NCBI RefSeq assembly: GCF_003194385.1
Contig: NZ_LAPT01000020.1
Location: forward strand, 1-64,000
Source: Pokkaliibacter plantistimulans
GTDB lineage: Bacteria; Pseudomonadota; Gammaproteobacteria; Pseudomonadales; Balneatricaceae
Length of the DNA stretch: 64,000 nucleotides
Direction of reading: 5' to 3'
Part shown: positions 1 through 64,000 of the stretch, piece after piece
How positions within the stretch are numbered: position 1 is the first letter of the stretch
Layout of the letters: every line of letters starts with the position of its first letter
Position numbers and translations under genes: made by a program
The notes under the pieces: model-generated
The model's input: the letters and a program-made list of their open reading frames with translations, nothing else
Told to the model about the DNA's origin: nothing
Database searches by the model: none

Positions 1-190
1 CTTCAAGCGGCTGGGTGAGCGGGTCATGGCGAAAGATTTCGACCGTCAGGTGGCCGAACTGCAGGTGCGAGCAGCCATCCTGAACCGCTTCACGCAGCTT
101 GGGACACCGATGACGGTGCGTATGCCATAAATTCGTCTGGGGAAAGGGGCTTTGTAAGCTGTGCTCTATTTATGCAACAAAGCCCTTCCC
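1..190 (+). mobile_element. right end of an IS5-family insertion sequence
   Basis: The first 190 bases hold the 3' end of a transposase reading frame (stop at 128-130) and then a terminal-repeat-like sequence, TTTATGCAACAAAGCCC, at about 169-185. Read inward on the other strand it is GGGCTTTGTTGCATAAA, resembling the ends of IS5-family (IS903-group) elements. A near-copy, ggaaaggggctttgt, lies in inverse orientation at 141-155, so the two could form a hairpin ahead of the IS end. The element is cut by the window edge, so its length, left end and target duplication cannot be seen. Family placement is from memory of the terminal repeat and the transposase C-terminus. Confidence 0.7.
2..130 (+). 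CDS. IS5-family transposase, C-terminal fragment
   Basis: An open frame enters from the window edge and gives 42 residues ending in a TAA. The segment contains AKDFDRQVAELQVRAAILNR, typical of the C-terminal end of IS5-family DDE transposases, where this helical region follows the catalytic Glu. The catalytic residues are outside the window, so activity cannot be judged. It is the only transposase trace seen in the 64 kb. Confidence 0.65.
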   Translation, partial: FKRLGERVMAKDFDRQVAELQVRAAILNRFTQLGTPMTVRMP

Positions 191-246
191 AATACTGAGA
201 GCGTCTCACCCGATACTGCTAGCAGTCTGACTAGTTGATAAGCACT

Positions 247-1986
247 CTATTCTTCAAAGCGCCACTTAAAAACAAGCTCCACCTTGTTGCCCATGCCGAT
301 GAAGCGCACTGATTCACAGAGCGAATGAATCAATGCCAGCCCTCGACCTGCGTAGCCCTTTTGCGCCAGTGAGCTATGTAAGGCATCAACATTGAACCCC
401 TCCCCACTGTCTTCAATACGGATTTTCAAGACACCTCCATCCTGATTCAACCGATGATCTATATGAAAAACGATTCGGCCATCCTCAAGCGACGCTAAGC
501 GTCTATCTCGCTCAGTGTAATACTCGGAGAACCCAACAATGTCTGATTTCGCTTGAGAGTTTAGCCTGAGTAGACCGTGCTCCAGCGAGTTAGAGAATAA
601 CTCTGAGAGGAGCATATAGATTTGTCCACTAAAACGACGTAACGCAGGTACCTCCATAATGACCTGCAGCAACAGCGGCAGCGGATTGTAAGTTTTCAAG
701 GTATTAGGATAGAGAGTGTAAGTAAACGACCAGTCACTGGGACCATACTTGCGACTACTGACAAAAGGCTCCGCCAAATCCACCAGTTCTGCGACATCAC
801 ACATGCGAATTTCTACCAGTGTTAAATCATCTTTAACACCTTGCTGACCCGCAAACTCATTTACAGCCTCACCTATTGTCTCGAATAACCGCTCCGGGTT
901 AATACAGCGAGAGAAAACCTCATGCAATCGCTCTTCCCCGAACATCTGATCCTCTGCGTTACCAGCCTCCAGTATGCCATCTGAGTACAGATAGACACGG
1001 TCATCATCCCTCAGCGTATAACGCTCCGTTTCATCGCTGAATCGTTCATTACCCACAACGCCCAATGGTAGATGGGCTGATTTGAGTTGCGTCAATAGGC
1101 GACTCTCTGAGTGAAAGATCAAACCATCTGGCAGACCACCATTCCACACTTCTACCGTTTTTTTATTGAAATTGAAGTCAAGCATTGCTGCACAACAGAA
1201 AAACCCTGTCGGCAGAATACGTTTGAGTCGCTGATTGATCTCACGCAAGACATCTCCCATGGCATATCCCTTTGACGCCATAGAGTAGAAAATTTCTGCC
1301 ATAGGCATAGCGCCAATAGCAGCAGGCAAACCGTGCCCGGTAAAGTCCCCCAACAGCACAAACATATTACCTGAAGGTGTACGAGAGGCGAGCAACACGT
1401 CGCCATTAAAAACCGCTAACGGTGAAAGCAAGTGCTTGATATTACTAGCATCAAGACAACCACTGTGGGCCACGTTATCAAACACCCGTTTGGCCACATG
1501 TTGCTCATGCAGCAAGCGCTTGTTATGGAGAGATATTTCGTCCCTCTGCTGCTGCAATACGTGATGCATACGCCGCATCCGATTAAATGCATTGATTTTT
1601 GCTTGCAGAATCGTAGGGTTATATGGCTTGGAAAGAAAATCGTCACCGCCAGCCTCAAGGCAGTCGACGAGAGAATGAGTATCTTTAAGTGATGTCAGAA
1701 ATATAACCGGAACCAGCTCCTCGCCAGCCATCTGCTTAATTTGGCGAGCCGCCTCAAACCCATCCATATTTGGCATCAACGCATCCATGAGAACGATATG
1801 CGGCCGGTAGCGTTTGAATGCTTCTACTGCCTCACTGCCGTCCTGCGCCGTATATACCTCATATCCCTGCTTTCTGACTATTGCCCGCAGGATCATCCGA
1901 TCACTGGTATTGTCGTCAGCGACCAGGATACGCAACGAGGTATCCTGGTGCTCCTGCGCATCCATCGCACCGTCAGCAAAATGCAT
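247..1986 (-). CDS. hsbR: HsbR-like fused response regulator / PP2C phosphatase / anti-sigma-type kinase
   Basis: The protein (about 579 aa) has three parts. Residues about 18-135 are a receiver domain with an acidic pair at 24-25 and the phospho-acceptor Asp68 (VLMDALMP). Residues about 185-395 are a SpoIIE-type PP2C phosphatase with metal-binding motifs GDFTGHGLPAA, YSDGILEA and KDDLTL. The C-terminal about 160 residues are a HATPase_c domain (ELFSNSLEHG, IEDSGEGF). This order matches Pseudomonas HsbR, which phosphorylates or dephosphorylates the STAS protein HsbA and so tunes FlgM and motility versus biofilm; that role is inferred by homology. The frame can extend to a TTG at 2016 overlapping hsbA. 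I prefer the ATG at 1986, four bases after the hsbA stop, although no strong Shine-Dalgarno is visible; ATG 1965 is another option. Confidence 0.85.
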   Translation of the reverse strand: MHFADGAMDAQEHQDTSLRILVADDNTSDRMILRAIVRKQGYEVYTAQDGSEAVEAFKRYRPHIVLMDALMPNMDGFEAARQIKQMAGEELVPVIFLTSLKDTHSLVDCLEAGGDDFLSKPYNPTILQAKINAFNRMRRMHHVLQQQRDEISLHNKRLLHEQHVAKRVFDNVAHSGCLDASNIKHLLSPLAVFNGDVLLASRTPSGNMFVLLGDFTGHGLPAAIGAMPMAEIFYSMASKGYAMGDVLREINQRLKRILPTGFFCCAAMLDFNFNKKTVEVWNGGLPDGLIFHSESRLLTQLKSAHLPLGVVGNERFSDETERYTLRDDDRVYLYSDGILEAGNAEDQMFGEERLHEVFSRCINPERLFETIGEAVNEFAGQQGVKDDLTLVEIRMCDVAELVDLAEPFVSSRKYGPSDWSFTYTLYPNTLKTYNPLPLLLQVIMEVPALRRFSGQIYMLLSELFSNSLEHGLLRLNSQAKSDIVGFSEYYTERDRRLASLEDGRIVFHIDHRLNQDGGVLKIRIEDSGEGFNVDALHSSLAQKGYAGRGLALIHSLCESVRFIGMGNKVELVFKWRFEE

Positions 1987-1990
1987 GATG

Positions 1991-2299
1991 TCAGGAAATA
2001 TTGAAGAGTTGGCCAAAATTGGAAATTATCAGGATTTTTTTAACATCCATATTACAGTTTACAATTCGAATATCAGCACCATCACCACCCGCATAATCAC
2101 GCAACAGCAGCAACATCCCCAACGCAGAGCTGTCAAGGTATGTGGTTTCCTTCATATCAATGATGAAAACACGCGGCAGTTTTTCACCGACACTTTCATA
2201 GGCCTCACGAAAATCCTGGTGTGCACTAAAGTCAAAGCGTCCTTGAATACGAATGGTCAATTCTTTACCGTCATTGGAAAGCTGGGACCAGATTGCCAT
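1991..2299 (-). CDS. hsbA: HsbA-like STAS anti-sigma-factor antagonist
   Basis: This 102-aa protein is a single STAS domain. The phosphorylatable serine motif of SpoIIAA-type antagonists is present as YLDSSALGML, with Ser57/58. In the HsbR/HsbA system the unphosphorylated form binds the anti-sigma factor FlgM and frees the flagellar sigma factor FliA, while the phosphorylated form partners a diguanylate cyclase in Pseudomonas; whether both branches exist here is inference. It lies directly upstream of the HsbR-like gene, with a 4-nt gap to its preferred start, so the pair is probably translationally coupled. The start has a good ribosome site (GAGGTGAGTA before ATG). Confidence 0.85.
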   Translation of the reverse strand: MAIWSQLSNDGKELTIRIQGRFDFSAHQDFREAYESVGEKLPRVFIIDMKETTYLDSSALGMLLLLRDYAGGDGADIRIVNCNMDVKKILIISNFGQLFNIS

Positions 2300-2656
2300 T
2301 ACTCACCTCTTCATTCAAACCACGTCACTAGCGACAGGTCATCATCGGCATCACAAGATCAGACAACGGCTAAATAACGTCTCGGTTTTGCTGAACTCCT
2401 GTACCGGGTCGCCTGCTTTAGCCAAACCACTTGCCCTACTATACGCTATCAGAATCCACCCCCCTATTGTTCGTCTAAAATACACGAAAGACTAGTCGTA
2501 AGTGGAGCCCTTACCGTAAGTACACATCACCTAGGTATAGCTATTGCGAGGAATACTGACAAGCTCATTTTGCCGCCATGCTTCGCTACTTTGATTCATA
2601 CTCCCGGAGAGTGATGAACAACGCATGATTTGCCACTCAGAGGCATATTCACCTCA
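2300..2656. other. intergenic region between fliJ and hsbA
   Basis: This 357-base stretch has no convincing gene. It must carry the hsbA promoter (minus strand) and the end of the fliJ transcript. A minus-strand TATAGT box is readable near 2440, but no matching -35 was found. A short inverted repeat (actc/gagt around 2601-2613) is too weak to call a terminator. The plus-strand frames here are short and run into the hsb genes, and I regard them as shadows. Confidence 0.5.
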
Positions 2657-3106
2657 TCAGTCCATATCACCTCTGGAACGATAGTGTTGAATGAGCTCAT
2701 CAAGAGCTTTCTGCTCCTTCCGGCCCAACTCTAACTGTTCCTGTGCCTTAATCGTTTCCAGCCAGGCCTCGATAGCCTTTACTCGCGCGCGAGCTTGTTG
2801 CCAGTTACTGATATGCCGCTCTACTTCAGCCTGTTGCTGAGCCACTGCACGCCCCTGCTGACCTAATGCTGTTTCCAATCGTGCCATAAACTGTTGCTGA
2901 TTCAACCAATCGCGTGCCGACACGCCAGCCTCACCTTTACGGTGTAACTGTTCGATGTATTCCAGCTGATAACCTTGGAGCTGCTGCAGTTGCACCTCAG
3001 TCTGTGATAGACGCTGGCGCTGAGTTGCAAGGCGCTGAGCTGCTTTCTGCTCATCACGTTGCGCGAGCGTCAGAACAATGTGAAGGCGTTGAGAACGCAA
3101 AGCCAT
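2657..3106 (-). CDS. fliJ: flagellar export chaperone FliJ
   Basis: This 149-aa, highly charged protein is predicted to be almost all coiled coil: runs such as RDEQKAAQRLATQRQRLSQ and EVERHISNWQQARARVKAI show heptad-like spacing, with many Gln, Glu, Arg and Leu. FliJ forms the central stalk of the FliH-FliI export ATPase and escorts substrates to the export gate. Sequence conservation in FliJ is low, so the call rests on length, coiled-coil character and position: it starts 12 nt after fliI and ends the fliE-F-G-H-I-J operon. fliK, the usual next gene, is not present; the HsbA/HsbR pair follows instead. Confidence 0.88.
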   Translation of the reverse strand: MALRSQRLHIVLTLAQRDEQKAAQRLATQRQRLSQTEVQLQQLQGYQLEYIEQLHRKGEAGVSARDWLNQQQFMARLETALGQQGRAVAQQQAEVERHISNWQQARARVKAIEAWLETIKAQEQLELGRKEQKALDELIQHYRSRGDMD

Positions 3107-3118
3107 GAAAGCTTATAC

Positions 3119-4453
3119 CTACTGAATGTTCAGGAGTTTTCCAACCAGGTCTTGAGCGACAGCTAACCGCACGGGCTCGTGCAAGCCTTGCTGAAGGAAC
3201 ATACGCATGGCGGGAATCAGCTGAATAGCGCGATCTGTGTCGGGGTCACTGCCTTTGGCATAAGCCCCTACACTCAAAAGATCACGTACCTGCTGGTAAC
3301 GAGCATAAAGCTGCTTGAACCGCTGCGCCTGCTTTAGGTATTCAGGTGTCACCACTTGCGGCATAGCACGACTAATCGAAGCTTCGATATCTATGGCGGG
3401 ATAATGCCCTTCTTCTGCCAGCCTTCGGGCCAGCACCACATGCCCATCCAGAATTGCACGAGCAGAATCCGCAATAGGGTCCTGCTGGTCATCCCCCTCA
3501 GTAAGCACGGTATAGAAGGCGGTTATTGAACCTCCCCCTTTTTCACCATTGCCAGCCCGCTCCACCAACTTTGGCAGCTTGGCAAATACCGAGGGTGGAT
3601 AACCCTTACTCGCCGGCGGCTCACCGACGGCGAGAGCGATTTCACGCTGTGCCTGGGCATAGCGCGTCAAAGAATCCATCAGCAGAAGCACATCAAGCCC
3701 TTGTGCACGAAAATACTCCGCAATACGCGTCGCTAACTGAGAGGCACGCAAACGCATCAGGGGCGAATCATCTGCGGGTGAAGCGACGACAACAGCACGA
3801 CGCAATCCCTCCTCACCCAATACGTCCTCAATAAACTCTTTGACCTCTCGACCACGCTCTCCGATAAGACCTACAACAACCACATCTGCCGTAGTAAATC
3901 GAGTCATCATCCCCAAAAGAACGCTTTTACCAACCCCGCTTCCTGCAAACAACCCAAGCCGCTGCCCTCGCCCGACGGTTAGCAGAGAGTTGATCGCGCG
4001 AATGCCCACATCCATCGGCTCACGAATTGGCTGCCGTGCCAATGGGTTAATGGTCTCACCTTGCAAGTCAACATAGGCCTCAGCATTCAGAGGGCCCAGA
4101 CTGTCCAGTGGCTTACCGACACCATTCAAGACACGTCCAAGCAACCCCATTCCCACCGGGACAAGGCTCGTTGAACCTGTCGGCTGGACCTTTGCCCCTG
4201 GAAGTAAACCCTCAACGCTATCAACAGGCATCAGAAAAACACGGTCCCCATGAAAGCCAACAACTTCCGCTTCCACCGTATAACCAGGCTTAACACTGAC
4301 CTGACAAAACTCACCGAGAGCAACGCGGCAACCGGTCGCCTCAAGTGTCAAACCAACCACACGAGTAACCCGCCCTGCTGCCCTGGGCCGCAGTGGTGTA
4401 TAGAGAATACGCTGCTGATCACTCAGCCAGGACAGAAGCTGCGCCTGACTCAT
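3119..4453 (-). CDS. fliI: flagellum-specific export ATPase FliI
   Basis: This 444-aa protein matches the F1-ATPase-beta-like export ATPase of the flagellar type III system. The P-loop is GSGVGKS at 171-177, and the Walker B region with its Asp is [16 protein letters not shown] from about 256. The family signature [19 protein letters not shown] follows. An N-terminal hexamerisation domain covers about 20-95. It hydrolyses ATP at the cytoplasmic face of the export gate with FliH and FliJ, helping unload chaperoned substrates. The start ATG overlaps the fliH stop by four bases (ATGA), indicating coupling. Length is normal and no key residue is missing. Confidence 0.97.
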
Positions 4454-5334
4454 GACGCGGTATCATCTGCATCAATGTTGCCACCCTGCTCAGCAAGGGG
4501 CTCATCTTCTGTCTCTTTAGCCAGACGCTCTGCCGATATCCGATGCTGTTGCGCAAACCCCTGCAGCACATGGGCAACGCGCGGTTCAATAGCAGCATCG
4601 ACATAGCTAAACGGAGTACGAACGATGACCCCACCAGGAGACAGACTAGCATCCTCCTCAACTCGCCAGTCATACCCTTCACGCTGTAAAAGTACCTGAA
4701 TTGACGGTAAATCGGCAGGATGGGCTCTAACAGCAGTGCCTGAAGAGGGGTCAGGAAGCTCCTCCATAATTCGTTTTACCAGTTGTTGTATGTGGGCAGG
4801 ACTGCTACTGAGTTCGTGATCCAGCACGGCCTCAACCATTTTTTTCACCAGCGCTGCCATACCTTCGATCAGCTCGTTGTCTTGACGCTTAAGGGGTTCT
4901 GCAAAAGCATTGACCAGAGCCAACAACTGAGCCTCCGCCTGCTCAATTCGCTGAGACTCAGCTTGATATGCCTCTGTATGACCCGCCTCCAGACCTTGCT
5001 TACGACCTTCTTCCAAGCCTCTTCTTACACCCTCAGCATGGCCAAGCGTTTTCCCTTCCTGATAGCCCTCGTCCCAGGCTTCCTGACGAATAGCCTCGAC
5101 CTGTTCCAGCGTCAGAGGCTCAACATGGAACTCCTCTTCTTCCGCAGGTTCAGTGTCCAGTATCTGCGCTTGCAAGGGCTCAGGATCGGCAACAGGCTCT
5201 GGCTTGAAAGTTAAACCATGCTCAGTAAGCGACAGGTGCTCCTTGCCATCGCTAACCTCAGGTAACTGCCAGCGCTCGTACTGCTTACCGGTACTTGCGG
5301 GGATACGATGGGGCTGTTGTTCAACATTACTCAC
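4450..5334 (-). CDS. fliH: flagellar export apparatus regulator FliH
   Basis: This 294-aa protein has the features of FliH: a poorly conserved acidic N-terminus, a central segment at about 88-120 rich in GxxxG-type repeats ([30 protein letters not shown]), and a C-terminal domain related to the peripheral stalk of ATP synthases. FliH dimers bind and hold FliI at the export gate. The start is a GTG, three bases after the fliG stop, with no strong Shine-Dalgarno, so the exact start is less certain than the gene. Confidence 0.93.
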
Positions 5335-5337
5335 GGA

Positions 5338-6342
5338 TTAAACCATCTGCTCACCGCCACCACCGAGTGATATCTGGCCGTCATCGGCCAGGCGGCGGGC
5401 GATACCAAGAATTTCTTTTTGCGCGGTTTCAACATCGCTAACCCGCACAGGCCCGCGAGCCTCCAGGTCATCTCGCATCATCTCAGCCGCACGTTTAGAC
5501 ATATTCTTGAAGAATTTTTCCTGCAGATTCACATCTGCACCTTTCAGGGCAACAATAAGGGTGTCTTGCTCAATCTCTCTTAGCAGGGTCTGAATACCTC
5601 TATCATCCACATCACTGAGATTATCAAAGACGAACATCAAGTCAGAAATTTGCTCGGCCAGATCCTCGTCGACTTCTTTCAGAGAGTCCATCAATGTGGC
5701 TTCAATGTTGCTATCGAGGAAGTTCATGATATTAGCAGCCACTTTGACACCACCAATGTTGGTGGTCTGCGACGACGAGCTACCAGAGAACTGACGCTCC
5801 AGAATGTCATTCAGCTCTTGCAGAGCCGCAGGTTGCACCGTATCCAGGGATGCAACACGAAGGAGGATATCAAGACGCACCTTTTCATCGAAATGCGCCA
5901 GCACTTCAGCAGCCTGATCAGAATCTAGATAGGACACCACAATGGCCTGAATCTGGGGGTGCTCATAGCGAATGATATCGGCGACCTGCCTTCCTTCCAT
6001 CCACTTGAGCGTATCTAGCCCCTTGGTATTTCCACCTAAAAGGATGCGGTCAATAAGGCCGCTTGCTTTATCTTCACCGAGCGCCCGAGTCAGCATGCTA
6101 CGGATGTAGCTATCAGAACCGATACCCAAGCCGGTTTGGTTACCCACCTGGCCCAGAAATTCGGCTACCACAGTTTCTACCTGGTCTTGCTGCACACTGC
6201 GCAACTGCGCCATGGCAGAGCCAATCTTCTGTACTTCCTTCGGTCCCATGTGTTTGAGAATTTCTGCCGCATCATTCTCGCCCAGAGTCATCAACAGGAC
6301 TGCGGTTTTCTCCAACTGACTGAGCTTTGGTTTCTCACTCAT
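5338..6342 (-). CDS. fliG: flagellar motor switch protein FliG
   Basis: This 334-aa protein has the FliG N, middle and C domains. The conserved EHPQ motif is at 127-130 (RYEHPQIQAIV). The C-terminal torque helix carries the charged pattern (DDRGIQTLLREIEQD) that interacts with stator proteins. FliG sits on the MS ring, links FliF to FliM and converts ion flow into rotation. It overlaps the end of fliF by eight bases and precedes fliH by three. Length and motifs are normal. Confidence 0.97.
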   Translation of the reverse strand: MSEKPKLSQLEKTAVLLMTLGENDAAEILKHMGPKEVQKIGSAMAQLRSVQQDQVETVVAEFLGQVGNQTGLGIGSDSYIRSMLTRALGEDKASGLIDRILLGGNTKGLDTLKWMEGRQVADIIRYEHPQIQAIVVSYLDSDQAAEVLAHFDEKVRLDILLRVASLDTVQPAALQELNDILERQFSGSSSSQTTNIGGVKVAANIMNFLDSNIEATLMDSLKEVDEDLAEQISDLMFVFDNLSDVDDRGIQTLLREIEQDTLIVALKGADVNLQEKFFKNMSKRAAEMMRDDLEARGPVRVSDVETAQKEILGIARRLADDGQISLGGGGEQMV

Positions 6343-8017
6343 CGCTTATCCAACTCTTGATCACCTGAGCTACACGACCGGGGTCATCCGCAATCAGACC
6401 ACGAATGGCATTCAACTGCTTCTCAAAACTTTCGTTAGGACCAGGAAGCAGGCTTTCATCTACACTCGCCAGAGTGACTGCTTCATCTGACAGATCATCA
6501 TCAATCCCTTCCAGCGCTTTGAGTTCAGCGTCACTGGCAGCCGCCTGATTTTGCCCTACCGATGACAGGCTGCGCAGAATCGGTCTCAATACCCCGAATA
6601 CCAGAATAAGGACAAACAGCACCGCCCCGCCTTGCTTGACCAAATCCCAGAACCAGGAGGTCTGCCAGAAAGGAATATCTTCGGAGGTGAACATGTCCTC
6701 TGACTGCACAAAGGGGGAATTCACCACGTTCACGCTATCACCCCGCTCTGCCGAGTAGCCCACAGCATCACGTACTAATACTGTCAGGCGCTGTAGCTCA
6801 TTCTCAGTCCAGGGAATACGTTTGGTTTGCCCGGAAGCCGGATCGACAGATACCAGATCATCAACCACAACCGCCACAGAGAGGCGACGGACCCGACCGA
6901 CTTGATGTTTGGTATAACTGATGGTTCGGTCCAATTCGTAGTTACGTGTAGACTGCTTTCTCGAAGTCACTGGAGAAGAGGATGACGAAGCATTGGCGGC
7001 ACTGCCATTAGTCACTTCAGGAACAGAGGTTTCTGCAGGAGGCTGATTCGATAAGGCCCCAGGAATACCGGATGCACTAGAGGCACTTTTTTCCTCATCC
7101 AGTACCTGCTCACTACGCAATGACGGCAAATCTGGATTGTATTGCTCGTCAGTCTGCTCGACAGCCGTAAAGTCAATATCTGCGGAGACTTCCGCTTTAT
7201 AGCGATTCGCTCCAACAACCGGCTCCAATATGCTGCCAACCCGACGCGCCAGAGTCTGCTCGATTTTTCGGGTGTACTCAAACTGCTCAGCCGCCATCCC
7301 AGCATCAGTGTCAATTTTTTCTTCAGACAGCAACCGCCCTTTTTGATCCACTACCGTGACATCTTTTGGATCAAGTCCTGCAACACTGGATGCGACCAGA
7401 TTGAGAATAGAAGTAACCTGGTCCTTTTCGAGCGTCCGTCCGGCATACAACTCAACAAAAACAGAGGCCCTTGGTTTACGGCTGTCACGAACAAAAACCG
7501 ACTCTTTGGGTAAGGCAAGATGCACCCGAGCAGACTTGACCGCCAATATGCTGGAAATGGTACGCGCCAGCTCTCCCTCAAGCCCCCGACGATAGCGGGT
7601 CGCCTCCATGAACTGGCTGCTACCCAGCGGCTGCTCCTTGTCCAGAAGCTCAAAACCGACGGTCTTATCGCCTATCAGGCCATCACCCGCCAGCTTGATA
7701 CGCGCCTGATTAACCATTTCAGAAGGCACCAGCAGAGCACCGCTGTTAGTGTCAATTTTGTAGGGAATCTGATTGGTCTGCAGCACCTGCATAATCTGGT
7801 CTGCATCCAGATTATTCAGACTGCCCAGCAAAGGACGATAGCTGGGCTCCTGTGACCACAGCACGACGGCAAAGCCGATAGCAACACTAGCGGCCAAACC
7901 CACCATCAGGCCAACCTGACGGATAATGCTGAGCTGCCCAAACCCGAGCATCAGAGAGCCAAACAACCCTCCCTGCTGAGTACCACCGGACAGATTATCT
8001 GCTCCCGCCTTAGCCAC
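6335..8017 (-). CDS. fliF: flagellar MS-ring protein FliF
   Basis: This 560-aa membrane protein has a first transmembrane helix at about 34-55, a large periplasmic region with the YscJ/FliF ring-building domains, a Ser/Pro-rich linker at about 310-350, and a second transmembrane helix at about 447-470. The short C-terminal tail (LIADDPGRVAQVIKSWIS) is the FliG-binding segment. FliF is the first-assembled ring of the basal body. The start used is a GTG preceded by GGGAGAGGTAG; homologues vary in N-terminal length. Confidence 0.97.
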   Translation of the reverse strand: MAKAGADNLSGGTQQGGLFGSLMLGFGQLSIIRQVGLMVGLAASVAIGFAVVLWSQEPSYRPLLGSLNNLDADQIMQVLQTNQIPYKIDTNSGALLVPSEMVNQARIKLAGDGLIGDKTVGFELLDKEQPLGSSQFMEATRYRRGLEGELARTISSILAVKSARVHLALPKESVFVRDSRKPRASVFVELYAGRTLEKDQVTSILNLVASSVAGLDPKDVTVVDQKGRLLSEEKIDTDAGMAAEQFEYTRKIEQTLARRVGSILEPVVGANRYKAEVSADIDFTAVEQTDEQYNPDLPSLRSEQVLDEEKSASSASGIPGALSNQPPAETSVPEVTNGSAANASSSSSPVTSRKQSTRNYELDRTISYTKHQVGRVRRLSVAVVVDDLVSVDPASGQTKRIPWTENELQRLTVLVRDAVGYSAERGDSVNVVNSPFVQSEDMFTSEDIPFWQTSWFWDLVKQGGAVLFVLILVFGVLRPILRSLSSVGQNQAAASDAELKALEGIDDDLSDEAVTLASVDESLLPGPNESFEKQLNAIRGLIADDPGRVAQVIKSWISDE

Positions 8018-8074
8018 GATCTACTACCTCTCCCATGGCACAGTGTGAGCTTGCCCAACATGTCATAGACGACT

Positions 8075-8425
8075 TCACACCGTCATGCTCATGATTTCTT
8101 TATATGCATCAACCAGCCGGTTTCGGACCTGAGTCATGGCATCAAAAGAAATGCTGGCCTTCTGCAATTCGATCATTACTTGAGGCAGATCGACGCTAGG
8201 GTCGCCCTGCTCATAGGCGGTGGACATAGAGTTGGCCTTATTCTGCTGTTCAGACACGGAGTTCACGGCCTGGTTCAACATATCTGCAAAAGAAGGCAAT
8301 GCGGAGGATTGGGTAACGGCATCAACGGACTGAGCATCCGGCTTGGGTACAGATGTCTTCTGTACTTGTGCCTGCAACGTACGCATCTGCGAAAGAACGG
8401 ACTGAATATCAGCTCTATCTGCCAT
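8075..8425 (-). CDS. fliE: flagellar hook-basal body junction protein FliE
   Basis: The protein is 116 aa from ATG 8425, which is preceded by a strong ribosome site (AGAGGAGG, eight bases upstream). An upstream in-frame start would add 14 residues but lacks such a site. The C-terminal half (VDLPQVMIELQKASISFDAM through VRNRLVDAYKEIMSMTV) is the conserved FliE core, which joins the MS ring to the proximal rod. It is the first gene of the fliE-J operon; fliF follows after about 57 bases. Confidence 0.95.
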   Translation of the reverse strand: MADRADIQSVLSQMRTLQAQVQKTSVPKPDAQSVDAVTQSSALPSFADMLNQAVNSVSEQQNKANSMSTAYEQGDPSVDLPQVMIELQKASISFDAMTQVRNRLVDAYKEIMSMTV

Positions 8426-8587
8426 GACGCTCGCCTCCTCTGTCAGTTTTGTTGCCGCATACAGCAATACCGGGTCTGCTACCCGGTCTTGGCATCTTAC
8501 TTAAATTGTTAAAAAATAAAAAGTTTACTGTCTGCCAAGGGTCAAGAGACTGGTTTTGAATCGTTCAAGCTGCTGTCACGAAATCCC
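8426..8587 (-). promoter_or_regulatory. fliE upstream region with leader hairpin
   Basis: The gap between the exonuclease stop and fliE carries an AT-only run (about 8510-8522) and, closer to fliE, a perfect 7-bp hairpin (accgggt-ctgct-acccggt, 8468-8486). No U-run follows the hairpin in the minus direction, so it is not a normal terminator. A TTGGCAG box resembling a sigma-54 -24 element is present at about 8541-8547, but the matching -12 GC is absent, so I do not claim a sigma-54 promoter. Confidence 0.35.
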
Positions 8588-9214
8588 CTATAACACACCG
8601 CAATCGCCTTGCGTCAGGCGCACATACATCAAGGCTACGGTGATGGCATCTCCCAATGCAGTATGGCGCTCAATAATCGGCAGGTCCAACTTGCTGGCAA
8701 TAGTGTCAAAACGCAGATCCACATGCCCGCCCGGGTAACGCCATTTAATGATGTTGTTATATACCTCAGAAAGTTCAATCGCCTTATTCGGCAAGCCAAA
8801 TCCAAACTGGGGCCGCATGTACTTATCGAGCATCCGCAGGTCAAAATTAACGTAATATCCAAGCAAAGGGCGATTGCCAATGTAGGCCAGCAACATCTGC
8901 AATGCTTCGTGCATATCTACACCGTCCGCCAGATCCATAGCCCGGATTTTATGGATAGGCACCGATTCACGCCTGAAATTGGCTGGAGCCTTCAGCTTGA
9001 TATCCAGACGATCACTGAGCATCACTCGTCGCTGCTTACGAATCTTGACAGCACCAATCGTGAGAATCTCAGCCTCCGCCACATTGAGACTGGTGGTTTC
9101 GCAATCCAAAGAAACAATCTCGTCACCCTCATAGGGTTCAAACAAGGCGGCAAAAGGGCCATCACCATGTTGACGGCGCTCACGCCAGACTCGCAGAGAC
9201 CTGAATAACGACAT
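8588..9214 (-). CDS. DnaQ-type 3'-5' exonuclease
   Basis: This 208-aa protein is a DEDDh exonuclease related to the DNA polymerase III epsilon subunit. Motif I is SLDCET (Asp37, Glu39), motif II is YYVNFDLRMLD, and motif III has the His and Asp as HTALGDAI. It is shorter than full DnaQ and lacks the polymerase-binding tail, so it is more likely a stand-alone nuclease than the replicative proofreader. It starts two bases after the DUF294 gene. I recall this pair beside a symporter and DUF4212 gene in other gammaproteobacteria, but its role in acetate metabolism is not established. Confidence 0.88.
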   Translation of the reverse strand: MSLFRSLRVWRERRQHGDGPFAALFEPYEGDEIVSLDCETTSLNVAEAEILTIGAVKIRKQRRVMLSDRLDIKLKAPANFRRESVPIHKIRAMDLADGVDMHEALQMLLAYIGNRPLLGYYVNFDLRMLDKYMRPQFGFGLPNKAIELSEVYNNIIKWRYPGGHVDLRFDTIASKLDLPIIERHTALGDAITVALMYVRLTQGDCGVL

Positions 9215-9216
9215 TA

Positions 9217-11049
9217 CTAACCCTCAAGCCGATAGCGCTGGGTCAAAAACTGCTTGAACTCCTTCACGACATGAAGAGCTTCACGCAATAGATCCCTATC
9301 CAGACGATCAAGGCGCTCTACTACCAGCATGTTGGCGTCTTTGTCGGATGCCCCTTCGCTTTTCATACGCTCCAACTGCTGCTGCAATCTCAGCTGAATA
9401 AAAAGACCGAGCGCATGAACAAGGTCGAGACCCAGTTTCTCTGGTAACTGCTGGCTATCTATAAGCTGATCAATACGCTTGAACGTATTCGTTTCAAGCA
9501 CCTTATGCTCCAGTGCCAAAGTACGAATGCCATGCACGATCGGAAATATTCCCCCCTTCTTGATATCCAGGCCATGCTCTTTATTTTTGATGCCACCGAA
9601 AAAGGTGAGCGGTGTAGAGAAATTGAGAGCGGCCCTGGCGAAGTGAGAAAAGAAAATCTGGTTACTCGACATTTCCCGGAAGAACCAGTTCCGCGCCGCC
9701 TTAAATAACGCCGCGTTGCCAGCAACCGCATGAGCATCCACAGCAATAGCAAGTCGAAGCAGATTGTCTCCACTGGCCTGCTGTGACCAATGGCGCAGAT
9801 TCTGAGTCCATTGCTCCAGACTCAAGACCCACTCTGGATTGGACACCATGACCCCCCCGGGACAAGGAGGATAACCAAAGCGCGCCAGAATACGCGAGAA
9901 CGCCTCAAGTACTGATTGCTTTTCTGGCCACGACAGGCCATTGCGCATCAACACCGCGTTGTCCTGATCGGTTTTGAGGATTTGCTCCCGACGCCCCTCA
10001 CTCCCCATGACGATAAGACACACGTGCGGCTGAATATCTTCCGGCACTAACAGGTTAAAGAGCTTCGCCATCACCTTCTCATTCATGGTGGCGATCAACT
10101 CCATGGCAAACTGGACCTTCACGCCATGCACATTGAGACCTTGCACCAGATCGTTGAGCCCCGTTGCCACCTCTTCCAGATCCTCCACGGTCTGAGCCCT
10201 GTCAATACGCAAGCCCAGCACATGGGAGTGATTGGAGAAATAACTGAGGACATCGGTCAGCTCCAGAATGCCTTTTAACTCCTGATCATCCTTGACCACC
10301 ACACGCTCAATACGGTGTTCAGTCATCAGAACCAGAGCATTGAACAGATACTCATCATGACCCACCTGAATCAGCCGGTAAGATGCAATGTCTGCCACGT
10401 CTGTGGCAGCAGACAATCCCTGTTGCAGTAATGCCGTCAGCATGTCAGTCCCCGTCACCATGCCGTAGCGCCCTCCCCGCCTGACCAGCAGACAGTCCAC
10501 CTTGCGCTCACGCATCAAGGCAAAGGCATCCTGAATACAGGTACCTTCCAATAGGATCAGAGGCTCACGCATGCAGGAGTCGCCCACCCGAGCCAACATG
10601 AACTCGGTCATATCCTGACTTACATTGCCATTGCTGCGTAGCTGAAAGCGACCCGCAAAGCTGTTGCGGAAGTAGTCCCCAAAGACAGGATTGCTATCGA
10701 CCAGCTCCAGCAGGATGCGAGTAGGCAGGATATGACAGATGGTTTCTTCTACCGCAACAAAATTGTGGATGGCACGACCACGCATGGATGACCAGGCACC
10801 GAAATAATCTTCCGCGGTGTAGTGCACATAGGTATGTCGCAGCTCCTCAGGACGAGCAACATCCTGTTCATCCTCCTCAGCAACACGCCCCTTGAGCAAT
10901 ATATGCAATCCTTCGGGAGGTTCACCGGCCTTGATGATCACCTCACCTGCCTGAAAATAGGCAATATCCAGATTATTCTGCAGCACCCCCAACTCTGCGG
11001 GAGAAAGCAGATTGAATGGGGGCTTCGATGTATTGAATGCCGTTGTCAT
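9217..11049 (-). CDS. cNMP-binding / CBS / DUF294 nucleotidyltransferase-like protein
   Basis: This 610-aa protein has a cyclic-nucleotide-binding-like domain at about 15-120 (KAGEPPEGLHILLKGRVAEE), a pair of CBS domains at about 155-275 (DAFALMRERKVDCLLV; ALVLMTEHRIERVVV), and a DUF294 nucleotidyltransferase core at about 350-375 (GSEGRREQILKTDQDNAVL) with the G-S and D-x-D pattern of GlnD-like enzymes. A C-terminal helical DUF294 domain completes it. It probably senses a nucleotide and modifies a partner protein, but no substrate is known. A good ribosome site (AAGGGAG) precedes the ATG. The exonuclease follows after two bases. Confidence 0.88.
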   Translation of the reverse strand: MTTAFNTSKPPFNLLSPAELGVLQNNLDIAYFQAGEVIIKAGEPPEGLHILLKGRVAEEDEQDVARPEELRHTYVHYTAEDYFGAWSSMRGRAIHNFVAVEETICHILPTRILLELVDSNPVFGDYFRNSFAGRFQLRSNGNVSQDMTEFMLARVGDSCMREPLILLEGTCIQDAFALMRERKVDCLLVRRGGRYGMVTGTDMLTALLQQGLSAATDVADIASYRLIQVGHDEYLFNALVLMTEHRIERVVVKDDQELKGILELTDVLSYFSNHSHVLGLRIDRAQTVEDLEEVATGLNDLVQGLNVHGVKVQFAMELIATMNEKVMAKLFNLLVPEDIQPHVCLIVMGSEGRREQILKTDQDNAVLMRNGLSWPEKQSVLEAFSRILARFGYPPCPGGVMVSNPEWVLSLEQWTQNLRHWSQQASGDNLLRLAIAVDAHAVAGNAALFKAARNWFFREMSSNQIFFSHFARAALNFSTPLTFFGGIKNKEHGLDIKKGGIFPIVHGIRTLALEHKVLETNTFKRIDQLIDSQQLPEKLGLDLVHALGLFIQLRLQQQLERMKSEGASDKDANMLVVERLDRLDRDLLREALHVVKEFKQFLTQRYRLEG

Positions 11050-11160
11050 GGAACTCCCTTCTCGCAGACTATGACGCTCAGCGCATGTTCACGACCTCGT
11101 TCGCAAGCCTGGAAAAGCACTCAGATAGTCTTTTCAACGCTGTTTGGCCAATGGTGCTCT

Positions 11161-11190
11161 CAAAACAACACACTCCCCGAAGGGAGTGTG
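11161..11190 (-). terminator. rho-independent terminator of the actP-like gene
   Basis: A perfect 9-bp stem (cacactccc / gggagtgtg, 11169-11190) closes on a UUCG tetraloop in the minus-strand RNA and is followed by TTGTTTTG. It lies 27 bases after the symporter stop, in the correct orientation to end that transcript before the DUF294 gene. Confidence 0.85.
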
Positions 11191-11216
11191 CGCAGAGGTG
11201 ATTTACCTACACCAGC

Positions 11217-13052
11217 TTAGTGGCTATGAGCTGCCCCGGCACCGCGAGGAATACGGATATCCTCGACCACATGCTGAATTTCCGCAGGTGGAGGGGGGGT
11301 CATGGAAGACACGATGAAGGCGACCACAAAGTTCAGAATCATACCCACTGTGCCAAAGCTTTCAGGTGTAAGTCCCATGAAGTATTGTGCCGGTGTGCCG
11401 CCCATGAATTTGAAGTAAGTGATATAGCAGGCGGTCACCACCAGACCGACCACCATGCCACTGATTGCACCCTCTTTATTCATGCGTGTGGAGAAAATAC
11501 CCATCACGATTGCAGGGAAGAAAGACGCAGCAGCAAGGCCAAACGCCAGGGCGACAACCTGAGCAACAAACCCCGGAGGATTCAGGCCGAAGTAGCCCGC
11601 CACCAGAATTGCCACGACTGCCGCACCTCGCGCCGCCAACAGCTCATTTTTCTCTGACATATGCGGTGTCAGTGTTTTCTTGAACAGGTCGTGAGCGATA
11701 GAAGTGGAGATTACCAGCAGCAAACCCGCCGCGGTGGATAGCGCAGCGGCAATAGCACCTGCTGCTACCAGAGCGATAACCCAGTCAGGCAACTGAGCAA
11801 CTTCCGGATTCGCCAACACCATAATGTCTCGGTCAACATAGACCTCATTGGCGAAAGGCTGCTTGGCTGCATCAAACTTCGCTTCATCACCTGTCAGTCC
11901 ATTGGACACCAGTCGATGCCCATCTTCAGCGCGCTTGTCACCATCAAACTCGGGCTTAGCCCCTTTAAACGGTGAACCGTTTGCGTACTGAACTTTTCCG
12001 TCTCCATTAACGTCCTGCCACGCAATCAGGCCAGAATTTTCCCAGTTCTTGAACCAGGCTGGCATTTCTGCATACAACGTTCCTTTTCCATCAGCACCAT
12101 TGACAGTGTTGATCAGATTCAAACGTCCAATTGCCGCCACAGAGGGTACGACAGTGTAAAGAACAGCGATGAACAATAGCGCCCAACCAGCAGAAACACG
12201 AGCATCCTTCACACGAGGAACAGTGAAGAACCGCACGATTACGTGTGGCAGCCCGGCAGTACCCGCCATCAAAGCAACAGTGAAGAAGAAGATATTAAAC
12301 AGATTATCTGTTCCCTGCGTGGTGTAGGCCGTAAAGCCCAACTCTTCCACTAAGCCATCGAGAGCCTCCAGCACCGGCTTACCACCCAGTGTGCTATTAA
12401 ATGCAGGATCTACAGCTGCTCCCAAGCCTGTCTGTGGCAGGAAGTGTCCGGTAACCTGCATGGTCAAGAATACAGCTGGCACGGTATAGGCAAATATCAA
12501 TACGCAGTATTGCGCGACCTGTGTATAGGTAATCCCCTTCATCCCACCCAGTACGGCATAGAAGAATACAATGATCATGCCGATGACGACGCCCATATCG
12601 ATGGATACGTGCAGAAAGCGAGAGAATACGATACCCACACCGCGCATTTGTCCTGCAACGTAGGTAAAGGAAATAAAGATGGTACAAATAACAGCGACTG
12701 TTCGGGCAGTACTGGAATAATAGCGATCACCAACGAAGTCAGGCACGGTGAACTTGCCAAACTTTCTCAGGTAGGGAGCCAGCAGCAATGCTAGTAATAC
12801 GTAGCCCCCAGTCCAACCCATGATATAGGCAGAACCGGTATAGCCGATAAAAGAAACGATCCCCGCAAGAGAGATAAACGAGGCGGCTGACATCCAGTCA
12901 GCAGCGGTTGCCATACCGTTCGCCATCGGTGACACACCACCACCAGCGACGTAGAACTCCTTGGTGCTGCCGGCTCGGGACCAGACAGCGATGCCTATGT
13001 AGAGCGCGAAACTCAACCCCACAAATAAGTAGGTTAATACGTCCAAACTCAT
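11217..13052 (-). CDS. actP: ActP-like sodium:solute (acetate) symporter
   Basis: This 611-aa membrane protein belongs to the solute:sodium symporter (SSS/SLC5) family. It has about thirteen hydrophobic helices, the N-terminal sequence FYVAGGGVSPMANGMATAADW, and a family signature in GTAGLPHVIVRFFTV. It most resembles the acetate/short-chain carboxylate permeases that pair with a small DUF4212 protein. A hydrophilic insertion at about 340-415 contains DVNGDGKVQ, which looks like half of an EF-hand calcium loop. Position with acs, crbR and crbS supports acetate as substrate. It follows the DUF4212 gene after 86 bases containing a hairpin. Confidence 0.9.
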   Translation of the reverse strand: MSLDVLTYLFVGLSFALYIGIAVWSRAGSTKEFYVAGGGVSPMANGMATAADWMSAASFISLAGIVSFIGYTGSAYIMGWTGGYVLLALLLAPYLRKFGKFTVPDFVGDRYYSSTARTVAVICTIFISFTYVAGQMRGVGIVFSRFLHVSIDMGVVIGMIIVFFYAVLGGMKGITYTQVAQYCVLIFAYTVPAVFLTMQVTGHFLPQTGLGAAVDPAFNSTLGGKPVLEALDGLVEELGFTAYTTQGTDNLFNIFFFTVALMAGTAGLPHVIVRFFTVPRVKDARVSAGWALLFIAVLYTVVPSVAAIGRLNLINTVNGADGKGTLYAEMPAWFKNWENSGLIAWQDVNGDGKVQYANGSPFKGAKPEFDGDKRAEDGHRLVSNGLTGDEAKFDAAKQPFANEVYVDRDIMVLANPEVAQLPDWVIALVAAGAIAAALSTAAGLLLVISTSIAHDLFKKTLTPHMSEKNELLAARGAAVVAILVAGYFGLNPPGFVAQVVALAFGLAAASFFPAIVMGIFSTRMNKEGAISGMVVGLVVTACYITYFKFMGGTPAQYFMGLTPESFGTVGMILNFVVAFIVSSMTPPPPAEIQHVVEDIRIPRGAGAAHSH

Positions 13053-13119
13053 AGCGTCATACCCTTCCGTTCAAGATTAATTAATTATTGTTATTTGTTT
13101 GATAGGTACAGCTTTGCCT

Positions 13120-13137
13120 AATGCTGATAACAGCATT
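13120..13137. terminator. intercistronic hairpin between the DUF4212 gene and actP
   Basis: A perfect 7-bp stem with a 4-base loop (aatgctg-ataa-cagcatt) lies immediately downstream of the DUF4212 stop. On the plus strand it is followed by TTTTTA; on the minus strand no U-run follows. In the direction of the operon it is therefore more likely a processing or stability element, possibly setting different levels of the two proteins, than a full terminator. Confidence 0.45.
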
Positions 13138-13138
13138 T

Positions 13139-13405
13139 TTATTCGTGAACGTCGTACTTCTCATCCAGCTTATTCATGCTGATGGCATAGGCCACAATCA
13201 GAATAAGGAAGATATATACCGAGCCCTGTTGGGCAAACCAGAATCCGAGTTTAAATCCGAAGAATTGCACGGTATTCAGCGGCTCAACAAAAATGATGCC
13301 GCAACCAAAGGACGCCAGGAACCAGATGACAAGATAGGTCAGAATGATTCTGACGTTCTCTTTCCAATAGGCCCTCGCGTTATTTTTATCTTTATCTAAG
13401 CTCAT
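13139..13405 (-). CDS. DUF4212 small membrane protein (symporter partner)
   Basis: From ATG 13405 the protein is 88 aa, the usual size for DUF4212, with two hydrophobic helices (ILTYLVIWFLASFGCGIIFV and VYIFLILIVAYAISMNKLD). The family is found directly upstream of actP-like symporters and is presumed to be a small subunit or helper of the transporter, comparable in position to yjcH before E. coli actP. Upstream in-frame starts would add 14 residues without hydrophobic or conserved content. The ribosome site AAAGGAAAA lies about seven bases before the chosen start. Confidence 0.9.
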   Translation of the reverse strand: MSLDKDKNNARAYWKENVRIILTYLVIWFLASFGCGIIFVEPLNTVQFFGFKLGFWFAQQGSVYIFLILIVAYAISMNKLDEKYDVHE

Positions 13406-13841
13406 GGGACTTTTCCTTTGCATAGCAAACCAATTCAGGGAGTGCACAATTGCAATTTCAATCTAGCAAAGGTCTGCAAACTGCACAGATCAACTTTAGT
13501 CGCAACGACTTGTAACAGCCTCAACGACAGCCCAAAAACAATAAAAAACTTCTTTAAATTCAATAATATAAACCAATATTAGCAATGAATAGACTATAGT
13601 CGATACCCAGCCAAAGGGAGCAAAAGCGTGAACAAGATCTGCGTTTTTGACCTTTATTTGCACGTTCCTGAAATCAGGCAGGCATTCCAACAGCGATGCC
13701 CTTACAATGCGCCAGCATCAAAAGCGGTCACTGCTTCCGGTCGTCATTCGCATACCTAGACTGAAGGTAGCTACAGCGCACAATGTTATAGCCCGTATTT
13801 CCTTTATACTCTCGGGGGCAAATTCAGCAGTGGGTGAACAC
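13406..13841. promoter_or_regulatory. divergent promoter region between the DUF4212-actP genes and crbS
   Basis: This 436-base region separates the minus-strand symporter operon from plus-strand crbS. It is AT-rich around 13535-13600. A TATACT box at 13805-13810 is a possible -10 for crbS, but its -35 is weak. On the minus side, TTGATC with a poor -10 is the best candidate for the symporter genes. No perfect CRP palindrome was found. The open frame running into crbS from 13647 lacks the expected protein sequence and is probably upstream read-through. Confidence 0.45.
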
Positions 13842-16800
13842 ATGTTGCAAGGATGGTTAGTAATCCTGATATCACTGGCTTATGTAGGGCTACTGTTCGG
13901 CCTGGCCTATTGGGGTGATCAACAGGTCAGACGCCAGGTCAGCAACAAGAGCCAGCCGGTGATCTACAGTTTGTCTCTGGCAGCCTACTGCACTTCCTGG
14001 ACCTTTTATGGTGCCGTTGGGCGTGCCGCATCGACTGGCTGGGAGTTCCTCGCTACCTATATCGGCCCTGTGGTGGTGTTTGTTTTTGGTATCCGGTTAC
14101 TGGGCAAGCTGGTACAGGTCAGTAAAAAGCAGAATATAACCTCCGTATCGGACTTCCTTGCTTCGCGCTACGGCAAAAGCCAGGGCCTAGGCGCTGTCGT
14201 TGCCTGCATGACCGTCATCAGCATTCTTCCGTACATTTCGCTGCAGCTCAAAGCGGTGGCGATGAGCTTCAATGTCCTGACCGGCACCAGTCAGAGTGCA
14301 GAGAATGGCAGCGATACCGCTCTCTTTGTTGCGCTGTTGATGTCTATCTTTGCCATTCTGTTCGGTACCCGGCAGATCGATGCGACAGAACACCACCGTG
14401 GTATGGTGCTGGCCATTGCTTTCGAGTCGATCGTCAAACTGACAGCGTTTCTGTCTGTCGGATTCTTTGTGGTATTCGGCATTTATAACGGTTTTGAAGA
14501 CCTGTACCTCAAAGCATCGGTGCAACTGGCGGACAACAACAACTTTAAGAAAGATCTGTTTGCAGGCAGCTTCCTTACCGAATGCTTCCTTGCTGTGCTG
14601 GCCGTCATTTGTCTGCCACGCCAGTTCCATATGACCATTGTCGAGAATACCCATCCGCAGGATCTGCGCACTGCACGCTGGCTATTCCCGCTATATATGA
14701 TTCTGATGAGCCTGTTCGTGCTGCCTATTGCTACTGCCGGGATGGCCACCTTCCCTTCCGGCTTTGTCAACGCAGATAGCTTTGTACTGACCCTGCCCCT
14801 CAGCGCCAAAGCCGATGGACTGGCCGTCTTCGCCTATATAGGCGGACTGTCGGCCGCAACCAGCATGGTCATCGTAGCCAGCGTGGCGCTCAGCACCATG
14901 ATCTGCAATGACCTGATCATGCCGATCATGTTCAAGCTGCGCGGCAGCCGCTTATCCAACGAAGAGGACATCGGCGCGCTGCTGCTCAACACCCGACGGG
15001 TGACTATCTTCTGCCTGCTGCTGCTGGCCTATTTCTACTACCGTCTGCTGGGAGCACACACCTCGCTGGCGGACATCGGCCTGATGTCCTTTGTCGCCGT
15101 GGCACAGTTCGCACCAGCCCTGATTGGTGGTCTCTACTGGAAAAAGGGCAGTCATCAGGGCGTGATGGCGGGCCTGCTAGCCGGTTTTGCCATCTGGGCT
15201 TACACCCTGCTGATTCCTGCCTTGATCCAGACCGGCTTGCTTAGCCCAACCTTACTTGCGCATGGCCCCTTTGGACAGCCATGGCTGGAGCCGCATGCAC
15301 TGTTTGGACTAACAGGACTCGATCCTATCACCCACGGCACACTGTGGAGTTTGCTAGTCAACACCTGCCTTTATGTCTGGATATCCAAACACTCCAACCA
15401 GCGTCTGATCGACCGGATTCAGTCCAGCAGCTTTGTCGATACCCTGGATGATGGTCAGCTTGGCTCCTCGCGCAATCCGACGGAACATATCAGTGTCGGT
15501 GATCTGCAAATGCTGACTGAGCGCTTCCTCGGCGTTGAGCGTACCCAGCGCGCATTCCGAAGTTTCTATCATGAACGTCATCAGCGACTGCCTAACGCCA
15601 ATGAGAAAGCACCATCAGACCTGATCCATTTCTGTGAACGGTTGCTGGGAGGCGTGATTGGGGCCTCATCCGCACGCATTGTTATCGGCTCGACACTGCG
15701 CGGTCGCGATATGCAGATCGGTGATGTCGTCACTATTGTCGATGAAGCTTCTCAGGCGCTGCAATTCAACCGCAGCATGCTGCAAGCCACCATTGAAAAC
15801 ATCAGTCTGGGTATCACCGTTGTCGACAACCAGCAGCGCCTGATGGTGTGGAACCGCGCCTATCTGGCGATGTTCTCCCACCCGCCGGGCCTCATCAGCG
15901 TCGGACGCCCCATTGAAGAGGTATACCGCCATTTGGCACTGCAAGGTGAATTTGGCCCCGGAGATCCTGAGGAGCATGTGCATCGCAGGATGGAGTTACT
16001 GAAGCAGGGCCGCTCCAACAGCTACGAGCGTCATCGTGCAGACGGCACAGTTCTTGAGGTCAGAGGCAATCAGATGCCGGGGGGAGGCTATGTCACTACC
16101 TATACGGATATTACCCAGTACAAGCGAACGGAAAGCGCCTTACGCGAAAGTGAGCGCAGCATCCGCATTTACACTGATAACGTCCCGGCACTGATCGCCT
16201 ACTTCGACAGCGAACGCCGCTACCGCTTTATCAACCAGGCCTATGAAGACATGTTCGGTCTGGATCGCAACAGCATTGCAGGTATTCCCTGCTATGACGT
16301 GCTACCTCCTGCAGAATATGCCCAGCGCGAGCCGTACATCAGCAATGTACTGGCAGGCCAGCGCCAGACTTTCGAGATCACTCTGCCACCACTGGACGAT
16401 GATCATGAACGCTACGCACAGGTAACCTATCTGCCCCATATCAATGAAGAAGGGCACATCATCGGTTATTTCAGCGTGTATATAGACATCACCGAGCGCC
16501 GCAAAGCCGAGATGTTACTGCAACAGACCAACGAGGATCTGGAAACACGGGTACACGAACGCACTCAGGCTCTGTCCATCGTCAACCAGGAGCTGCGCAA
16601 GGAAAATATTATTCGCTCACTGATCGAAGACGAGCTGCGACAGGCCAAAGGGGAAGCAGAGGCTGCCAACCTCAGCAAGACCCGCTTCCTCGCTGCAGCC
16701 AGCCATGACTTACTGCAACCTCTGAACGCAGCACGCCTGTTCTCATCCGCGCTGTCACAGCGTCACTACGACGAAATGACCCATGAGCTGGTAGGTAATC

Positions 16801-17807
16801 TGGATGGTTCGCTCAAAGCAGCGGAAGAGCTGATCAGTACTATTCTGGACATTTCCAAGCTGGATGCCGGAGCACTGCAGCCCAATCTCAGCCACTTCCC
16901 GGTGGAACGGCTGTTCAATGCACTCAAGGCAGAATTCACAGCACTGGCTCAGGAAAAGGGACTGACATTCCATCTGGTGAACAGCCAGGTCGTCATCCAC
17001 AGTGACAGCCAGCTGCTACGCCGGGTAGTCCAGAACTTCCTCTCCAATGCCATACGCTACACCCGCAGTGGCAAGGTGCTACTGGGCTGTCGCCGCACTG
17101 GTGACGCTATTCGCATTGAGGTCTGGGACAGCGGTGTAGGTATTGCCGAAGACAAGATTCATGAGATTTTTGAAGAATTTAAACGCCTCAACAACCCACA
17201 GCATGCTGACGTCAAAGGACTGGGGCTTGGCCTTGCCATCACTGACCGCATAGCACGGATCCTCGGACACAGCATTCAGGTTCGCTCGCAGGTTGGCAAA
17301 GGCACGGTATTTTCCATCCGGGTCCCCTTGGGTGAAACGGATAAAGTTCAAAATGTCAGTAAACGCGGTGGCATCGCCAGCCGCCGCAAAGGCGGTCTGG
17401 ATCAGCTGCATGTGCTGGTAGTCGACAATGAGCAGCCTATCCTGAACGGCATGAAAGCTCTGCTGGAAGGCTGGGGATGTGAAGTGCGCTGTGCGCTGTC
17501 GGAGCAGCAGGCGCTGGATATTCTGGATAATGATCCTGAATGGAAGCCCGGCATCTTGCTTGCGGACTACCATCTCGATAACGATCTGACCGGCGTGATG
17601 ACGATCAACGCTGTGCGCAGCCGTCTTCAGCATGCTATTCCGGCCATTGTTATCACCGCTGACCGTACCGATGAGATAAAGGATGAAATTCATCAGACCG
17701 GTGCTTTTGTCCTGCAAAAGCCCGTCAAACCCGCCGCACTCAGGGCGTTAATTTCACGCCACGGCATTCATCGCAGCAAGGTGGAACCTCCCGCAACATC
17801 ACTGTGA
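13842..17807 (+). CDS. crbS: CrbS-like hybrid sensor histidine kinase with SLC5 transporter domain
   Basis: From ATG 13842 the protein is 1321 aa. Residues 1 to about 490 form an SSS/SLC5 transporter-like domain of about thirteen helices, beginning LQGWLVILISLAYVG. Two PAS domains follow (about 640-750 and 765-880), then a coiled coil, a HisKA domain with His955 (ASHDLLQPLNA), a HATPase_c domain (DSGVGIAEDK, GLGLGLAI) and a C-terminal receiver with Asp1242 (LLADYHLDNDL). This architecture is that of CrbS/MxtR, the sensor that with CrbR switches on acetyl-CoA synthetase in Vibrio and Pseudomonas. The frame is open to 13647, but membrane-protein similarity starts at 13842. Only this gene and the sialidase-like gene are complete plus-strand genes here. 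Confidence 0.93.
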   Translation: MLQGWLVILISLAYVGLLFGLAYWGDQQVRRQVSNKSQPVIYSLSLAAYCTSWTFYGAVGRAASTGWEFLATYIGPVVVFVFGIRLLGKLVQVSKKQNITSVSDFLASRYGKSQGLGAVVACMTVISILPYISLQLKAVAMSFNVLTGTSQSAENGSDTALFVALLMSIFAILFGTRQIDATEHHRGMVLAIAFESIVKLTAFLSVGFFVVFGIYNGFEDLYLKASVQLADNNNFKKDLFAGSFLTECFLAVLAVICLPRQFHMTIVENTHPQDLRTARWLFPLYMILMSLFVLPIATAGMATFPSGFVNADSFVLTLPLSAKADGLAVFAYIGGLSAATSMVIVASVALSTMICNDLIMPIMFKLRGSRLSNEEDIGALLLNTRRVTIFCLLLLAYFYYRLLGAHTSLADIGLMSFVAVAQFAPALIGGLYWKKGSHQGVMAGLLAGFAIWAYTLLIPALIQTGLLSPTLLAHGPFGQPWLEPHALFGLTGLDPITHGTLWSLLVNTCLYVWISKHSNQRLIDRIQSSSFVDTLDDGQLGSSRNPTEHISVGDLQMLTERFLGVERTQRAFRSFYHERHQRLPNANEKAPSDLIHFCERLLGGVIGASSARIVIGSTLRGRDMQIGDVVTIVDEASQALQFNRSMLQATIENISLGITVVDNQQRLMVWNRAYLAMFSHPPGLISVGRPIEEVYRHLALQGEFGPGDPEEHVHRRMELLKQGRSNSYERHRADGTVLEVRGNQMPGGGYVTTYTDITQYKRTESALRESERSIRIYTDNVPALIAYFDSERRYRFINQAYEDMFGLDRNSIAGIPCYDVLPPAEYAQREPYISNVLAGQRQTFEITLPPLDDDHERYAQVTYLPHINEEGHIIGYFSVYIDITERRKAEMLLQQTNEDLETRVHERTQALSIVNQELRKENIIRSLIEDELRQAKGEAEAANLSKTRFLAAASHDLLQPLNAARLFSSALSQRHYDEMTHELVGNLDGSLKAAEELISTILDISKLDAGALQPNLSHFPVERLFNALKAEFTALAQEKGLTFHLVNSQVVIHSDSQLLRRVVQNFLSNAIRYTRSGKVLLGCRRTGDAIRIEVWDSGVGIAEDKIHEIFEEFKRLNNPQHADVKGLGLGLAITDRIARILGHSIQVRSQVGKGTVFSIRVPLGETDKVQNVSKRGGIASRRKGGLDQLHVLVVDNEQPILNGMKALLEGWGCEVRCALSEQQALDILDNDPEWKPGILLADYHLDNDLTGVMTINAVRSRLQHAIPAIVITADRTDEIKDEIHQTGAFVLQKPVKPAALRALISRHGIHRSKVEPPATSL

Positions 17808-17835
17808 TCAACACGCTGGCAAAAACCCAGAAACA

Positions 17836-17865
17836 ACAAAGCGACCGTAAAGGTCGCTTTGTTTT
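17836..17865. terminator. bidirectional terminator between crbS and crbR
   Basis: A perfect 11-bp stem (acaaagcgacc / ggtcgctttgt) with a 5-base loop is followed on the plus strand by TTT and preceded by an A-rich stretch that gives U-rich RNA on the other strand. It lies between two convergent genes and can end both transcripts. Confidence 0.85.
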
Positions 17866-17894
17866 GGACACCGATCCAGACACAAGAGAGTGGA

Positions 17895-18560
17895 TTACTC
17901 CAACTCGGCCTTTGGCTTGTCCACTAACAGCTGGCTGGCAGCAATTACGGCCTGGGTACGACTATGAACACCCAGCTTGCGCAGAATGGCGGTTACATGG
18001 GCTTTGATAGTGGCTTCTGACACGTTCAGTTCATAAGCAATCTGCTTGTTTAATAACCCTTCGGTCAGCATCATCAGTACACGGAACTGCTGCGGTGTCA
18101 GCGTAGCCAGCGCTTCAGCAAAACGCGCTTCCTCTTCCGTTACCTGATCATCCAGATCGTCAATGGCCACAGGCAGCCACTCTTCACCATCCATCACGCT
18201 TTGAATGGCCTCGGCAATGACCTCAAGAGAAGCGGATTTGGGGATAAAGCCTGAAGCGCCGTAATCCATAGCTTTACGAATCACATGCGGCTCTTCGCTG
18301 CCGGACACCATCACAACCGGAATACCGGGGTGCTGGCCACGCAGGTAAACCAGACCAGAAAAACCATTGGCATCCGGCATGTGCAAATCCAGCAGAATCA
18401 GATCAGCATCAGTGTGCTCATCTGCGGCATTCTGTGCCGCTTCGAGAGTATCGGCTTCAACAACAAGGGCGTGGGGAACCGCCTGATGCACCGCCTGCTT
18501 CAACGCCGCTCTGAACAGCGGATGGTCATCAGCGATGAGAATCTTGTTATTTGCATCCAT
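17895..18560 (-). CDS. crbR: CrbR-like LuxR-family response regulator
   Basis: The 221-aa protein has a receiver domain (acidic pair at 11-12, phospho-acceptor Asp58 in ILLDLHMPD) and a C-terminal LuxR/GerE helix-turn-helix at about 153-208 (LTPQQFRVLMMLTEGLLNK and SEATIKAHVTAIL). It is the likely partner of the sensor encoded convergently. Homologues (CrbR, ErdR) activate acs. The start at 18560 has a clear AGGGGA ribosome site; upstream in-frame starts would add 30 residues before the receiver fold and are unlikely. Confidence 0.93.
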   Translation of the reverse strand: MDANNKILIADDHPLFRAALKQAVHQAVPHALVVEADTLEAAQNAADEHTDADLILLDLHMPDANGFSGLVYLRGQHPGIPVVMVSGSEEPHVIRKAMDYGASGFIPKSASLEVIAEAIQSVMDGEEWLPVAIDDLDDQVTEEEARFAEALATLTPQQFRVLMMLTEGLLNKQIAYELNVSEATIKAHVTAILRKLGVHSRTQAVIAASQLLVDKPKAELE

Positions 18561-18903
18561 TAGCAATCCCCTAGATTTAAAAACAGTTCTACCAGGCGTG
18601 ATCAGACCGTTGCCGCGAGTGCCCGTGGTAGTGAATACAATCCACTGCACTACGTATGGTTCAACGACTCAAACCTTGTACTCGATCATTCCCGCAAAAT
18701 AGTGTGCAAATGGCTGGACATGCCGCCTGGAGCCCACTTAATCCGACATACAGTAGCCGAGAGCCCCTGAAAAAAATAGCAAAAATGTTACATTTTGAAT
18801 GACTTAACGCTACGACACCGCGCTTTTTCCGAGATCGATTCAGTGGGATGTCTATAAAACAAACACTCCCCATAACAGGGGAGTGCTCGATCAAATCAAC
18901 CTG
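18561..18903. promoter_or_regulatory. crbR upstream region and acs 3' end
   Basis: This 343-base gap holds the acs terminator at 18852-18885 and the crbR promoter region. Beyond the terminator I see no gene and no confident promoter boxes. Confidence 0.4.
18852..18885 (-). terminator. rho-independent terminator of acs
   Basis: A perfect 8-bp stem (cactcccc / ggggagtg, 18864-18885) with a 6-base loop is followed on the minus strand by TTTGTTTTATAG. It starts 19 bases after the acs stop and is correctly oriented for that transcript. Confidence 0.88.
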
Positions 18904-20853
<1,950 letters not shown>

Positions 20854-21199
20854 GGTCATGCCCTTGCTAGCTATTATTGTCGTTGAAAGAGTTGCAGGCC
20901 TGACTCCGAAACACGGACAAGTTTAACGCTATAGATGCGCCCCGCCTGATTCCGAGCCAGTGTGTACATGAACTTTATAGTTATGGGCTGTTGCCATCCC
21001 CGCACCAGCTGCTTGATGGCTGTTATACCCCCCGAGCAACAGGGGCAATAATTAGACATTGGTATATTTGCGCCAGCAGGGGTGGCAGCCGTCGATATGT
21101 GACTTATTTGTAGCAGAGACGAACCGGTACTTTGCGATCAACGGAACAGATTCCAGCCAATAGCCAGATTCACAGCAACCTGCCTGAGATCAGTGATCT
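20854..21199. promoter_or_regulatory. acs upstream region
   Basis: This 346-base region between the glycosyltransferase gene and acs should contain the acs promoter and CrbR-controlled sites. No canonical sigma-70, sigma-54 or CRP palindrome could be assigned by eye. A small minus-strand frame at 20874-21059 is listed separately. Confidence 0.4.
20874..21059 (-). CDS. possible small CPCC-motif protein, unrecognised
   Basis: A 61-codon frame immediately upstream of acs begins [11 protein letters not shown] and ends [14 protein letters not shown]. It has a CPCC motif, mixed charged and hydrophobic content, and codon use not unlike the neighbours. No Shine-Dalgarno is visible before its ATG and I recognise no family. 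It could equally be a chance frame in the acs leader. Confidence 0.22.
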
Positions 21200-22342
21200 C
21201 TACTTCGCCGATGCCGCGGTACACAACTCTCCAATGATGCCTTTGAAACTCATCGCTCTCGTTTTCCAGCTCAGTTTCTTGGTAGCCTCAGCCATATCAC
21301 CAGCGAGCTTCTGCACATCATAGTTATGACCCGCAGCAATAATTGGGCTCAACTCATACGAAGTGCGATAGAACGCCAGAGAAGAAAGGCTGCCCAAGTG
21401 GTCGTCCAGATAGGAATTGTATCGGGTAATCACCCTCGTCCCATTCATCAATGGATAAGTGATCCTCTCATGCAAGCCGTGCTCAAAACCCGGTGAGTTA
21501 TGCAGTACCCAATGGGACTTTTTCATCAACGCCAGAGCCTCAGTGAAACTCACCTCACCAAGGTAATCATGATCACCCAGATGAGCATAATGATCGACAT
21601 GCCTGCCGACCAGCGTCAGGCGAATACCAGCAGCCGTAAACGCCTTGATTTCCCGTTCCCGGTTACGCGCCCTAATACACAGGTCCATTTGCCTCAGCGC
21701 GGCCAATAATTGACTGGTAAGGGGCGTGGCTGGCTGTCCTTTGGGAGCCATAACTTTCAGTCTGACCAGACAATCCCGCAGGGTCGTCACCTCTCCACGC
21801 TCTATGGCATCGGCCATAAACGCAGCCGCAGTGCGAATGGGCTGCAACTGCTTCGCGTAATCGAAGTATGACACCGGATACAACACATCGATTGTCTTAT
21901 CTGCAATGATGCTTTTCAGCTGATCGATGTTCCCCGGATCAACAGTGGCACTACCACCATGAGGAAAAAACCGGGCGCGCCCTCCTACCATGGTGACAAA
22001 ATCACAGTGATCCAGATCGACACAGAGCGCCAGATGATTAGGAGCCTGAAAGAATCGCGCCAGATGATGAAGCGGATGATCAAGGTAATAACTGATGTGC
22101 AGGCAATTCAGACTACTGGCGAGGGATCCTCTGGCCGAGACAGGCACCTTGACACCGATACCGTTGACCGAGAGGACAAAATCAATTTTTTCATCCTGAT
22201 AGCGTGAGTAGCTGGTCGCCAGATCATCAAATGGGATGACCTCCAGCACCACTCCCAGCAACCCAAGCTCGTCCATCAGCGCAGTCATGAAAGCATCAGC
22301 AGCACCGTATTGATGGGTTCCGGATATGTAGATGCCTTTCAC
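21200..22342 (-). CDS. CgeB-like glycosyltransferase of the flagellar region
   Basis: The 380-aa protein starts at a GTG (22342) with a good ribosome site (AAGGAG, six bases away); an upstream in-frame GTG overlaps that site and is less likely. It reads MKGIYISGTHQYGAADAFM at the N-terminus. The C-terminal HNSPGFEHGLHERITYPLMN resembles the nucleotide-sugar-binding part of GT-B glycosyltransferases of the CgeB/family-1 type, which have an N-(P)-G-hydrophobic-HER signature. Located right after fleR, it may glycosylate flagellin or extend its glycan, but that is inference. No signal peptide or membrane helix is visible. It lies outside the main glycosylation island. Confidence 0.6.
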   Translation of the reverse strand: MKGIYISGTHQYGAADAFMTALMDELGLLGVVLEVIPFDDLATSYSRYQDEKIDFVLSVNGIGVKVPVSARGSLASSLNCLHISYYLDHPLHHLARFFQAPNHLALCVDLDHCDFVTMVGGRARFFPHGGSATVDPGNIDQLKSIIADKTIDVLYPVSYFDYAKQLQPIRTAAAFMADAIERGEVTTLRDCLVRLKVMAPKGQPATPLTSQLLAALRQMDLCIRARNREREIKAFTAAGIRLTLVGRHVDHYAHLGDHDYLGEVSFTEALALMKKSHWVLHNSPGFEHGLHERITYPLMNGTRVITRYNSYLDDHLGSLSSLAFYRTSYELSPIIAAGHNYDVQKLAGDMAEATKKLSWKTRAMSFKGIIGELCTAASAK

Positions 22343-22385
22343 GTCGCTCTCCTTTGACACTGAAGCACTGCCACTGATAACACGA

Positions 22386-23798
22386 TTACCAGGGCGACCA
22401 TTGCTTGTCCTGTATATCCATCCCGGCCTCCCTCATACGCGCCAGCTTGTAGCGCAAGGTGCGGGGGCTGATGCCCAGCTTTTCTGCTGCTTCTTTGCGG
22501 CTGCCACGAGTACTTTTTAACGCTTCAAGAATTAACTGAAACTCGTGCTGCATCATGTCTGCGCCGAGCGCACTGCTGCTCTCAATGGCCGAGCCTAATA
22601 ACGACTCATCATCGGCATCACCGTGCCCTTGCACTATATCGCTGATTTTGGGGGAGCGACTGAATTGCGACATGTCAAGGCAGATGTCGTCAGCTTCGAT
22701 GACAGACCCCGGTTGCAGAATCAATGCACGCTGAATGCAATTATCCAGCTCACGCACGTTACCGGGCCATTTATGGGCCGACAGCTCGGCGACGGCAGCA
22801 GCACTGAGAAGTACATTGGCTCTGCCCTGCTTACGGCTGTGTAAGGCCAGAAGGCGCTCAGCCAAAGGCTTGATATCCAGAGGACGCTCCCGTAACGGCA
22901 TCCACTCTAACGGAAAGACATTCAGGCGATAGTAGAGGTCTTCACGAAATTTCCCTTCACTGACGTACTCGGCCAAATCACGGTTGGTTGTTGCTAGCAC
23001 ACGCACATCCAGCTGCAGCGTTTTTCTGCCACCAAGTCGCTCGACTTCCCGCTCCTGCAATACGCGCAGAATCTTGGCCTGCAGCTCCAGCGCCATTTCA
23101 CTGATTTCATCCAGCAAAATGGTTCCACCGTTCGCCTGTTCAAACTTGCCCGGCATGGCGGTATAGGCGCCTGTAAATGCGCCTTTTTCATAGCCGAACA
23201 GGGTGGCCTCAAGCATATTTTCTGGAATAGCGGCACAGTTGATGGCAATGAAAGGCTTGTCGGCACGCACAGAGTGCTGATGTATATAACGCGCCATGAC
23301 TTCTTTACCCGTCCCCGACTCACCGCAAATCAGCACGGTGGAATCTGACCCGGCAACTCGACGTGCCAGCTGGAACAGCCGCTTGCTTGACGGGTCTTCG
23401 GCAACAGGTTCTTCCTGCTCGGTGACGGGTAACCTGCCAGACAAATAGCGGTCAACAATAGTGAGCAGTGCGGCAGGCTCAAAGGGCTTGAGCAAATAAT
23501 CCACCGCCCCGTTGCGCATGGCCTCGACGGCTTTGCTGATGTCGCCATAGGCCGTCATCAGCAACACCGGCAGGTAGGGATATTGATGGCGCAGACGCTG
23601 CTGCAACTCGTAACCGTCCATCCCTGGCATGTTGATGTCACTGATCACCATATCGACACTATGCTGTTCGAGCTGCACCAGCGCCTGTTCACCGTTGCCC
23701 GCTGACACAAATTGGTACCCGGCGATGGCCAGAGTATCTTCCAGCGCCTCACGCAAGCTGGCGTCATCTTCCACCAGCAGCAGCTTCGCCTGACTCAT
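22386..23798 (-). CDS. fleR: sigma-54-dependent flagellar response regulator FleR
   Basis: The 470-aa protein has a receiver domain (Asp54), a sigma-54 AAA+ domain with Walker A GESGTGKE at 159-166 and the sigma-54-contact loop GAFTGA at 206-211, and a C-terminal Fis-type helix-turn-helix (KEAAEKLGISPRTLRYKL). FleR with FleS activates class III flagellar genes such as the hook-basal body genes in Pseudomonas. The start overlaps the fleS stop (ATGA). The paralogous master regulator fleQ, usually nearby, is not in the window. Confidence 0.93.
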   Translation of the reverse strand: MSQAKLLLVEDDASLREALEDTLAIAGYQFVSAGNGEQALVQLEQHSVDMVISDINMPGMDGYELQQRLRHQYPYLPVLLMTAYGDISKAVEAMRNGAVDYLLKPFEPAALLTIVDRYLSGRLPVTEQEEPVAEDPSSKRLFQLARRVAGSDSTVLICGESGTGKEVMARYIHQHSVRADKPFIAINCAAIPENMLEATLFGYEKGAFTGAYTAMPGKFEQANGGTILLDEISEMALELQAKILRVLQEREVERLGGRKTLQLDVRVLATTNRDLAEYVSEGKFREDLYYRLNVFPLEWMPLRERPLDIKPLAERLLALHSRKQGRANVLLSAAAVAELSAHKWPGNVRELDNCIQRALILQPGSVIEADDICLDMSQFSRSPKISDIVQGHGDADDESLLGSAIESSSALGADMMQHEFQLILEALKSTRGSRKEAAEKLGISPRTLRYKLARMREAGMDIQDKQWSPW

Positions 23799-25060
23799 TT
23801 TAATTCTCCAACAGTCGAACGCGGATCTTGCTCATCAATAGACGAAGATGCCACGGAACCCTGATAACAAGGCAGGATAATACGTGCACAGGTCTGTCCC
23901 GGCCTTGAGCTCAGCTCGAAGCGTCCTCCATGTGCCTTGGCAACGGCCTGCACTACGGCCAAGCCCAGACCCGTTCCCTGAGCTTTGGTGGTATAGAAAG
24001 GTTGAAGCACCTTCTGTATATGTTCAGCACTGATGCCTGGCCCTGGATCAATCACACTGATAGCGACCTGTTCACCCAGCCTCTCGCCTACCAGATGCAG
24101 CTCAACACCCGCCGGGCAGGCTTGTAACGCGTTGTTGACCAGATTCAACACGGCACCAATCAACACCTCACGATTGATCTGAACCACTGCCCCCTGGCTG
24201 TCATCACGAATATCACAATCAGCATCATGGCTTGTCAGTGGCACATCCAGTGCATCTTCAATGGCACGAAGTAGCTGATTCACCGTCATCACATCATTGA
24301 GCTGAGTCTCACCACGGGAAAATATCAGCATATCCTTGATTTGTTGCTCGATATTAAGCAGTCGGGAGCGCAGCTTCCCGGCAAACTGCAATCTCTGCTG
24401 TTCAGCCAGAGTCGGGTTTTGCAGGTGGGAGGCATAGAGTAGAGCGGCGGACAAGGGAGTACGTACCTGATGAGCCAGGGCGGCGACCATTTGCCCCATG
24501 GCCGTCAGGCGCTCATGGTGGCTCAGCCGGGACTGCAGCAGGCGGGTTTCTGTCAGGTCATGCAGCAAGACAATCTGGCCTGCCTGATCCGGAAGAGAGT
24601 TGGTCAAAACCGATACCCGTCGGCCAGAACGGAGGGAAATCTCATGACCATCATCCTTGCGGGGAGCAAAGCTGCGCCGAATCACGTTGAACCACAGCTC
24701 ATCCTCCAGCGGTTCACCGAGCAGTGCCAAAGCGGTGGGATTCGCACGACGAATCTGACCCCGGTTATCAATCATCACCATGCCAAGAGGCAAGATATCG
24801 AGCAAAGCTTCATATTGCTCAGTGACTGCAAGTCGATCACTTTCGGCACGCTGCTGCTGCTGCTGCTGCTCAGCTAACTGCACACGCAGTTGCAGCACTT
24901 CCTGCTCAAGAGCCTGATAACGCTGACTGAGCTCACCCGCCAGCTGATTGAACTCAGTAAAAGCAGTCGTCAAGAGCAGCTGTCGCTGCAGAACATCCTG
25001 CTCAGCATTATTCTCTTGCCCCTGGGATGGTGCTGAAACCTTATCACCTTTGCTTGTCAT
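23795..25060 (-). CDS. fleS: flagellar sensor histidine kinase FleS
   Basis: The protein (about 421 aa) has an N-terminal coiled coil with a run of seven Gln encoded by a short CTG-type repeat, a PAS domain at about 75-180 (LLDILPLGMVMIDNRG), a HisKA domain (MVAALAHQVRTPLSAALLY) and a HATPase_c domain (DPGPGISAEHI, GTGLGLAV). No membrane helix is present, so it is a cytosolic kinase, as FleS is. The start is uncertain: TTG 25069, GTG 25063 and ATG 25060 are all in frame, and I chose the ATG. It is coupled to fleR by overlap. Confidence 0.92.
   Translation of the reverse strand: MTSKGDKVSAPSQGQENNAEQDVLQRQLLLTTAFTEFNQLAGELSQRYQALEQEVLQLRVQLAEQQQQQQRAESDRLAVTEQYEALLDILPLGMVMIDNRGQIRRANPTALALLGEPLEDELWFNVIRRSFAPRKDDGHEISLRSGRRVSVLTNSLPDQAGQIVLLHDLTETRLLQSRLSHHERLTAMGQMVAALAHQVRTPLSAALLYASHLQNPTLAEQQRLQFAGKLRSRLLNIEQQIKDMLIFSRGETQLNDVMTVNQLLRAIEDALDVPLTSHDADCDIRDDSQGAVVQINREVLIGAVLNLVNNALQACPAGVELHLVGERLGEQVAISVIDPGPGISAEHIQKVLQPFYTTKAQGTGLGLAVVQAVAKAHGGRFELSSRPGQTCARIILPCYQGSVASSSIDEQDPRSTVGELK
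24851..24870. repeat. short CTG trinucleotide repeat inside fleS
   Basis: Six CTG units plus two bases encode the glutamine run of FleS on the minus strand. Unit loss or gain would change the Gln count without a frameshift. Confidence 0.85.
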
Positions 25061-25223
25061 CACCTTCAACCCATAAGGTAGTTGTGAGTATTATTACATG
25101 CCGAGTGCTATATGGCCTTGCAACAAATCAAATTCGTCATTCTAAGCTTTTGAATTTAAAGGCTTAATAAACATATTGCCAGCATTGCTGTGTACCAACC
25201 TAGCATATCCCGGAGAGAGCGCA

Positions 25224-26183
25224 ATGAAACTACTCGACTGCAAACTGATCTGGGATCATGCCGAGCACAACGCCTTTACCGACTTACAGGCCTTCAATGG
25301 AAGTCTTTTCATGGCGTTCCGTGAAGGCAGTGCGCACGTCTCCGCTGATGGAGCCATACGCATTCTTAAGGACGTAAAGGGCGAATGGCAAAGCTGTGCA
25401 CTTATCTCCCTTCCTGATGCCGACCTGCGTGATGCCAAGCTGAGCATTGGGCCTGACAATTCCTTGATACTGCTCAGCGCCGCGGCTTATCAGGAAGGCC
25501 CGATTAAACACCAGTGTCACTACTGGACCAGCAACGATGGAGAACACTGGAGTTCAGGAACCCCTGTTGCAGAGCCTAATCACTGGCTATGGCGAATCAC
25601 CTGGTATCAGGACACCGCTTATGGTCTGGCTTATGGTACGGGAGGTACAAAAGGCCTTTTCTGGTATGAGTGGACCCTGGATGGCCAGTGGCAATACCAC
25701 CGATTGGAGGAATTTGAGAACCAGTATGCCAATGAGCACGGCTTGTGCTTCGATGAGACAGGAAAAGCATATTGCCTGCTACGCAGAGACAACAAAGATA
25801 CCAAGATCACTGAAGGCCTCTGGGGTACGGCAACACCGCCCTATCGCGACTGGCAATGGCTGCCGATAGGGTTCCGTATTGGCGGACCAGTATTAATCTG
25901 GAATTCGAATCGGTCTGGGTTCTACGCAGCTTATCGTCGATATGAACAAGTAGACCAGTGGGTACCGCAGTGGACGGAAGTGGCCGAACTGGGGATGGAT
26001 GGGGGGGTTGTAGACAGCCTGACACTGCCCTCAGGAGGGGACTGCAGTTATCCGGGGTTATCGACTGACAATAAGCACCTGAACTGCTCTTATTACTCCA
26101 GTCATGAAAAAAACACTTCCATTTACTGCTCAAAAATAAAAACTCTTAATACAGAAAATCAAACACCCAAGAAAAACACTTAA
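25224..26183 (+). CDS. sialidase-fold (BNR/Asp-box) protein
   Basis: From ATG 25224, with ribosome site CGGAGAGAG, the protein is 319 aa. An Asp-box-like turn is readable as TSNDGEHWSSG, and there is a sialidase-like strand FMAFREGSAHVSADG, a candidate arginine-bearing first blade. The even spread of Trp and Gly fits a six-bladed beta-propeller. No signal peptide is present, so a cytoplasmic location is likely. Family relatives include exo-sialidases and catalytically silent propellers. Since the island next door makes pseudaminic acid, a sialic-acid-like sugar, a role in trimming or recognising nonulosonic acids is plausible but unproven. The full Arg triad and Tyr/Glu pair could not be assigned by eye. 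It runs opposite to all neighbours, with its own promoter region facing fleS. The C-terminal tail is Lys/Asn/Thr-rich. Confidence 0.6.
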   Translation: MKLLDCKLIWDHAEHNAFTDLQAFNGSLFMAFREGSAHVSADGAIRILKDVKGEWQSCALISLPDADLRDAKLSIGPDNSLILLSAAAYQEGPIKHQCHYWTSNDGEHWSSGTPVAEPNHWLWRITWYQDTAYGLAYGTGGTKGLFWYEWTLDGQWQYHRLEEFENQYANEHGLCFDETGKAYCLLRRDNKDTKITEGLWGTATPPYRDWQWLPIGFRIGGPVLIWNSNRSGFYAAYRRYEQVDQWVPQWTEVAELGMDGGVVDSLTLPSGGDCSYPGLSTDNKHLNCSYYSSHEKNTSIYCSKIKTLNTENQTPKKNT

Positions 26184-26337
26184 AAATCGAATCTGGCTAC
26201 TCGTGGCAAATCTCAACATCAGCTTTTATGCCCATTCAAGCAGACCTTGCTTCACTTTCTGAAAAACCATTACCAACGCATTTCTATGGAGCACCACCCA
26301 ATATAAAATCAAAATGATGCCTCCTTTCACTCAGCCG

Positions 26338-27216
26338 TCACAACCCTATATAAGAAAAGTCAACATCAGGATATATTTCAGTCATCCTTTTTAATTTAAA
26401 AACAGATTGCTGAGAAATATCTCCTCCTCTACCGACTACACCTTTATTAAAACGTGTAAAACCAGTGTAATCAAACTCTCTTTCAATGACGTTTTCTCCC
26501 TCACAAAAATCAGCAATCTTCGAGAATACAGACTGTCTATCATCGACCAGGCTTTCGTATCGCACCAGCTCAATATCCAGCGTTGACTTATTATCAATAA
26601 AGTAAAACCAGGATGCCCAAAACTTAATATACCAGGGCCCTATCTGCTCTACGACAAAGTCAATCTTTTCATTTTCAGAAAATGTCTCCCATATTTTGTG
26701 GTCTACAGACACAAAAGGGAGCAGGCTCTTTTCTTTCTCATAGTGATCCATGAGACTAACCAAAACATCTTGAATATTTCTTATCTGAAGAATGACCTTT
26801 GCATTTAGCTGTCTGGCAAATGAAACATTCCACTCATTTGGCAAAACATGCATATGCATTAGGAAAATATCATCGTCTAATAGTTTTTGCCTGTAAAACT
26901 CAGGCATGGACAGGTCTTGAAATCTTCCACCCGTATGGCAAGGCCACCCCGCTTTCCACCCTCGACCAACAAGATACTTTTCCATCACTTTGGTCACCCA
27001 GGTAGAACCACTCTTCGGCATAGCAACATGCCAAACACAACGCTTTGACGTATCACGCAAAGAAAGCATTGTTGTGTCGTATGCTAGCAAACTGGCCAGA
27101 TACTTTAATTCGCTCAGAGAAACATCGGGCAGGCTGTCAAAATCCTGCCCCTGCATGCCTTGTTTTTTTCTTCTGATCGACTCAAAAAAATCAACTATTT
27201 CACGCTCGGAACTCAT
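26338..27216 (-). CDS. PAPS-dependent sulfotransferase family protein
   Basis: The 292-aa protein has the sulfotransferase 5'-phosphosulfate-binding loop PKSGSTWV at 67-74 and the 3'-phosphate motif IRNIQDVLVSLMDHY at about 150-165. The family transfers sulfate from PAPS to hydroxyl or amino groups. No membrane helix is seen, so it is a cytosolic enzyme. It follows the island after a 141-base AT-rich gap and is itself noticeably AT-rich, which suggests separate acquisition. A sugar acceptor in the flagellin glycan is inferred from location only. A good ribosome site (AAGGTGGG) precedes the ATG. Confidence 0.85.
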   Translation of the reverse strand: MSSEREIVDFFESIRRKKQGMQGQDFDSLPDVSLSELKYLASLLAYDTTMLSLRDTSKRCVWHVAMPKSGSTWVTKVMEKYLVGRGWKAGWPCHTGGRFQDLSMPEFYRQKLLDDDIFLMHMHVLPNEWNVSFARQLNAKVILQIRNIQDVLVSLMDHYEKEKSLLPFVSVDHKIWETFSENEKIDFVVEQIGPWYIKFWASWFYFIDNKSTLDIELVRYESLVDDRQSVFSKIADFCEGENVIEREFDYTGFTRFNKGVVGRGGDISQQSVFKLKRMTEIYPDVDFSYIGL

Positions 27217-27357
27217 TAGCCCACCTTAAAAACTATCATGATTCATAGTAATAACTAAAAAGCATAGAGATATTCGGCGCTCTTTCTCTCTTATGAAAAA
27301 TTAAAAACATAAAAACTAGCTAACTACAAACTAAAACAGCAGCAAACAGATTCTGAA
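27217..27357 (-). promoter_or_regulatory. AT-rich gap before the sulfotransferase gene
   Basis: This is the only gap above about 60 bases in the minus-strand island. It is strongly AT-rich, has no terminator hairpin, and could hold a separate promoter for the sulfotransferase (TTGTAG, 17 bases, TTTTAA is one poor candidate). Confidence 0.35.
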
Positions 27358-28137
27358 TTATTTCGACCTGCACAAGAACCCATCTACTGCCACTGTAATT
27401 TGCAACTTATGCTGAATATCTTTATCAACAAAAAATTCTTCATTACTCTTCAGAAATTCCATGACCGCTGTTTTAGGGCTATTTCCAGGACACCAGGGGC
27501 GATCCGGAAACATATCGGCAGGCATATCTTCGATAAGCGTGTCATAGACGATACAGTAACTTCCGGGAGTAACTAACTTCGCATATGCATTCAGTTCTGC
27601 AAGCACATGATCATGTGTATGATTGCTATCCAGGCATACCAAGACCGATTGATACCCCTCTGCCAACTTGTGCACCTGAGCAACAATATCCTCTGAAACG
27701 CTAGATCCTTCCAACATGGTAATTCTGGATGCCATAGGGTGTGCTTCAATGGCTTCCCTGTTATGGCTACGGATGTCAATATCAATACCGATAACTTTTC
27801 GAGAAGAGTTTTTAGGGTCAAGGATTTGTCCAGATTCAATAGCCTCACACAAGTCCAACATTGCCAGCATCGAGGCACTAAAAATCAAAGAACCACCGTG
27901 CGCAATGCCTGTTTCAATAATCAAATCCGGCTTTACCTTCCAGATAATCTCCTGAAGCCCCCAGGCATCATTGGGAAACTGAATCGCCGGGCGACCTAAC
28001 CAGGAAAAATTATAAGCCCATTTATGCCGTGCCACTTCCCGGATCCACACTCTGGAAAGAGCCTGCATGTCCTGATCATCGCCAAGCCCTTTGATATTGG
28101 ACTTCACTTCTTCTTGAAAAAGCTCATGTGGATTCAC
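27358..28137 (-). CDS. CmcI-family (cephalosporin hydroxylase-like) methyltransferase
   Basis: The 259-aa protein matches the CmcI / rhamnosyl O-methyltransferase family. It has a SAM-binding loop IIETGIAHGGSLIFSA at 73-88, VIGIDIDIR in the second strand, and VLVCLDSNHTHDHV, in which an Asp and His pair fits the family metal/substrate site. Despite the family name, members mostly O-methylate sugars or related groups. The GTG start overlaps the WbqC stop (GTGA). It probably methylates a sugar of the flagellin glycan. Confidence 0.82.
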   Translation of the reverse strand: MNPHELFQEEVKSNIKGLGDDQDMQALSRVWIREVARHKWAYNFSWLGRPAIQFPNDAWGLQEIIWKVKPDLIIETGIAHGGSLIFSASMLAMLDLCEAIESGQILDPKNSSRKVIGIDIDIRSHNREAIEAHPMASRITMLEGSSVSEDIVAQVHKLAEGYQSVLVCLDSNHTHDHVLAELNAYAKLVTPGSYCIVYDTLIEDMPADMFPDRPWCPGNSPKTAVMEFLKSNEEFFVDKDIQHKLQITVAVDGFLCRSK

Positions 28138-28847
28138 TGTAGAAATTCTCGCCAGTCAATGGATTCAGAATGGATGTAGTCGACGCCTTTTTTACCGCAA
28201 TGCGCCACCAGATCAAGCCCGGTGACATAAGGCGTGAAAACACCATGCGACTGTGGATAAGGCGTCCGCTGGTAGTTCATATACGCTACATTCACGTTTG
28301 CGGCAGCAAAGCGCTCATGCTCAAGATAAGCGCGTGCTCCGTGACCGGTAATGTAAGTATCTCCAGACAAATGCCTGACAATGTCGAAGACGCGATCGGT
28401 ACTACTTCCAGGGATATTCAGGGATGTGACATCCAGAAACTGGCACTGCTGATCCAGTGAGAAGTACTTCACTAACGCCAGCAACGAGGCTCGGGATAGC
28501 GCCGCCAGGCTGGTATAACGCTCAGCATAGACCGACTCCACAAGAGACAATGCTTCTTCTTTAAAAGGCGCAGAAGCAAAGCTCTCATGCAACAACCGTA
28601 AATGCAGTGAACGCCAGTCTTTATCGTCGGCGATACTGACGTCCTGAATTGCCTGACCCAAATGCAGACCTTTCAGCGGAACAGTCATCCAACGAGTGCC
28701 CTGAGGCATTTTCACCTGAACTCGATTGACCAGACTGCCTTTGGAAAACTGCACGTCATCGTAATGCACATAAATGTCGGCAAGACGAACCTGCTCCAGC
28801 ATCCCCACCCAGGGAAACAACATCGACTGGGAGATAACGATGTTCAT
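28134..28847 (-). CDS. WbqC-family protein
   Basis: The 237-aa protein matches the WbqC family (VISQSMLFPWVGMLEQVRLA at the start, VHYDDVQFSKGSLVNRVQVK next). Members are common in O-antigen and flagellin-glycan loci and are thought to act in sugar modification or transfer, but the biochemical activity is unclear. It overlaps the GNAT gene by four bases and the CmcI-like gene by four, so it belongs to the same operon. Confidence 0.85.
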   Translation of the reverse strand: MNIVISQSMLFPWVGMLEQVRLADIYVHYDDVQFSKGSLVNRVQVKMPQGTRWMTVPLKGLHLGQAIQDVSIADDKDWRSLHLRLLHESFASAPFKEEALSLVESVYAERYTSLAALSRASLLALVKYFSLDQQCQFLDVTSLNIPGSSTDRVFDIVRHLSGDTYITGHGARAYLEHERFAAANVNVAYMNYQRTPYPQSHGVFTPYVTGLDLVAHCGKKGVDYIHSESIDWREFLQ

Positions 28848-29371
28848 GGTGCCTCAGGCTCCGCCAGAAACGTCTCCATCAGCAGGACATCCTGCCACCG
28901 CCCATCAATAAAAATGTGCTGCCGAAGTCTGCCACATTGATAAAAGCCGGCCTTTTCATAACACCTGATAGCCGCGTGATTATCGGCACTGACTTTGAGC
29001 CAGAGTTTCCGCATCCCCCAGGTCAACCGGACATAATCTTTCAGCAGCGCCAGTACACGTCCCCCCATGCCCTGACCTTGCGCACTTGCGACCAAGCCAA
29101 TACCCATTTCAGCATTTCTGCTGATCAGATCCATCTGACGACACTGGACAAACCCTAGAGGTTCATCTGTGCTGAAGCTAGCTACTATCAGAAAAATATC
29201 CGAGCTACTGGCAGATCGCTGCTGCAGCCACTCACGCACACTGCTGGCACTACTGCCACGTACCCGTGCCAGCAATTGCGTCTGCAGGGCAATGTCATTG
29301 CGCATTTGCTGAAGTACGTCGAAGTCACGCTCTGACCACGGCCTCAGGCGGATGTCAGTACCTTCAATCAT
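28844..29371 (-). CDS. GNAT-family N-acetyltransferase
   Basis: From ATG 29371 the protein is 175 aa and begins MIEGTDIRLRPWSERDFDVL, a typical RimJ/RimL-like GNAT start. The acetyl-CoA-binding motif A is GIGLVASAQGQGMGGRVLAL, followed by KLWLKVSADNHAAIRCYEKA. An upstream in-frame start would lie well inside the preceding methyltransferase gene and is unlikely. In this cluster it probably N-acylates an amino sugar, perhaps the product of the perosamine-type aminotransferase, with acetyl-CoA or an acyl-ACP as donor. Confidence 0.82.
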   Translation of the reverse strand: MIEGTDIRLRPWSERDFDVLQQMRNDIALQTQLLARVRGSSASSVREWLQQRSASSSDIFLIVASFSTDEPLGFVQCRQMDLISRNAEMGIGLVASAQGQGMGGRVLALLKDYVRLTWGMRKLWLKVSADNHAAIRCYEKAGFYQCGRLRQHIFIDGRWQDVLLMETFLAEPEAP

Positions 29372-30524
29372 GAGAGCAGTTGTCCAGATAAATGATAGAA
29401 AGCCCCCGTGCCGTAAGCCACGGCATACTTTCAATTACTTGCCGGGCAATGGCCGGATTGAGGCCAACAAACAGGGTACTCACGCTCTCAGGAAGCGACT
29501 GAGGCGCCAGAATCGGAGCCTCAAAGAGCGTTTTTCCTTGCTGAAAAGGGTTGGCATCAAGGAAGCAAACAAGATTGCAGTCTGACCTGATGGCACTGGC
29601 AATATATGCCCCATAAAAACCTGCACCATAGATGGCAACCTCACCGGCGCCGTGCTGAGCCACTGCCTGTGCAATACATCGGTCTATGCCTTGCCAATAC
29701 TGGCCAAGGGCTACCGCACGCTCGTGAACATCGTCACGATCAGTCAATGACGGTGACAGCACCTCCCGCACTTTCGTGGCAGTGAACACCAGAGCACCAC
29801 GATGCGCCTGTGCATCTATCTCAATGTCGGTAAAGCCTGAGCCAGAGAGCAAGAAGTGAAGCGAGGGAACAGTGAAATGGTTCACATGATCCACCACCAC
29901 AAAATCCGCTACATTACCAAAGGTGTCCGGCACAACGCCGTAGAATACTCCGCCGACTTCAAGCAATTGCCAGATAGTCGCCAGGGTATCTGACAACTCA
30001 CCGATATGTTCCAGTGCAAAGAATGACGTAACGACATCAAACCGTGCGTTCCAGCTTGGGGGAATGGCAAAGGTGGCGCAGGCGTCAGAGGCAACAAAAC
30101 TACTCCAGTACGGTTTGTACATGTCACTCACATCGAAGAGATGAAGCTGCACATCCTCACGCACGGCTAATAACTTGCGCGTCGTTGAAGCTTTGGCACA
30201 GCCAAAGTCGAGCACGCGCGCACCGGACTTGATTGACAACTTACGCAGTAACACCGCCAGCTGATGGTCTGTCCGAAAGAGCGACTGTCCGTCAACGACT
30301 TCATATATCTGATCTTCATCTTCTTCGGTCAGGGATATCTTGTAGTCGTTCTTGTAGTAGGAGGCTTCATCGTCCAGTGTCTGACTCTGCAGATGGCCAC
30401 AGTGCCTGCAACTCCATACACTGACCTGGCCTGAGCGAAGCTCACACAAGGAGGTCAGTGACGTATGGCTGCCAGAGCGGTAGACGGGCTCATCAAAAGA
30501 CTCATGGCAAACATTACACTTCAT
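29364..30524 (-). CDS. zinc-ribbon class I SAM methyltransferase
   Basis: From ATG 30524 (ribosome site GGAG) the protein is 386 aa. The N-terminus has a zinc-ribbon (CNVC at 3-6 and a second CRHC pair), then a class I SAM domain (RVLDFGCAKASTTRKLL) and a C-terminal Rossmann-like domain (AIYGAGFYGAYIASAI). This three-part layout is typical of sugar C-methyltransferases and related enzymes. The longer open frame to 30794 lies inside the PhyH gene and is unlikely to be translated. It overlaps both neighbours by a few bases. Confidence 0.82.
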   Translation of the reverse strand: MKCNVCHESFDEPVYRSGSHTSLTSLCELRSGQVSVWSCRHCGHLQSQTLDDEASYYKNDYKISLTEEDEDQIYEVVDGQSLFRTDHQLAVLLRKLSIKSGARVLDFGCAKASTTRKLLAVREDVQLHLFDVSDMYKPYWSSFVASDACATFAIPPSWNARFDVVTSFFALEHIGELSDTLATIWQLLEVGGVFYGVVPDTFGNVADFVVVDHVNHFTVPSLHFLLSGSGFTDIEIDAQAHRGALVFTATKVREVLSPSLTDRDDVHERAVALGQYWQGIDRCIAQAVAQHGAGEVAIYGAGFYGAYIASAIRSDCNLVCFLDANPFQQGKTLFEAPILAPQSLPESVSTLFVGLNPAIARQVIESMPWLTARGLSIIYLDNCSHD

Positions 30525-31368
30525 CGGGAGACTCCGAACAAAACAGCTCAGGGTGAATAGTGGTGAAGTCGACCCCGGCCGCATACGACCCTTTCCAGCC
30601 ATGGTTGCGGCCAACAGGATCGGCAAAGTTGAAATAGCGGAACTGCATAGACCAGCGCGCCCGGTTTGAGAGGTTAAACCCGGAGCAATGCATGACAGCG
30701 AAATCAATAATGACAAGATCACCAGGAACGGTGAGGGGCGCCACCTGCGGATAATGCGCCAGGACATCAGCCTCATCACGGATACGCAGCGCATAGGCTC
30801 CTGAACGTCCGGCGCCCTGTGGATCAGTCTGATAAACCGGCAATATTCCGCGCTGGTGGGATCCAGGGCAAAACGCTACCGGACCAAGCGCTTCAGTGAT
30901 AGCCACCAGCGGGCTCCAGAACACCAGGCCATCCACACTTCTCAGCTGGGCCGGATACTCCTGATGCCACATAGCGCGATATTTGTCCTCGAAAGGAATA
31001 TCAATACGAATGCCATAACCGCCTGCTGCCATCCCCGGAATGGCGTTCTCACGCAACTCGTTAAACAGCGCTTCATGAGCAGGATGTGCGACTAAACGCA
31101 AAAATGCCGGTACCTGCTTTACCGCATCGTATATCTCACCACCCCAGGCACGATTGCGCTTTATCAGCTCAATAAATGCCTGATCAAAGGTGTCCGGCGA
31201 GAAAGCATCACGCGTATCCTCAACGCCGTGACGGAGCATTACCTGCCCGATGATCTGGTAAATCCCCCACTGAACCTGATGCACCTGTTCAAGAGGATAA
31301 AACTGGGGCACCACCAGCACGCCATCCCGTTGGAACTGGTCGCGCTGCTCGTCATTGAGATAAGCCAT
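30514..31368 (-). CDS. phytanoyl-CoA dioxygenase (PhyH) family protein
   Basis: The 284-aa protein begins MAYLNDEQRDQFQRDGVLVV, the usual start of PhyH-type non-heme iron, 2-oxoglutarate-dependent oxygenases. The iron-binding pattern appears as WHQEYP, with a downstream His in AVMHCSGFN and the oxoglutarate-contacting Arg region SNRARWSMQFRYF. Such enzymes hydroxylate small molecules, lipids or sugars. Within this operon a glycan or acyl-chain substrate is likely but unknown. Confidence 0.82.
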   Translation of the reverse strand: MAYLNDEQRDQFQRDGVLVVPQFYPLEQVHQVQWGIYQIIGQVMLRHGVEDTRDAFSPDTFDQAFIELIKRNRAWGGEIYDAVKQVPAFLRLVAHPAHEALFNELRENAIPGMAAGGYGIRIDIPFEDKYRAMWHQEYPAQLRSVDGLVFWSPLVAITEALGPVAFCPGSHQRGILPVYQTDPQGAGRSGAYALRIRDEADVLAHYPQVAPLTVPGDLVIIDFAVMHCSGFNLSNRARWSMQFRYFNFADPVGRNHGWKGSYAAGVDFTTIHPELFCSESPDEV

Positions 31369-31372
31369 TGTG

Positions 31373-32476
31373 TTATGCCATCCCCGCTAATACCTGAACG
31401 ATACGTTCCTGCTGCTGATGGGTCATGTCATGATAGGAAGGTAAATTGATCGACCGCCCGGCAATATCCACCGCCACCGGTTTGGGGAAAGCACCTGCAA
31501 ACATAGGCAGTGTACTCAGCGGCGCAAAAAATGGCCGGGCATCGATATTGGCTGCCTGAAAGGCCTGTATCAGCGCCTGATCAGTAATACCACTTTCCTT
31601 ATCAAACACCGCATTGGGCATCCAGGCGCCAATCGTAGCGCCGGGTTGTTCAGGATTTAACTGAATGCACGACACTCCCATCAGCGCCTGGCGATAGTTG
31701 GCCATGATCTGTTGTTTGCGCTGTATCAGCTCCTCAATGCGCTCAAGCTGGCCACAGCCAATGGCCGCCTGAATATTCGACATCTTGTATTTAAAACCCA
31801 TCATTTCCGGCCAGAATTGCCGGGTTTGCCCTCGTGCACGACCATGATTGCTAAGCGTCAGCACGGTTTCATATAACTCAGGATCATTGGTAACGAAGAT
31901 CCCACCCTCACCTGTCGTGATAGTCTTAGTACCATGAAATGAAAACGCACCGAAGCGCCCCATCGCCCCAGCGCGCATGCCTTGCCAGACTGAGCCTATG
32001 GCTTCTGCCGCATCCTCAATCACTGGAATACCGTGTTTCTCTCCAAGCGCCAGTAGCTTGTCCATATCACAGAGATTGCCATAGAGGTGCACAGCGATAA
32101 TGGCTCGGGTTTTGGGCGTAATGGCCGCTTCCACCTGCTCAGGATCAAGGCACCAGCTATCCGGCAGAATATCAACAAACACAGGAGTTGCGCCTAACTG
32201 CACCACCGGTGATACCGTCGCAACCCAGTTGGTATCGGCCAGAATGACCTCATCGCCTTCACCAATACCAAGTGCTGCCATTCCCATATGTAAAGCGCCG
32301 GTGCAACTTGAGGTGGCAATCGCGTAGCGCACACCCAGATGCTGACAAAAAAGCTGCTCAAATTTATGGATATAGTCGTAGCAATGAGAGCCCCAGCCAT
32401 TGGCTGCAGCATCGGTGGCATAACCTACTTCAAGCGCGGTGATGGAAGGCCTGGTATAGGCAATCCGCTCGTTCAT
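31373..32476 (-). CDS. DegT/perosamine-synthase-type sugar aminotransferase
   Basis: The 367-aa PLP enzyme has the DegT/DnrJ/EryC1/StrS fold. The substrate region is ATSSCTGALHMG, the PLP-phosphate region includes EDAAEAIG, and the Schiff-base lysine is Lys184 in SFHGTKTITTGEGG. It looks closest to GDP-perosamine synthase (RfbE/Per), which adds an amino group at C4 of a 4-keto-6-deoxy sugar. With rfbF and rfbG close by, the natural substrate may be a CDP-linked 4-keto sugar, giving a 4-amino-6-deoxy sugar. It starts inside the C-methyltransferase stop (4-base overlap). Confidence 0.88.
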   Translation of the reverse strand: MNERIAYTRPSITALEVGYATDAAANGWGSHCYDYIHKFEQLFCQHLGVRYAIATSSCTGALHMGMAALGIGEGDEVILADTNWVATVSPVVQLGATPVFVDILPDSWCLDPEQVEAAITPKTRAIIAVHLYGNLCDMDKLLALGEKHGIPVIEDAAEAIGSVWQGMRAGAMGRFGAFSFHGTKTITTGEGGIFVTNDPELYETVLTLSNHGRARGQTRQFWPEMMGFKYKMSNIQAAIGCGQLERIEELIQRKQQIMANYRQALMGVSCIQLNPEQPGATIGAWMPNAVFDKESGITDQALIQAFQAANIDARPFFAPLSTLPMFAGAFPKPVAVDIAGRSINLPSYHDMTHQQQERIVQVLAGMA

Positions 32477-33696
32477 AACACCTCCAGCATGGGTACCGCG
32501 GTGACAAAACTGGTTCCCACCTCTCGTAGAAAACTCAGCTGCTGCATCACTTCTGCCTTAATATTCCAGGGCAAGATCAGCACCACATCTGGCAGCACAT
32601 CGGCCAATACGTCAGGTGCAACAATGGGAATATGGCTACCTGGCAAGTACTTGCCTTGTTTTGAGGGCGCAGCATCACAGACATAGGGTAAAAGATCAGG
32701 CTTGACCCCTGCGTAATTAAGCAGCGTGTTCCCCTTTGCCGCCGCGCCATAGGCAACGACTGTCCGACCTTGCCGCTTCTGCTCCAGTAAATAACTTAGT
32801 AGTTCGTTTTTGATGTTATCTGCCCTTTGCTGGAATGTTGCATAGGTAGCCAGTGAGCCAAGCCCTGCCAGCGCCTCACGCTCCAGCATATGCGCAACAT
32901 TTGCACTTACAGCACGATGATCATTCGCATGACATGCCCACACACGTAAGCTGCCACCGTGGGTACTCAAACAATCCACATTCCATACTTTAAGCCCGGC
33001 ACTCGCCAGAATCGTACTTACCGCGCGCAGCGATAAATACGAGAAGTGCTCATGATAAATAGTGTCAAACTGTCCGAGCGAAATGAGCTCAAGCAGGTGA
33101 GGGAACTCAAGGGTAATAGCTCCGCCAGGCTTGAGGAGTGTGGCAAGCCCACGGCAAAAATCGTTGATATCAGGCACATGAGCCAGAACGTTATTGCCAA
33201 TGATCAGATCTGCCTGCGGTCCTTCCCGGGTGAGTTTTTGCGCCAGTGCCTCGCCAAAAAATGCAGAAAGCACGGGAATCCCTAAGGACCGCGCCACCCC
33301 TGCGGTGCTTTCAGTAGGCTCAATTCCCAGGCAAGGAATCGACTTTGCAACCATATTGCGAAGCAGGTAGCCGTCATTCGATGCTACTTCGACAACAAAG
33401 CTTTCGTGATCAAGCGACAGTTTTTTCTCGACTTCATCACAATAGCTCTGTGCGTGGGCGAGCCACCCTTTTGAGATGCTGGAGAAATAGGCGTAATGCT
33501 GATCAAACAACGTATCGGCAGCAGCATAATCTTCTGTTTGCACCAGCCAGCAGTGCTCACAGACTTTCACCCGTAACGGAAAATACTTTTCCGGCTGATG
33601 TAGCTGCTCTTTCGTAAGATAAGCGTTTGAAGGGGGCGCAAAGCCGAGATCAATGAAATTGTGATGTAAAGGATGAGCACAGTGACGGCACTTCAT
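32473..33696 (-). CDS. NDP-4-keto-sugar C-methyltransferase (KijD1/TylC3-like)
   Basis: From ATG 33696 the protein is 407 aa, with a zinc ribbon at the start (Cys3, Cys6, Cys46, Cys49), a SAM-binding domain (VEVASNDGYLLRNMV) and the family motif TIYHEHFSYLS, with catalytic-type residues in YHEH at 214-217, and a C-terminal Rossmann-like domain (VAYGAAAKGNTLLNYAG). It resembles KijD1/TcaB9/TylC3 enzymes, which add a methyl to carbon 3 of a 4-keto sugar to make branched sugars. The ATG shares one base with the epimerase stop; an ATG two codons upstream is also possible. Confidence 0.88.
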   Translation of the reverse strand: MKCRHCAHPLHHNFIDLGFAPPSNAYLTKEQLHQPEKYFPLRVKVCEHCWLVQTEDYAAADTLFDQHYAYFSSISKGWLAHAQSYCDEVEKKLSLDHESFVVEVASNDGYLLRNMVAKSIPCLGIEPTESTAGVARSLGIPVLSAFFGEALAQKLTREGPQADLIIGNNVLAHVPDINDFCRGLATLLKPGGAITLEFPHLLELISLGQFDTIYHEHFSYLSLRAVSTILASAGLKVWNVDCLSTHGGSLRVWACHANDHRAVSANVAHMLEREALAGLGSLATYATFQQRADNIKNELLSYLLEQKRQGRTVVAYGAAAKGNTLLNYAGVKPDLLPYVCDAAPSKQGKYLPGSHIPIVAPDVLADVLPDVVLILPWNIKAEVMQQLSFLREVGTSFVTAVPMLEVL

Positions 33697-34256
33697 CAAC
33701 ATCTCACTCCCGAAAAGGCACGAGTTATAAAGGGAAGTTGCTGATCTCGTGCAGATAATCCATGGGGTGGCAAGGGCCACTCAATCGCCAGCTCAGGATC
33801 AAGAGGATGAACTCCGTCTTCGACCTCAGGCGTATAAAAGGCAGAGTGGCAATAGATCAGCTCGGAGTTTTGCTGGAGCACCTGAAAGCCATGGGCCACC
33901 CCCTCCGGCAAGAGCAAGGCGCAGCCATTGTCGGCGGACAGCTCATGGGCATACCACTGCAAGAACGTTGTCGAGTCTGCACGTAAATCCAGCGCTACGT
34001 CCCACACAGCACCACGAATGCAGCTCACCAGTTTCATTTCCGCATGAGGTGAATGCTGGAAATGCATACCACGCACCATACCCGGCTCTCTTGTGAGAGT
34101 GTGATTGATTTGCACAATCGGGCTGTGCCAGCCTGCCTCAGCCAGCTCCTTCTGGCAAAAAAGGCGTGCCAGAGAACCGCGTTCATCACCACGAGAGACA
34201 CGCTGAATGACTTTCACACCGGCAACAGGCGTAGCGGTAATAATCAGGGACGCCAT
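33696..34256 (-). CDS. RmlC-like NDP-sugar 3,5-epimerase
   Basis: From ATG 34256 the protein is 186 aa, the usual size for dTDP-4-dehydrorhamnose 3,5-epimerases (RmlC), with the cupin signature RGMHFQ and its His65 general base, and the second motif LPEGVAHGF. The usual acid Tyr lies in SELIYCHSAFY. Beside CDP-glucose 4,6-dehydratase it probably acts on a CDP-linked rather than dTDP-linked sugar. The start at 34256 is preferred over an upstream in-frame start well inside the preceding gene. Confidence 0.85.
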   Translation of the reverse strand: MASLIITATPVAGVKVIQRVSRGDERGSLARLFCQKELAEAGWHSPIVQINHTLTREPGMVRGMHFQHSPHAEMKLVSCIRGAVWDVALDLRADSTTFLQWYAHELSADNGCALLLPEGVAHGFQVLQQNSELIYCHSAFYTPEVEDGVHPLDPELAIEWPLPPHGLSARDQQLPFITRAFSGVRC

Positions 34257-35317
34257 GCCGCCTCCAGCTCCGCGATATCGGCCTCGCATAAAGCCCGCGC
34301 CGATTCGCCAGCATAGTAGCGCTTGTACCATAGCATGGTGCGGTTAAGCGTTTGCTCGAGCCGCCAATGGTTATGAACCCCCAATGACTGTCGCGCCAGA
34401 GATGGATCAAGCATCAGCAGTCCTGCTTCGTGTGGGCCTTCAGGCTGTTCATGAAAACGACAGCGAGCACCATCAAAAATGCCACTGGCGATGCTGATAA
34501 CCTCGCGTACGGTCGCCATACCAGCAGCATCCGGGCCAAAGTTCAGTGATTGGGGGCAGTCTTGCCTGTGGCTTAAGTGCTCGGCATAGATAAGGTAGCC
34601 ATTCAGGCAATCAAGCACATGCTGCCAGGGTCTGACGGCATCGGGGCGACGAATATCGACAGTGTCGCCGTGGCTCCACGCTCGAATCGCATCGGGAATA
34701 AGCCGGTCGGCAGACCAGTCTCCGCCACCAATCACATTGCCAGCACGTGCAGTAACCAGCGAGATCCCCTTCTCGGCAAAAAAAGAGCTACGGTAGGCGG
34801 ACACCATCAGCTCACATGCAGCTTTACTGGCGCTGTAAATATCGTGCCCACCCAAAGCATCACTTTCGCGATAAGGCCAGGGCCATTCACGATTGTGATA
34901 CACCTTGTCAGTGGTAATACAGAGCACGGACTTTACCGAAGGGCAGCCACGAAGGGCTTCAAGTACATTGACCGTACCCACAATATTGGTACTGCTGGTA
35001 TCCACCGGTTGACGATAGCTTTCCCGCACCAGTGCCTGTGCCGCCAGATGAAAGACGATATCAGGCTCAGCCTGCCGTACCGCGTTTTTTACGGCGTTCA
35101 GGTCACGGATATCCAACGTGATATCCTGACACAGTGCCTTAATGTCTGCGGCGACAAACAAACTCTGCGACTCTGCCTTCAAGGCAACGCCTGTTACCTG
35201 CGCCCCCATACGCGCCAACCATAACGTCAGCCAGCTACCTTTAAAGCCTGTATGCCCCGTCACTAAAACACGCTTACCACGCCAGAAACCGGAATTGGCC
35301 ACTGGGCTTACGCCCAT
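34244..35317 (-). CDS. rfbG: CDP-glucose 4,6-dehydratase
   Basis: This 357-aa SDR enzyme makes CDP-4-keto-6-deoxyglucose. The NAD loop is GHTGFKGSW near 21-29, and the catalytic Tyr-Lys pair is in YSASKAACE. Similar CDP-glucose dehydratases start with a comparable [19 protein letters not shown]. The upstream frame begins with a TTG; the ATG at 35317, overlapping the rfbF stop by ten bases, is preferred. Confidence 0.92.
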
Positions 35318-36081
35318 ACTTTCCAAGGTGGATTCCCCTTCTGCCAAAGATCTTCCAGCATATTCTTTTCACGTAATGTATCCATGGGTTGCCAGAAGCC
35401 ATTGTGCTCATAGGCCATCAGCTCACCACTTTCTGCCAGCTTAACCAGCGGCTCGCCTTCCCAACTTTCCATATCGCCACGAATATGGTCAATCACCTTG
35501 GGGGAGAGTACAAAAAAGCCACCATTGATCACTGCGCCATCGCCTCTTGGCTTTTCCATAAAGCCAACTACCTGATCGTTGTCACGCGTCAGAGCGCCGT
35601 AGCGCCCGGGAGGTATCACAGCGGTCACAGTAGCGAGCTTGCCGTGGGTACGATGAAAATCAATAAGTGCAGAAATGTTGATGTCACTGACGCCATCACC
35701 ATAGGTAAAGCAAAACGCCTCCTCACCCTGCAAAAACTCACTGACACGTTTGAGCCGTCCACCAGTGAGAGAATGTTCTCCCGTATCCACCAGCGTGACC
35801 TTCCAGGGTTCTGCATGGTTGTGATGAACCTCCATACGGTTATTGGCCATATCGAAAGTCACATCCGACATATGCAGAAAGTAGTTTGCAAAGTATTCCT
35901 TGATGACGTAGCCCTTATAGCCCAGGCAAATAATGAAATCATTGACGCCATGGGCGGAGTAAATCTTCATGATGTGCCAGAGAATGGGCTTACCACCAAT
36001 CTCGATCATAGGCTTGGGTTTTAAGTGAGACTCTTCACTGATACGGGTGCCGAGCCCGCCTGCCAGAATGACTGCTTTCAT
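35308..36081 (-). CDS. rfbF: glucose-1-phosphate cytidylyltransferase
   Basis: The 257-aa nucleotidyltransferase begins [20 protein letters not shown], followed by [20 protein letters not shown], the signature of RfbF enzymes that make CDP-glucose from CTP and glucose-1-phosphate. [11 protein letters not shown] holds the metal-binding Asp. It is the first step of the CDP-sugar branch of the island and directly precedes rfbG. Confidence 0.95.
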
Positions 36082-36093
36082 CGCATGCCTCCG

Positions 36094-36951
36094 TCAGATC
36101 TCATCATTAGGTATTAACGACTGAATACCGTACCGGTGCTGAAAAACCTCAATCATTTGCTGTTCAATGTACGTCTTCATCCGCGAGTCACCTTTGTAGA
36201 GCGCCCCGAAACTATCCAGGTAATAGCAGATGAGTTCATACCGACTAAAGTAATCGTCGGTGGCAGAAGTCCTTCTGGTAAAGGATTCGGCGATATCTTC
36301 CTCACGGAAATAGCGTCTCCAATACCGCTCGTCCTGCATGTAATAGACCTGGCCGTGCCAGAGTAGATGGCTGATAAGAACCAGGTCGCCAGCAATAACC
36401 AACTTAAAGGGAAAGCCATCCAGCAAGTGACGTCGAAACACCGAATGAATAATGCTGCAATGGGAACGATGTCTGATGGACTGCAGATAACGACCAAGAC
36501 GCTTGTGAGAATAGGGATACACATCAAGCTCAAGAAACTCAGGCTCTGGCAGCTCTTTCATTACCTTATAGGGCATGCCACACGCCATCGCGAGAGACTC
36601 ATCCTCATCCAGCAGTGTCATGGCGGTCTCAAGATACCCGGGGGACACGGCATCATGCCCTCCCAGCCACATGAAATAGCGTGAGGAAGGGGCGTTATCC
36701 AGAAGCGCCTTAAAACTGTAGTTGGCTCCCCGGTTTTTATCATTCTGATGAAATGAGAAGCGCTCATCGTGACCGAAAGCTTCTCTGGCAATCTCAAGAG
36801 TGTGATCCGATGAGGCGTTATCCAGCATCATGAAGTGATAAGACTGGCCACGCTGAGCGGCCAGTGACGCCAATGTATCAACAATATAAGGAGCTTCATT
36901 GTAGGTAGGTACACCTACACAGATGTCAAACTCGTCATTATTTACTGTCAT
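36094..36951 (-). CDS. family-2 glycosyltransferase (1)
   Basis: The 285-aa protein has a GT-A fold family-2 start (CVGVPTYNEAPYIVDTLASL) and a nucleotide-sugar-binding region around FMWLGGHD, in which the usual DxD is replaced by GGHD. No membrane helices are obvious, so it is likely a soluble cytoplasmic transferase. It follows the SqdB-like gene with a 14-base overlap, which could suggest use of that sugar donor, but the acceptor is unknown. Confidence 0.85.
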   Translation of the reverse strand: MTVNNDEFDICVGVPTYNEAPYIVDTLASLAAQRGQSYHFMMLDNASSDHTLEIAREAFGHDERFSFHQNDKNRGANYSFKALLDNAPSSRYFMWLGGHDAVSPGYLETAMTLLDEDESLAMACGMPYKVMKELPEPEFLELDVYPYSHKRLGRYLQSIRHRSHCSIIHSVFRRHLLDGFPFKLVIAGDLVLISHLLWHGQVYYMQDERYWRRYFREEDIAESFTRRTSATDDYFSRYELICYYLDSFGALYKGDSRMKTYIEQQMIEVFQHRYGIQSLIPNDEI

Positions 36952-38107
36952 GATGCTCCGCTACCCAGGTAGACACACAGGGAATCTTCGACAAATCAGC
37001 ACGATGGATATACTTCTGGGCAATTTCCATGACTTCCTCCATCAGACCTTCACTCAGTAAGGTTGGCTTCAGGCCATCACGCAGAAAGCAGTCGTTGGAG
37101 GCATACAAATCATTTTCAGGTGCTTCATTGCGCGGATTGTGAAGATAGCTGATCTCAGCTCCAGTCATATGCGAAATCATCTGAGCCAGGTCCCGAACAC
37201 GATGCGTTTCCGTCAACTGGTTATAGACCTTGACCCGCTCGCCTTTTACCGGCGGATGAGACAGTGCAATCTCAACGCAGCGCACCGTGTCACGGATGTG
37301 GATAAACGCACGGGTCTGCCCTCCGGTGCCATGAACTGTTAACGGATAGCCTGCAGAACTTTGCATCAGAAAACGATTCAGCACCGTTCCGTAGTCACCG
37401 TCGTAATCAAAACGGTTAATCAGACGCTCATCCCGTTTTGTTTGCTCTGTCTGAGTTCCCCAGACAATACCCTGATGAAGGTCAGTAACCCGGAGTTTGT
37501 CGTTCTTGTTGTAATAGAAGAAAAACAGCTGATCCTGGCATTTAGTCATGTGATAGATGCTGCCGGGATTGGCCGGATACAGGAACTCTGCAGTTGCACC
37601 GTTCGCCAGCTCGACCTGCAGGTATCCTTCGGGGATTTTCATCCCTGCTGTGCCATATCCGTATACGCCCATAGTGCCCAGGTGCACCAGATGGATATCC
37701 TGACCGGACTCGACGATAGCATTACACAGGTTGTGAGTAGCATTCAGGTTGTTGTTAACGGTATAGATCTTATGTCGTGGACTTTTCATTGAGTAAGGTG
37801 CTGCACGTTGCTCTGCAAAATGCACAACAGCATCAGGCCGCCACTCTTTCAGCAGGCTGACAACCTTTTCATAATCCACAGCAAGGTCGAGATACTGAAC
37901 GCTGATTGTCTTCCCCGACACCTCGCGCCAAGCGCTTACACGATCATCCAACGAGACAATAGGTGTTAATGAAGAGGCGTTAAGCTCTTCATCTATGCGA
38001 CGACGGGAGAGGTTGTCCACGATCATGACATCGTGGCCCTGTTCAGAGAGATATAAAGAGGTTGGCCAGCCACAGAAGCCATCACCGCCGAAAACGATAG
38101 TTTTCAT
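36938..38107 (-). CDS. UDP-sulfoquinovose-synthase-like (SqdB/Agl3) NAD-dependent enzyme
   Basis: The 389-aa SDR protein begins MKTIVFGGDGFCGWPTSLYL; the GGDG(Y/F)CGW motif is distinctive for SQD1/SqdB/Agl3 UDP-sulfoquinovose synthases. The catalytic Thr is in HLGTMGVYG, and the Tyr-Lys pair is in SIYHMTKCQDQ. The segment VTDLHQGIVWGTQTEQT mirrors the family's TDLxQGxVxG motif. These enzymes convert UDP-glucose and sulfite to UDP-sulfoquinovose; the archaeal Agl3 does so for glycoprotein glycans. Use in a flagellin glycan would be unusual. A related NAD-dependent dehydratase with another product cannot be excluded, but the signatures are strong. Confidence 0.87.
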   Translation of the reverse strand: MKTIVFGGDGFCGWPTSLYLSEQGHDVMIVDNLSRRRIDEELNASSLTPIVSLDDRVSAWREVSGKTISVQYLDLAVDYEKVVSLLKEWRPDAVVHFAEQRAAPYSMKSPRHKIYTVNNNLNATHNLCNAIVESGQDIHLVHLGTMGVYGYGTAGMKIPEGYLQVELANGATAEFLYPANPGSIYHMTKCQDQLFFFYYNKNDKLRVTDLHQGIVWGTQTEQTKRDERLINRFDYDGDYGTVLNRFLMQSSAGYPLTVHGTGGQTRAFIHIRDTVRCVEIALSHPPVKGERVKVYNQLTETHRVRDLAQMISHMTGAEISYLHNPRNEAPENDLYASNDCFLRDGLKPTLLSEGLMEEVMEIAQKYIHRADLSKIPCVSTWVAEHHDSK

Positions 38108-38116
38108 ACTTATAGC

Positions 38117-39118
38117 TCAATGTAGAAATTGTTTTTTGATGCAATCGCATGTGAAGCTGAGGCCGATATTTCGGCCTTTCACAAGCTGTCTGAAACCCAG
38201 GGTTCTCAGGTAAGCAATCAGCCCTTTGATACCATGTTGTCGGCAGAAACTCTTGAGTCTTAACTCAATAAACGCTTTTATTTCGCCCTCTAACGCCCGA
38301 TCAGTGATTAACGTCTTTTTAAACAGATTAGCCACACAGCGCCCTGCAGAAAGTAATGACGCAGAAGAGGCCTGATGAGGCCATACCAGGGGCTGCAACA
38401 CACTGAACTTTACCTCGACGCCCATATCAGCCCAGGCATTTTCAACCACCCTTGCATGAGCCTTTTTTTGCCGGTCATTATTCAGACTACTTTCCTGCTG
38501 CGCATGTGTACGGTATGCAAGCAGAAACTTGGGAATATTAGCAATCATGTGATGCTGAGCAATATCATAAAAAAACTTATAATCCGCAGCCCCCTGATAC
38601 GCTATATCGAAGAAAAACCCACCTTCCACAATTATTTCGCGACGAATCAAAACAGACGGATTACAGATTACATTATCCAATCTCAGCGCTGCTTTTATCT
38701 TCAATGGCTCTACTGGCGGGCGCACCTCTCCGTCAACTGCTCCGAATCGTTTATACCAGCAGCCCACCACACTTATGTGGGGATGACGCAACATATAATT
38801 AACCTGTTCAGCAAACCTGTCAGGCATACAAATATCATCTGCATCCATGAATGCAACGAAATCCGCGGTCGCCTCTTTAAGCAAGACATTACGAGAGGGA
38901 ATAATTCCTATATTTCTTTCATTACGCAGAAGGCGAAATCTTCCATCATTGAGATAAGGCAAAATCTTTTTAACTGTCGAATCAGTGGAGCAATCATCAA
39001 GAATCAATACGGAAAATTTTACATAGGTCTGCTTAAGCAGAGAGTCCAGGCAAGCCTCAATGTAATCTTCTGAATTAAAAACCGGCAGAAGCACTTGAAC
39101 CAATGGTGATTCATTCAT
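38117..39118 (-). CDS. family-2 glycosyltransferase (2)
   Basis: The 333-aa protein has a GT-A start (VLLPVFNSEDYIEACLDSL) and the donor-binding motif FMDADDICMPDR. It is more AT-rich than the sugar-synthesis genes. It overlaps the neighbouring family-2 gene by eight bases, and the two are probably expressed together. Donor and acceptor are unknown. Confidence 0.88.
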   Translation of the reverse strand: MNESPLVQVLLPVFNSEDYIEACLDSLLKQTYVKFSVLILDDCSTDSTVKKILPYLNDGRFRLLRNERNIGIIPSRNVLLKEATADFVAFMDADDICMPDRFAEQVNYMLRHPHISVVGCWYKRFGAVDGEVRPPVEPLKIKAALRLDNVICNPSVLIRREIIVEGGFFFDIAYQGAADYKFFYDIAQHHMIANIPKFLLAYRTHAQQESSLNNDRQKKAHARVVENAWADMGVEVKFSVLQPLVWPHQASSASLLSAGRCVANLFKKTLITDRALEGEIKAFIELRLKSFCRQHGIKGLIAYLRTLGFRQLVKGRNIGLSFTCDCIKKQFLH

Positions 39119-40070
39119 TAATGATGACTTCCCTTTCTTTTATAAAAAAGAACCTTTCTGGCATATTGACCAAGCACCTTACATCAGCCAATCGATTTCT
39201 TTTAATACAAATATTCAGCCACTTTTCCTCAATCGCATACTCTCCATATCCAAACTTCCCTTGGTATGCAGTAATTAATTTATTAACCCATCGGGCAATA
39301 GCGGCCAGTTCCTGTCCAGTATCCTCAATGAGTGACCAGTGGCACAACCACTCATCCTCTGTTACAGAACCAGCCACAAACTCCACCAGGCGCCTGACGA
39401 TTCTTTTATACTGGAACTGCTGCACATCCCTGTGCTTTTCACTCACCTGAGTATTGTGAATTCGATAATGGGTAAGCACTTTGGGAAGGTTAGCAAATCG
39501 AACATCAGGCCTCTCAATCATTACACGAGTCCAGAATTCGGCATCTTCAACATGAATATATGAAGAATCATACTTAAATTGTTCTAACAGTTCACGGCGA
39601 ACAACAATAGAGTTATTTGGCATACCATTATTTTTAAATAAAAGAAGCGCCTTTATAAAATCATTCTGCGCTCTATAGTGCCAAACCTCGTTTCGACCAC
39701 CAAACAATTTAATCCATGACCCTACGACATCAATCTCGGAATTGGCATCCAGATAATCACACTGCAATAACAGACGCTCCGGTACTGACCAGTCATCAGC
39801 ATCCATACGGGCAATATATTTACTCTGGCAGATCTCTGGAGCTCTATTCAATATATTAATCAGCCCCATATTCTTCTTATTTTGAAGCAGCCTTACTCTG
39901 CGGTCTTTCTCCAGATAAGATCTGGCAATATCAACAGACTCGTCAGTTGAGCCATCATCAACGATAACAAGCTCAATATTTTGAAGTGTTTGATTGAGAA
40001 TACTGTCAATACACTGATTCAGATAGGGTGCTGCATTAAACACAGGTAAAACAACAGAAACCTTAGGCAT
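39111..40070 (-). CDS. family-2 glycosyltransferase (3)
   Basis: From ATG 40070 the protein is 319 aa, with the family-2 start VSVVLPVFNAAPYLNQCIDS and the donor motif RMDADDWSVPER. A TTG two codons upstream is possible but weaker. Like its neighbour it is AT-rich. It follows glf with an 8-base overlap, so a galactofuranose donor is one candidate, by position only. Confidence 0.88.
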   Translation of the reverse strand: MPKVSVVLPVFNAAPYLNQCIDSILNQTLQNIELVIVDDGSTDESVDIARSYLEKDRRVRLLQNKKNMGLINILNRAPEICQSKYIARMDADDWSVPERLLLQCDYLDANSEIDVVGSWIKLFGGRNEVWHYRAQNDFIKALLLFKNNGMPNNSIVVRRELLEQFKYDSSYIHVEDAEFWTRVMIERPDVRFANLPKVLTHYRIHNTQVSEKHRDVQQFQYKRIVRRLVEFVAGSVTEDEWLCHWSLIEDTGQELAAIARWVNKLITAYQGKFGYGEYAIEEKWLNICIKRNRLADVRCLVNMPERFFFIKEREVIINE

Positions 40071-41247
40071 ATTCAATTCTCAATCGATGATATGTCTCCA
40101 GTGCATTGGCCACGGCATCATCCATATCGAAATACTTGTACTGAGCCAAGCGCCCCAGACAGTGCAGCTGCGACATAGCTTGAGCACGCTCAGCGTAGTC
40201 TTTGAAGCGACGCTGCCCTTCCTCAGTAAAGACGGGATAATAGGGCTCATCTTCCGTCGTAGGGTCAAACTCCTTCGGGAACTCATAGACAACCGTGGTG
40301 GCCTGTGCAGCAGGCTCTGGTTTCATCAGATGACGAAACTCGGTGATGCGAGTGTACTCATGCTCGTTGGGGTAATTTACTGTCGTGGCAGGTTGCCACC
40401 AGGACTGCCCTTTACGCTCAAAACTGAAACGCAGGGAGCGGTAACGAAGTGCGCCTTGATCGGCAGCAAAGAGCTGATCGATCATACCTGTGTATATCAC
40501 CTTACCCTTAAAGAGCGACTCCGCTCCTGCCTCACACCGATAAATGTGCTGGTGCTGCCAGTCAAAGCGCAACACTTCACTCATCGGTGTGTTCAGGCGC
40601 ACCTCGATAGTGGGCTGATCAAGCATCGAGCGAAACATCGCGGTATAGCCTTCAGCAGGCAGCGCCTGCCAGGGGTCCGTGAAATACCGATCATCACGAC
40701 TGACAACGACGGGAACACGCGCTGTCACTGCAGGAGAAATTGCCTCGGGAGCCACCCCCCACTGTTTACTGGTGTAGTTCACAAAGGCTTTCTGATAGAT
40801 AAAATCCGCCAGCTCTGCCAAAAGCGGATCCGCTTCTTTACGCAGCTCAAGAATTGGCACCCGCGCCTCTTCACCAAATCGCGCGATCAGCGCATCAATC
40901 ATCAGCCGGGCTTTCTCTTCAGGAAAACATCGCTCAATACTGGTCAGATTGAAAGGAATCGGCACCAACTCGCCATCGATACTCGATAGCACACGGTGTT
41001 CGTAAGGCTGCCAGCGGGTGAAACTGGACAGATACTGCCAGACGTTTTCACGATCTGTATGAAAAAGGTGGGGGCCATATCGGTGAATACGAATGCCATC
41101 AGCATCCAGCTCGTCAAAACAGTTACCACCAATATGGCCGCGCTGATCAATCACCAACACGCTCAGATCAAGCTGGCTGGCCATGCGTTCAGCAATGACG
41201 GCACCGGAAATGCCAGCACCGACCACGATGACATCAAAGGGTTTCAT
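40063..41247 (-). CDS. glf: UDP-galactopyranose mutase
   Basis: The 394-aa flavoenzyme interconverts UDP-galactopyranose and UDP-galactofuranose. The FAD loop is VGAGISGAVIAERMA, and RIHRYGPHLFHTDRENVWQY and KAFVNYTSKQWG are typical of bacterial Glf. Length is normal. Its presence predicts galactofuranose in the glycan. The gene overlaps the preceding glycosyltransferase stop by four bases. Confidence 0.96.
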   Translation of the reverse strand: MKPFDVIVVGAGISGAVIAERMASQLDLSVLVIDQRGHIGGNCFDELDADGIRIHRYGPHLFHTDRENVWQYLSSFTRWQPYEHRVLSSIDGELVPIPFNLTSIERCFPEEKARLMIDALIARFGEEARVPILELRKEADPLLAELADFIYQKAFVNYTSKQWGVAPEAISPAVTARVPVVVSRDDRYFTDPWQALPAEGYTAMFRSMLDQPTIEVRLNTPMSEVLRFDWQHQHIYRCEAGAESLFKGKVIYTGMIDQLFAADQGALRYRSLRFSFERKGQSWWQPATTVNYPNEHEYTRITEFRHLMKPEPAAQATTVVYEFPKEFDPTTEDEPYYPVFTEEGQRRFKDYAERAQAMSQLHCLGRLAQYKYFDMDDAVANALETYHRLRIEYA

Positions 41248-42215
41248 TGGGTGCCTGCCTTTAAAAACCGACGAACGGCGTCCGCATCCTGACGATGCTC
41301 AAAAGCAAATCGATGGCGTGCATCGAAATACCAGTCCTGACTGGTCACTGGCAGTGTGGAACGAGCCCGCTCCAGCAACTCAACAAAGCGCACGTCGTCG
41401 TTACGGAACAGGAAATAAAGTGCTGCTGAGTAGTAATGATGTGCACGCCCTTTTGCCACCAGCAGCGCATCCACACCGTAATTGACAGCGTTGTCGCAGG
41501 CACGAATCAGATCTGCCAGAGACTGTTCACGACGTGCAGAGGAGCGAGAGGTCTGGGCACCAAAACTGTTGGCATGAGCACGGTAGCGGCCCAATACCTC
41601 AGGAATAAAATCCAGAGTGCCGCCCCCCAGACAAAGGATCAGGATATGCCAGGGGTGATCAAGAATGATCTTGCAGCCTTCATCAATAGCATCTGCAAGG
41701 TTCGGGTGACGGCGAAACATGATGGAGCTGGCATTCACAGAGGCACCGTAGCTAATCAGCTGCTCCACTCCGGCGACATTCGACAGATACCTGGCGTTGT
41801 AATAATCAGCGGTGAAATGCTTGATAAAGCGTCCGCTTTCATCATCAAACATTTCGGATTCGTGGTAACACAGGCTGCAACTGGGGTGCCTGTCGAGATA
41901 GTCAGCCTGTAGCTGCAGTTTGCCCGGGAGCGCAAGGTCATCGCCATCAAGGTAGGCCAGATACTCTCCGGAGGCCAACGACAGCAACCGTTTCTGGGTT
42001 TTGGCCAGCCCCTGATTTTGCTCATTGTGATACACCTTGAGACGCGGCTCGCGTGAAGCCAGCTCAAGCATCAGTGCATAGGAGTTATCTGGTGAACAGT
42101 CATCGACGGCAATGACTTCAAAGTCAAAATCCGTTTCCTGCGCCAGCAAACTTTCCAGACAGGGAAGCACAAAACGCTCAAGATTGTAGACCGGCACCAG
42201 CACACTGACTTTCAT
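41244..42215 (-). CDS. family-2 glycosyltransferase (4)
   Basis: From ATG 42215 the protein is 323 aa, with VSVLVPVYNLERFVLPCLES at the start and the donor motif YLDGDDLALPGK. It is the first transferase after the acyl module, 39 bases downstream of the LuxC-like gene, and directly precedes glf. Specificity is unknown. Confidence 0.88.
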   Translation of the reverse strand: MKVSVLVPVYNLERFVLPCLESLLAQETDFDFEVIAVDDCSPDNSYALMLELASREPRLKVYHNEQNQGLAKTQKRLLSLASGEYLAYLDGDDLALPGKLQLQADYLDRHPSCSLCYHESEMFDDESGRFIKHFTADYYNARYLSNVAGVEQLISYGASVNASSIMFRRHPNLADAIDEGCKIILDHPWHILILCLGGGTLDFIPEVLGRYRAHANSFGAQTSRSSARREQSLADLIRACDNAVNYGVDALLVAKGRAHHYYSAALYFLFRNDDVRFVELLERARSTLPVTSQDWYFDARHRFAFEHRQDADAVRRFLKAGTQ

Positions 42216-42254
42216 CTTTCTTATCACTCCTGCTGCAAATCTCTGGCGCTATAT

Positions 42255-43439
42255 TCAGCGAAGCTGTCTTACCAGTTGCTGAATCAAATTGCTCCCATCC
42301 CAGATAGGATCAAATACCAGTGCCTGCCCCAAAGGCTCAATCCGATCCAGCCCGGCGGCTGCATGGCTGACAGCCCAGGCCACCAGCTCATCCCGCTGGA
42401 AACCATAGAATCCCAGGGTCTGATGATGAGGCCGTAGCTCAGGCAGCAGCATGGATAAACTGTCAATCTGCCACTCGAACAGGACACCCTGTGCCGGATG
42501 GCCCTGCTCTTGTGAAAGATTCAATCCATCCACGGGAACCGTAACGAAGCGACCTTGCTGCTGGCTGGCGACCATCAATGCCCCATCCAAAGCTAACTGT
42601 TGCAAGCCAATCAGGCGCTCCATGGCACCGGCTTCACTCAGTTGATAACGGCGGGCTGCCGCACTTTCTTTAGGCTGTGACCGTATGAAGGTATTCACGC
42701 CCTTCCAGAAACATTGCTTCGCTTCGCTGACAGCAGCAGGTGTGCCCAGCCAGATCAGTGTCCGGGGCGAGGTGCAGCCTTGCTGTTCAAACTCCAGCGT
42801 GTCACGAACGAAGCGCCCGGCCCAATCGCCGTCTCTATCAGCGAGAATGGCGGCAGCATTGAGCAGGCACAGAGAATGTTTGTGGCCAAAAGCCAGATCC
42901 TGACAATGAGGGGCCTTAGGCAGGCTAGCCAGTTTTAGCAGGGTCTGATCACTCCCCCAGAATATGCGCATGTCTGCAGCGGTCAGACACTTCAGCCATT
43001 CGGGATCCTCATATTCACAACGCAGCAAGACCAGCCGACTCAAGACGTCAGCGTATTGCGGCTGCTGCCTTAACCCCTCCAGCAGCATCAGCAGCTCACC
43101 TTCATCTTCTCCCCTTCGTGAAGACAGCCTGACCACCACCACATTGCCTAGCCACAGTGCCAGCAGCGCAACATAAATGAATAAGGTGTCGACATTGCCG
43201 GGAGCGATCTGCACGACACGACCTCGTGGCCGGATATTTTGCACAGCGTGCAACTGCATCTGTTTAAGATGAGCAGGCCGTAGCCAAAATCCCAGTGCCG
43301 CCAATGGCGCGCTCTGACTATGCAGGCATGACCGCCCCAGCATCTCCAGCAAGGCAGTCGAGTCAGAATGAAAGGGAGTGGCTGGAGCTAGTCGCTGCAA
43401 CAGCTCATTGCCAGCTTGCCAGGGGAATACAATCTGCAT
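42255..43439 (-). CDS. LuxC-like acyl-CoA reductase
   Basis: From ATG 43439 the protein is 394 aa. It matches the LuxC family: the nucleotide-binding segment IAPGNVDTLFIYVALLALWL (79-98) and the acyl-accepting active-site cysteine in EFEQQGCTSPRTLIW (Cys222). LuxC reduces an acyl group to an aldehyde with NADPH. Here there is no luciferase (luxAB) and no luxD, so light production is not the purpose. The partner LuxE-like gene lies 19 bases upstream. An upstream in-frame start would overlap that gene and lacks conserved sequence. Some LuxC homologues in aquatic bacteria sit in glycan loci. Confidence 0.85.
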   Translation of the reverse strand: MQIVFPWQAGNELLQRLAPATPFHSDSTALLEMLGRSCLHSQSAPLAALGFWLRPAHLKQMQLHAVQNIRPRGRVVQIAPGNVDTLFIYVALLALWLGNVVVVRLSSRRGEDEGELLMLLEGLRQQPQYADVLSRLVLLRCEYEDPEWLKCLTAADMRIFWGSDQTLLKLASLPKAPHCQDLAFGHKHSLCLLNAAAILADRDGDWAGRFVRDTLEFEQQGCTSPRTLIWLGTPAAVSEAKQCFWKGVNTFIRSQPKESAAARRYQLSEAGAMERLIGLQQLALDGALMVASQQQGRFVTVPVDGLNLSQEQGHPAQGVLFEWQIDSLSMLLPELRPHHQTLGFYGFQRDELVAWAVSHAAAGLDRIEPLGQALVFDPIWDGSNLIQQLVRQLR

Positions 43440-43458
43440 AGGGGCTCTCAACTGGTGC

Positions 43459-44577
43459 TCAACCGTTGCGCTGCGGTATTGGCAGAACTGAGGGGATATG
43501 GCCAGCCATCTTCGGTTCAACCGTATCACTGCAACCACGCAACTCTGCACGGGGAATACGTCCATTGACGGAAAAATAACGCCCTTTACGGCCACAAGGG
43601 CAATCATCCTCACCCAGCAATGTGCCACGATCCTCAGTCAACAAGGCATGACCGGGATAGCTGCGGGGCAATGCCGACAGCACTTCGATTACACCCGTTT
43701 GCCCCACGCCCAGTACGTGACCATTGACGATGTCACGGATCACTACATCGGCAAAAACCGGCGTATGCAGATGCCCCTGTTCACATTCGACAAACACCGA
43801 ACCAACCTGCTCTACCATGCCATAGAAATTGTGCACCCGATGAACACCCAGCGTTTGCGCAACCGCATTTTTGAAAGTCGGGTTGTCTACAGCCAGATCT
43901 TGCAGCTTTTTCCAGCCACCGCTGTGTATTAATACCCCCTCGTTAAAGGGCAGTGTTTTTTGCTGAAGCTGCAAAGCCTGAATCAGTTGCCACACCATAA
44001 AGGTGAAGCCAAAGCACAGCACTGGCTTCCCGCGCCACTTATCAAAAAATGCGTCAAGCACATCCCAGTTCGGGCTCAGGTCTTCATGTAAGGCATAGAC
44101 CGGCTGGCGTCCGAAAATCAGCATGCCCTGAATGCCTGCTCCTCGTGCCGAGAACTGCTGACGATCTGTAATGACACCAGGGTGATCGATAATCAGCATC
44201 GGCAGCCGCTCTCTACCCAGCCAGGACTGCATAATGCGCACAAGCGCGCGCGATTGCAGCGATGCCGTGAGCTTATCCAGATAGATGCGGGAGAGTTGCT
44301 GCGAAGTGGTTCCCGAAGAGGTCAGCACGCGGAAGACGTCTTCATCCGCAATACTCTGCAGACGATTGTGCTTGAACAGTCTTACCGCCAGTGGATACAA
44401 GTCCTCTCTGGCCTGAACCTCAAGAGCCACCCGCTGGCTGTCCAGCAAACGCTGGTAAGGCAGGCAATGTTCATGGTGCAGCCGGGTCAGCGCATTGAGC
44501 TGCCGCATCAGCCACAGCTGTTTCTCTGTGGCCGCCCATTCATACACCGGCAAGTCCAGCTCAAGCTCCATGCTCAT
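43459..44577 (-). CDS. LuxE-like acyl-protein synthetase
   Basis: The 372-aa protein carries the LuxE/PaaK-type adenylating motif FRVLTSSGTTSQQLSRIYLD near 83-102 and a cysteine near the C-terminus in ELRGCSDT (Cys349), where LuxE holds its acyl group before passing it to LuxC. A CPCG pair lies at about 328-331. It activates a fatty acid with ATP. Start ATG 44577 overlaps the AMP-ligase stop; an ATG two codons later is possible. Confidence 0.85.
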   Translation of the reverse strand: MSMELELDLPVYEWAATEKQLWLMRQLNALTRLHHEHCLPYQRLLDSQRVALEVQAREDLYPLAVRLFKHNRLQSIADEDVFRVLTSSGTTSQQLSRIYLDKLTASLQSRALVRIMQSWLGRERLPMLIIDHPGVITDRQQFSARGAGIQGMLIFGRQPVYALHEDLSPNWDVLDAFFDKWRGKPVLCFGFTFMVWQLIQALQLQQKTLPFNEGVLIHSGGWKKLQDLAVDNPTFKNAVAQTLGVHRVHNFYGMVEQVGSVFVECEQGHLHTPVFADVVIRDIVNGHVLGVGQTGVIEVLSALPRSYPGHALLTEDRGTLLGEDDCPCGRKGRYFSVNGRIPRAELRGCSDTVEPKMAGHIPSVLPIPQRNG

Positions 44578-46007
44578 AGTGGCGCACCCCTTGAAGGAGT
44601 GTCATCTGAATCGAAGCAGGATTGCAGAAGCACATAGTTGATCTTACCTGCCTCAGTCACAGGCAGCTCTTCAAGTACTTTTACCTGCACCACACTTGGA
44701 TGGACTCCCAGATACTGGCTGGCTGACTGCTGCAACGCATCAGCAGCGATGCCCTTACCTGCCACAGCAATACACAGCTGCTGATCCTGACCGCAGCAGG
44801 CAATATGTTCGACACCCAGTGTATTGGTAGCCGCCCACTGCTGCCGTAGTCGTTGCTCTACTTCATCCAGACTGGTTCGCACACCAAATAGTTTGATAAA
44901 GCGCTTTTTACGCCCAACGATGTAGTACAGGCCACGACTGTTACGACAGGCGATATCACCTGTCGATAGTGCCGGCGTCTCGTTACCACGCATCAGGTCA
45001 TCACGACCACTGGCATAGCCCATCATCACATTAGACCCCTGATAGATAAGCTCCCCGGGCTGATCGGCTGCGGTAATTTCAGCGCCGTCTTCATCCTGAA
45101 GCTGCAGTCGCCCATCAGGAATAGCGATACCAATACACTGAGGAAACTCCAACACCATTTCTGCTGGCAGATAACTTATGCGGGCGGTCGCTTCCGTTTG
45201 ACCGTACATAGGAATGAAGCACTTACCATTGTTGCGGCTCCATTCAGCCCAGGCTTGTACCTTGTCAGTGGCCAGTCGCCCACCGGCCTGAGTCAGGGTG
45301 GTTAGGGCAGGTAAATCCATACGTTGAAAGCGCAGTCGCTCCAGCATCTCGTAGTGATAGGGGACACCGGACAGGCTGGTGGCCTGCTGCTCACGACAGA
45401 ACTGCCAGAATCGACGCTCCATCATGGAATCAGCTGTCAGCAGCACGGTGGCTCCTACCAGAAGATGAGAGTTGATGACCGACAACCCATAGGAATAGGA
45501 CATAGGCAAATGAGCCAGCGGTCGCTCATGGGGGGTCAGCTGGAGATAGCTGGCGATGCTGCGGGCATTCGCATGAATGTTGGTATAACTCAGACGCACC
45601 TGCTTGGGTGAGCCGGTACTACCGGATGTTGACAACAGCACGGCAAGCTCAGGGTGAACCGGCGCCCCCCTGGCTACATTGGACTGCAATGAGATGAGTT
45701 TGCCCGCTTTCCATAACCAGTCTGGCTGATAACAGGTGATCAGGTCGTCAAGGCGATCGGCAGCGATGGTGGCAGGTTGCAACATTACTGCCCTGCCCGT
45801 CCGCAACGCAGCAAGATAGACAATCAGACTTGCCGGGGAATTGTCTGTAACCAGCAGAACCAGTTCCTTGCGCTCCGTTGGCGGGAAAATGGCGTCAGTC
45901 TCGCTAGCCAGTTGTTGATAGGTCAGCCTTTCTCCCTCAGCGCTGATCACAGCAACATTCGAGTGAAATTGTGACCAGTTGGCATCAAGCGTCTGGGAGA
46001 CGGTCAT
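44574..46007 (-). CDS. AMP-dependent acyl-CoA/ACP synthetase-like protein
   Basis: The 477-aa member of the ANL superfamily has the P-loop LLSTSGSTGSPKQVR, the A5-type motif YGQTEA, GRKKRFIKLFGVRTSLDEVE in the hinge region, and the C-terminal catalytic lysine in TEAGKINYVLL. It is shorter than typical acyl-CoA synthetases and probably loads an acid onto the nearby ACP or CoA. It overlaps both neighbours by four bases, tying it to the SDR and LuxE-like genes. Confidence 0.85.
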   Translation of the reverse strand: MTVSQTLDANWSQFHSNVAVISAEGERLTYQQLASETDAIFPPTERKELVLLVTDNSPASLIVYLAALRTGRAVMLQPATIAADRLDDLITCYQPDWLWKAGKLISLQSNVARGAPVHPELAVLLSTSGSTGSPKQVRLSYTNIHANARSIASYLQLTPHERPLAHLPMSYSYGLSVINSHLLVGATVLLTADSMMERRFWQFCREQQATSLSGVPYHYEMLERLRFQRMDLPALTTLTQAGGRLATDKVQAWAEWSRNNGKCFIPMYGQTEATARISYLPAEMVLEFPQCIGIAIPDGRLQLQDEDGAEITAADQPGELIYQGSNVMMGYASGRDDLMRGNETPALSTGDIACRNSRGLYYIVGRKKRFIKLFGVRTSLDEVEQRLRQQWAATNTLGVEHIACCGQDQQLCIAVAGKGIAADALQQSASQYLGVHPSVVQVKVLEELPVTEAGKINYVLLQSCFDSDDTPSRGAPL

Positions 46008-46771
46008 ATCAGCATTCCCCCATCAACGCCGATGATCTGACCGGTCACATAACTGGACAAATCACTGGCAAGAAACAGTGCCACCTTTGCTACTTCGTCT
46101 GCACTGCCAATTCGCCCCATGGCAATACTGTCGAGACGTTGCTGAAAGCGTTCTTCACCGATCGAATGCGCCATCGCCGTATCAATAAAACCCGGCGCAA
46201 TCGCATTGACGCGAATATTGCTACTCGCCAGCTCCTTCGCCAGGGATTGGGTGATGCCAATGACGGCCGCCTTACTACCGCCGTACACCGCCTGGCCGCT
46301 ATTGCCGACCCGGCCAATAATGGAACTGAGATTGATAATGCTGCCATGACCCGCACGCTGCATCATGCGTACGGCATACTGACTACAGTAAAGGGTGCTG
46401 AATGTGTTGGCCGCGAAGGTTTGCTGTATCTGACGCTGGGTGACCATGCCGAGCAGCGCATCATCCAGCACACCTGCATTGTTCACCAGTACATCCAGTG
46501 TCTTGGACTGGCTGAAGAGCTGACGAAAACCGGCCTTGACCTGCTGTTCATCAGCGACGTCGAAAATCAGGGGTGAGCAGCTGACGCCATAACGCTGGTT
46601 GAGGAGTTCTGCCAGAGCACTGACAGATGGCCCATCCCTCCCGTTCAACCAGAGCGTAGCACCGGCACTGGCGAATCGTTCAGCAATGGCCGCACCAATG
46701 CCTCTGGCTGCACCGGTAATCAGCACCTTCTGACCCGAGAGCATGCCTGATACGGAGGACGCAGTATTCAT
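46004..46771 (-). CDS. FabG-like 3-oxoacyl-ACP reductase (SDR)
   Basis: From ATG 46771 the protein is 255 aa, a classical SDR with the NAD(P) loop GAARGIGAAIAERF, NNAG, the catalytic Ser in NLSSIIGRVG and the Tyr-Lys pair in YGGSKAA. With an ACP just upstream it most likely reduces a 3-ketoacyl-ACP to 3-hydroxyacyl. No condensing enzyme (KAS) is in the window, so the ketoacyl donor would come from elsewhere. A GTG four codons upstream is also in frame. Confidence 0.85.
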   Translation of the reverse strand: MNTASSVSGMLSGQKVLITGAARGIGAAIAERFASAGATLWLNGRDGPSVSALAELLNQRYGVSCSPLIFDVADEQQVKAGFRQLFSQSKTLDVLVNNAGVLDDALLGMVTQRQIQQTFAANTFSTLYCSQYAVRMMQRAGHGSIINLSSIIGRVGNSGQAVYGGSKAAVIGITQSLAKELASSNIRVNAIAPGFIDTAMAHSIGEERFQQRLDSIAMGRIGSADEVAKVALFLASDLSSYVTGQIIGVDGGMLI

Positions 46772-46831
46772 GGTATACCTCACAATTCAGGCCAGCGCGT
46801 CAGCTACACCCCACTTGAACTCAGTACGTTT

Positions 46832-47059
46832 TCAGCACTGCACATCATACTTGGCGAGAATCTGTCGGGCCTTCGCAACAGAACTCATGTCAATGATGTC
46901 ATCGGTATCCAGCATCACACCGAACTCATCTTCCATACGGGCAATCAACAACATATGCGCCGTTGAATCCCATTGCGGGATGGACTGATAGGTCAGATCG
47001 TCATGGACCAGATCAACAGCCACACCCAAGCTTTCTGCAAACAACTGTTCCAGTGTCAT
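46832..47059 (-). CDS. acyl carrier protein
   Basis: The 75-aa protein has the phosphopantetheine site QWDSTAHMLL with Ser32, and acidic helices (ARMEDEFGVMLDTDDIIDM) typical of ACPs. It is not the primary fatty-acid-synthesis ACP and is dedicated to the acyl module that follows. A good ribosome site (GGTGAGAG) precedes the ATG. Confidence 0.92.
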   Translation of the reverse strand: MTLEQLFAESLGVAVDLVHDDLTYQSIPQWDSTAHMLLIARMEDEFGVMLDTDDIIDMSSVAKARQILAKYDVQC

Positions 47060-47089
47060 CTCTCACCGCCCAAGAAAAAATCATTAAAA

Positions 47090-47626
47090 TCAATAACGTA
47101 TAAAACGAGCAATCTTAGCACGCGCAGCCAGATATGGCTCCTGCTCAAGCATATAGAGACTCAGCCCTGCCTCGTTACCGTCATAACGGATATACCCCGA
47201 TGCTTCATGAAAGCGCACTGAAGCGGTGTTTTCGTCGAATATCTTGCCATACAGGCGCTGCATACCCAGCTGTTCAAACGCCAGATCATTGAGGGCAAAG
47301 GCCACGCAAAACGGCAGGATATTGTTGCGGTAGTGATCGGGGTAGATGTACATCCCCGGCTCACAGCTGCGCTGCTGCATGTCGATAGCCGTCAACGATG
47401 CGACACCTATGGGCTCTCCGCGAAAGCGAGCCAACATGTAGCACTGGTTGCTCGATTGACGCATACGTATGAACCAGGCTTGCTGCATCGCTTCCGTAAT
47501 GTAAGTCTGATCCAGCATCAGACTGGCAATCTTGGGATCATTCCGCCACTGACGCACCATTTCGATCTCATCACTCTGCAATGAGGTCAGGTCGATGCCG
47601 TAGCGATTAAAGTGAATATCATCCAT
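47090..47626 (-). CDS. pseH: PseH-like N-acetyltransferase (pseudaminic acid pathway)
   Basis: The 178-aa GNAT protein begins with a PseH-like pattern (DDIHFNRYGIDLTSL then EIEMVRQWRNDPKIASLML). PseH acetylates the C4 amine of UDP-4-amino-4,6-dideoxy-N-acetyl-altrosamine. It follows pseG by 26 bases and completes the six-gene pathway. Motif A appears weaker than usual, as is common for PseH. Confidence 0.87.
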   Translation of the reverse strand: MDDIHFNRYGIDLTSLQSDEIEMVRQWRNDPKIASLMLDQTYITEAMQQAWFIRMRQSSNQCYMLARFRGEPIGVASLTAIDMQQRSCEPGMYIYPDHYRNNILPFCVAFALNDLAFEQLGMQRLYGKIFDENTASVRFHEASGYIRYDGNEAGLSLYMLEQEPYLAARAKIARFIRY

Positions 47627-47652
47627 ACATCGGACCTAGTCTGATCAAACTA

Positions 47653-48663
47653 CTACTGCACTTTAGAGCGTAAATACTGCACCACTCGGCCCGCACCCAG
47701 ACCATCGATAAGTTGCCGAGCCCTCTCTGAGCGCTGATCGAGCTCAACGCCTTCCCACCAGGGTTTTACCATCCCCACCGCATCATCCAAACCACCCGCG
47801 CTCCGGCCATCAAACCAGCGGCACCAACCATGCTGCTGATGCGCCTGAGCTGACCGCAATTGATTGTCAGCAACCACCATAAAGATCGAGGGCACACCCA
47901 AACAGGCCAGCTCATGCAGCGTCGAACCGGCTGCGGTAAGCGCCAGTCGGCATTGATTGAGCACGGGATACAGGGAAGGCACATCATGCCGGTGTTCAAA
48001 ACCATGGCGCTGACAGAGCTGAGCCACCTGCTCATGCTGCTGCATCGCAGGCCCCGTGACGACCATGACAGGGAAATTGATACCACTGGCAGCCAACAGC
48101 TCCAGAGCAGGCAAGGTCAGACCGGCAGCATCCGATGCCCCAAAGTTAACGAAAAGATGAGTCCGCTGTTGAAAAGGGATGTGATGAGTTTGGGTATAAG
48201 ACCGGCTCAGCAATACAAAATCCGCGCCTGCCAGAACGTCCAGGCTGGCAGGCTGGTAAACCAGCTCGGAGGCATACAGCGTGGTATTGAGTACAGCGTC
48301 GGCCTGCATCGGGCCAGAATCATTGAGATCGTCAACCACCATCAACCGGTAGTTGAGGGAACGTAACTGCGCACGATAGTCAGCAGAAAAATGGTAACCA
48401 TCCACAATCAGCCAGTCAGCACCCCATTGCTCTGCCAGGTCTCGTGTCTGTTGCGCATCTTCAGCGCTGGCCCTCTCGGCCACCAGCTGCGAAGACGGAA
48501 TATCAAGGTATTGCAGACGTTGAAGGAGTGCAGGGGCAGTGGAAACATAGCACCACTGTACCTCGCCACCCTGCAGCAGAACTTCCTCTGCCAGTACCAG
48601 ACAGCGCAACCAATGCCCTCCCCCCATCACATCAGAGGCATCGACTCGGAACAGTACACGCAC
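47653..48663 (-). CDS. pseG: PseG UDP-sugar hydrolase
   Basis: The 336-aa protein matches PseG, which removes UDP from the diacetylated altrose intermediate. The start reads MRVLFRVDASDVMGGGHWLR, in which GGGH carries the catalytic His, followed by GT-B-like folds (NFGASDAAGLTLPAL). The start is a GTG, six bases after the pseI stop. The fold resembles MurG. Confidence 0.93.
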   Translation of the reverse strand: MRVLFRVDASDVMGGGHWLRCLVLAEEVLLQGGEVQWCYVSTAPALLQRLQYLDIPSSQLVAERASAEDAQQTRDLAEQWGADWLIVDGYHFSADYRAQLRSLNYRLMVVDDLNDSGPMQADAVLNTTLYASELVYQPASLDVLAGADFVLLSRSYTQTHHIPFQQRTHLFVNFGASDAAGLTLPALELLAASGINFPVMVVTGPAMQQHEQVAQLCQRHGFEHRHDVPSLYPVLNQCRLALTAAGSTLHELACLGVPSIFMVVADNQLRSAQAHQQHGWCRWFDGRSAGGLDDAVGMVKPWWEGVELDQRSERARQLIDGLGAGRVVQYLRSKVQ

Positions 48664-48669
48664 AACGCA

Positions 48670-49719
48670 CTACTCCAGAACGGACCAACTCAAGGGCGTC
48701 CCCTTGAGCAGATCGACTCGCGCCCGCTTGCCGATGACAGACTGCAGATAGCGAGGCGCCAACCCGGATCCCGGACGGATCACCCTGACATGCTCTGCCG
48801 TTATGACCTGGCCCGCTTTGATGTCACTAGCGATATAGAGTGATCTTCGGAATTTCTTCGAGGGTTGTTCACTGGCACTACCGCCATAACACACACGCCC
48901 CAGAGCGGCCGCAGCAATGCGCGTTTGCTCAACCAGCTGGCACAGTTCCTCCGGCTGCAACGAGAAAGCAGAATCAACCCCACCTTCGCTACGATCCAGT
49001 ACAAAATGCTTCTCGATAACAGTGGCTCCCAACGTAACGGCGGCGATGGGCACCGCAAGCCCCAGGGTATGATCCGACAGCCCGACCTCACAACCGAACA
49101 TGGATTTCATGTGGGGAATCGTGAGCAAGTTCGCCTCATCAGCGGGTGCCGGATAGGCACTGGTACATTTGAGCAGGATCAGCTCTTCGCATCCCCCTTC
49201 ACGCGCACAGGCAACGGCCTCCTCTAACTCGCCTGCGGTTGCCATCCCCGTAGACATGATGATGGGCTTCCCCGTGGCCGCAACCTTACGAATGAGAGGC
49301 AGGTCATTATTTTCGAAGGAAGCGATCTTGTAACAGGGCACCTGCAGGGATTCGAGAAACTCCACCGCTGAAGCATCAAAAGGCGTACTGAAAGCCACTA
49401 ATCCATGCTGCCTGGCGCGAGCAAAAATAGCTTCATGCCAGTGCCAGGGTGTATGTGCTTTTTGGTAGAGCTGATACAGGCTGCTGCCCTTCCACAGATT
49501 CTCAGCATCCTGAATCAGGAATTCGCCTTCCTGAACATCCAGAGTCATGGTGTCAGCTGTGTAGGTCTGAAGCTTGATTGCCTGAGCGCCCGCCCTGGCA
49601 GCCGCATCTACCATTGCCAGAGCCTTATCCAGTGACTGGTCATGATTGCCGGACAGCTCAGCAATAATGAAAGGAGGCTGTCCAGCTCCGATTTGATAAT
49701 CACCGATCCGAATATTCAT
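48670..49719 (-). CDS. pseI: pseudaminic acid synthase PseI
   Basis: From ATG 49719 (ATGA overlap with pseF) the protein is 349 aa. The NeuB-type barrel covers about 1-270 (PPFIIAELSGNHDQSL near the start, AIKLQTYTADTMTL, STGMATAGE, GLSDHTLG). A C-terminal SAF/antifreeze-like domain follows (RSLYIASDIKAGQVITAEHV). It condenses the 6-deoxy-diacetamido-altrose with phosphoenolpyruvate to give pseudaminic acid. Confidence 0.95.
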   Translation of the reverse strand: MNIRIGDYQIGAGQPPFIIAELSGNHDQSLDKALAMVDAAARAGAQAIKLQTYTADTMTLDVQEGEFLIQDAENLWKGSSLYQLYQKAHTPWHWHEAIFARARQHGLVAFSTPFDASAVEFLESLQVPCYKIASFENNDLPLIRKVAATGKPIIMSTGMATAGELEEAVACAREGGCEELILLKCTSAYPAPADEANLLTIPHMKSMFGCEVGLSDHTLGLAVPIAAVTLGATVIEKHFVLDRSEGGVDSAFSLQPEELCQLVEQTRIAAAALGRVCYGGSASEQPSKKFRRSLYIASDIKAGQVITAEHVRVIRPGSGLAPRYLQSVIGKRARVDLLKGTPLSWSVLE

Positions 49720-50420
49720 AAAGAGGGTTCTTCTGCCTGCAAGACTTTGTAGAGTATTTCGGCATGGCGCCAATCTTCTTCAGTATCGATATCTTTGACT
49801 CGCCAGTCTGGCAGCAATATGGCAATGGATTTCGGTCCAAACATCGGCTCAGCAGAAGCGCTATGCAGGCGAGACCAGTAGAACTGGCCTGCGTCATGGA
49901 ACACCTCGGGCAGATCTTGTGAACGGGTTTTGGCATGCTCAGGAAACATCATGCGGACGCCTTCCCCTTCTCGCAATAGACCACGCTGCACAGGATAACT
50001 GAAGCGGCCAACACTGAAGGCATGCTGCATATCGAGCCGGGAGACCAATTGCTGATAGCCTGAAGCAATACTCTCAGCACTGATCAGAGGTGCCGTTGCA
50101 TAGATACAGCACACAAAATCAGGCTTTTCACCTTCAGCACCAAGCCAATCCAGTGCATGTTTCACGACGGCGCCGGTCCCCGTGAAATCATCGGAAAGCT
50201 GAGCTGGACGCTTGAAAGGTACCTCTGCCCCATAACTCGCGGCGACCTCTGCGATCTCATCATCATCCGTAGACACTATGATCCTGTCACACACACCGCT
50301 CGCTTGTGCCGCTGCAATGGAATACGCAATTAAAGGTTTACCGGCAAAATGGCGAATGTTTTTCCGTGGAATGCGTTTACTGCCGCCACGTGCAGGAATA
50401 ATCGCAACTGCACTACTCAC
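49716..50420 (-). CDS. pseF: pseudaminic acid cytidylyltransferase PseF
   Basis: The 234-aa enzyme makes CMP-pseudaminic acid. The N-terminal signature is IIPARGGSKRIPRKNIRHFA, the metal-binding region STDDDEIAE, and VKDIDTEEDW is near the C-terminus. The start is a GTG overlapping the pseC stop (GTGA). It supplies the activated sugar used by Maf. Confidence 0.94.
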   Translation of the reverse strand: MSSAVAIIPARGGSKRIPRKNIRHFAGKPLIAYSIAAAQASGVCDRIIVSTDDDEIAEVAASYGAEVPFKRPAQLSDDFTGTGAVVKHALDWLGAEGEKPDFVCCIYATAPLISAESIASGYQQLVSRLDMQHAFSVGRFSYPVQRGLLREGEGVRMMFPEHAKTRSQDLPEVFHDAGQFYWSRLHSASAEPMFGPKSIAILLPDWRVKDIDTEEDWRHAEILYKVLQAEEPSL

Positions 50421-51592
50421 AGACTCAACTCCGCACTCGACTGCTTAAAGAAGAGATGTAACAAACGCGCGATCTCATTCTGCTGCTCGTCACTGAGGCC
50501 GGGGAAGAGCGGCAACGTCAGACATTGCTCATAATAGGCCTCGGCAAGAGGGAACTGTCCTCTGGAGAAACCCAGCTGCTGATAGTAGGGCTGCCAGTGA
50601 ATGGGAATGTAATGTACTTGCACCCCTATGTTATGGGCATGCAAAAACGCATATAACTCGGCACGAAGTTGAGGTTGCTGCAGCTGTATCACATACAGAT
50701 GCCAGCTACTCTGACTAGCTTCATTACCACGCGGGGGAAGCACCAAAGGCAGATCGCCAAGCAAGTGGTCATAGCGGCTGGCTAACTGCCTGCGGCGCGC
50801 GACCATTTCATCCAGACGCTGCAACTGGCTTAACCCAAGAGCCGCCTGCACATCGGTGATGCGATAGTTGAATCCGAGCTCATGCTGCTCATAATACCAG
50901 GGTGGACAGTCGCCAGACTGAATAGCCGCCGTGTTCTTTTCTATGCCATGGCTACGCAAACGCCTGACATGATCATGTAGCTGCCAGTGACGTGTAAGAA
51001 CCGCACCGCCCTCACCGGTAGTAATCATTTTGACTGGGTGAAAACTGAACACCACAGCATCGGCAAAATCACAACAGCCCACCTTCCTGCCCTGATAGTC
51101 TGCCCCCAAAGCATGGGAGGCATCCTCTATCAGAGCCACCCTGTAAGCACCAGCCAACTGCTGTAATGCCTGCATATCCACACTCAGTCCGGTGAAATGC
51201 ACCACTACAATCGCTTTGGGCAGCCGCTGCTCTGACGCCGCCAGAACTAGCTTTCTCTCAAGCAGTGGGAGGGAGATGTTCAGTGTCTCGGGGTCAATAT
51301 CGACAAAGTCGACATCAGCACCGCAATAACGGGCACAATTCGCACTGGCAACGAAAGATAATGGTGATGTCCAGACAATATCGCCCCGGGAAACGCCAAG
51401 CGCCACACAAGCAAGATGCAGCGCAGATGTCGCTGAATTCACCATAGAGACATAAGGCACATCGACATACTCAGCCAACGCCTGCTCAAGAGCGGGTACC
51501 TGATCTCCCTGAGTCAGATTCCCATGTTGCAGAACCTCTACGACTTTATCGATATCTTCAGCTTCGATCGAATGGCGACCGTAAGGGATCAT
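50417..51592 (-). CDS. pseC: PseC aminotransferase
   Basis: The 391-aa DegT-family PLP enzyme begins MIPYGRHSIEAEDIDKVVEV, a typical PseC start. The PLP lysine is in FSFHPVKMITTGEGG. It forms the 4-amino group on the PseB product. ATGA overlaps couple it to pseB and pseF. It is distinct from the perosamine-type aminotransferase further down. Confidence 0.95.
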   Translation of the reverse strand: MIPYGRHSIEAEDIDKVVEVLQHGNLTQGDQVPALEQALAEYVDVPYVSMVNSATSALHLACVALGVSRGDIVWTSPLSFVASANCARYCGADVDFVDIDPETLNISLPLLERKLVLAASEQRLPKAIVVVHFTGLSVDMQALQQLAGAYRVALIEDASHALGADYQGRKVGCCDFADAVVFSFHPVKMITTGEGGAVLTRHWQLHDHVRRLRSHGIEKNTAAIQSGDCPPWYYEQHELGFNYRITDVQAALGLSQLQRLDEMVARRRQLASRYDHLLGDLPLVLPPRGNEASQSSWHLYVIQLQQPQLRAELYAFLHAHNIGVQVHYIPIHWQPYYQQLGFSRGQFPLAEAYYEQCLTLPLFPGLSDEQQNEIARLLHLFFKQSSAELSL

Positions 51593-52572
51593 AGTAATGC
51601 CTTAAGCTGATCGACACTGAGGAAGTCTGGATTAGTACCAGAGTGGTACTCGAAGCCATCTGCGACAGGAGTCCCCACTTCGCCAAGGCGATTCAAGCGA
51701 TAATCGACTTTTTCAAACAGGGCAATGGTGGGCTGGATTACATAATGGTCATGAAATTCAAGCGCCTGGTGAGACACTTCGCCTGGCACCATAATCTCAT
51801 GTAGCTTCTCACCCGGACGAATACCCACGCATTCGTGTGCACGACTCCCCGTCATAGCATCAACCAGATCAAGAACACGCATCGACGGTATTTTCGGTAC
51901 AAAAATTTCACCACCGTGCATGCGATCAAAATTCTTGATTACAAAATCAACACCTTGTTCAAGGGTGATCCAGAAACGGGTCATATCGGGATGGGTAACC
52001 GGCAGTACCTGGCAGCCCTGTGCTAATTTCTGCTGAAAGAATGGCACCACCGATCCACGTGAACCCGCCACATTACCGTAACGAACAACAGAAAAACGTG
52101 GGCCTTTACCACCTGCAATATGATTACCTGCTACAAATAATTTATCGGAGGCCAGTTTGGTCGCTCCGTACAAATTAATAGGGTTTGCGGCTTTATCGGT
52201 AGAAAGTGCAATTACACGCTTCACCCCATTACTGATGGCCGCATCTACGACGTTCTGCCCACCCAGTATATTGGTCTTGATACATTCCATTGGATTGTAT
52301 TCAGCAGCAGGCACCTGCTTGAGCGCTGCGGCATGAACCACGTAATCAATGTCACGCATCGCTGTTCGTAAGCGCTCAAGGTCACGGACATCACCGATGA
52401 AATAGCGCATACGCGGATCATTAAAAGTTTGTTCCATCTCAAACTGCTTAAGCTCGTCACGAGAGAACACAACTATTTTTGAAGGCTTATAATTGGCTAG
52501 CAGTCGTTTGACGAAGGCATGTCCAAATGACCCCGTACCGCCTGTGACTAAGACAGACCGATTATTGAACAT
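51589..52572 (-). CDS. pseB: PseB UDP-GlcNAc 4,6-dehydratase/5-epimerase
   Basis: The 327-aa SDR protein has the NADP loop VTGGTGSFGHAFVKRLL, catalytic-type residues in ALSTDKAANPINLYGATKLA, and the FlaA1/PseB pattern throughout. It begins the pseudaminic acid pathway by making UDP-2-acetamido-2,6-dideoxy-arabino-hexos-4-ulose. Start ATG 52572 is nine bases after the Maf stop. Confidence 0.96.
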   Translation of the reverse strand: MFNNRSVLVTGGTGSFGHAFVKRLLANYKPSKIVVFSRDELKQFEMEQTFNDPRMRYFIGDVRDLERLRTAMRDIDYVVHAAALKQVPAAEYNPMECIKTNILGGQNVVDAAISNGVKRVIALSTDKAANPINLYGATKLASDKLFVAGNHIAGGKGPRFSVVRYGNVAGSRGSVVPFFQQKLAQGCQVLPVTHPDMTRFWITLEQGVDFVIKNFDRMHGGEIFVPKIPSMRVLDLVDAMTGSRAHECVGIRPGEKLHEIMVPGEVSHQALEFHDHYVIQPTIALFEKVDYRLNRLGEVGTPVADGFEYHSGTNPDFLSVDQLKALL

Positions 52573-52581
52573 GTCATCTCC

Positions 52582-55482
52582 TTACCAATTGGGATTCACG
52601 ACATTGGTAGATTCTACTTTCTCAGGGTAAATCACATATCTTTGATACGTATCTTCAACGTATGCGATCCATAGACCAATACCCTGATTTACCTTCTCCA
52701 TACATAACGCTTCATCATCTACCAAATAGCCCAGCTTCATTATCAAAGCGGTTATATAACTCATGCTGCCCCAGTAAAAATAGAAGAACAATGAGTGCTT
52801 TCTTATCAAGGACTGGCTAAAAATTTCTCTTTGTCTGACCGAAAACAGCTCCAGCTCTTTTCTCGAGGTGATATCTTGCCGCTTGAGCCAACTTAGGAAA
52901 GCTCTAACATCTGCGTGAAACATCATGCTGTTATAGTATTCATTAAACCCCGTAAACAATCCCAGCGACCGTTCCGGCTGATGAAAGCCTCTCTGTAAAA
53001 AATCAGACATCCACTGCTGTCGATCAAACGCTTCCGAAGTGGCAATATCACCTGCCTTCATCGGCATTGCACCATTGATTCTCGCACCGTCACTGCAGTT
53101 AAAACATTGTAAATGTGGCGAGCAAGACAACAGGCGCTCAATAATCTGAGCTGAAATACGAAACTCATGTTTGGAATAAACATAGTCACGAAAGTTTCCG
53201 GGTACCGCAATCATTCCATGAGCTTTCGCGAAATCGTAAACCTCCAGTCGACTCCCTTCAGAGGTTTCTACATAATAATCGGAAAGTTTGGAGTGATGTT
53301 CGCCGGGAGTGATATAACCTAGATCAACTCCCATCAAATAAACTTCTTTAAAACCGAAATGTGAAAGTAAAGATAGTGCACAGTTCGATACTGTTGGAAA
53401 TGAATATTCGACTGACAGAAACTCAGACTCAGGGCAAACGCTTTTTTCATAGGCATGAGTTGAGCCCTCACCTACTTTGAGAGCCATAGCGACAGAACCA
53501 AACAATTTGGCAGTCTCAGGATGAACACCATTAATTGTCAGCAACACAATATCTGAAAGATAATCGTCATCCTTGATAGAGCTTATCCATTTATAAGTAC
53601 AATAAGTCTGTTCAACTTCAGCATGAAAATCAGGCTTAATACCGCTTTTATATAATGGTTTTAATGCGGTGCCGCAGGAAACAACAATAAACCGATCACG
53701 ATTCGATTTCAAAAAAGATATATTTTCATCTAATGATGGTCCGTTACCCACAACGATAACTGGAACACCCAGGCTATCAGAACATTGAGACGCAATATCC
53801 CTTCTAGCTAGATACGTGCGCCCTTGAGCGAAAACATGCTGCATATGACTAAGACCATAAGCTGCATGCTCGAAATACTCACCCATTGACACCAAGACCT
53901 TTAACTCATTACGCAGATCAAATGCGGCCTTCTGCAATACAGGGTGATAGTAGGATTGATATATGTAAGCGTTTATAACGTTATAAACACCGATTCTAGA
54001 AAACTGACCAACCAAATCGGAAGATAAATGGGAACCATCATCGCCTAAATTAAGATAGCACCGCCCACCATTCTTGTCGGTTGAAGATAGTATTGAATCC
54101 CAATCAACAACGTACAATGATGCGTAAAAAAAGTCGTGATTGGGTTCGCAAATATAGATATTTTGCAAAGAGTGTAGCTGACTGAGTGACTGAAGCTGGT
54201 ATCCAAGCCCCATCCCAAGCAATATCAGGCCAGGTACATAATCCGGCATTGAAGAGAGCTTGCGCTCATCGGACTTACACATCCTTCTAAACTGATTCAC
54301 ATAGAAGAAATGCCTATACCACCAAAGCTTTCCGCCGGTATTATCAAGCAATGCATCTTCTTTATTCGGAAACTTCCTGAACCACTCTACTTCATGATCT
54401 ACGGCTTCACTAGCATTGTAACCATATAATGCAACACCACGACTGGAATTGTAGATATTCCAACATCCTTCCTTATCAAGAAAAAGATGCCATGCTAAAG
54501 GAGTGTAACTATAGAACGCTTCAGCAATATTTGGATAGTACTGCATGAATGCCTGAATATTGTTGAAGAAGCGCATTTTTGCCTCACGCCACTTCTCCTG
54601 CTCCTCAATACTCAAGGAAGGCCGACATAAATAATAGACATCTTCACTACGAGGTGAAACATCATCCAAAGGATGGTGGAATGGGTATAAATCAACCTTA
54701 CCCTCTATGAGATCTCCCCAACGATAGTTCCGAGAAATCAAATACTGATAGCATGCATCCATCTCTGGATGGCAACTATGTCTATAGACGAAGGCTTCTT
54801 CGATATCATGAGCTGATTTTATATACTTTAAATCGTCATCTAATGACCCGGCATTATTTCCGATTTGAAGATATACCTTTCTTCCCTGTTCAATAGCTCT
54901 CTCAAAAAAGCCTGCCCAGTCATAAGTCTGAAGAGAAGTGTTAAATACATCTACAGAAGGCTCATAGACAAGGTAAGCTTCTACTGATCGCGCTCTATCA
55001 AACAGGTCTAAATAAGTGGCCAGCCCTAAACCGAAGCAAATCATCAGAGGAACCGTATGTGGTAAAGGGCCTGGACTGACTCGCTGATCACACCAGGACC
55101 GTACATCCACAAAAGTTGTACCACCATAATGACTCAGCGCTTCTTGCGGCGCGATTACGTCATCATCATGCAGATTGATCTTAAATGCCTTGCTTAAATA
55201 AGCATCAACCTCCCGAGCTACTTCAGCCTCTCCGTCAACGCCGTACCAGCACCTGCCAGAGGCAAAATCCACCAGATTGGGTTGTGCGGCCTTAGTACAG
55301 AAAACTGACAAGCAATCCTCTGAGAATCCTACATGCACATGATCTAATAATTGAGGATAATATTGAGCTAAAGCCGCTAAATTACGTTGTTTTCTCTCCG
55401 CAAAAGTCTGAGCAAGTGAAGCCTCGATGGCTTCTTGAGCCTCACCATCTTGATGAATTTGCTGGCTTATATTCCTTAGCAT
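52582..55482 (-). CDS. Maf-type motility-associated flagellin glycosyltransferase (long form)
   Basis: The 966-aa protein has the MAF/DUF115 core: VVGNGPSLDENISFL (about 590), FIVVSCGTALKPLYKSGI and DFHAEVEQT, with LMGVDLGYITPGEHHSKL further on. Maf proteins transfer CMP-nonulosonic acids such as pseudaminic acid to Ser/Thr of flagellin before export. At 966 residues it is longer than the roughly 600-700 typical of short Mafs. The N-terminal half (about 1-560) shows what look like two copies of a domain (VPLMICFGLGLATYLDL; VPGLILLGMGLGYQLQSL). It heads the island, and the fliT-fliS-fliD-flaG-fliC genes lie upstream. No clear promoter was found. Confidence 0.88.
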   Translation of the reverse strand: MLRNISQQIHQDGEAQEAIEASLAQTFAERKQRNLAALAQYYPQLLDHVHVGFSEDCLSVFCTKAAQPNLVDFASGRCWYGVDGEAEVAREVDAYLSKAFKINLHDDDVIAPQEALSHYGGTTFVDVRSWCDQRVSPGPLPHTVPLMICFGLGLATYLDLFDRARSVEAYLVYEPSVDVFNTSLQTYDWAGFFERAIEQGRKVYLQIGNNAGSLDDDLKYIKSAHDIEEAFVYRHSCHPEMDACYQYLISRNYRWGDLIEGKVDLYPFHHPLDDVSPRSEDVYYLCRPSLSIEEQEKWREAKMRFFNNIQAFMQYYPNIAEAFYSYTPLAWHLFLDKEGCWNIYNSSRGVALYGYNASEAVDHEVEWFRKFPNKEDALLDNTGGKLWWYRHFFYVNQFRRMCKSDERKLSSMPDYVPGLILLGMGLGYQLQSLSQLHSLQNIYICEPNHDFFYASLYVVDWDSILSSTDKNGGRCYLNLGDDGSHLSSDLVGQFSRIGVYNVINAYIYQSYYHPVLQKAAFDLRNELKVLVSMGEYFEHAAYGLSHMQHVFAQGRTYLARRDIASQCSDSLGVPVIVVGNGPSLDENISFLKSNRDRFIVVSCGTALKPLYKSGIKPDFHAEVEQTYCTYKWISSIKDDDYLSDIVLLTINGVHPETAKLFGSVAMALKVGEGSTHAYEKSVCPESEFLSVEYSFPTVSNCALSLLSHFGFKEVYLMGVDLGYITPGEHHSKLSDYYVETSEGSRLEVYDFAKAHGMIAVPGNFRDYVYSKHEFRISAQIIERLLSCSPHLQCFNCSDGARINGAMPMKAGDIATSEAFDRQQWMSDFLQRGFHQPERSLGLFTGFNEYYNSMMFHADVRAFLSWLKRQDITSRKELELFSVRQREIFSQSLIRKHSLFFYFYWGSMSYITALIMKLGYLVDDEALCMEKVNQGIGLWIAYVEDTYQRYVIYPEKVESTNVVNPNW

Positions 55483-55637
55483 GCGACAACCTTAGCTAGA
55501 GTAAACACGTTGTAAGGCCACGTTAATGGCAAGACGAGCGACATGCAATCTATATAGTACTTCTAGACGGAGAGCTTGAAGACAGGCTGATCACTGACCA
55601 AGCCACAGAAGGGATCGCAGATATATTAACGTTCAGA

Positions 55638-55940
55638 TCAGCGCGAACGGTACGCTTTGATAGCTTTTTTCCCTCTTTTTAGCATCCCTAACCTCCCCTC
55701 AACATCACTCTTACTAGCTCGCAGTAATTCAATAAATTGCTGTTCTTTCTCAGACTCTGCATGAAGAAACACTTTATTTGACTGTAAATCGAGAGGCATT
55801 GATCTGATATAGGCGTCTCTCTCCGATAAAAGTCGAAAAACACCATCATCACTAGAGTCATCAAACTGTCTGAGCAAAGTAAGTATGGCTTCGTCCAGCA
55901 AGGATAGTTTCTCCAGAAACTCCTCAGATGTATCTGACAT
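55638..55940 (-). CDS. fliT: FliT-like flagellar chaperone, putative
   Basis: From ATG 55940, one base after the fliS stop, the protein is 100 aa, all helical and charged (LDEAILTLLRQFDDSSDDGV). FliT proteins follow FliS and chaperone FliD. Sequence similarity in this family is low, so the call is based on position, size and character. A longer in-frame start would overlap fliS by more than 60 bases and is unlikely. A good Shine-Dalgarno is not visible; coupling to fliS is probable. Confidence 0.65.
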   Translation of the reverse strand: MSDTSEEFLEKLSLLDEAILTLLRQFDDSSDDGVFRLLSERDAYIRSMPLDLQSNKVFLHAESEKEQQFIELLRASKSDVEGRLGMLKRGKKAIKAYRSR

Positions 55941-55941
55941 T

Positions 55942-56388
55942 TCAAACGTGGCCAGATGCTGAGGAGCGAAACTGTCCTTTTTCTTCTCGCATCTTATAAC
56001 CACGCTGTTTTTCTTCGTCAGGAATTTTATCCCATGCCATTTTTATTGGTACCAGCAGCGAGACAACCTCATCAATTTTCTTTGTATCATTACGCACAAG
56101 CACATCGGTCAACTGGCGGTGCATATAATCGTAGAGATTGTAGAGATTCAATGAGATCTCACCAACCTCCATATCCAGCGCTGATTGCAGAGCAAAAATA
56201 ATGGACATTGACTTGGATAAGTGTTTTCCCTTCCCGACCATATCTTTTCTTTCAATACAGCCTTTGGCATAGGCCATATTCTCCAAAAGACCTTGATACA
56301 GCATTTGAATGACGCGATGAGGATCGGCATCAGCGACCACATTAGTGACACCGACCTTTTTGTACGCCTGAATAGCATTCTGATACAT
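55942..56388 (-). CDS. fliS: flagellar export chaperone FliS
   Basis: From ATG 56388 (ribosome site CGGGAG) the protein is 148 aa, beginning MYQNAIQAYKKVGVTNVVAD, a clear FliS start. FliS binds the C-terminus of flagellin and keeps it unpolymerised until export. The conserved LNLYNLYDYMHRQL helix is present. It overlaps neither neighbour and follows fliD by about 15 bases. Confidence 0.95.
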   Translation of the reverse strand: MYQNAIQAYKKVGVTNVVADADPHRVIQMLYQGLLENMAYAKGCIERKDMVGKGKHLSKSMSIIFALQSALDMEVGEISLNLYNLYDYMHRQLTDVLVRNDTKKIDEVVSLLVPIKMAWDKIPDEEKQRGYKMREEKGQFRSSASGHV

Positions 56389-56402
56389 GATAACTCCCGG
56401 TG

Positions 56403-57842
56403 TCACAAACTACTTAAAAGAGACGTTATATAAGACGAAGAACTAGTCATTTTAGAAAGAGCTATATCAAGAGCTGTGTACTTCTTGGTGAGCATCTCCT
56501 CATAGCTAGTTTGCTTTTCAGAAATAGTATTTGATTGATCAATTAACTGATCTAGCTGATCATTGTATGAAGTGGTGCGCTCTGCTAATAAACCATTTCC
56601 ACTCTGAGTATACTGTTTCAGCAATGCTTGCATCTGACCAGCGATACCGTTGTCACCGGAGAACAGTGAGGCAATATTGTCAAACTGGTCTGATAGAGCA
56701 TTGTCCAGCCTGTCTTCACCACTAGAGCCTCCATAGGTATTTGAGTCAGTAATTTCGAGATTCCCATCTGAATCCATCGATATACCTACAGAGTAAAGCG
56801 TATTGAGATTTTGATTTGCACCAGAGACTGCGCCGGCAACAATTTTTGAAAGCTGGCTTTTCAGACCACGAATCAGAGAGTCGCCGGAGAGATCTCCTCC
56901 ATCTGTAAGCTGAGTACCAGAGGAAGTGTAAGTACCGGTTTTCCCCAAATCATCTAGAACACCCATCATGGTGTTATAGTTTTTTACAAAATCTTCGATA
57001 TATCCCTGTACATCCTCTTTATCAGTACCAATCTTCAGTGTTGATGGAGAGTCAGTTTTTGTTTTTGCCAGCAAGTTTAACGTGACGTTCGAAATAACCC
57101 CTTCTAACTCATTGGAGTCACCATAAACATCGGTGCCATCAATAGTAATGTGCGACTTTTGCGCATTAGTAACGGACATTGTTGTACCTGTTCCGGTAGC
57201 AACGGTAGACACACTATCAAGGCTTGAATTGTTATTGGTTATGACCAGGTTATTACTGGTATCACCAGTAATACTGGAAGAAAACACCAATTGAGAGCCA
57301 ACAGAAGAGTCGCCAGTATTAACAATGTTAGCCGTGATACCAAAGTTGTCAGTGGCACTGTTGACAGCAGTACGTAGCTGATCCACCGTCATTCCGGCTT
57401 TAACATTGATACTGAACGTGTTGCTACCAGCAGTGAACGTTAATGCGCCAGCCGTTGATGACACAACAGAGCTACTGCTAGAGAACGTTCCATTTGCCGT
57501 AGTGGCAGTTGAGCCTTTCGCCAGCTGCAACACCTCAATGTCGTAGCTCCCCACCGACGCGGAGTTAGTGGTATCCGCAGTGAAGGCTTCGATATCATCA
57601 GTGTTTGTAATGGTTGGATTCTTGGCAGCCATCTTTGAAGCATCTGCCAACGTATCCAAGGAATCAGAGAAAGTCTTGAGCGCAGATGACAGCTTACTAA
57701 CCGCAGATAATTTTACCTGAACATCATCCTGACTAGACTTGTTAGCGCTGATCTTGGAGTCGTACTGAGCAGAGACTAGCTGAGTAACAATGGACGATAA
57801 ATCCAGTCCAGATGCCACCCCTAGTGTAGAAGACACCGCCAT
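56403..57842 (-). CDS. fliD: flagellar filament cap protein FliD
   Basis: The 479-aa protein has an N-terminal FliD domain (GVASGLDLSSIVTQLVSAQY) and a C-terminal coiled region (QTSYEEMLTKKYTALDIALS) typical of the pentameric cap. The middle is Ser/Thr/Asn-rich. FliD caps the growing filament and helps flagellin fold. The flaG stop lies 33 bases upstream, and fliS follows. Confidence 0.96.
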   Translation of the reverse strand: MAVSSTLGVASGLDLSSIVTQLVSAQYDSKISANKSSQDDVQVKLSAVSKLSSALKTFSDSLDTLADASKMAAKNPTITNTDDIEAFTADTTNSASVGSYDIEVLQLAKGSTATTANGTFSSSSSVVSSTAGALTFTAGSNTFSINVKAGMTVDQLRTAVNSATDNFGITANIVNTGDSSVGSQLVFSSSITGDTSNNLVITNNNSSLDSVSTVATGTGTTMSVTNAQKSHITIDGTDVYGDSNELEGVISNVTLNLLAKTKTDSPSTLKIGTDKEDVQGYIEDFVKNYNTMMGVLDDLGKTGTYTSSGTQLTDGGDLSGDSLIRGLKSQLSKIVAGAVSGANQNLNTLYSVGISMDSDGNLEITDSNTYGGSSGEDRLDNALSDQFDNIASLFSGDNGIAGQMQALLKQYTQSGNGLLAERTTSYNDQLDQLIDQSNTISEKQTSYEEMLTKKYTALDIALSKMTSSSSYITSLLSSL

Positions 57843-57875
57843 TTTCTAGCCCCCCAGTACATAACTCATATTTTA

Positions 57876-58280
57876 CTAAACCTTGTTATCGACCATTACT
57901 CCGGTAGCTTGACCTAAATCGTGCTGAAGCTCCTGAATTCTGGTAGCTAACTTCCTTACTTCTTCTGATGGTATCTCACGAATCACATTTCCAGTGTCCG
58001 TGTCGATAACACTGATCACCGGCTGCTTGCCATTCGTTTCATCCACACTGAAGGACAAGGAACGATTCTGCCCCTGAATGATAGAGTTGATGTCATCAAC
58101 TGATTTTGACAAGTCACTTACTGAAGCGGGCTCTGCCTGCTGCTCAGCTCCTGCATCAGCAACCTTGTCGACACTGGAGTCATTTGCGTCAGCTGCTGCT
58201 CCCACCTTGAAATCACTGCCTTGGACAGAAATTGACGAGGGGTAACTAACAGCATTGGCCTTAGATGTATCAATTTCCAT
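57876..58280 (-). CDS. flaG: FlaG flagellar protein
   Basis: From ATG 58280 (ribosome site GCAGGAGAC) the protein is 134 aa. The C-terminal FlaG domain is clear: LSFSVDETNGKQPVISVID and REIPSEEVRKLATRIQEL. FlaG affects filament length and is usually found between fliC and fliD, as here. Its N-terminal part is low-complexity. Confidence 0.92.
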   Translation of the reverse strand: MEIDTSKANAVSYPSSISVQGSDFKVGAAADANDSSVDKVADAGAEQQAEPASVSDLSKSVDDINSIIQGQNRSLSFSVDETNGKQPVISVIDTDTGNVIREIPSEEVRKLATRIQELQHDLGQATGVMVDNKV

Positions 58281-58293
58281 ACCAGTCTCCTGC

Positions 58294-58326
58294 AATAGGG
58301 CCAGCATATATCCTGCCAGCCCTATT
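58294..58326 (-). other. hairpin between the downstream flagellin gene and flaG
   Basis: A 12-bp stem with two G-U pairs (outer arms aatagggc and gccctatt) lies between the flagellin stop and the flaG ribosome site. No U-run follows on the minus strand, so it is more likely a processing or partial-termination point that separates high flagellin expression from low flaG-fliD expression. Confidence 0.6.
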
Positions 58327-58336
58327 ATCGGTTAAC

Positions 58337-59170
58337 TTACCCTAACAACGACAGCGCGATTTGCGGCAGCGAGTTGGCCTGACTCAGAATTGACGTACTA
58401 GCCTGCTGTACGATCTGATTCTGAGTCAAAGAGGCAGTCTCTGACGCAAAGTCGGTATCTTTGATTTGCGATTTGGCATCGCTCACATTTTCTACAATGT
58501 TGCTGAGGTTGCGAATGGTTGAGTCAAAGCGATTCTGAATCGCACCAAGATCCGCACGAGCACCACCGATAGCAGAGATTGCATTATCAATAGTTGCAAG
58601 TGCTGTAGATGCACCAGTAGCAGTAGAGATATCTACACTCGTCAAACTCAAGCCAGTGGCACTAAAGCCTGACAGACCATCAGGGGCAGAGATATTCACA
58701 CTGATAGTCTGGCCAGCGTTGGCACCCACCAGGAACTTAGCAGAGTAACCACCTGTCAGGATATTGGTACCACCAAACTGTGTAGTTGTGGCGATACGAC
58801 TGATCTCAGTTACCAGTGCAGTCACTTCTTTCTGAAGTGCAGCACGGTCAGAGCTCGAGTTGATACCGTTTTGAGACTGTACAGCAAGTGTACGAATACG
58901 CTGCAGGGCAGTGGTGGTTTCATCCAATGCACCTTCTGCAGTCTGTGCGACTGAAATACCGTCATTCGCGTTACGGATGGCCTGGTTCAGACCATTGATC
59001 TGCGAAGTCATACGGTCACTGATCTGCAGACCAGCAGCGTCATCTTTCGCACTGTTGATACGATAGCCTGAGGACAGGCGCTCGTAGGATGTAGCCAACG
59101 CATTAGTTGAATTGTTCAGCTGACGCTGAGCATTCAACGACGACACGTTTGTATTGACGTATAAGGACAT
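58337..59170 (-). CDS. fliC: flagellin, downstream copy
   Basis: This 277-aa short flagellin keeps the D0/D1 N-terminal ([20 protein letters not shown]) and C-terminal ([20 protein letters not shown]) helices, with only a small central segment, so D2/D3 domains are missing. Ser/Thr residues in the central SGFSATGLSLTSVDI region are likely glycosylation sites, to be confirmed. It is about nine-tenths identical to the upstream copy. It has its own sigma-28-type promoter and ribosome site AGGAGG. flaG follows after a hairpin. Confidence 0.97.
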   Translation of the reverse strand: MSLYVNTNVSSLNAQRQLNNSTNALATSYERLSSGYRINSAKDDAAGLQISDRMTSQINGLNQAIRNANDGISVAQTAEGALDETTTALQRIRTLAVQSQNGINSSSDRAALQKEVTALVTEISRIATTTQFGGTNILTGGYSAKFLVGANAGQTISVNISAPDGLSGFSATGLSLTSVDISTATGASTALATIDNAISAIGGARADLGAIQNRFDSTIRNLSNIVENVSDAKSQIKDTDFASETASLTQNQIVQQASTSILSQANSLPQIALSLLG

Positions 59171-59288
59171 AGTTAAGCCTCCTGAAGAAACGCAGCCACT
59201 CTCACACGGCTACTCGGTGACCAAGCTGGTCGTTTTCTGTACGACATTTCAAGGAAACATCGTCACATAAACTCTCACCTTACTCGGG

Positions 59289-59315
59289 TTATCGACCGGC
59301 CTTTTTAGGACTTGA
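59289..59315 (-). promoter_or_regulatory. sigma-28-type promoter of the downstream flagellin gene
   Basis: On the minus strand TCAAGTCC, an 11-base spacer and GTCGATAA match the FliA consensus (TAAAGTTT-N11-GCCGATAA) at 5 of 8 and 7 of 8 positions. It lies about 120 bases before the flagellin start, giving a leader of roughly 110 nt. Confidence 0.78.
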
Positions 59316-59504
59316 GACTTTTTTTGCCGCTAAAGGCAAAAAATTTCCTCACAGTAGGCAACTCTTATCCTCAACAACTACAGAGCGTAACTTAACAGTA
59401 GGCAACAAAGGCACTCTTAAATTTACGGCGCCATATTTCAATCAGTGCCCACGTACCAACCACTCAGACACCTGCTTGTGGCACACTTTGTGCTGCACTA
59501 TAAA

Positions 59505-59533
59505 ACGAAAAAGGCCAGAGCAATGCTCTGGCC
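59505..59533 (-). terminator. rho-independent terminator of the upstream flagellin gene
   Basis: A perfect 9-bp stem (ggccagagc / gctctggcc, 3-base loop, 59513-59533) is followed in minus-strand RNA by UUUUUCG. It ends the upstream flagellin transcript about 115 nt after the stop codon. Confidence 0.9.
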
Positions 59534-59547
59534 AATGAAGCTCAACT

Positions 59548-59601
59548 TTAGGAGAGATTGAGCGACCCACTTAACCCATCAATGAACCCAGAAACTCTCA
59601 C
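59548..59601 (-). CDS. possible 17-residue leader-type ORF in the flagellin 3'UTR
   Basis: A GTG start at 59601 follows an AGGAGG ribosome site by five bases, and 17 codons later comes a TAA at 59548, giving a peptide reading RVSGFIDGLSGSLNLS after the initiator. Its last codons lie over the anti-Shine-Dalgarno element. No family is known and the frame may be chance. The upstream ribosome site block also appears before the downstream flagellin gene. Confidence 0.25.
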   Translation of the reverse strand: MRVSGFIDGLSGSLNLS

Positions 59602-59629
59602 CAAAGCCTCCTGAAGTTCATTGATGGGT
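59574..59629. repeat. 14-bp inverted repeat in the flagellin 3'UTR
   Basis: Perfect arms acccatcaatgaac (59574-59587) and gttcattgatgggt (59616-59629) are separated by 28 bases. In minus-strand RNA the loop exposes CUUCAGGAGGCUU, which carries GGA motifs of the kind bound by CsrA/RsmA. It lies 18 bases after the flagellin stop. Confidence 0.9.
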
Positions 59630-59647
59630 ATTCTTTTGTATCCCTTA

Positions 59648-60484
59648 TTAACCTCCCAACAGAGACAACGCGATCTGCGGCAGAGAATTAGCCTGGCTGA
59701 GAATTGAGCTGCTGGCCTGCTGCACAATCTGATTCTGCGTCAGGCTGGCAGTTTCTGACGCGAAGTCTGTGTCCTTGATCTGTGAACGGGCATCGCTCAC
59801 GTTCTCAACAATGTTGGTCAGGTTACGGATGGTTGAATCAAAACGGTTCTGGATCGCACCGAGATCGGCACGCTGACCACCAATTGCAGAGATTGCAGCA
59901 TCAATGGTAGCCAAAGCGGTTGAAGCACCGTCTGCAGTGGACACATCCACACTGCTAATTCCCAGACCAGTTGCACTGAATCCATTCAAACCATCAGGAG
60001 TGGAAATGTTCACGCTAATCGTCTGACCAGCGTTGGCGCCGACCAGGAACTTGGCAGAGTAACCGCCAGTCAGGATGTTAGTACCACCAAACTGGGTAGT
60101 CACAGCAATACGACTTACTTCAGTCAGCAACGCTGTTACTTCTTTCTGCAGGGCTGCACGGTCAGCACTGGAGTTAATACCATTCTGTGACTGTACTGCC
60201 AGGGTACGGATACGTTGCAATGCGGTAGTGGTTTCATCCAGCGCACCTTCAGCGGTCTGTGCAACCGAGATACCATCGTTAGCATTACGAATTGCTTGAT
60301 TAAGACCGTTGATCTGAGAGGTCATACGATCACTGATTTGCAAACCAGCAGCATCATCTTTTGCGCTATTAATACGATAGCCAGAAGACAAACGTTCATA
60401 TGAAGTTGCCAGAGCATTGGTAGAGCTATTCAATTGACGTTGAGCATTCAATGAAGACACGTTGGTATTTACATATAAGGCCAT
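59648..60484 (-). CDS. fliC: flagellin, upstream copy
   Basis: This 278-aa flagellin is nearly the same as the downstream copy in the D0/D1 helices, with changes mostly in the central loop ([20 protein letters not shown]). It also lacks D2/D3. It is transcribed from its own sigma-28-type promoter, with ribosome site AGGAGAGATT, and ends in its own terminator, so the two flagellins can be regulated separately. Confidence 0.97.
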
Positions 60485-60488
60485 TTTA

Positions 60489-60501
60489 ATCTCTCCTAAA
60501 C
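60489..60501 (-). promoter_or_regulatory. Shine-Dalgarno region of the upstream flagellin, matched by 3'UTR complement
   Basis: Minus-strand TTTAGGAGAGATT precedes the ATG by four bases. It is perfectly complementary to bases 59559-59547 of the same transcript's 3' untranslated region. Confidence 0.85.
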
Positions 60502-60543
60502 TTTCTAATTTTCAAATGCGATATTGCATCTTTGATAATATTT

Positions 60544-60570
60544 ATATCGACCCAGCCATTATTTCCTTTA
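60544..60570 (-). promoter_or_regulatory. sigma-28-type promoter of the upstream flagellin gene
   Basis: On the minus strand TAAAGGAA, an 11-base spacer and GTCGATAT match the FliA consensus at 5 of 8 and 6 of 8 positions. The leader would be about 53 nt. It lies just downstream of the flgKL terminator. Confidence 0.75.
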
Positions 60571-60589
60571 GGATTTTTTTATTTTTTTC

Positions 60590-60625
60590 TTACCAGAAAA
60601 ACAAAGGGCCGCGTAAGCGGCCCTT
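60590..60625 (-). terminator. rho-independent terminator after flgL
   Basis: A perfect 9-bp stem (aagggccgc / gcggccctt, loop gtaa, 60604-60625) is followed in minus-strand RNA by UGUUUUUCUGG. It ends the flgK-flgL transcript. Confidence 0.9.
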
Positions 60626-60657
60626 CAGTTCAGGTGATGACTGGGAAGTCCATGTCA

Positions 60658-61602
60658 TTAGAGATAGTCGAAGAGGCTCATCCCCTGGATCTTGACGTAG
60701 GAAGCCTGAGCGATTTGCAGAGCACTGGTACTCTGCGTAAGGTTGGTCACCGCCTCATAGTAGTCCGCTTCCACCAGGTTGGCACGCTGCGCCGTATCGG
60801 ACACATCATTCGCCTCCAGAGTTGCCTGAACGTTGTCTGCCACATTCTGTCTAGCACCAATCCCAGATACAGTCCCCAGCACAGTGTTATAAGCAGCATC
60901 AACATTGTTAAGGTACTTTGACAGATCAATATCATCGCCCGAGCTATTGCGAAGTGCATCAATAGTCTCACTCACCACATTCAATATATTGGTACTATTC
61001 CCTGTGGAATTACCATCTGCATCCACTTCATCAAAAGTGAATACGCTATCGCCCGGATCATTTTTTGCCAGAGAAACATAACTGGAAATATCTATGCTGG
61101 TTTTTCCTGAATCCCCCTGATAGGAATATGTTGTATAGCCAGTCGTAGATGTCGTATCAGCAGTAAATGGTTCAGTCTTGGTCGCGTGACCAGAAAATAT
61201 ATAATTCCCTGATGAGTCTTTCGAATTCATCAGATCCTGCAACTCCGTCATGCGATCTTCCAGCTCTTTGGCAATAGCCTCACGATCACTGTCAGAAAGC
61301 GCCCCGTTACCCGCCTCATTCACCAGGCTCTGAACCCTTAACATGGAGGTTTCAACACTATCCAGCACACTTTCCTCATAACTCAACGAATTGTTAAGAG
61401 AGGTATTGTTGCGCTGATACTGGCTAGACTGAGCCAGCTTGGAAGAAATACGACTTGCCTGTGTCGCAGCGGCCGGATCGTCACCTGCCGTAATAACACT
61501 GTAGCCTGAGCTTAATTCCAAGTTTGCGCGGGATACTGTCTCCTGATTCTTCTGCAGAGACGTAAGCCCTTGACGATAAATTTGCTGAGAAGAAATACGC
61601 AT
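60658..61602 (-). CDS. flgL: hook-filament junction protein FlgL
   Basis: From ATG 61602 (preceded by GAGGGGGATGGTG) the protein is 314 aa with the FlgL start MRISSQQIYRQGLTSLQKNQ and a C-terminal flagellin-like helix (LTQSTSALQIAQASYVKIQG). It joins the hook to the flagellin filament. Upstream in-frame starts overlap flgK. FlgL is related to flagellin but lacks its length. Confidence 0.95.
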   Translation of the reverse strand: MRISSQQIYRQGLTSLQKNQETVSRANLELSSGYSVITAGDDPAAATQASRISSKLAQSSQYQRNNTSLNNSLSYEESVLDSVETSMLRVQSLVNEAGNGALSDSDREAIAKELEDRMTELQDLMNSKDSSGNYIFSGHATKTEPFTADTTSTTGYTTYSYQGDSGKTSIDISSYVSLAKNDPGDSVFTFDEVDADGNSTGNSTNILNVVSETIDALRNSSGDDIDLSKYLNNVDAAYNTVLGTVSGIGARQNVADNVQATLEANDVSDTAQRANLVEADYYEAVTNLTQSTSALQIAQASYVKIQGMSLFDYL

Positions 61603-61613
61603 CACCATCCCCC

Positions 61614-63251
61614 TCAACTAATTGCACTAAGCAAAGTACTGAATGCTTGCTGAGCAGCAGAAATAACCTGTGCTGCAGCCTGATATGCCTGCTGGAACTT
61701 AATCAGGTTAGCCGCCTCTTCGTCTTCGCTGACAGCAGAAACAGAGTCGCGAATATCCTGAGCACTGGAAAGCAGCGTCGCATTACTTTCTTCTGCCATT
61801 GACGCCTTACTGGCATACCCACCGACGTCACCAATAATCTGGGAGTAAGCCCCTTCAAAACTTAAAGATCCATCAACAATGGAGCTGTTTTGCAAGTCGG
61901 CCAGTAACTGCCCGTTCGAGTTATCACCACTTACATCAGTCGTACTACCTGACGCGGCAAACGCCAGCTCTTGCGAGGTGATGTCTGTCGTACTCAGCTC
62001 ACCAGCAAAACTGTATGTCGGGCGAATCAGAAATGTATCGCCATCAGAAGGGGTACCTGAAAACGACAGATCAAAGCCATCAACAGTAAAACCAGGGCCA
62101 GCACCGGAGGCAACTTCGCTTCCATCACTGGAGCGCGTGATCGTGTATTCACCTGTACCGGAGTCATAGCGTACAGAGTAGTCACTGGATGTCAGGGTAG
62201 ACGGATCCCACCCTGTTGGAAACGTCAGCGTTCCCGATGCTGAGCCATCATTGTTGGAACTGGCCAACACACGATTACTCACCGTATAAGAACCACTGAG
62301 CGCCGGGTCAAATAATGCCTGCCCAGCATTGCCATTAAGGTCAACCCCCTGCTCCAACACAGAGTTAACGCTCTCTGAGAACGTCATGGCCAGCTGGCCG
62401 ACCTGATTAATGGTGGGGTTGAGAATTTCATCACGATACTCAATCGCCCCTCCCAGCGCCCCCCCTGAAATTTTTGATGAAATCGAGGTGGTGGAGTTGC
62501 CGATTGAAATATCCAGCTGGTTCTTGTCGTATTCGCCCTGAACGACATTAAGGTTGGTCGACGTGACCCCCGCCACCAGCGCGTCGCCCCCATTCAGGTA
62601 AACGTTGACCATGCCGTTCTCAGCATCAGCCGTATGTACGCCCACCTGCTCAGACAACTGACGAATCACCTCATCACGCTGGTCTTCAAGATCAGGCACG
62701 GACTGACCCTGGTTGTAGGCAGAACTGATCTGGCTGTTTAAGTCAGCCAGTGACGTCGTCAGGCTGTTGATCGAAGTTACGGAGCTGGTAATAGTGTCAT
62801 TGATGTCACTCTGCTGACCCAGCAAGGTGTCGTTTACCTGATTAAAGATACCCGACAACTCCTGCGCATTGGAAAGCACCAGGCTTCTGCTGGTCTTATC
62901 GGAGGGGTCAGAAATCGCATCATTAACCGAAGCGAAGAAACTTGAGATGGAGTCAGAGATGGACGTTGTGGAGCCGGATACTAGTTCATCCAGCACCTGA
63001 GCAAGCTGCAGCTTGGTGGACGATTCCTGATAGACCGACGTCTGCGTCTGCAAATTTTTCACCGCATACTGATCAGCGATACGACTGACAGATGATGTCG
63101 TTACTCCATAAGTAGCGCTTGAGTACTGAGTGACAGTTTGCCGGCTGTAACCTTGAGAGTTGATATTAGAGATGTTGGTACTTGTCACAGCCAAGCCTGC
63201 CTGGCTGGCCCGAACTCCTTGCATCCCAATATTTATCAGTGAACTTGACAT
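61614..63251 (-). CDS. flgK: hook-associated protein FlgK
   Basis: The 545-aa protein has the FlgK start (LINIGMQGVRASQAGLAVTS) and C-terminal domain (EEAANLIKFQQAYQAAAQVI). It forms the first hook-filament junction layer. A sigma-28-type promoter lies 25-51 bases upstream. flgL begins 11 bases after the stop. Confidence 0.96.
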   Translation of the reverse strand: MSSSLINIGMQGVRASQAGLAVTSTNISNINSQGYSRQTVTQYSSATYGVTTSSVSRIADQYAVKNLQTQTSVYQESSTKLQLAQVLDELVSGSTTSISDSISSFFASVNDAISDPSDKTSRSLVLSNAQELSGIFNQVNDTLLGQQSDINDTITSSVTSINSLTTSLADLNSQISSAYNQGQSVPDLEDQRDEVIRQLSEQVGVHTADAENGMVNVYLNGGDALVAGVTSTNLNVVQGEYDKNQLDISIGNSTTSISSKISGGALGGAIEYRDEILNPTINQVGQLAMTFSESVNSVLEQGVDLNGNAGQALFDPALSGSYTVSNRVLASSNNDGSASGTLTFPTGWDPSTLTSSDYSVRYDSGTGEYTITRSSDGSEVASGAGPGFTVDGFDLSFSGTPSDGDTFLIRPTYSFAGELSTTDITSQELAFAASGSTTDVSGDNSNGQLLADLQNSSIVDGSLSFEGAYSQIIGDVGGYASKASMAEESNATLLSSAQDIRDSVSAVSEDEEAANLIKFQQAYQAAAQVISAAQQAFSTLLSAIS

Positions 63252-63275
63252 AGCAACTCTCCATACGTGCCATAT

Positions 63276-63302
63276 TTAGCGGCCGTATTAATCACATCTT
63301 TA
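63276..63302 (-). promoter_or_regulatory. sigma-28-type promoter of flgK
   Basis: On the minus strand TAAAGATG, an 11-base spacer and GCCGCTAA match the FliA consensus closely (TAAAG and 7 of 8). The predicted leader is short (about 18 nt) and contains ribosome site GGAGAG. Confidence 0.82.
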
Positions 63303-63339
63303 GCGGCAGATGGCATCAGTACAATAGCGCACTGTCGCA

Positions 63340-64000
63340 TTACAGCTGATTCAGCCCTCCCAGGGCACTGTTCATACGATCACTGCGGGCAATCTGGCTG
63401 ATTTTGGAGGCGTAATTCGGATCGGTGGCATAGCCCGCTTTCTGCAACTCCTGAACGTATGCCTCACCGTTCGTGCTATTGGCCAGCGCCTGCTGGTAAC
63501 GACCATTCTGCTTCAGGAAGCTCAGGTAATCGGCAAAACTGTCTGCGTAGGTGTCATAAGAACGGAAATACGCATTCTCTCTGACGGGCACGCCATTACG
63601 GTACTCCAGCGTGGATGTAGCTGTGGTTTTACCGTCCCAATTGCCGTCTGCCTTGATACCGAACAGGTTATGGCTGTTACTGCCATCCTCGTTAAGAATC
63701 ATTCGTTGCCCCCAGCCAGACTCCAGTGCTGCCTGCGCAAGTAAGTACTTGGGATCAGCACCCATCGCATCAGCCACCTGCTTGGCTTCAGGATAGAGCG
63801 CTTGTACAAACTCATCTGCCGAATCGATGTCGCCACCGTCCGAAGAATAGGCAGAAGAAAAACTGCCGGTTCCCTGAACCGAGTTGCCGCCCTGCCTTGC
63901 CATCAGACTGGCATAAAGTGCATCCATATCCAGATTACTATTGCCGCTCGACGGCGAAGCATTGCCATGAGAAGCCAGAAAGTGCCGGATACTGCTGTCT
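63340..64000 (-). CDS. flgJ: flagellar rod-assembly peptidoglycan hydrolase FlgJ, 3' part
   Basis: The frame stays open to the window edge, so the true start lies beyond 64000; the segment here covers about 220 residues. It is the C-terminal glucosaminidase-type domain: FVQALYPEAKQVADAMGADP, the catalytic Glu in AALESGWGQR, and HNLFGIKADGNW. FlgJ cuts peptidoglycan so the rod can pass the periplasm. An internal ATG at 63927 is not the start, because upstream codons continue the same frame with a low-complexity Ser/Asn linker. flgK follows after 88 bases. Confidence 0.93.
   Translation of the reverse strand, partial: DSSIRHFLASHGNASPSSGNSNLDMDALYASLMARQGGNSVQGTGSFSSAYSSDGGDIDSADEFVQALYPEAKQVADAMGADPKYLLAQAALESGWGQRMILNEDGSNSHNLFGIKADGNWDGKTTATSTLEYRNGVPVRENAYFRSYDTYADSFADYLSFLKQNGRYQQALANSTNGEAYVQELQKAGYATDPNYASKISQIARSDRMNSALGGLNQL

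Follow-up and report, generated by a model that had tools for sequence, protein, structure and literature searches.

The 3' end of the mRNA of flagellin 1, the first of two tandem flagellins in the 64,000-nt stretch of DNA analysed here (the window), carries, as read from its sequence, a conserved RNA element, a hairpin with a loop antisense to the ribosome-binding sites (RBSs) of flagellins. Because the hairpin, and often its match to the local flagellin genes, is kept in related marine bacteria, it probably serves as an RNA brake and keeps flagellin output in balance; in the form that we judge reasonably likely, it is an anti-RBS hairpin that would act in the manner of a small RNA (sRNA) and restrain its own flagellin, sister flagellins or both. 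To our knowledge, how bacteria with several flagellins set the amount and the order of these near-identical proteins is largely open, and a conserved antisense hairpin on abundant flagellin mRNAs would represent a direct and testable RNA mechanism for both.

The flagellin locus and its 3'UTR hairpins

On the minus strand, the two tandem flagellins are followed by flaG, by a fliD-like ORF (56403-57842), which we take to be fliD, and by fliS (Table 1). If the candidate sigma-28-like promoter of flagellin 1 is used, its leader would be about 50 nt long, and the structure predicted in this leader is weak (z 0.16). The predicted fold of the flagellin 1 3'UTR (59500-59650) contains three hairpins, namely module 1, the anti-RBS hairpin and the terminator, with an energy of -60.2 kcal/mol that none of 200 shuffles equalled (z -6.1). 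The earlier note had reported a 13-nt perfect antisense match between this 3'UTR and the RBS of its own gene, placed 13 nt before a 9-bp terminator with a U-tail. Both observations hold: the match is exact at its two sites, 13 nt (59546-59534) separate the complement from the terminator, and the U-tail in the window consists of five U followed by CG. Absent from that note was the hairpin itself, a GCUC...GAGC structure that displays the complement, in the predicted fold, in a 10-nt loop. For the duplex between the leader and the element, the predicted energy is -21.4 kcal/mol. The element was also sought 3' of flagellin 2, and none was found there.

Table 1. Features of the flagellin locus, in coordinates of the window
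Feature	Coordinates	Strand	Remarks
flaG	57876..58307	minus	adjoins flagellin 2 on its downstream side
Flagellin 2	58337..59170	minus	277 aa; 94% identity to flagellin 1
Flagellin 2 ribosome-binding site	59175..59187	minus	loop complementarity 5 nt; 13-nt identity to module 1
Candidate sigma-28-like promoter, flagellin 2	59289..59315	minus	TCAAGTCC-N11-GTCGATAA, from sequence
Intrinsic terminator	59508..59533	minus	9-bp stem 59533-59513 and U-tail
Anti-RBS hairpin	59540..59563	minus	GCUCAAU-CUCUCCUAAA-GUUGAGC; predicted fold and alignment with relatives
13-nt perfect complement of flagellin 1 RBS	59547..59559	minus	AATCTCTCCTAAA, complementary to TTTAGGAGAGATT; mostly within hairpin loop
Module 1	59574..59629	minus	long hairpin past the stop; AGGAGG and GTGAGAG apically
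13-nt sense copy of flagellin 2 RBS	59604..59616	minus	CTTCAGGAGGCTT, loop region of module 1
Flagellin 1	59648..60484	minus	278 aa; domains Flagellin_N and Flagellin_C
Flagellin 1 ribosome-binding site (putative target)	60488..60500	minus	TTTAGGAGAGATT, covers the Shine-Dalgarno
Candidate sigma-28-like promoter, flagellin 1	60544..60570	minus	TAAAGGAA-N11-GTCGATAT, from sequence

A complement that arose by chance in the window has one point in its favour: with up to two mismatches the 13-mer is not rare, since about one site is expected per 64 kb (two are present, 1.08 expected, and 28 of 100 shuffles hold at least two). What is unusual is its exactness and the linking of these two places, not the rarity of the 13-mer within two mismatches. 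The window holds 56 ORFs of at least 100 codons whose overlap with any longer ORF stays below one half; when the leader (-30 to -1) of each was compared with the 150 nt past its stop, flagellin 1 had the longest complement (13 nt; runner-up 9 nt), and none of 3000 dinucleotide shuffles of its 3'UTR reached 13 nt (maximum 11). The hairpin moreover belongs to a conserved family of such elements, and G018, another genome of the window's family, keeps it with GGAGAGAT/ATCTCTCC. Against all this, a chance complement is extremely unlikely.

Throughout the window's own genome, the 12-mer TTAGGAGAGATT has two exact occurrences, the target and, in complementary form, the element. Within one mismatch there are 18 places, these two exact ones included, and 3 of the other 16 lie ahead of an ATG. 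The repeated ones among these 18 were considered as targets and rejected, being the ends of an IS-like repeat (presumably IS110-like) and not leaders; such ends, with TTAGGAGAGATG, lie near contig edges in L171, L175, L181 and L184, and their likeness to the target is apparently fortuitous. One of the three places before an ATG, around position 1500 of L173, belongs to what we read as the rplL leader (TTAGGAAAGATTCAAAATG), which has one-mismatch complementarity to the loop. In E. coli, the fliC-derived sRNA FliX also touches ribosomal protein mRNAs (PMC10578931). Two further observations concern the locus. A 17-codon ORF with a Shine-Dalgarno (SD) sequence lies in the flagellin 1 3'UTR (59548-59601, minus strand), with its stop codon inside the complement; by eye, no consistent start codon is seen in other module-1 loops. 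In Rfam 15, no family reached its gathering score between 58000 and 61000 at E<=1: the single match, a weak one to suhB/mmgR (25.3 bits; gathering 41), falls not at the element but at 60591-60657 of the minus strand, at a hairpin after a flgL-like gene, and 13 of the other loci compared gave two tRNAs and nothing else.

In the case of module 1, the loop region repeats the RBS of flagellin 2 in sense orientation, and this copy may act as a decoy that CsrA or some other factor binds. Comparable hairpins, largely different in their stems, are present in G018, Marinomonas and Alteromonadaceae; among the window, G018 and Marinomonas these stems diverge largely yet stay paired, and the sense identity to an RBS amounts to 13 nt in the window, 11 nt in Marinomonas and 9 nt in G018. 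Among the 13 usable hosts of 45, several of them closely related, RBS mimicry by module 1 averages 9.46 nt in the own locus and 7.85 nt across loci, 6 nt being the motif by which the sites were found (0 of 10000 permutations). AGGAGG/T sites in flagellin 3' regions have a module-1-like stem in 36 of 97 cases, compared with 17.5% of shuffles. Module 1 also offers the antisense loop a local partner, as CUUCAGGAG could pair with CUCCUAAAG at 8 of 9 positions in the window, and the two loops might thus form a pseudoknot to which the leader is irrelevant. Across 75 elements, however, local complementarity averages 5.03 nt within the own 3'UTR and 5.33 nt across genes, with 5000 of 5000 permutations reaching the observed value; it is no higher in the own 3'UTR than across genes, therefore there is no locus-specific signal of local pairing, and we consider the pseudoknot very improbable.

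Distribution of the hairpin among relatives

A survey of named genomes, taking the best 80 of 553 matches, yielded 74 loci. A GCUC..GAGC hairpin enclosing CUCC or CUCU is present in at least 78 copies at 53 loci, counting the window and G018. A covariance model, R1, built from 23 chosen sequences, identified at E<=1e-6 79 places in the Alteromonas-like family of G463, which we infer to be Alteromonadaceae. These places, all scoring at least 40 bits, are spread over 55 of 196 genomes and 18 of 52 genera, and the other 141 genomes have no strong match; the survey set and the 196-genome set share genomes and are therefore not independent. Among those listed, all R1 matches of at least 40 bits lie downstream of a same-strand flagellin. 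Within 600 nt past a flagellin stop we find 70 of the 79 places, and two further ones follow flagellin ORFs at 104 and 193 nt. The seven remaining copies (L231, L242, L243, L249, L254, L256 and L259) are 714-1239 nt past the previous flagellin, with none directly before them: in six, no frame of at least 120 codons ends in the preceding 700 nt, and the seventh follows a frame of 143 codons that does not resemble flagellin. Judging from this arrangement, the seven are possible stand-alone RNAs. By eye, in L254 (G515) and L256 (G557) three tandem copies of a module of about 75 nt (GCCGAC..GAGAGTGTAG..GGTTGAGAGGCCAG..AGTCGG) precede the anti-RBS hairpin; leaders that belong to a different class of flagellin contain GAGAGTGTAG as well.

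The window's own family, where its genus is represented by the window's genome alone, was covered by 116 genomes; 46 of them have a match at E<=0.01 and only the window (46.9 bits) and G018 (52.4 bits) exceed 32.6 bits; 114 genomes are thus without a strong match, and G018 is the one of 115 others that carries the element. When 369 genomes were drawn evenly from the class, 16 gave a match at E<=0.001; the matches above 40 bits are confined to the flagellins of G463 and the window, and one match of 37.9 bits lies off flagellins. Since 101 of these 369 genomes carry a flagellin match at E<=1e-50 and few show strong R1 matches, the element is rare outside the group of G463 and the window. Two of the weak matches below 40 bits, L133 and L134, were inspected and rejected as copies because they are not at flagellins. 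Among distant flagellins (36 loci, L006-L012 and L102-L130), where many entries lack a terminator by the rule used, 10 have one, and their own-leader matches reach just 3-6 nt.

Fit of the loop to flagellin leaders

The survey's best 80 of 553 matches comprise 206 flagellin entries, duplicates included, of which 88 are followed by a terminator at a distance of some 40 nt or more from the stop and 84 are distinct; an AGGAG/CTCCT-anchored set leaves out 28 of those 84 for want of the anchor. For the 84, the longest match of the 48-nt stretch ahead of the terminator averages 7.76 nt with the leader (-30 to -1) of the same gene, 6.84 nt with the leaders of other genes and 4.86 nt after mono-shuffling (0 of 20000 permutations). 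The own match is 6 nt or shorter in 23 of them; when it is at least 7 nt long, it begins 11-16 nt ahead of the start codon, on the SD, in 51 of 61 cases. Set against a paralog's 3' end, the own one fits the leader better in 32 instances, equally in 10 and worse in 16. For 72 distinct elements from 49 loci, the best leader in the own locus matches over 9.61 nt and that of other loci over 8.99 nt (0 of 20000 locus permutations), with controls at 5.24 nt (shuffled loops) and 4.43 nt (region -60 to -31; maximum 7).

In the test that also measured local complementarity, the own leader matches over 8.56 nt and other genes' leaders over 7.68 nt (0 of 5000 permutations). A comparison of nearest pairs drew on 75 entries found with a different terminator rule. 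When elements were swapped within 37 disjoint nearest pairs, the own combination was better in 9, worse in 2 and tied in 26 (p 0.065), and by duplex energy better in 16 and worse in 8 (p 0.15). The leaders themselves differ: among those with AGGAG, duplicates kept, AGGAGG occurs in 0 of 76 whose gene has its own element and in 31 of 101 whose gene has none; going by these sequences, part of the element-less flagellins have a plain SD that is not matched by the loop.

These figures bear on the idea that the loop is kept for some other reason, such as protein binding or terminator context, and that its matches to SDs merely follow from the SDs being alike and conserved. Loop and stem are indeed near-invariant across many species, the GCUC/GAGC stem being invariant in the model alignment and hence without covariation, and the 6.84-nt matches between genes are long as well. 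The excess in the permutation tests is locus-specific, however, which argues against this idea, and so do the divergent 3' ends of L087 and L074 (Rheinheimera), L078 (Catenovulum), the first gene of L066 (Idiomarina) and L019 and L022 (Marinomonas), which still match their own leader over 7-11 nt, unlike the second gene of L066 (5 nt) and L080 (4 nt).

The earlier note had suggested looking for conservation of both pairing partners with compensatory changes: conservation is strong, and compensatory changes exist, independent ones being few. The position test, in which gene classes A to D are labels of this analysis, covered the 43 of 60 'B' (downstream) elements whose upstream-neighbour leader holds TTAGGAG, at eight flanking positions and with G-U counted. 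At one position, the B loops and this leader form T-A in 18 cases and A-T in 18 (38 of 43 paired, 20.8 expected), and at another C-G in 31 and A-T in 7 (38 of 43 paired, 27.3 expected), neither value being reached in 2000 shuffles; the other six flanking positions of the B loops show no excess of pairing. Both switching positions had been spotted by eye before the test and were then reused on the tree. With the own leader, one position gives A-T in 33 and T-A in 6 (39 of 55 paired, 32.0 expected; 2 of 2000 shuffles). For the 'A' (first-gene) loops the excess is small: two positions show one with the next leader (29 and 10 of 2000 shuffles), and a single position does so with the next-but-one leader (46 of 2000). 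The tree, which comprises 46 clusters, has 3-4 leader-side and 4-5 loop-side changes, and supported branches retain 2-3 independent leader changes per position. In these the loop followed, on average, in 1.5 of 2 and 1.5 of 3 cases, and in 0.7 of 3 where the partner was the own leader; it never changed opposite to the leader. The sequences being related and independent changes few, no tree test can attain significance. In L042, L047 and L057, loop and own leader are mismatched at one position, A against A. The scarcity of independent co-changes speaks for a loop kept for another reason and the two-sided switches at two positions speak against it; overall, we hold that explanation to be rather unlikely.

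A second alternative accepts the pairing and makes it purely cis: the 3'UTR would fold onto the SD of its own transcript, as proposed for icaR, RNase III would cleave the duplex, and there would be no free sRNA. The 13-nt own match in the window and the excess of the own leader over other genes' leaders (8.56 and 7.68 nt) agree with it, as do two clades that carry a swapped own pair, T-A, at one position, although on the tree the loop seldom followed its own leader. Three findings stand against it. (i) Sister leaders often fit better than the own one: in L032, L034 and L082, the final or penultimate element matches the upstream sister leader over 14 nt and the own over 11, 12 and 9 nt, and for the first gene of L037 a sister leader matches over 15 nt and the own over 7. 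(ii) The seven copies described above have no flagellin ORF directly before them. (iii) Transcription and translation are coupled, and an RBS is usable before the 3' end exists, as discussed for icaR (PMC3868564). We find a purely cis action unlikely; the matches to sister genes, together with the copies that no flagellin ORF adjoins, lead us to favour action in trans over fold-back within one molecule. The same evidence narrows the earlier note's view of a self-regulating flagellin. The own leader is the best fit in the window and in G018 (13 and 8 nt), and to this extent the view stands; in Alteromonadaceae clusters a sister leader is often the better one, so that self-regulation alone, given also the 7 of 79 copies, is too narrow.

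The anti-RBS hairpin that we favour would then work as follows. The 3' end, either free or still on its mRNA, would pair in trans with a flagellin RBS; pairing would block 30S binding and lower translation, and the level of flagellin mRNA would thereby limit flagellin translation. In the window, the target would be flagellin 1 itself, which would give negative feedback and leave flagellin 2 untouched. In the multi-flagellin clusters of Alteromonadaceae, where a sister frequently makes the better target, the element may set the ratio of flagellins or their order in the filament. Release of a 3' fragment, use of a chaperone (Hfq or ProQ) and repression itself would all be part of such a scheme; the window's own genome has an Hfq gene and two ProQ-family genes. 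A more elaborate version, possible and yet in our opinion doubtful, is a circuit made of RNA only, in which a 3' end shows both the antisense of one flagellin's RBS (own or sister) and, in module 1, a sense decoy of another's; one mRNA pool would tune the translation of the next flagellin and so set filament order or ratio, and in some species the element would be a stand-alone RNA.

Comparison with known systems

The anti-RBS hairpin shares features with several described regulators. In Staphylococcus aureus, the 3'UTR motif UCCCCUG of icaR pairs with the SD region of its own mRNA and hinders translation initiation, with cleavage by RNase III (PMC3868564). Like icaR, the element has in its 3'UTR a motif whose complement is the SD region of its own mRNA, here over 13 nt; the icaR motif, in contrast, resides in the long 3'UTR of a repressor gene, whereas here the loop lies before flagellin terminators, in many genera and with matches to sisters. 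The UCCCC(UG) motif of icaR is not found in the window loop, which reads CUCUCCUAAA.

An intrinsic terminator at the 3' end is a defining trait of sRNAs of the OppZ/CarZ type, and the element ends in one too. OppZ and CarZ of Vibrio cholerae are 3'UTR-derived sRNAs which pair with their own transcript and inhibit its translation in a feedback (PMC7398697; reviewed in PMC9438474); for them processing by RNase E and, for OppZ, dependence on Hfq have been demonstrated, and OppZ acts within an operon with Rho (PMC7398697, PMC9438474). The element resembles them in having a 3'UTR complementary, over 13 nt, to the translation start of its own transcript; it differs in that its candidate targets include sister genes. 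The main text of that review mentions neither flagellin nor fliC.

FliX derives from the fliC 3'UTR in E. coli; its overexpression lowers fliC mRNA, and its pairing sites are found within the fliC coding sequence and in mRNAs of the S10 operon (PMC10578931). The element is like FliX in deriving from a flagellin 3'UTR, a likeness of position alone, and unlike it in that the match here is at the RBS and that of FliX within the coding sequence. Flagellin mRNA is also controlled post-transcriptionally by CsrA, in Campylobacter (PMC4894983) and Pseudoalteromonas (PMC11882849). Module 1 carries GGA in a loop and is a candidate CsrA site; such control is protein-based, however, and leaves the antisense loop unexplained.

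The earlier note had thought feedback on flagellin translation by an element of this kind to be new. A fliC 3'UTR sRNA (FliX) and pairing of a 3'UTR with its own SD (icaR) are already known, and any claim of novelty needs that qualification; the literature searched, with most subscription papers outside it, holds no account of an anti-RBS flagellin element. If our reading is true, it would extend anti-RBS control from the 3'UTR across many genera and wire it between paralogs, where the precedents described here concern single genes or operons.
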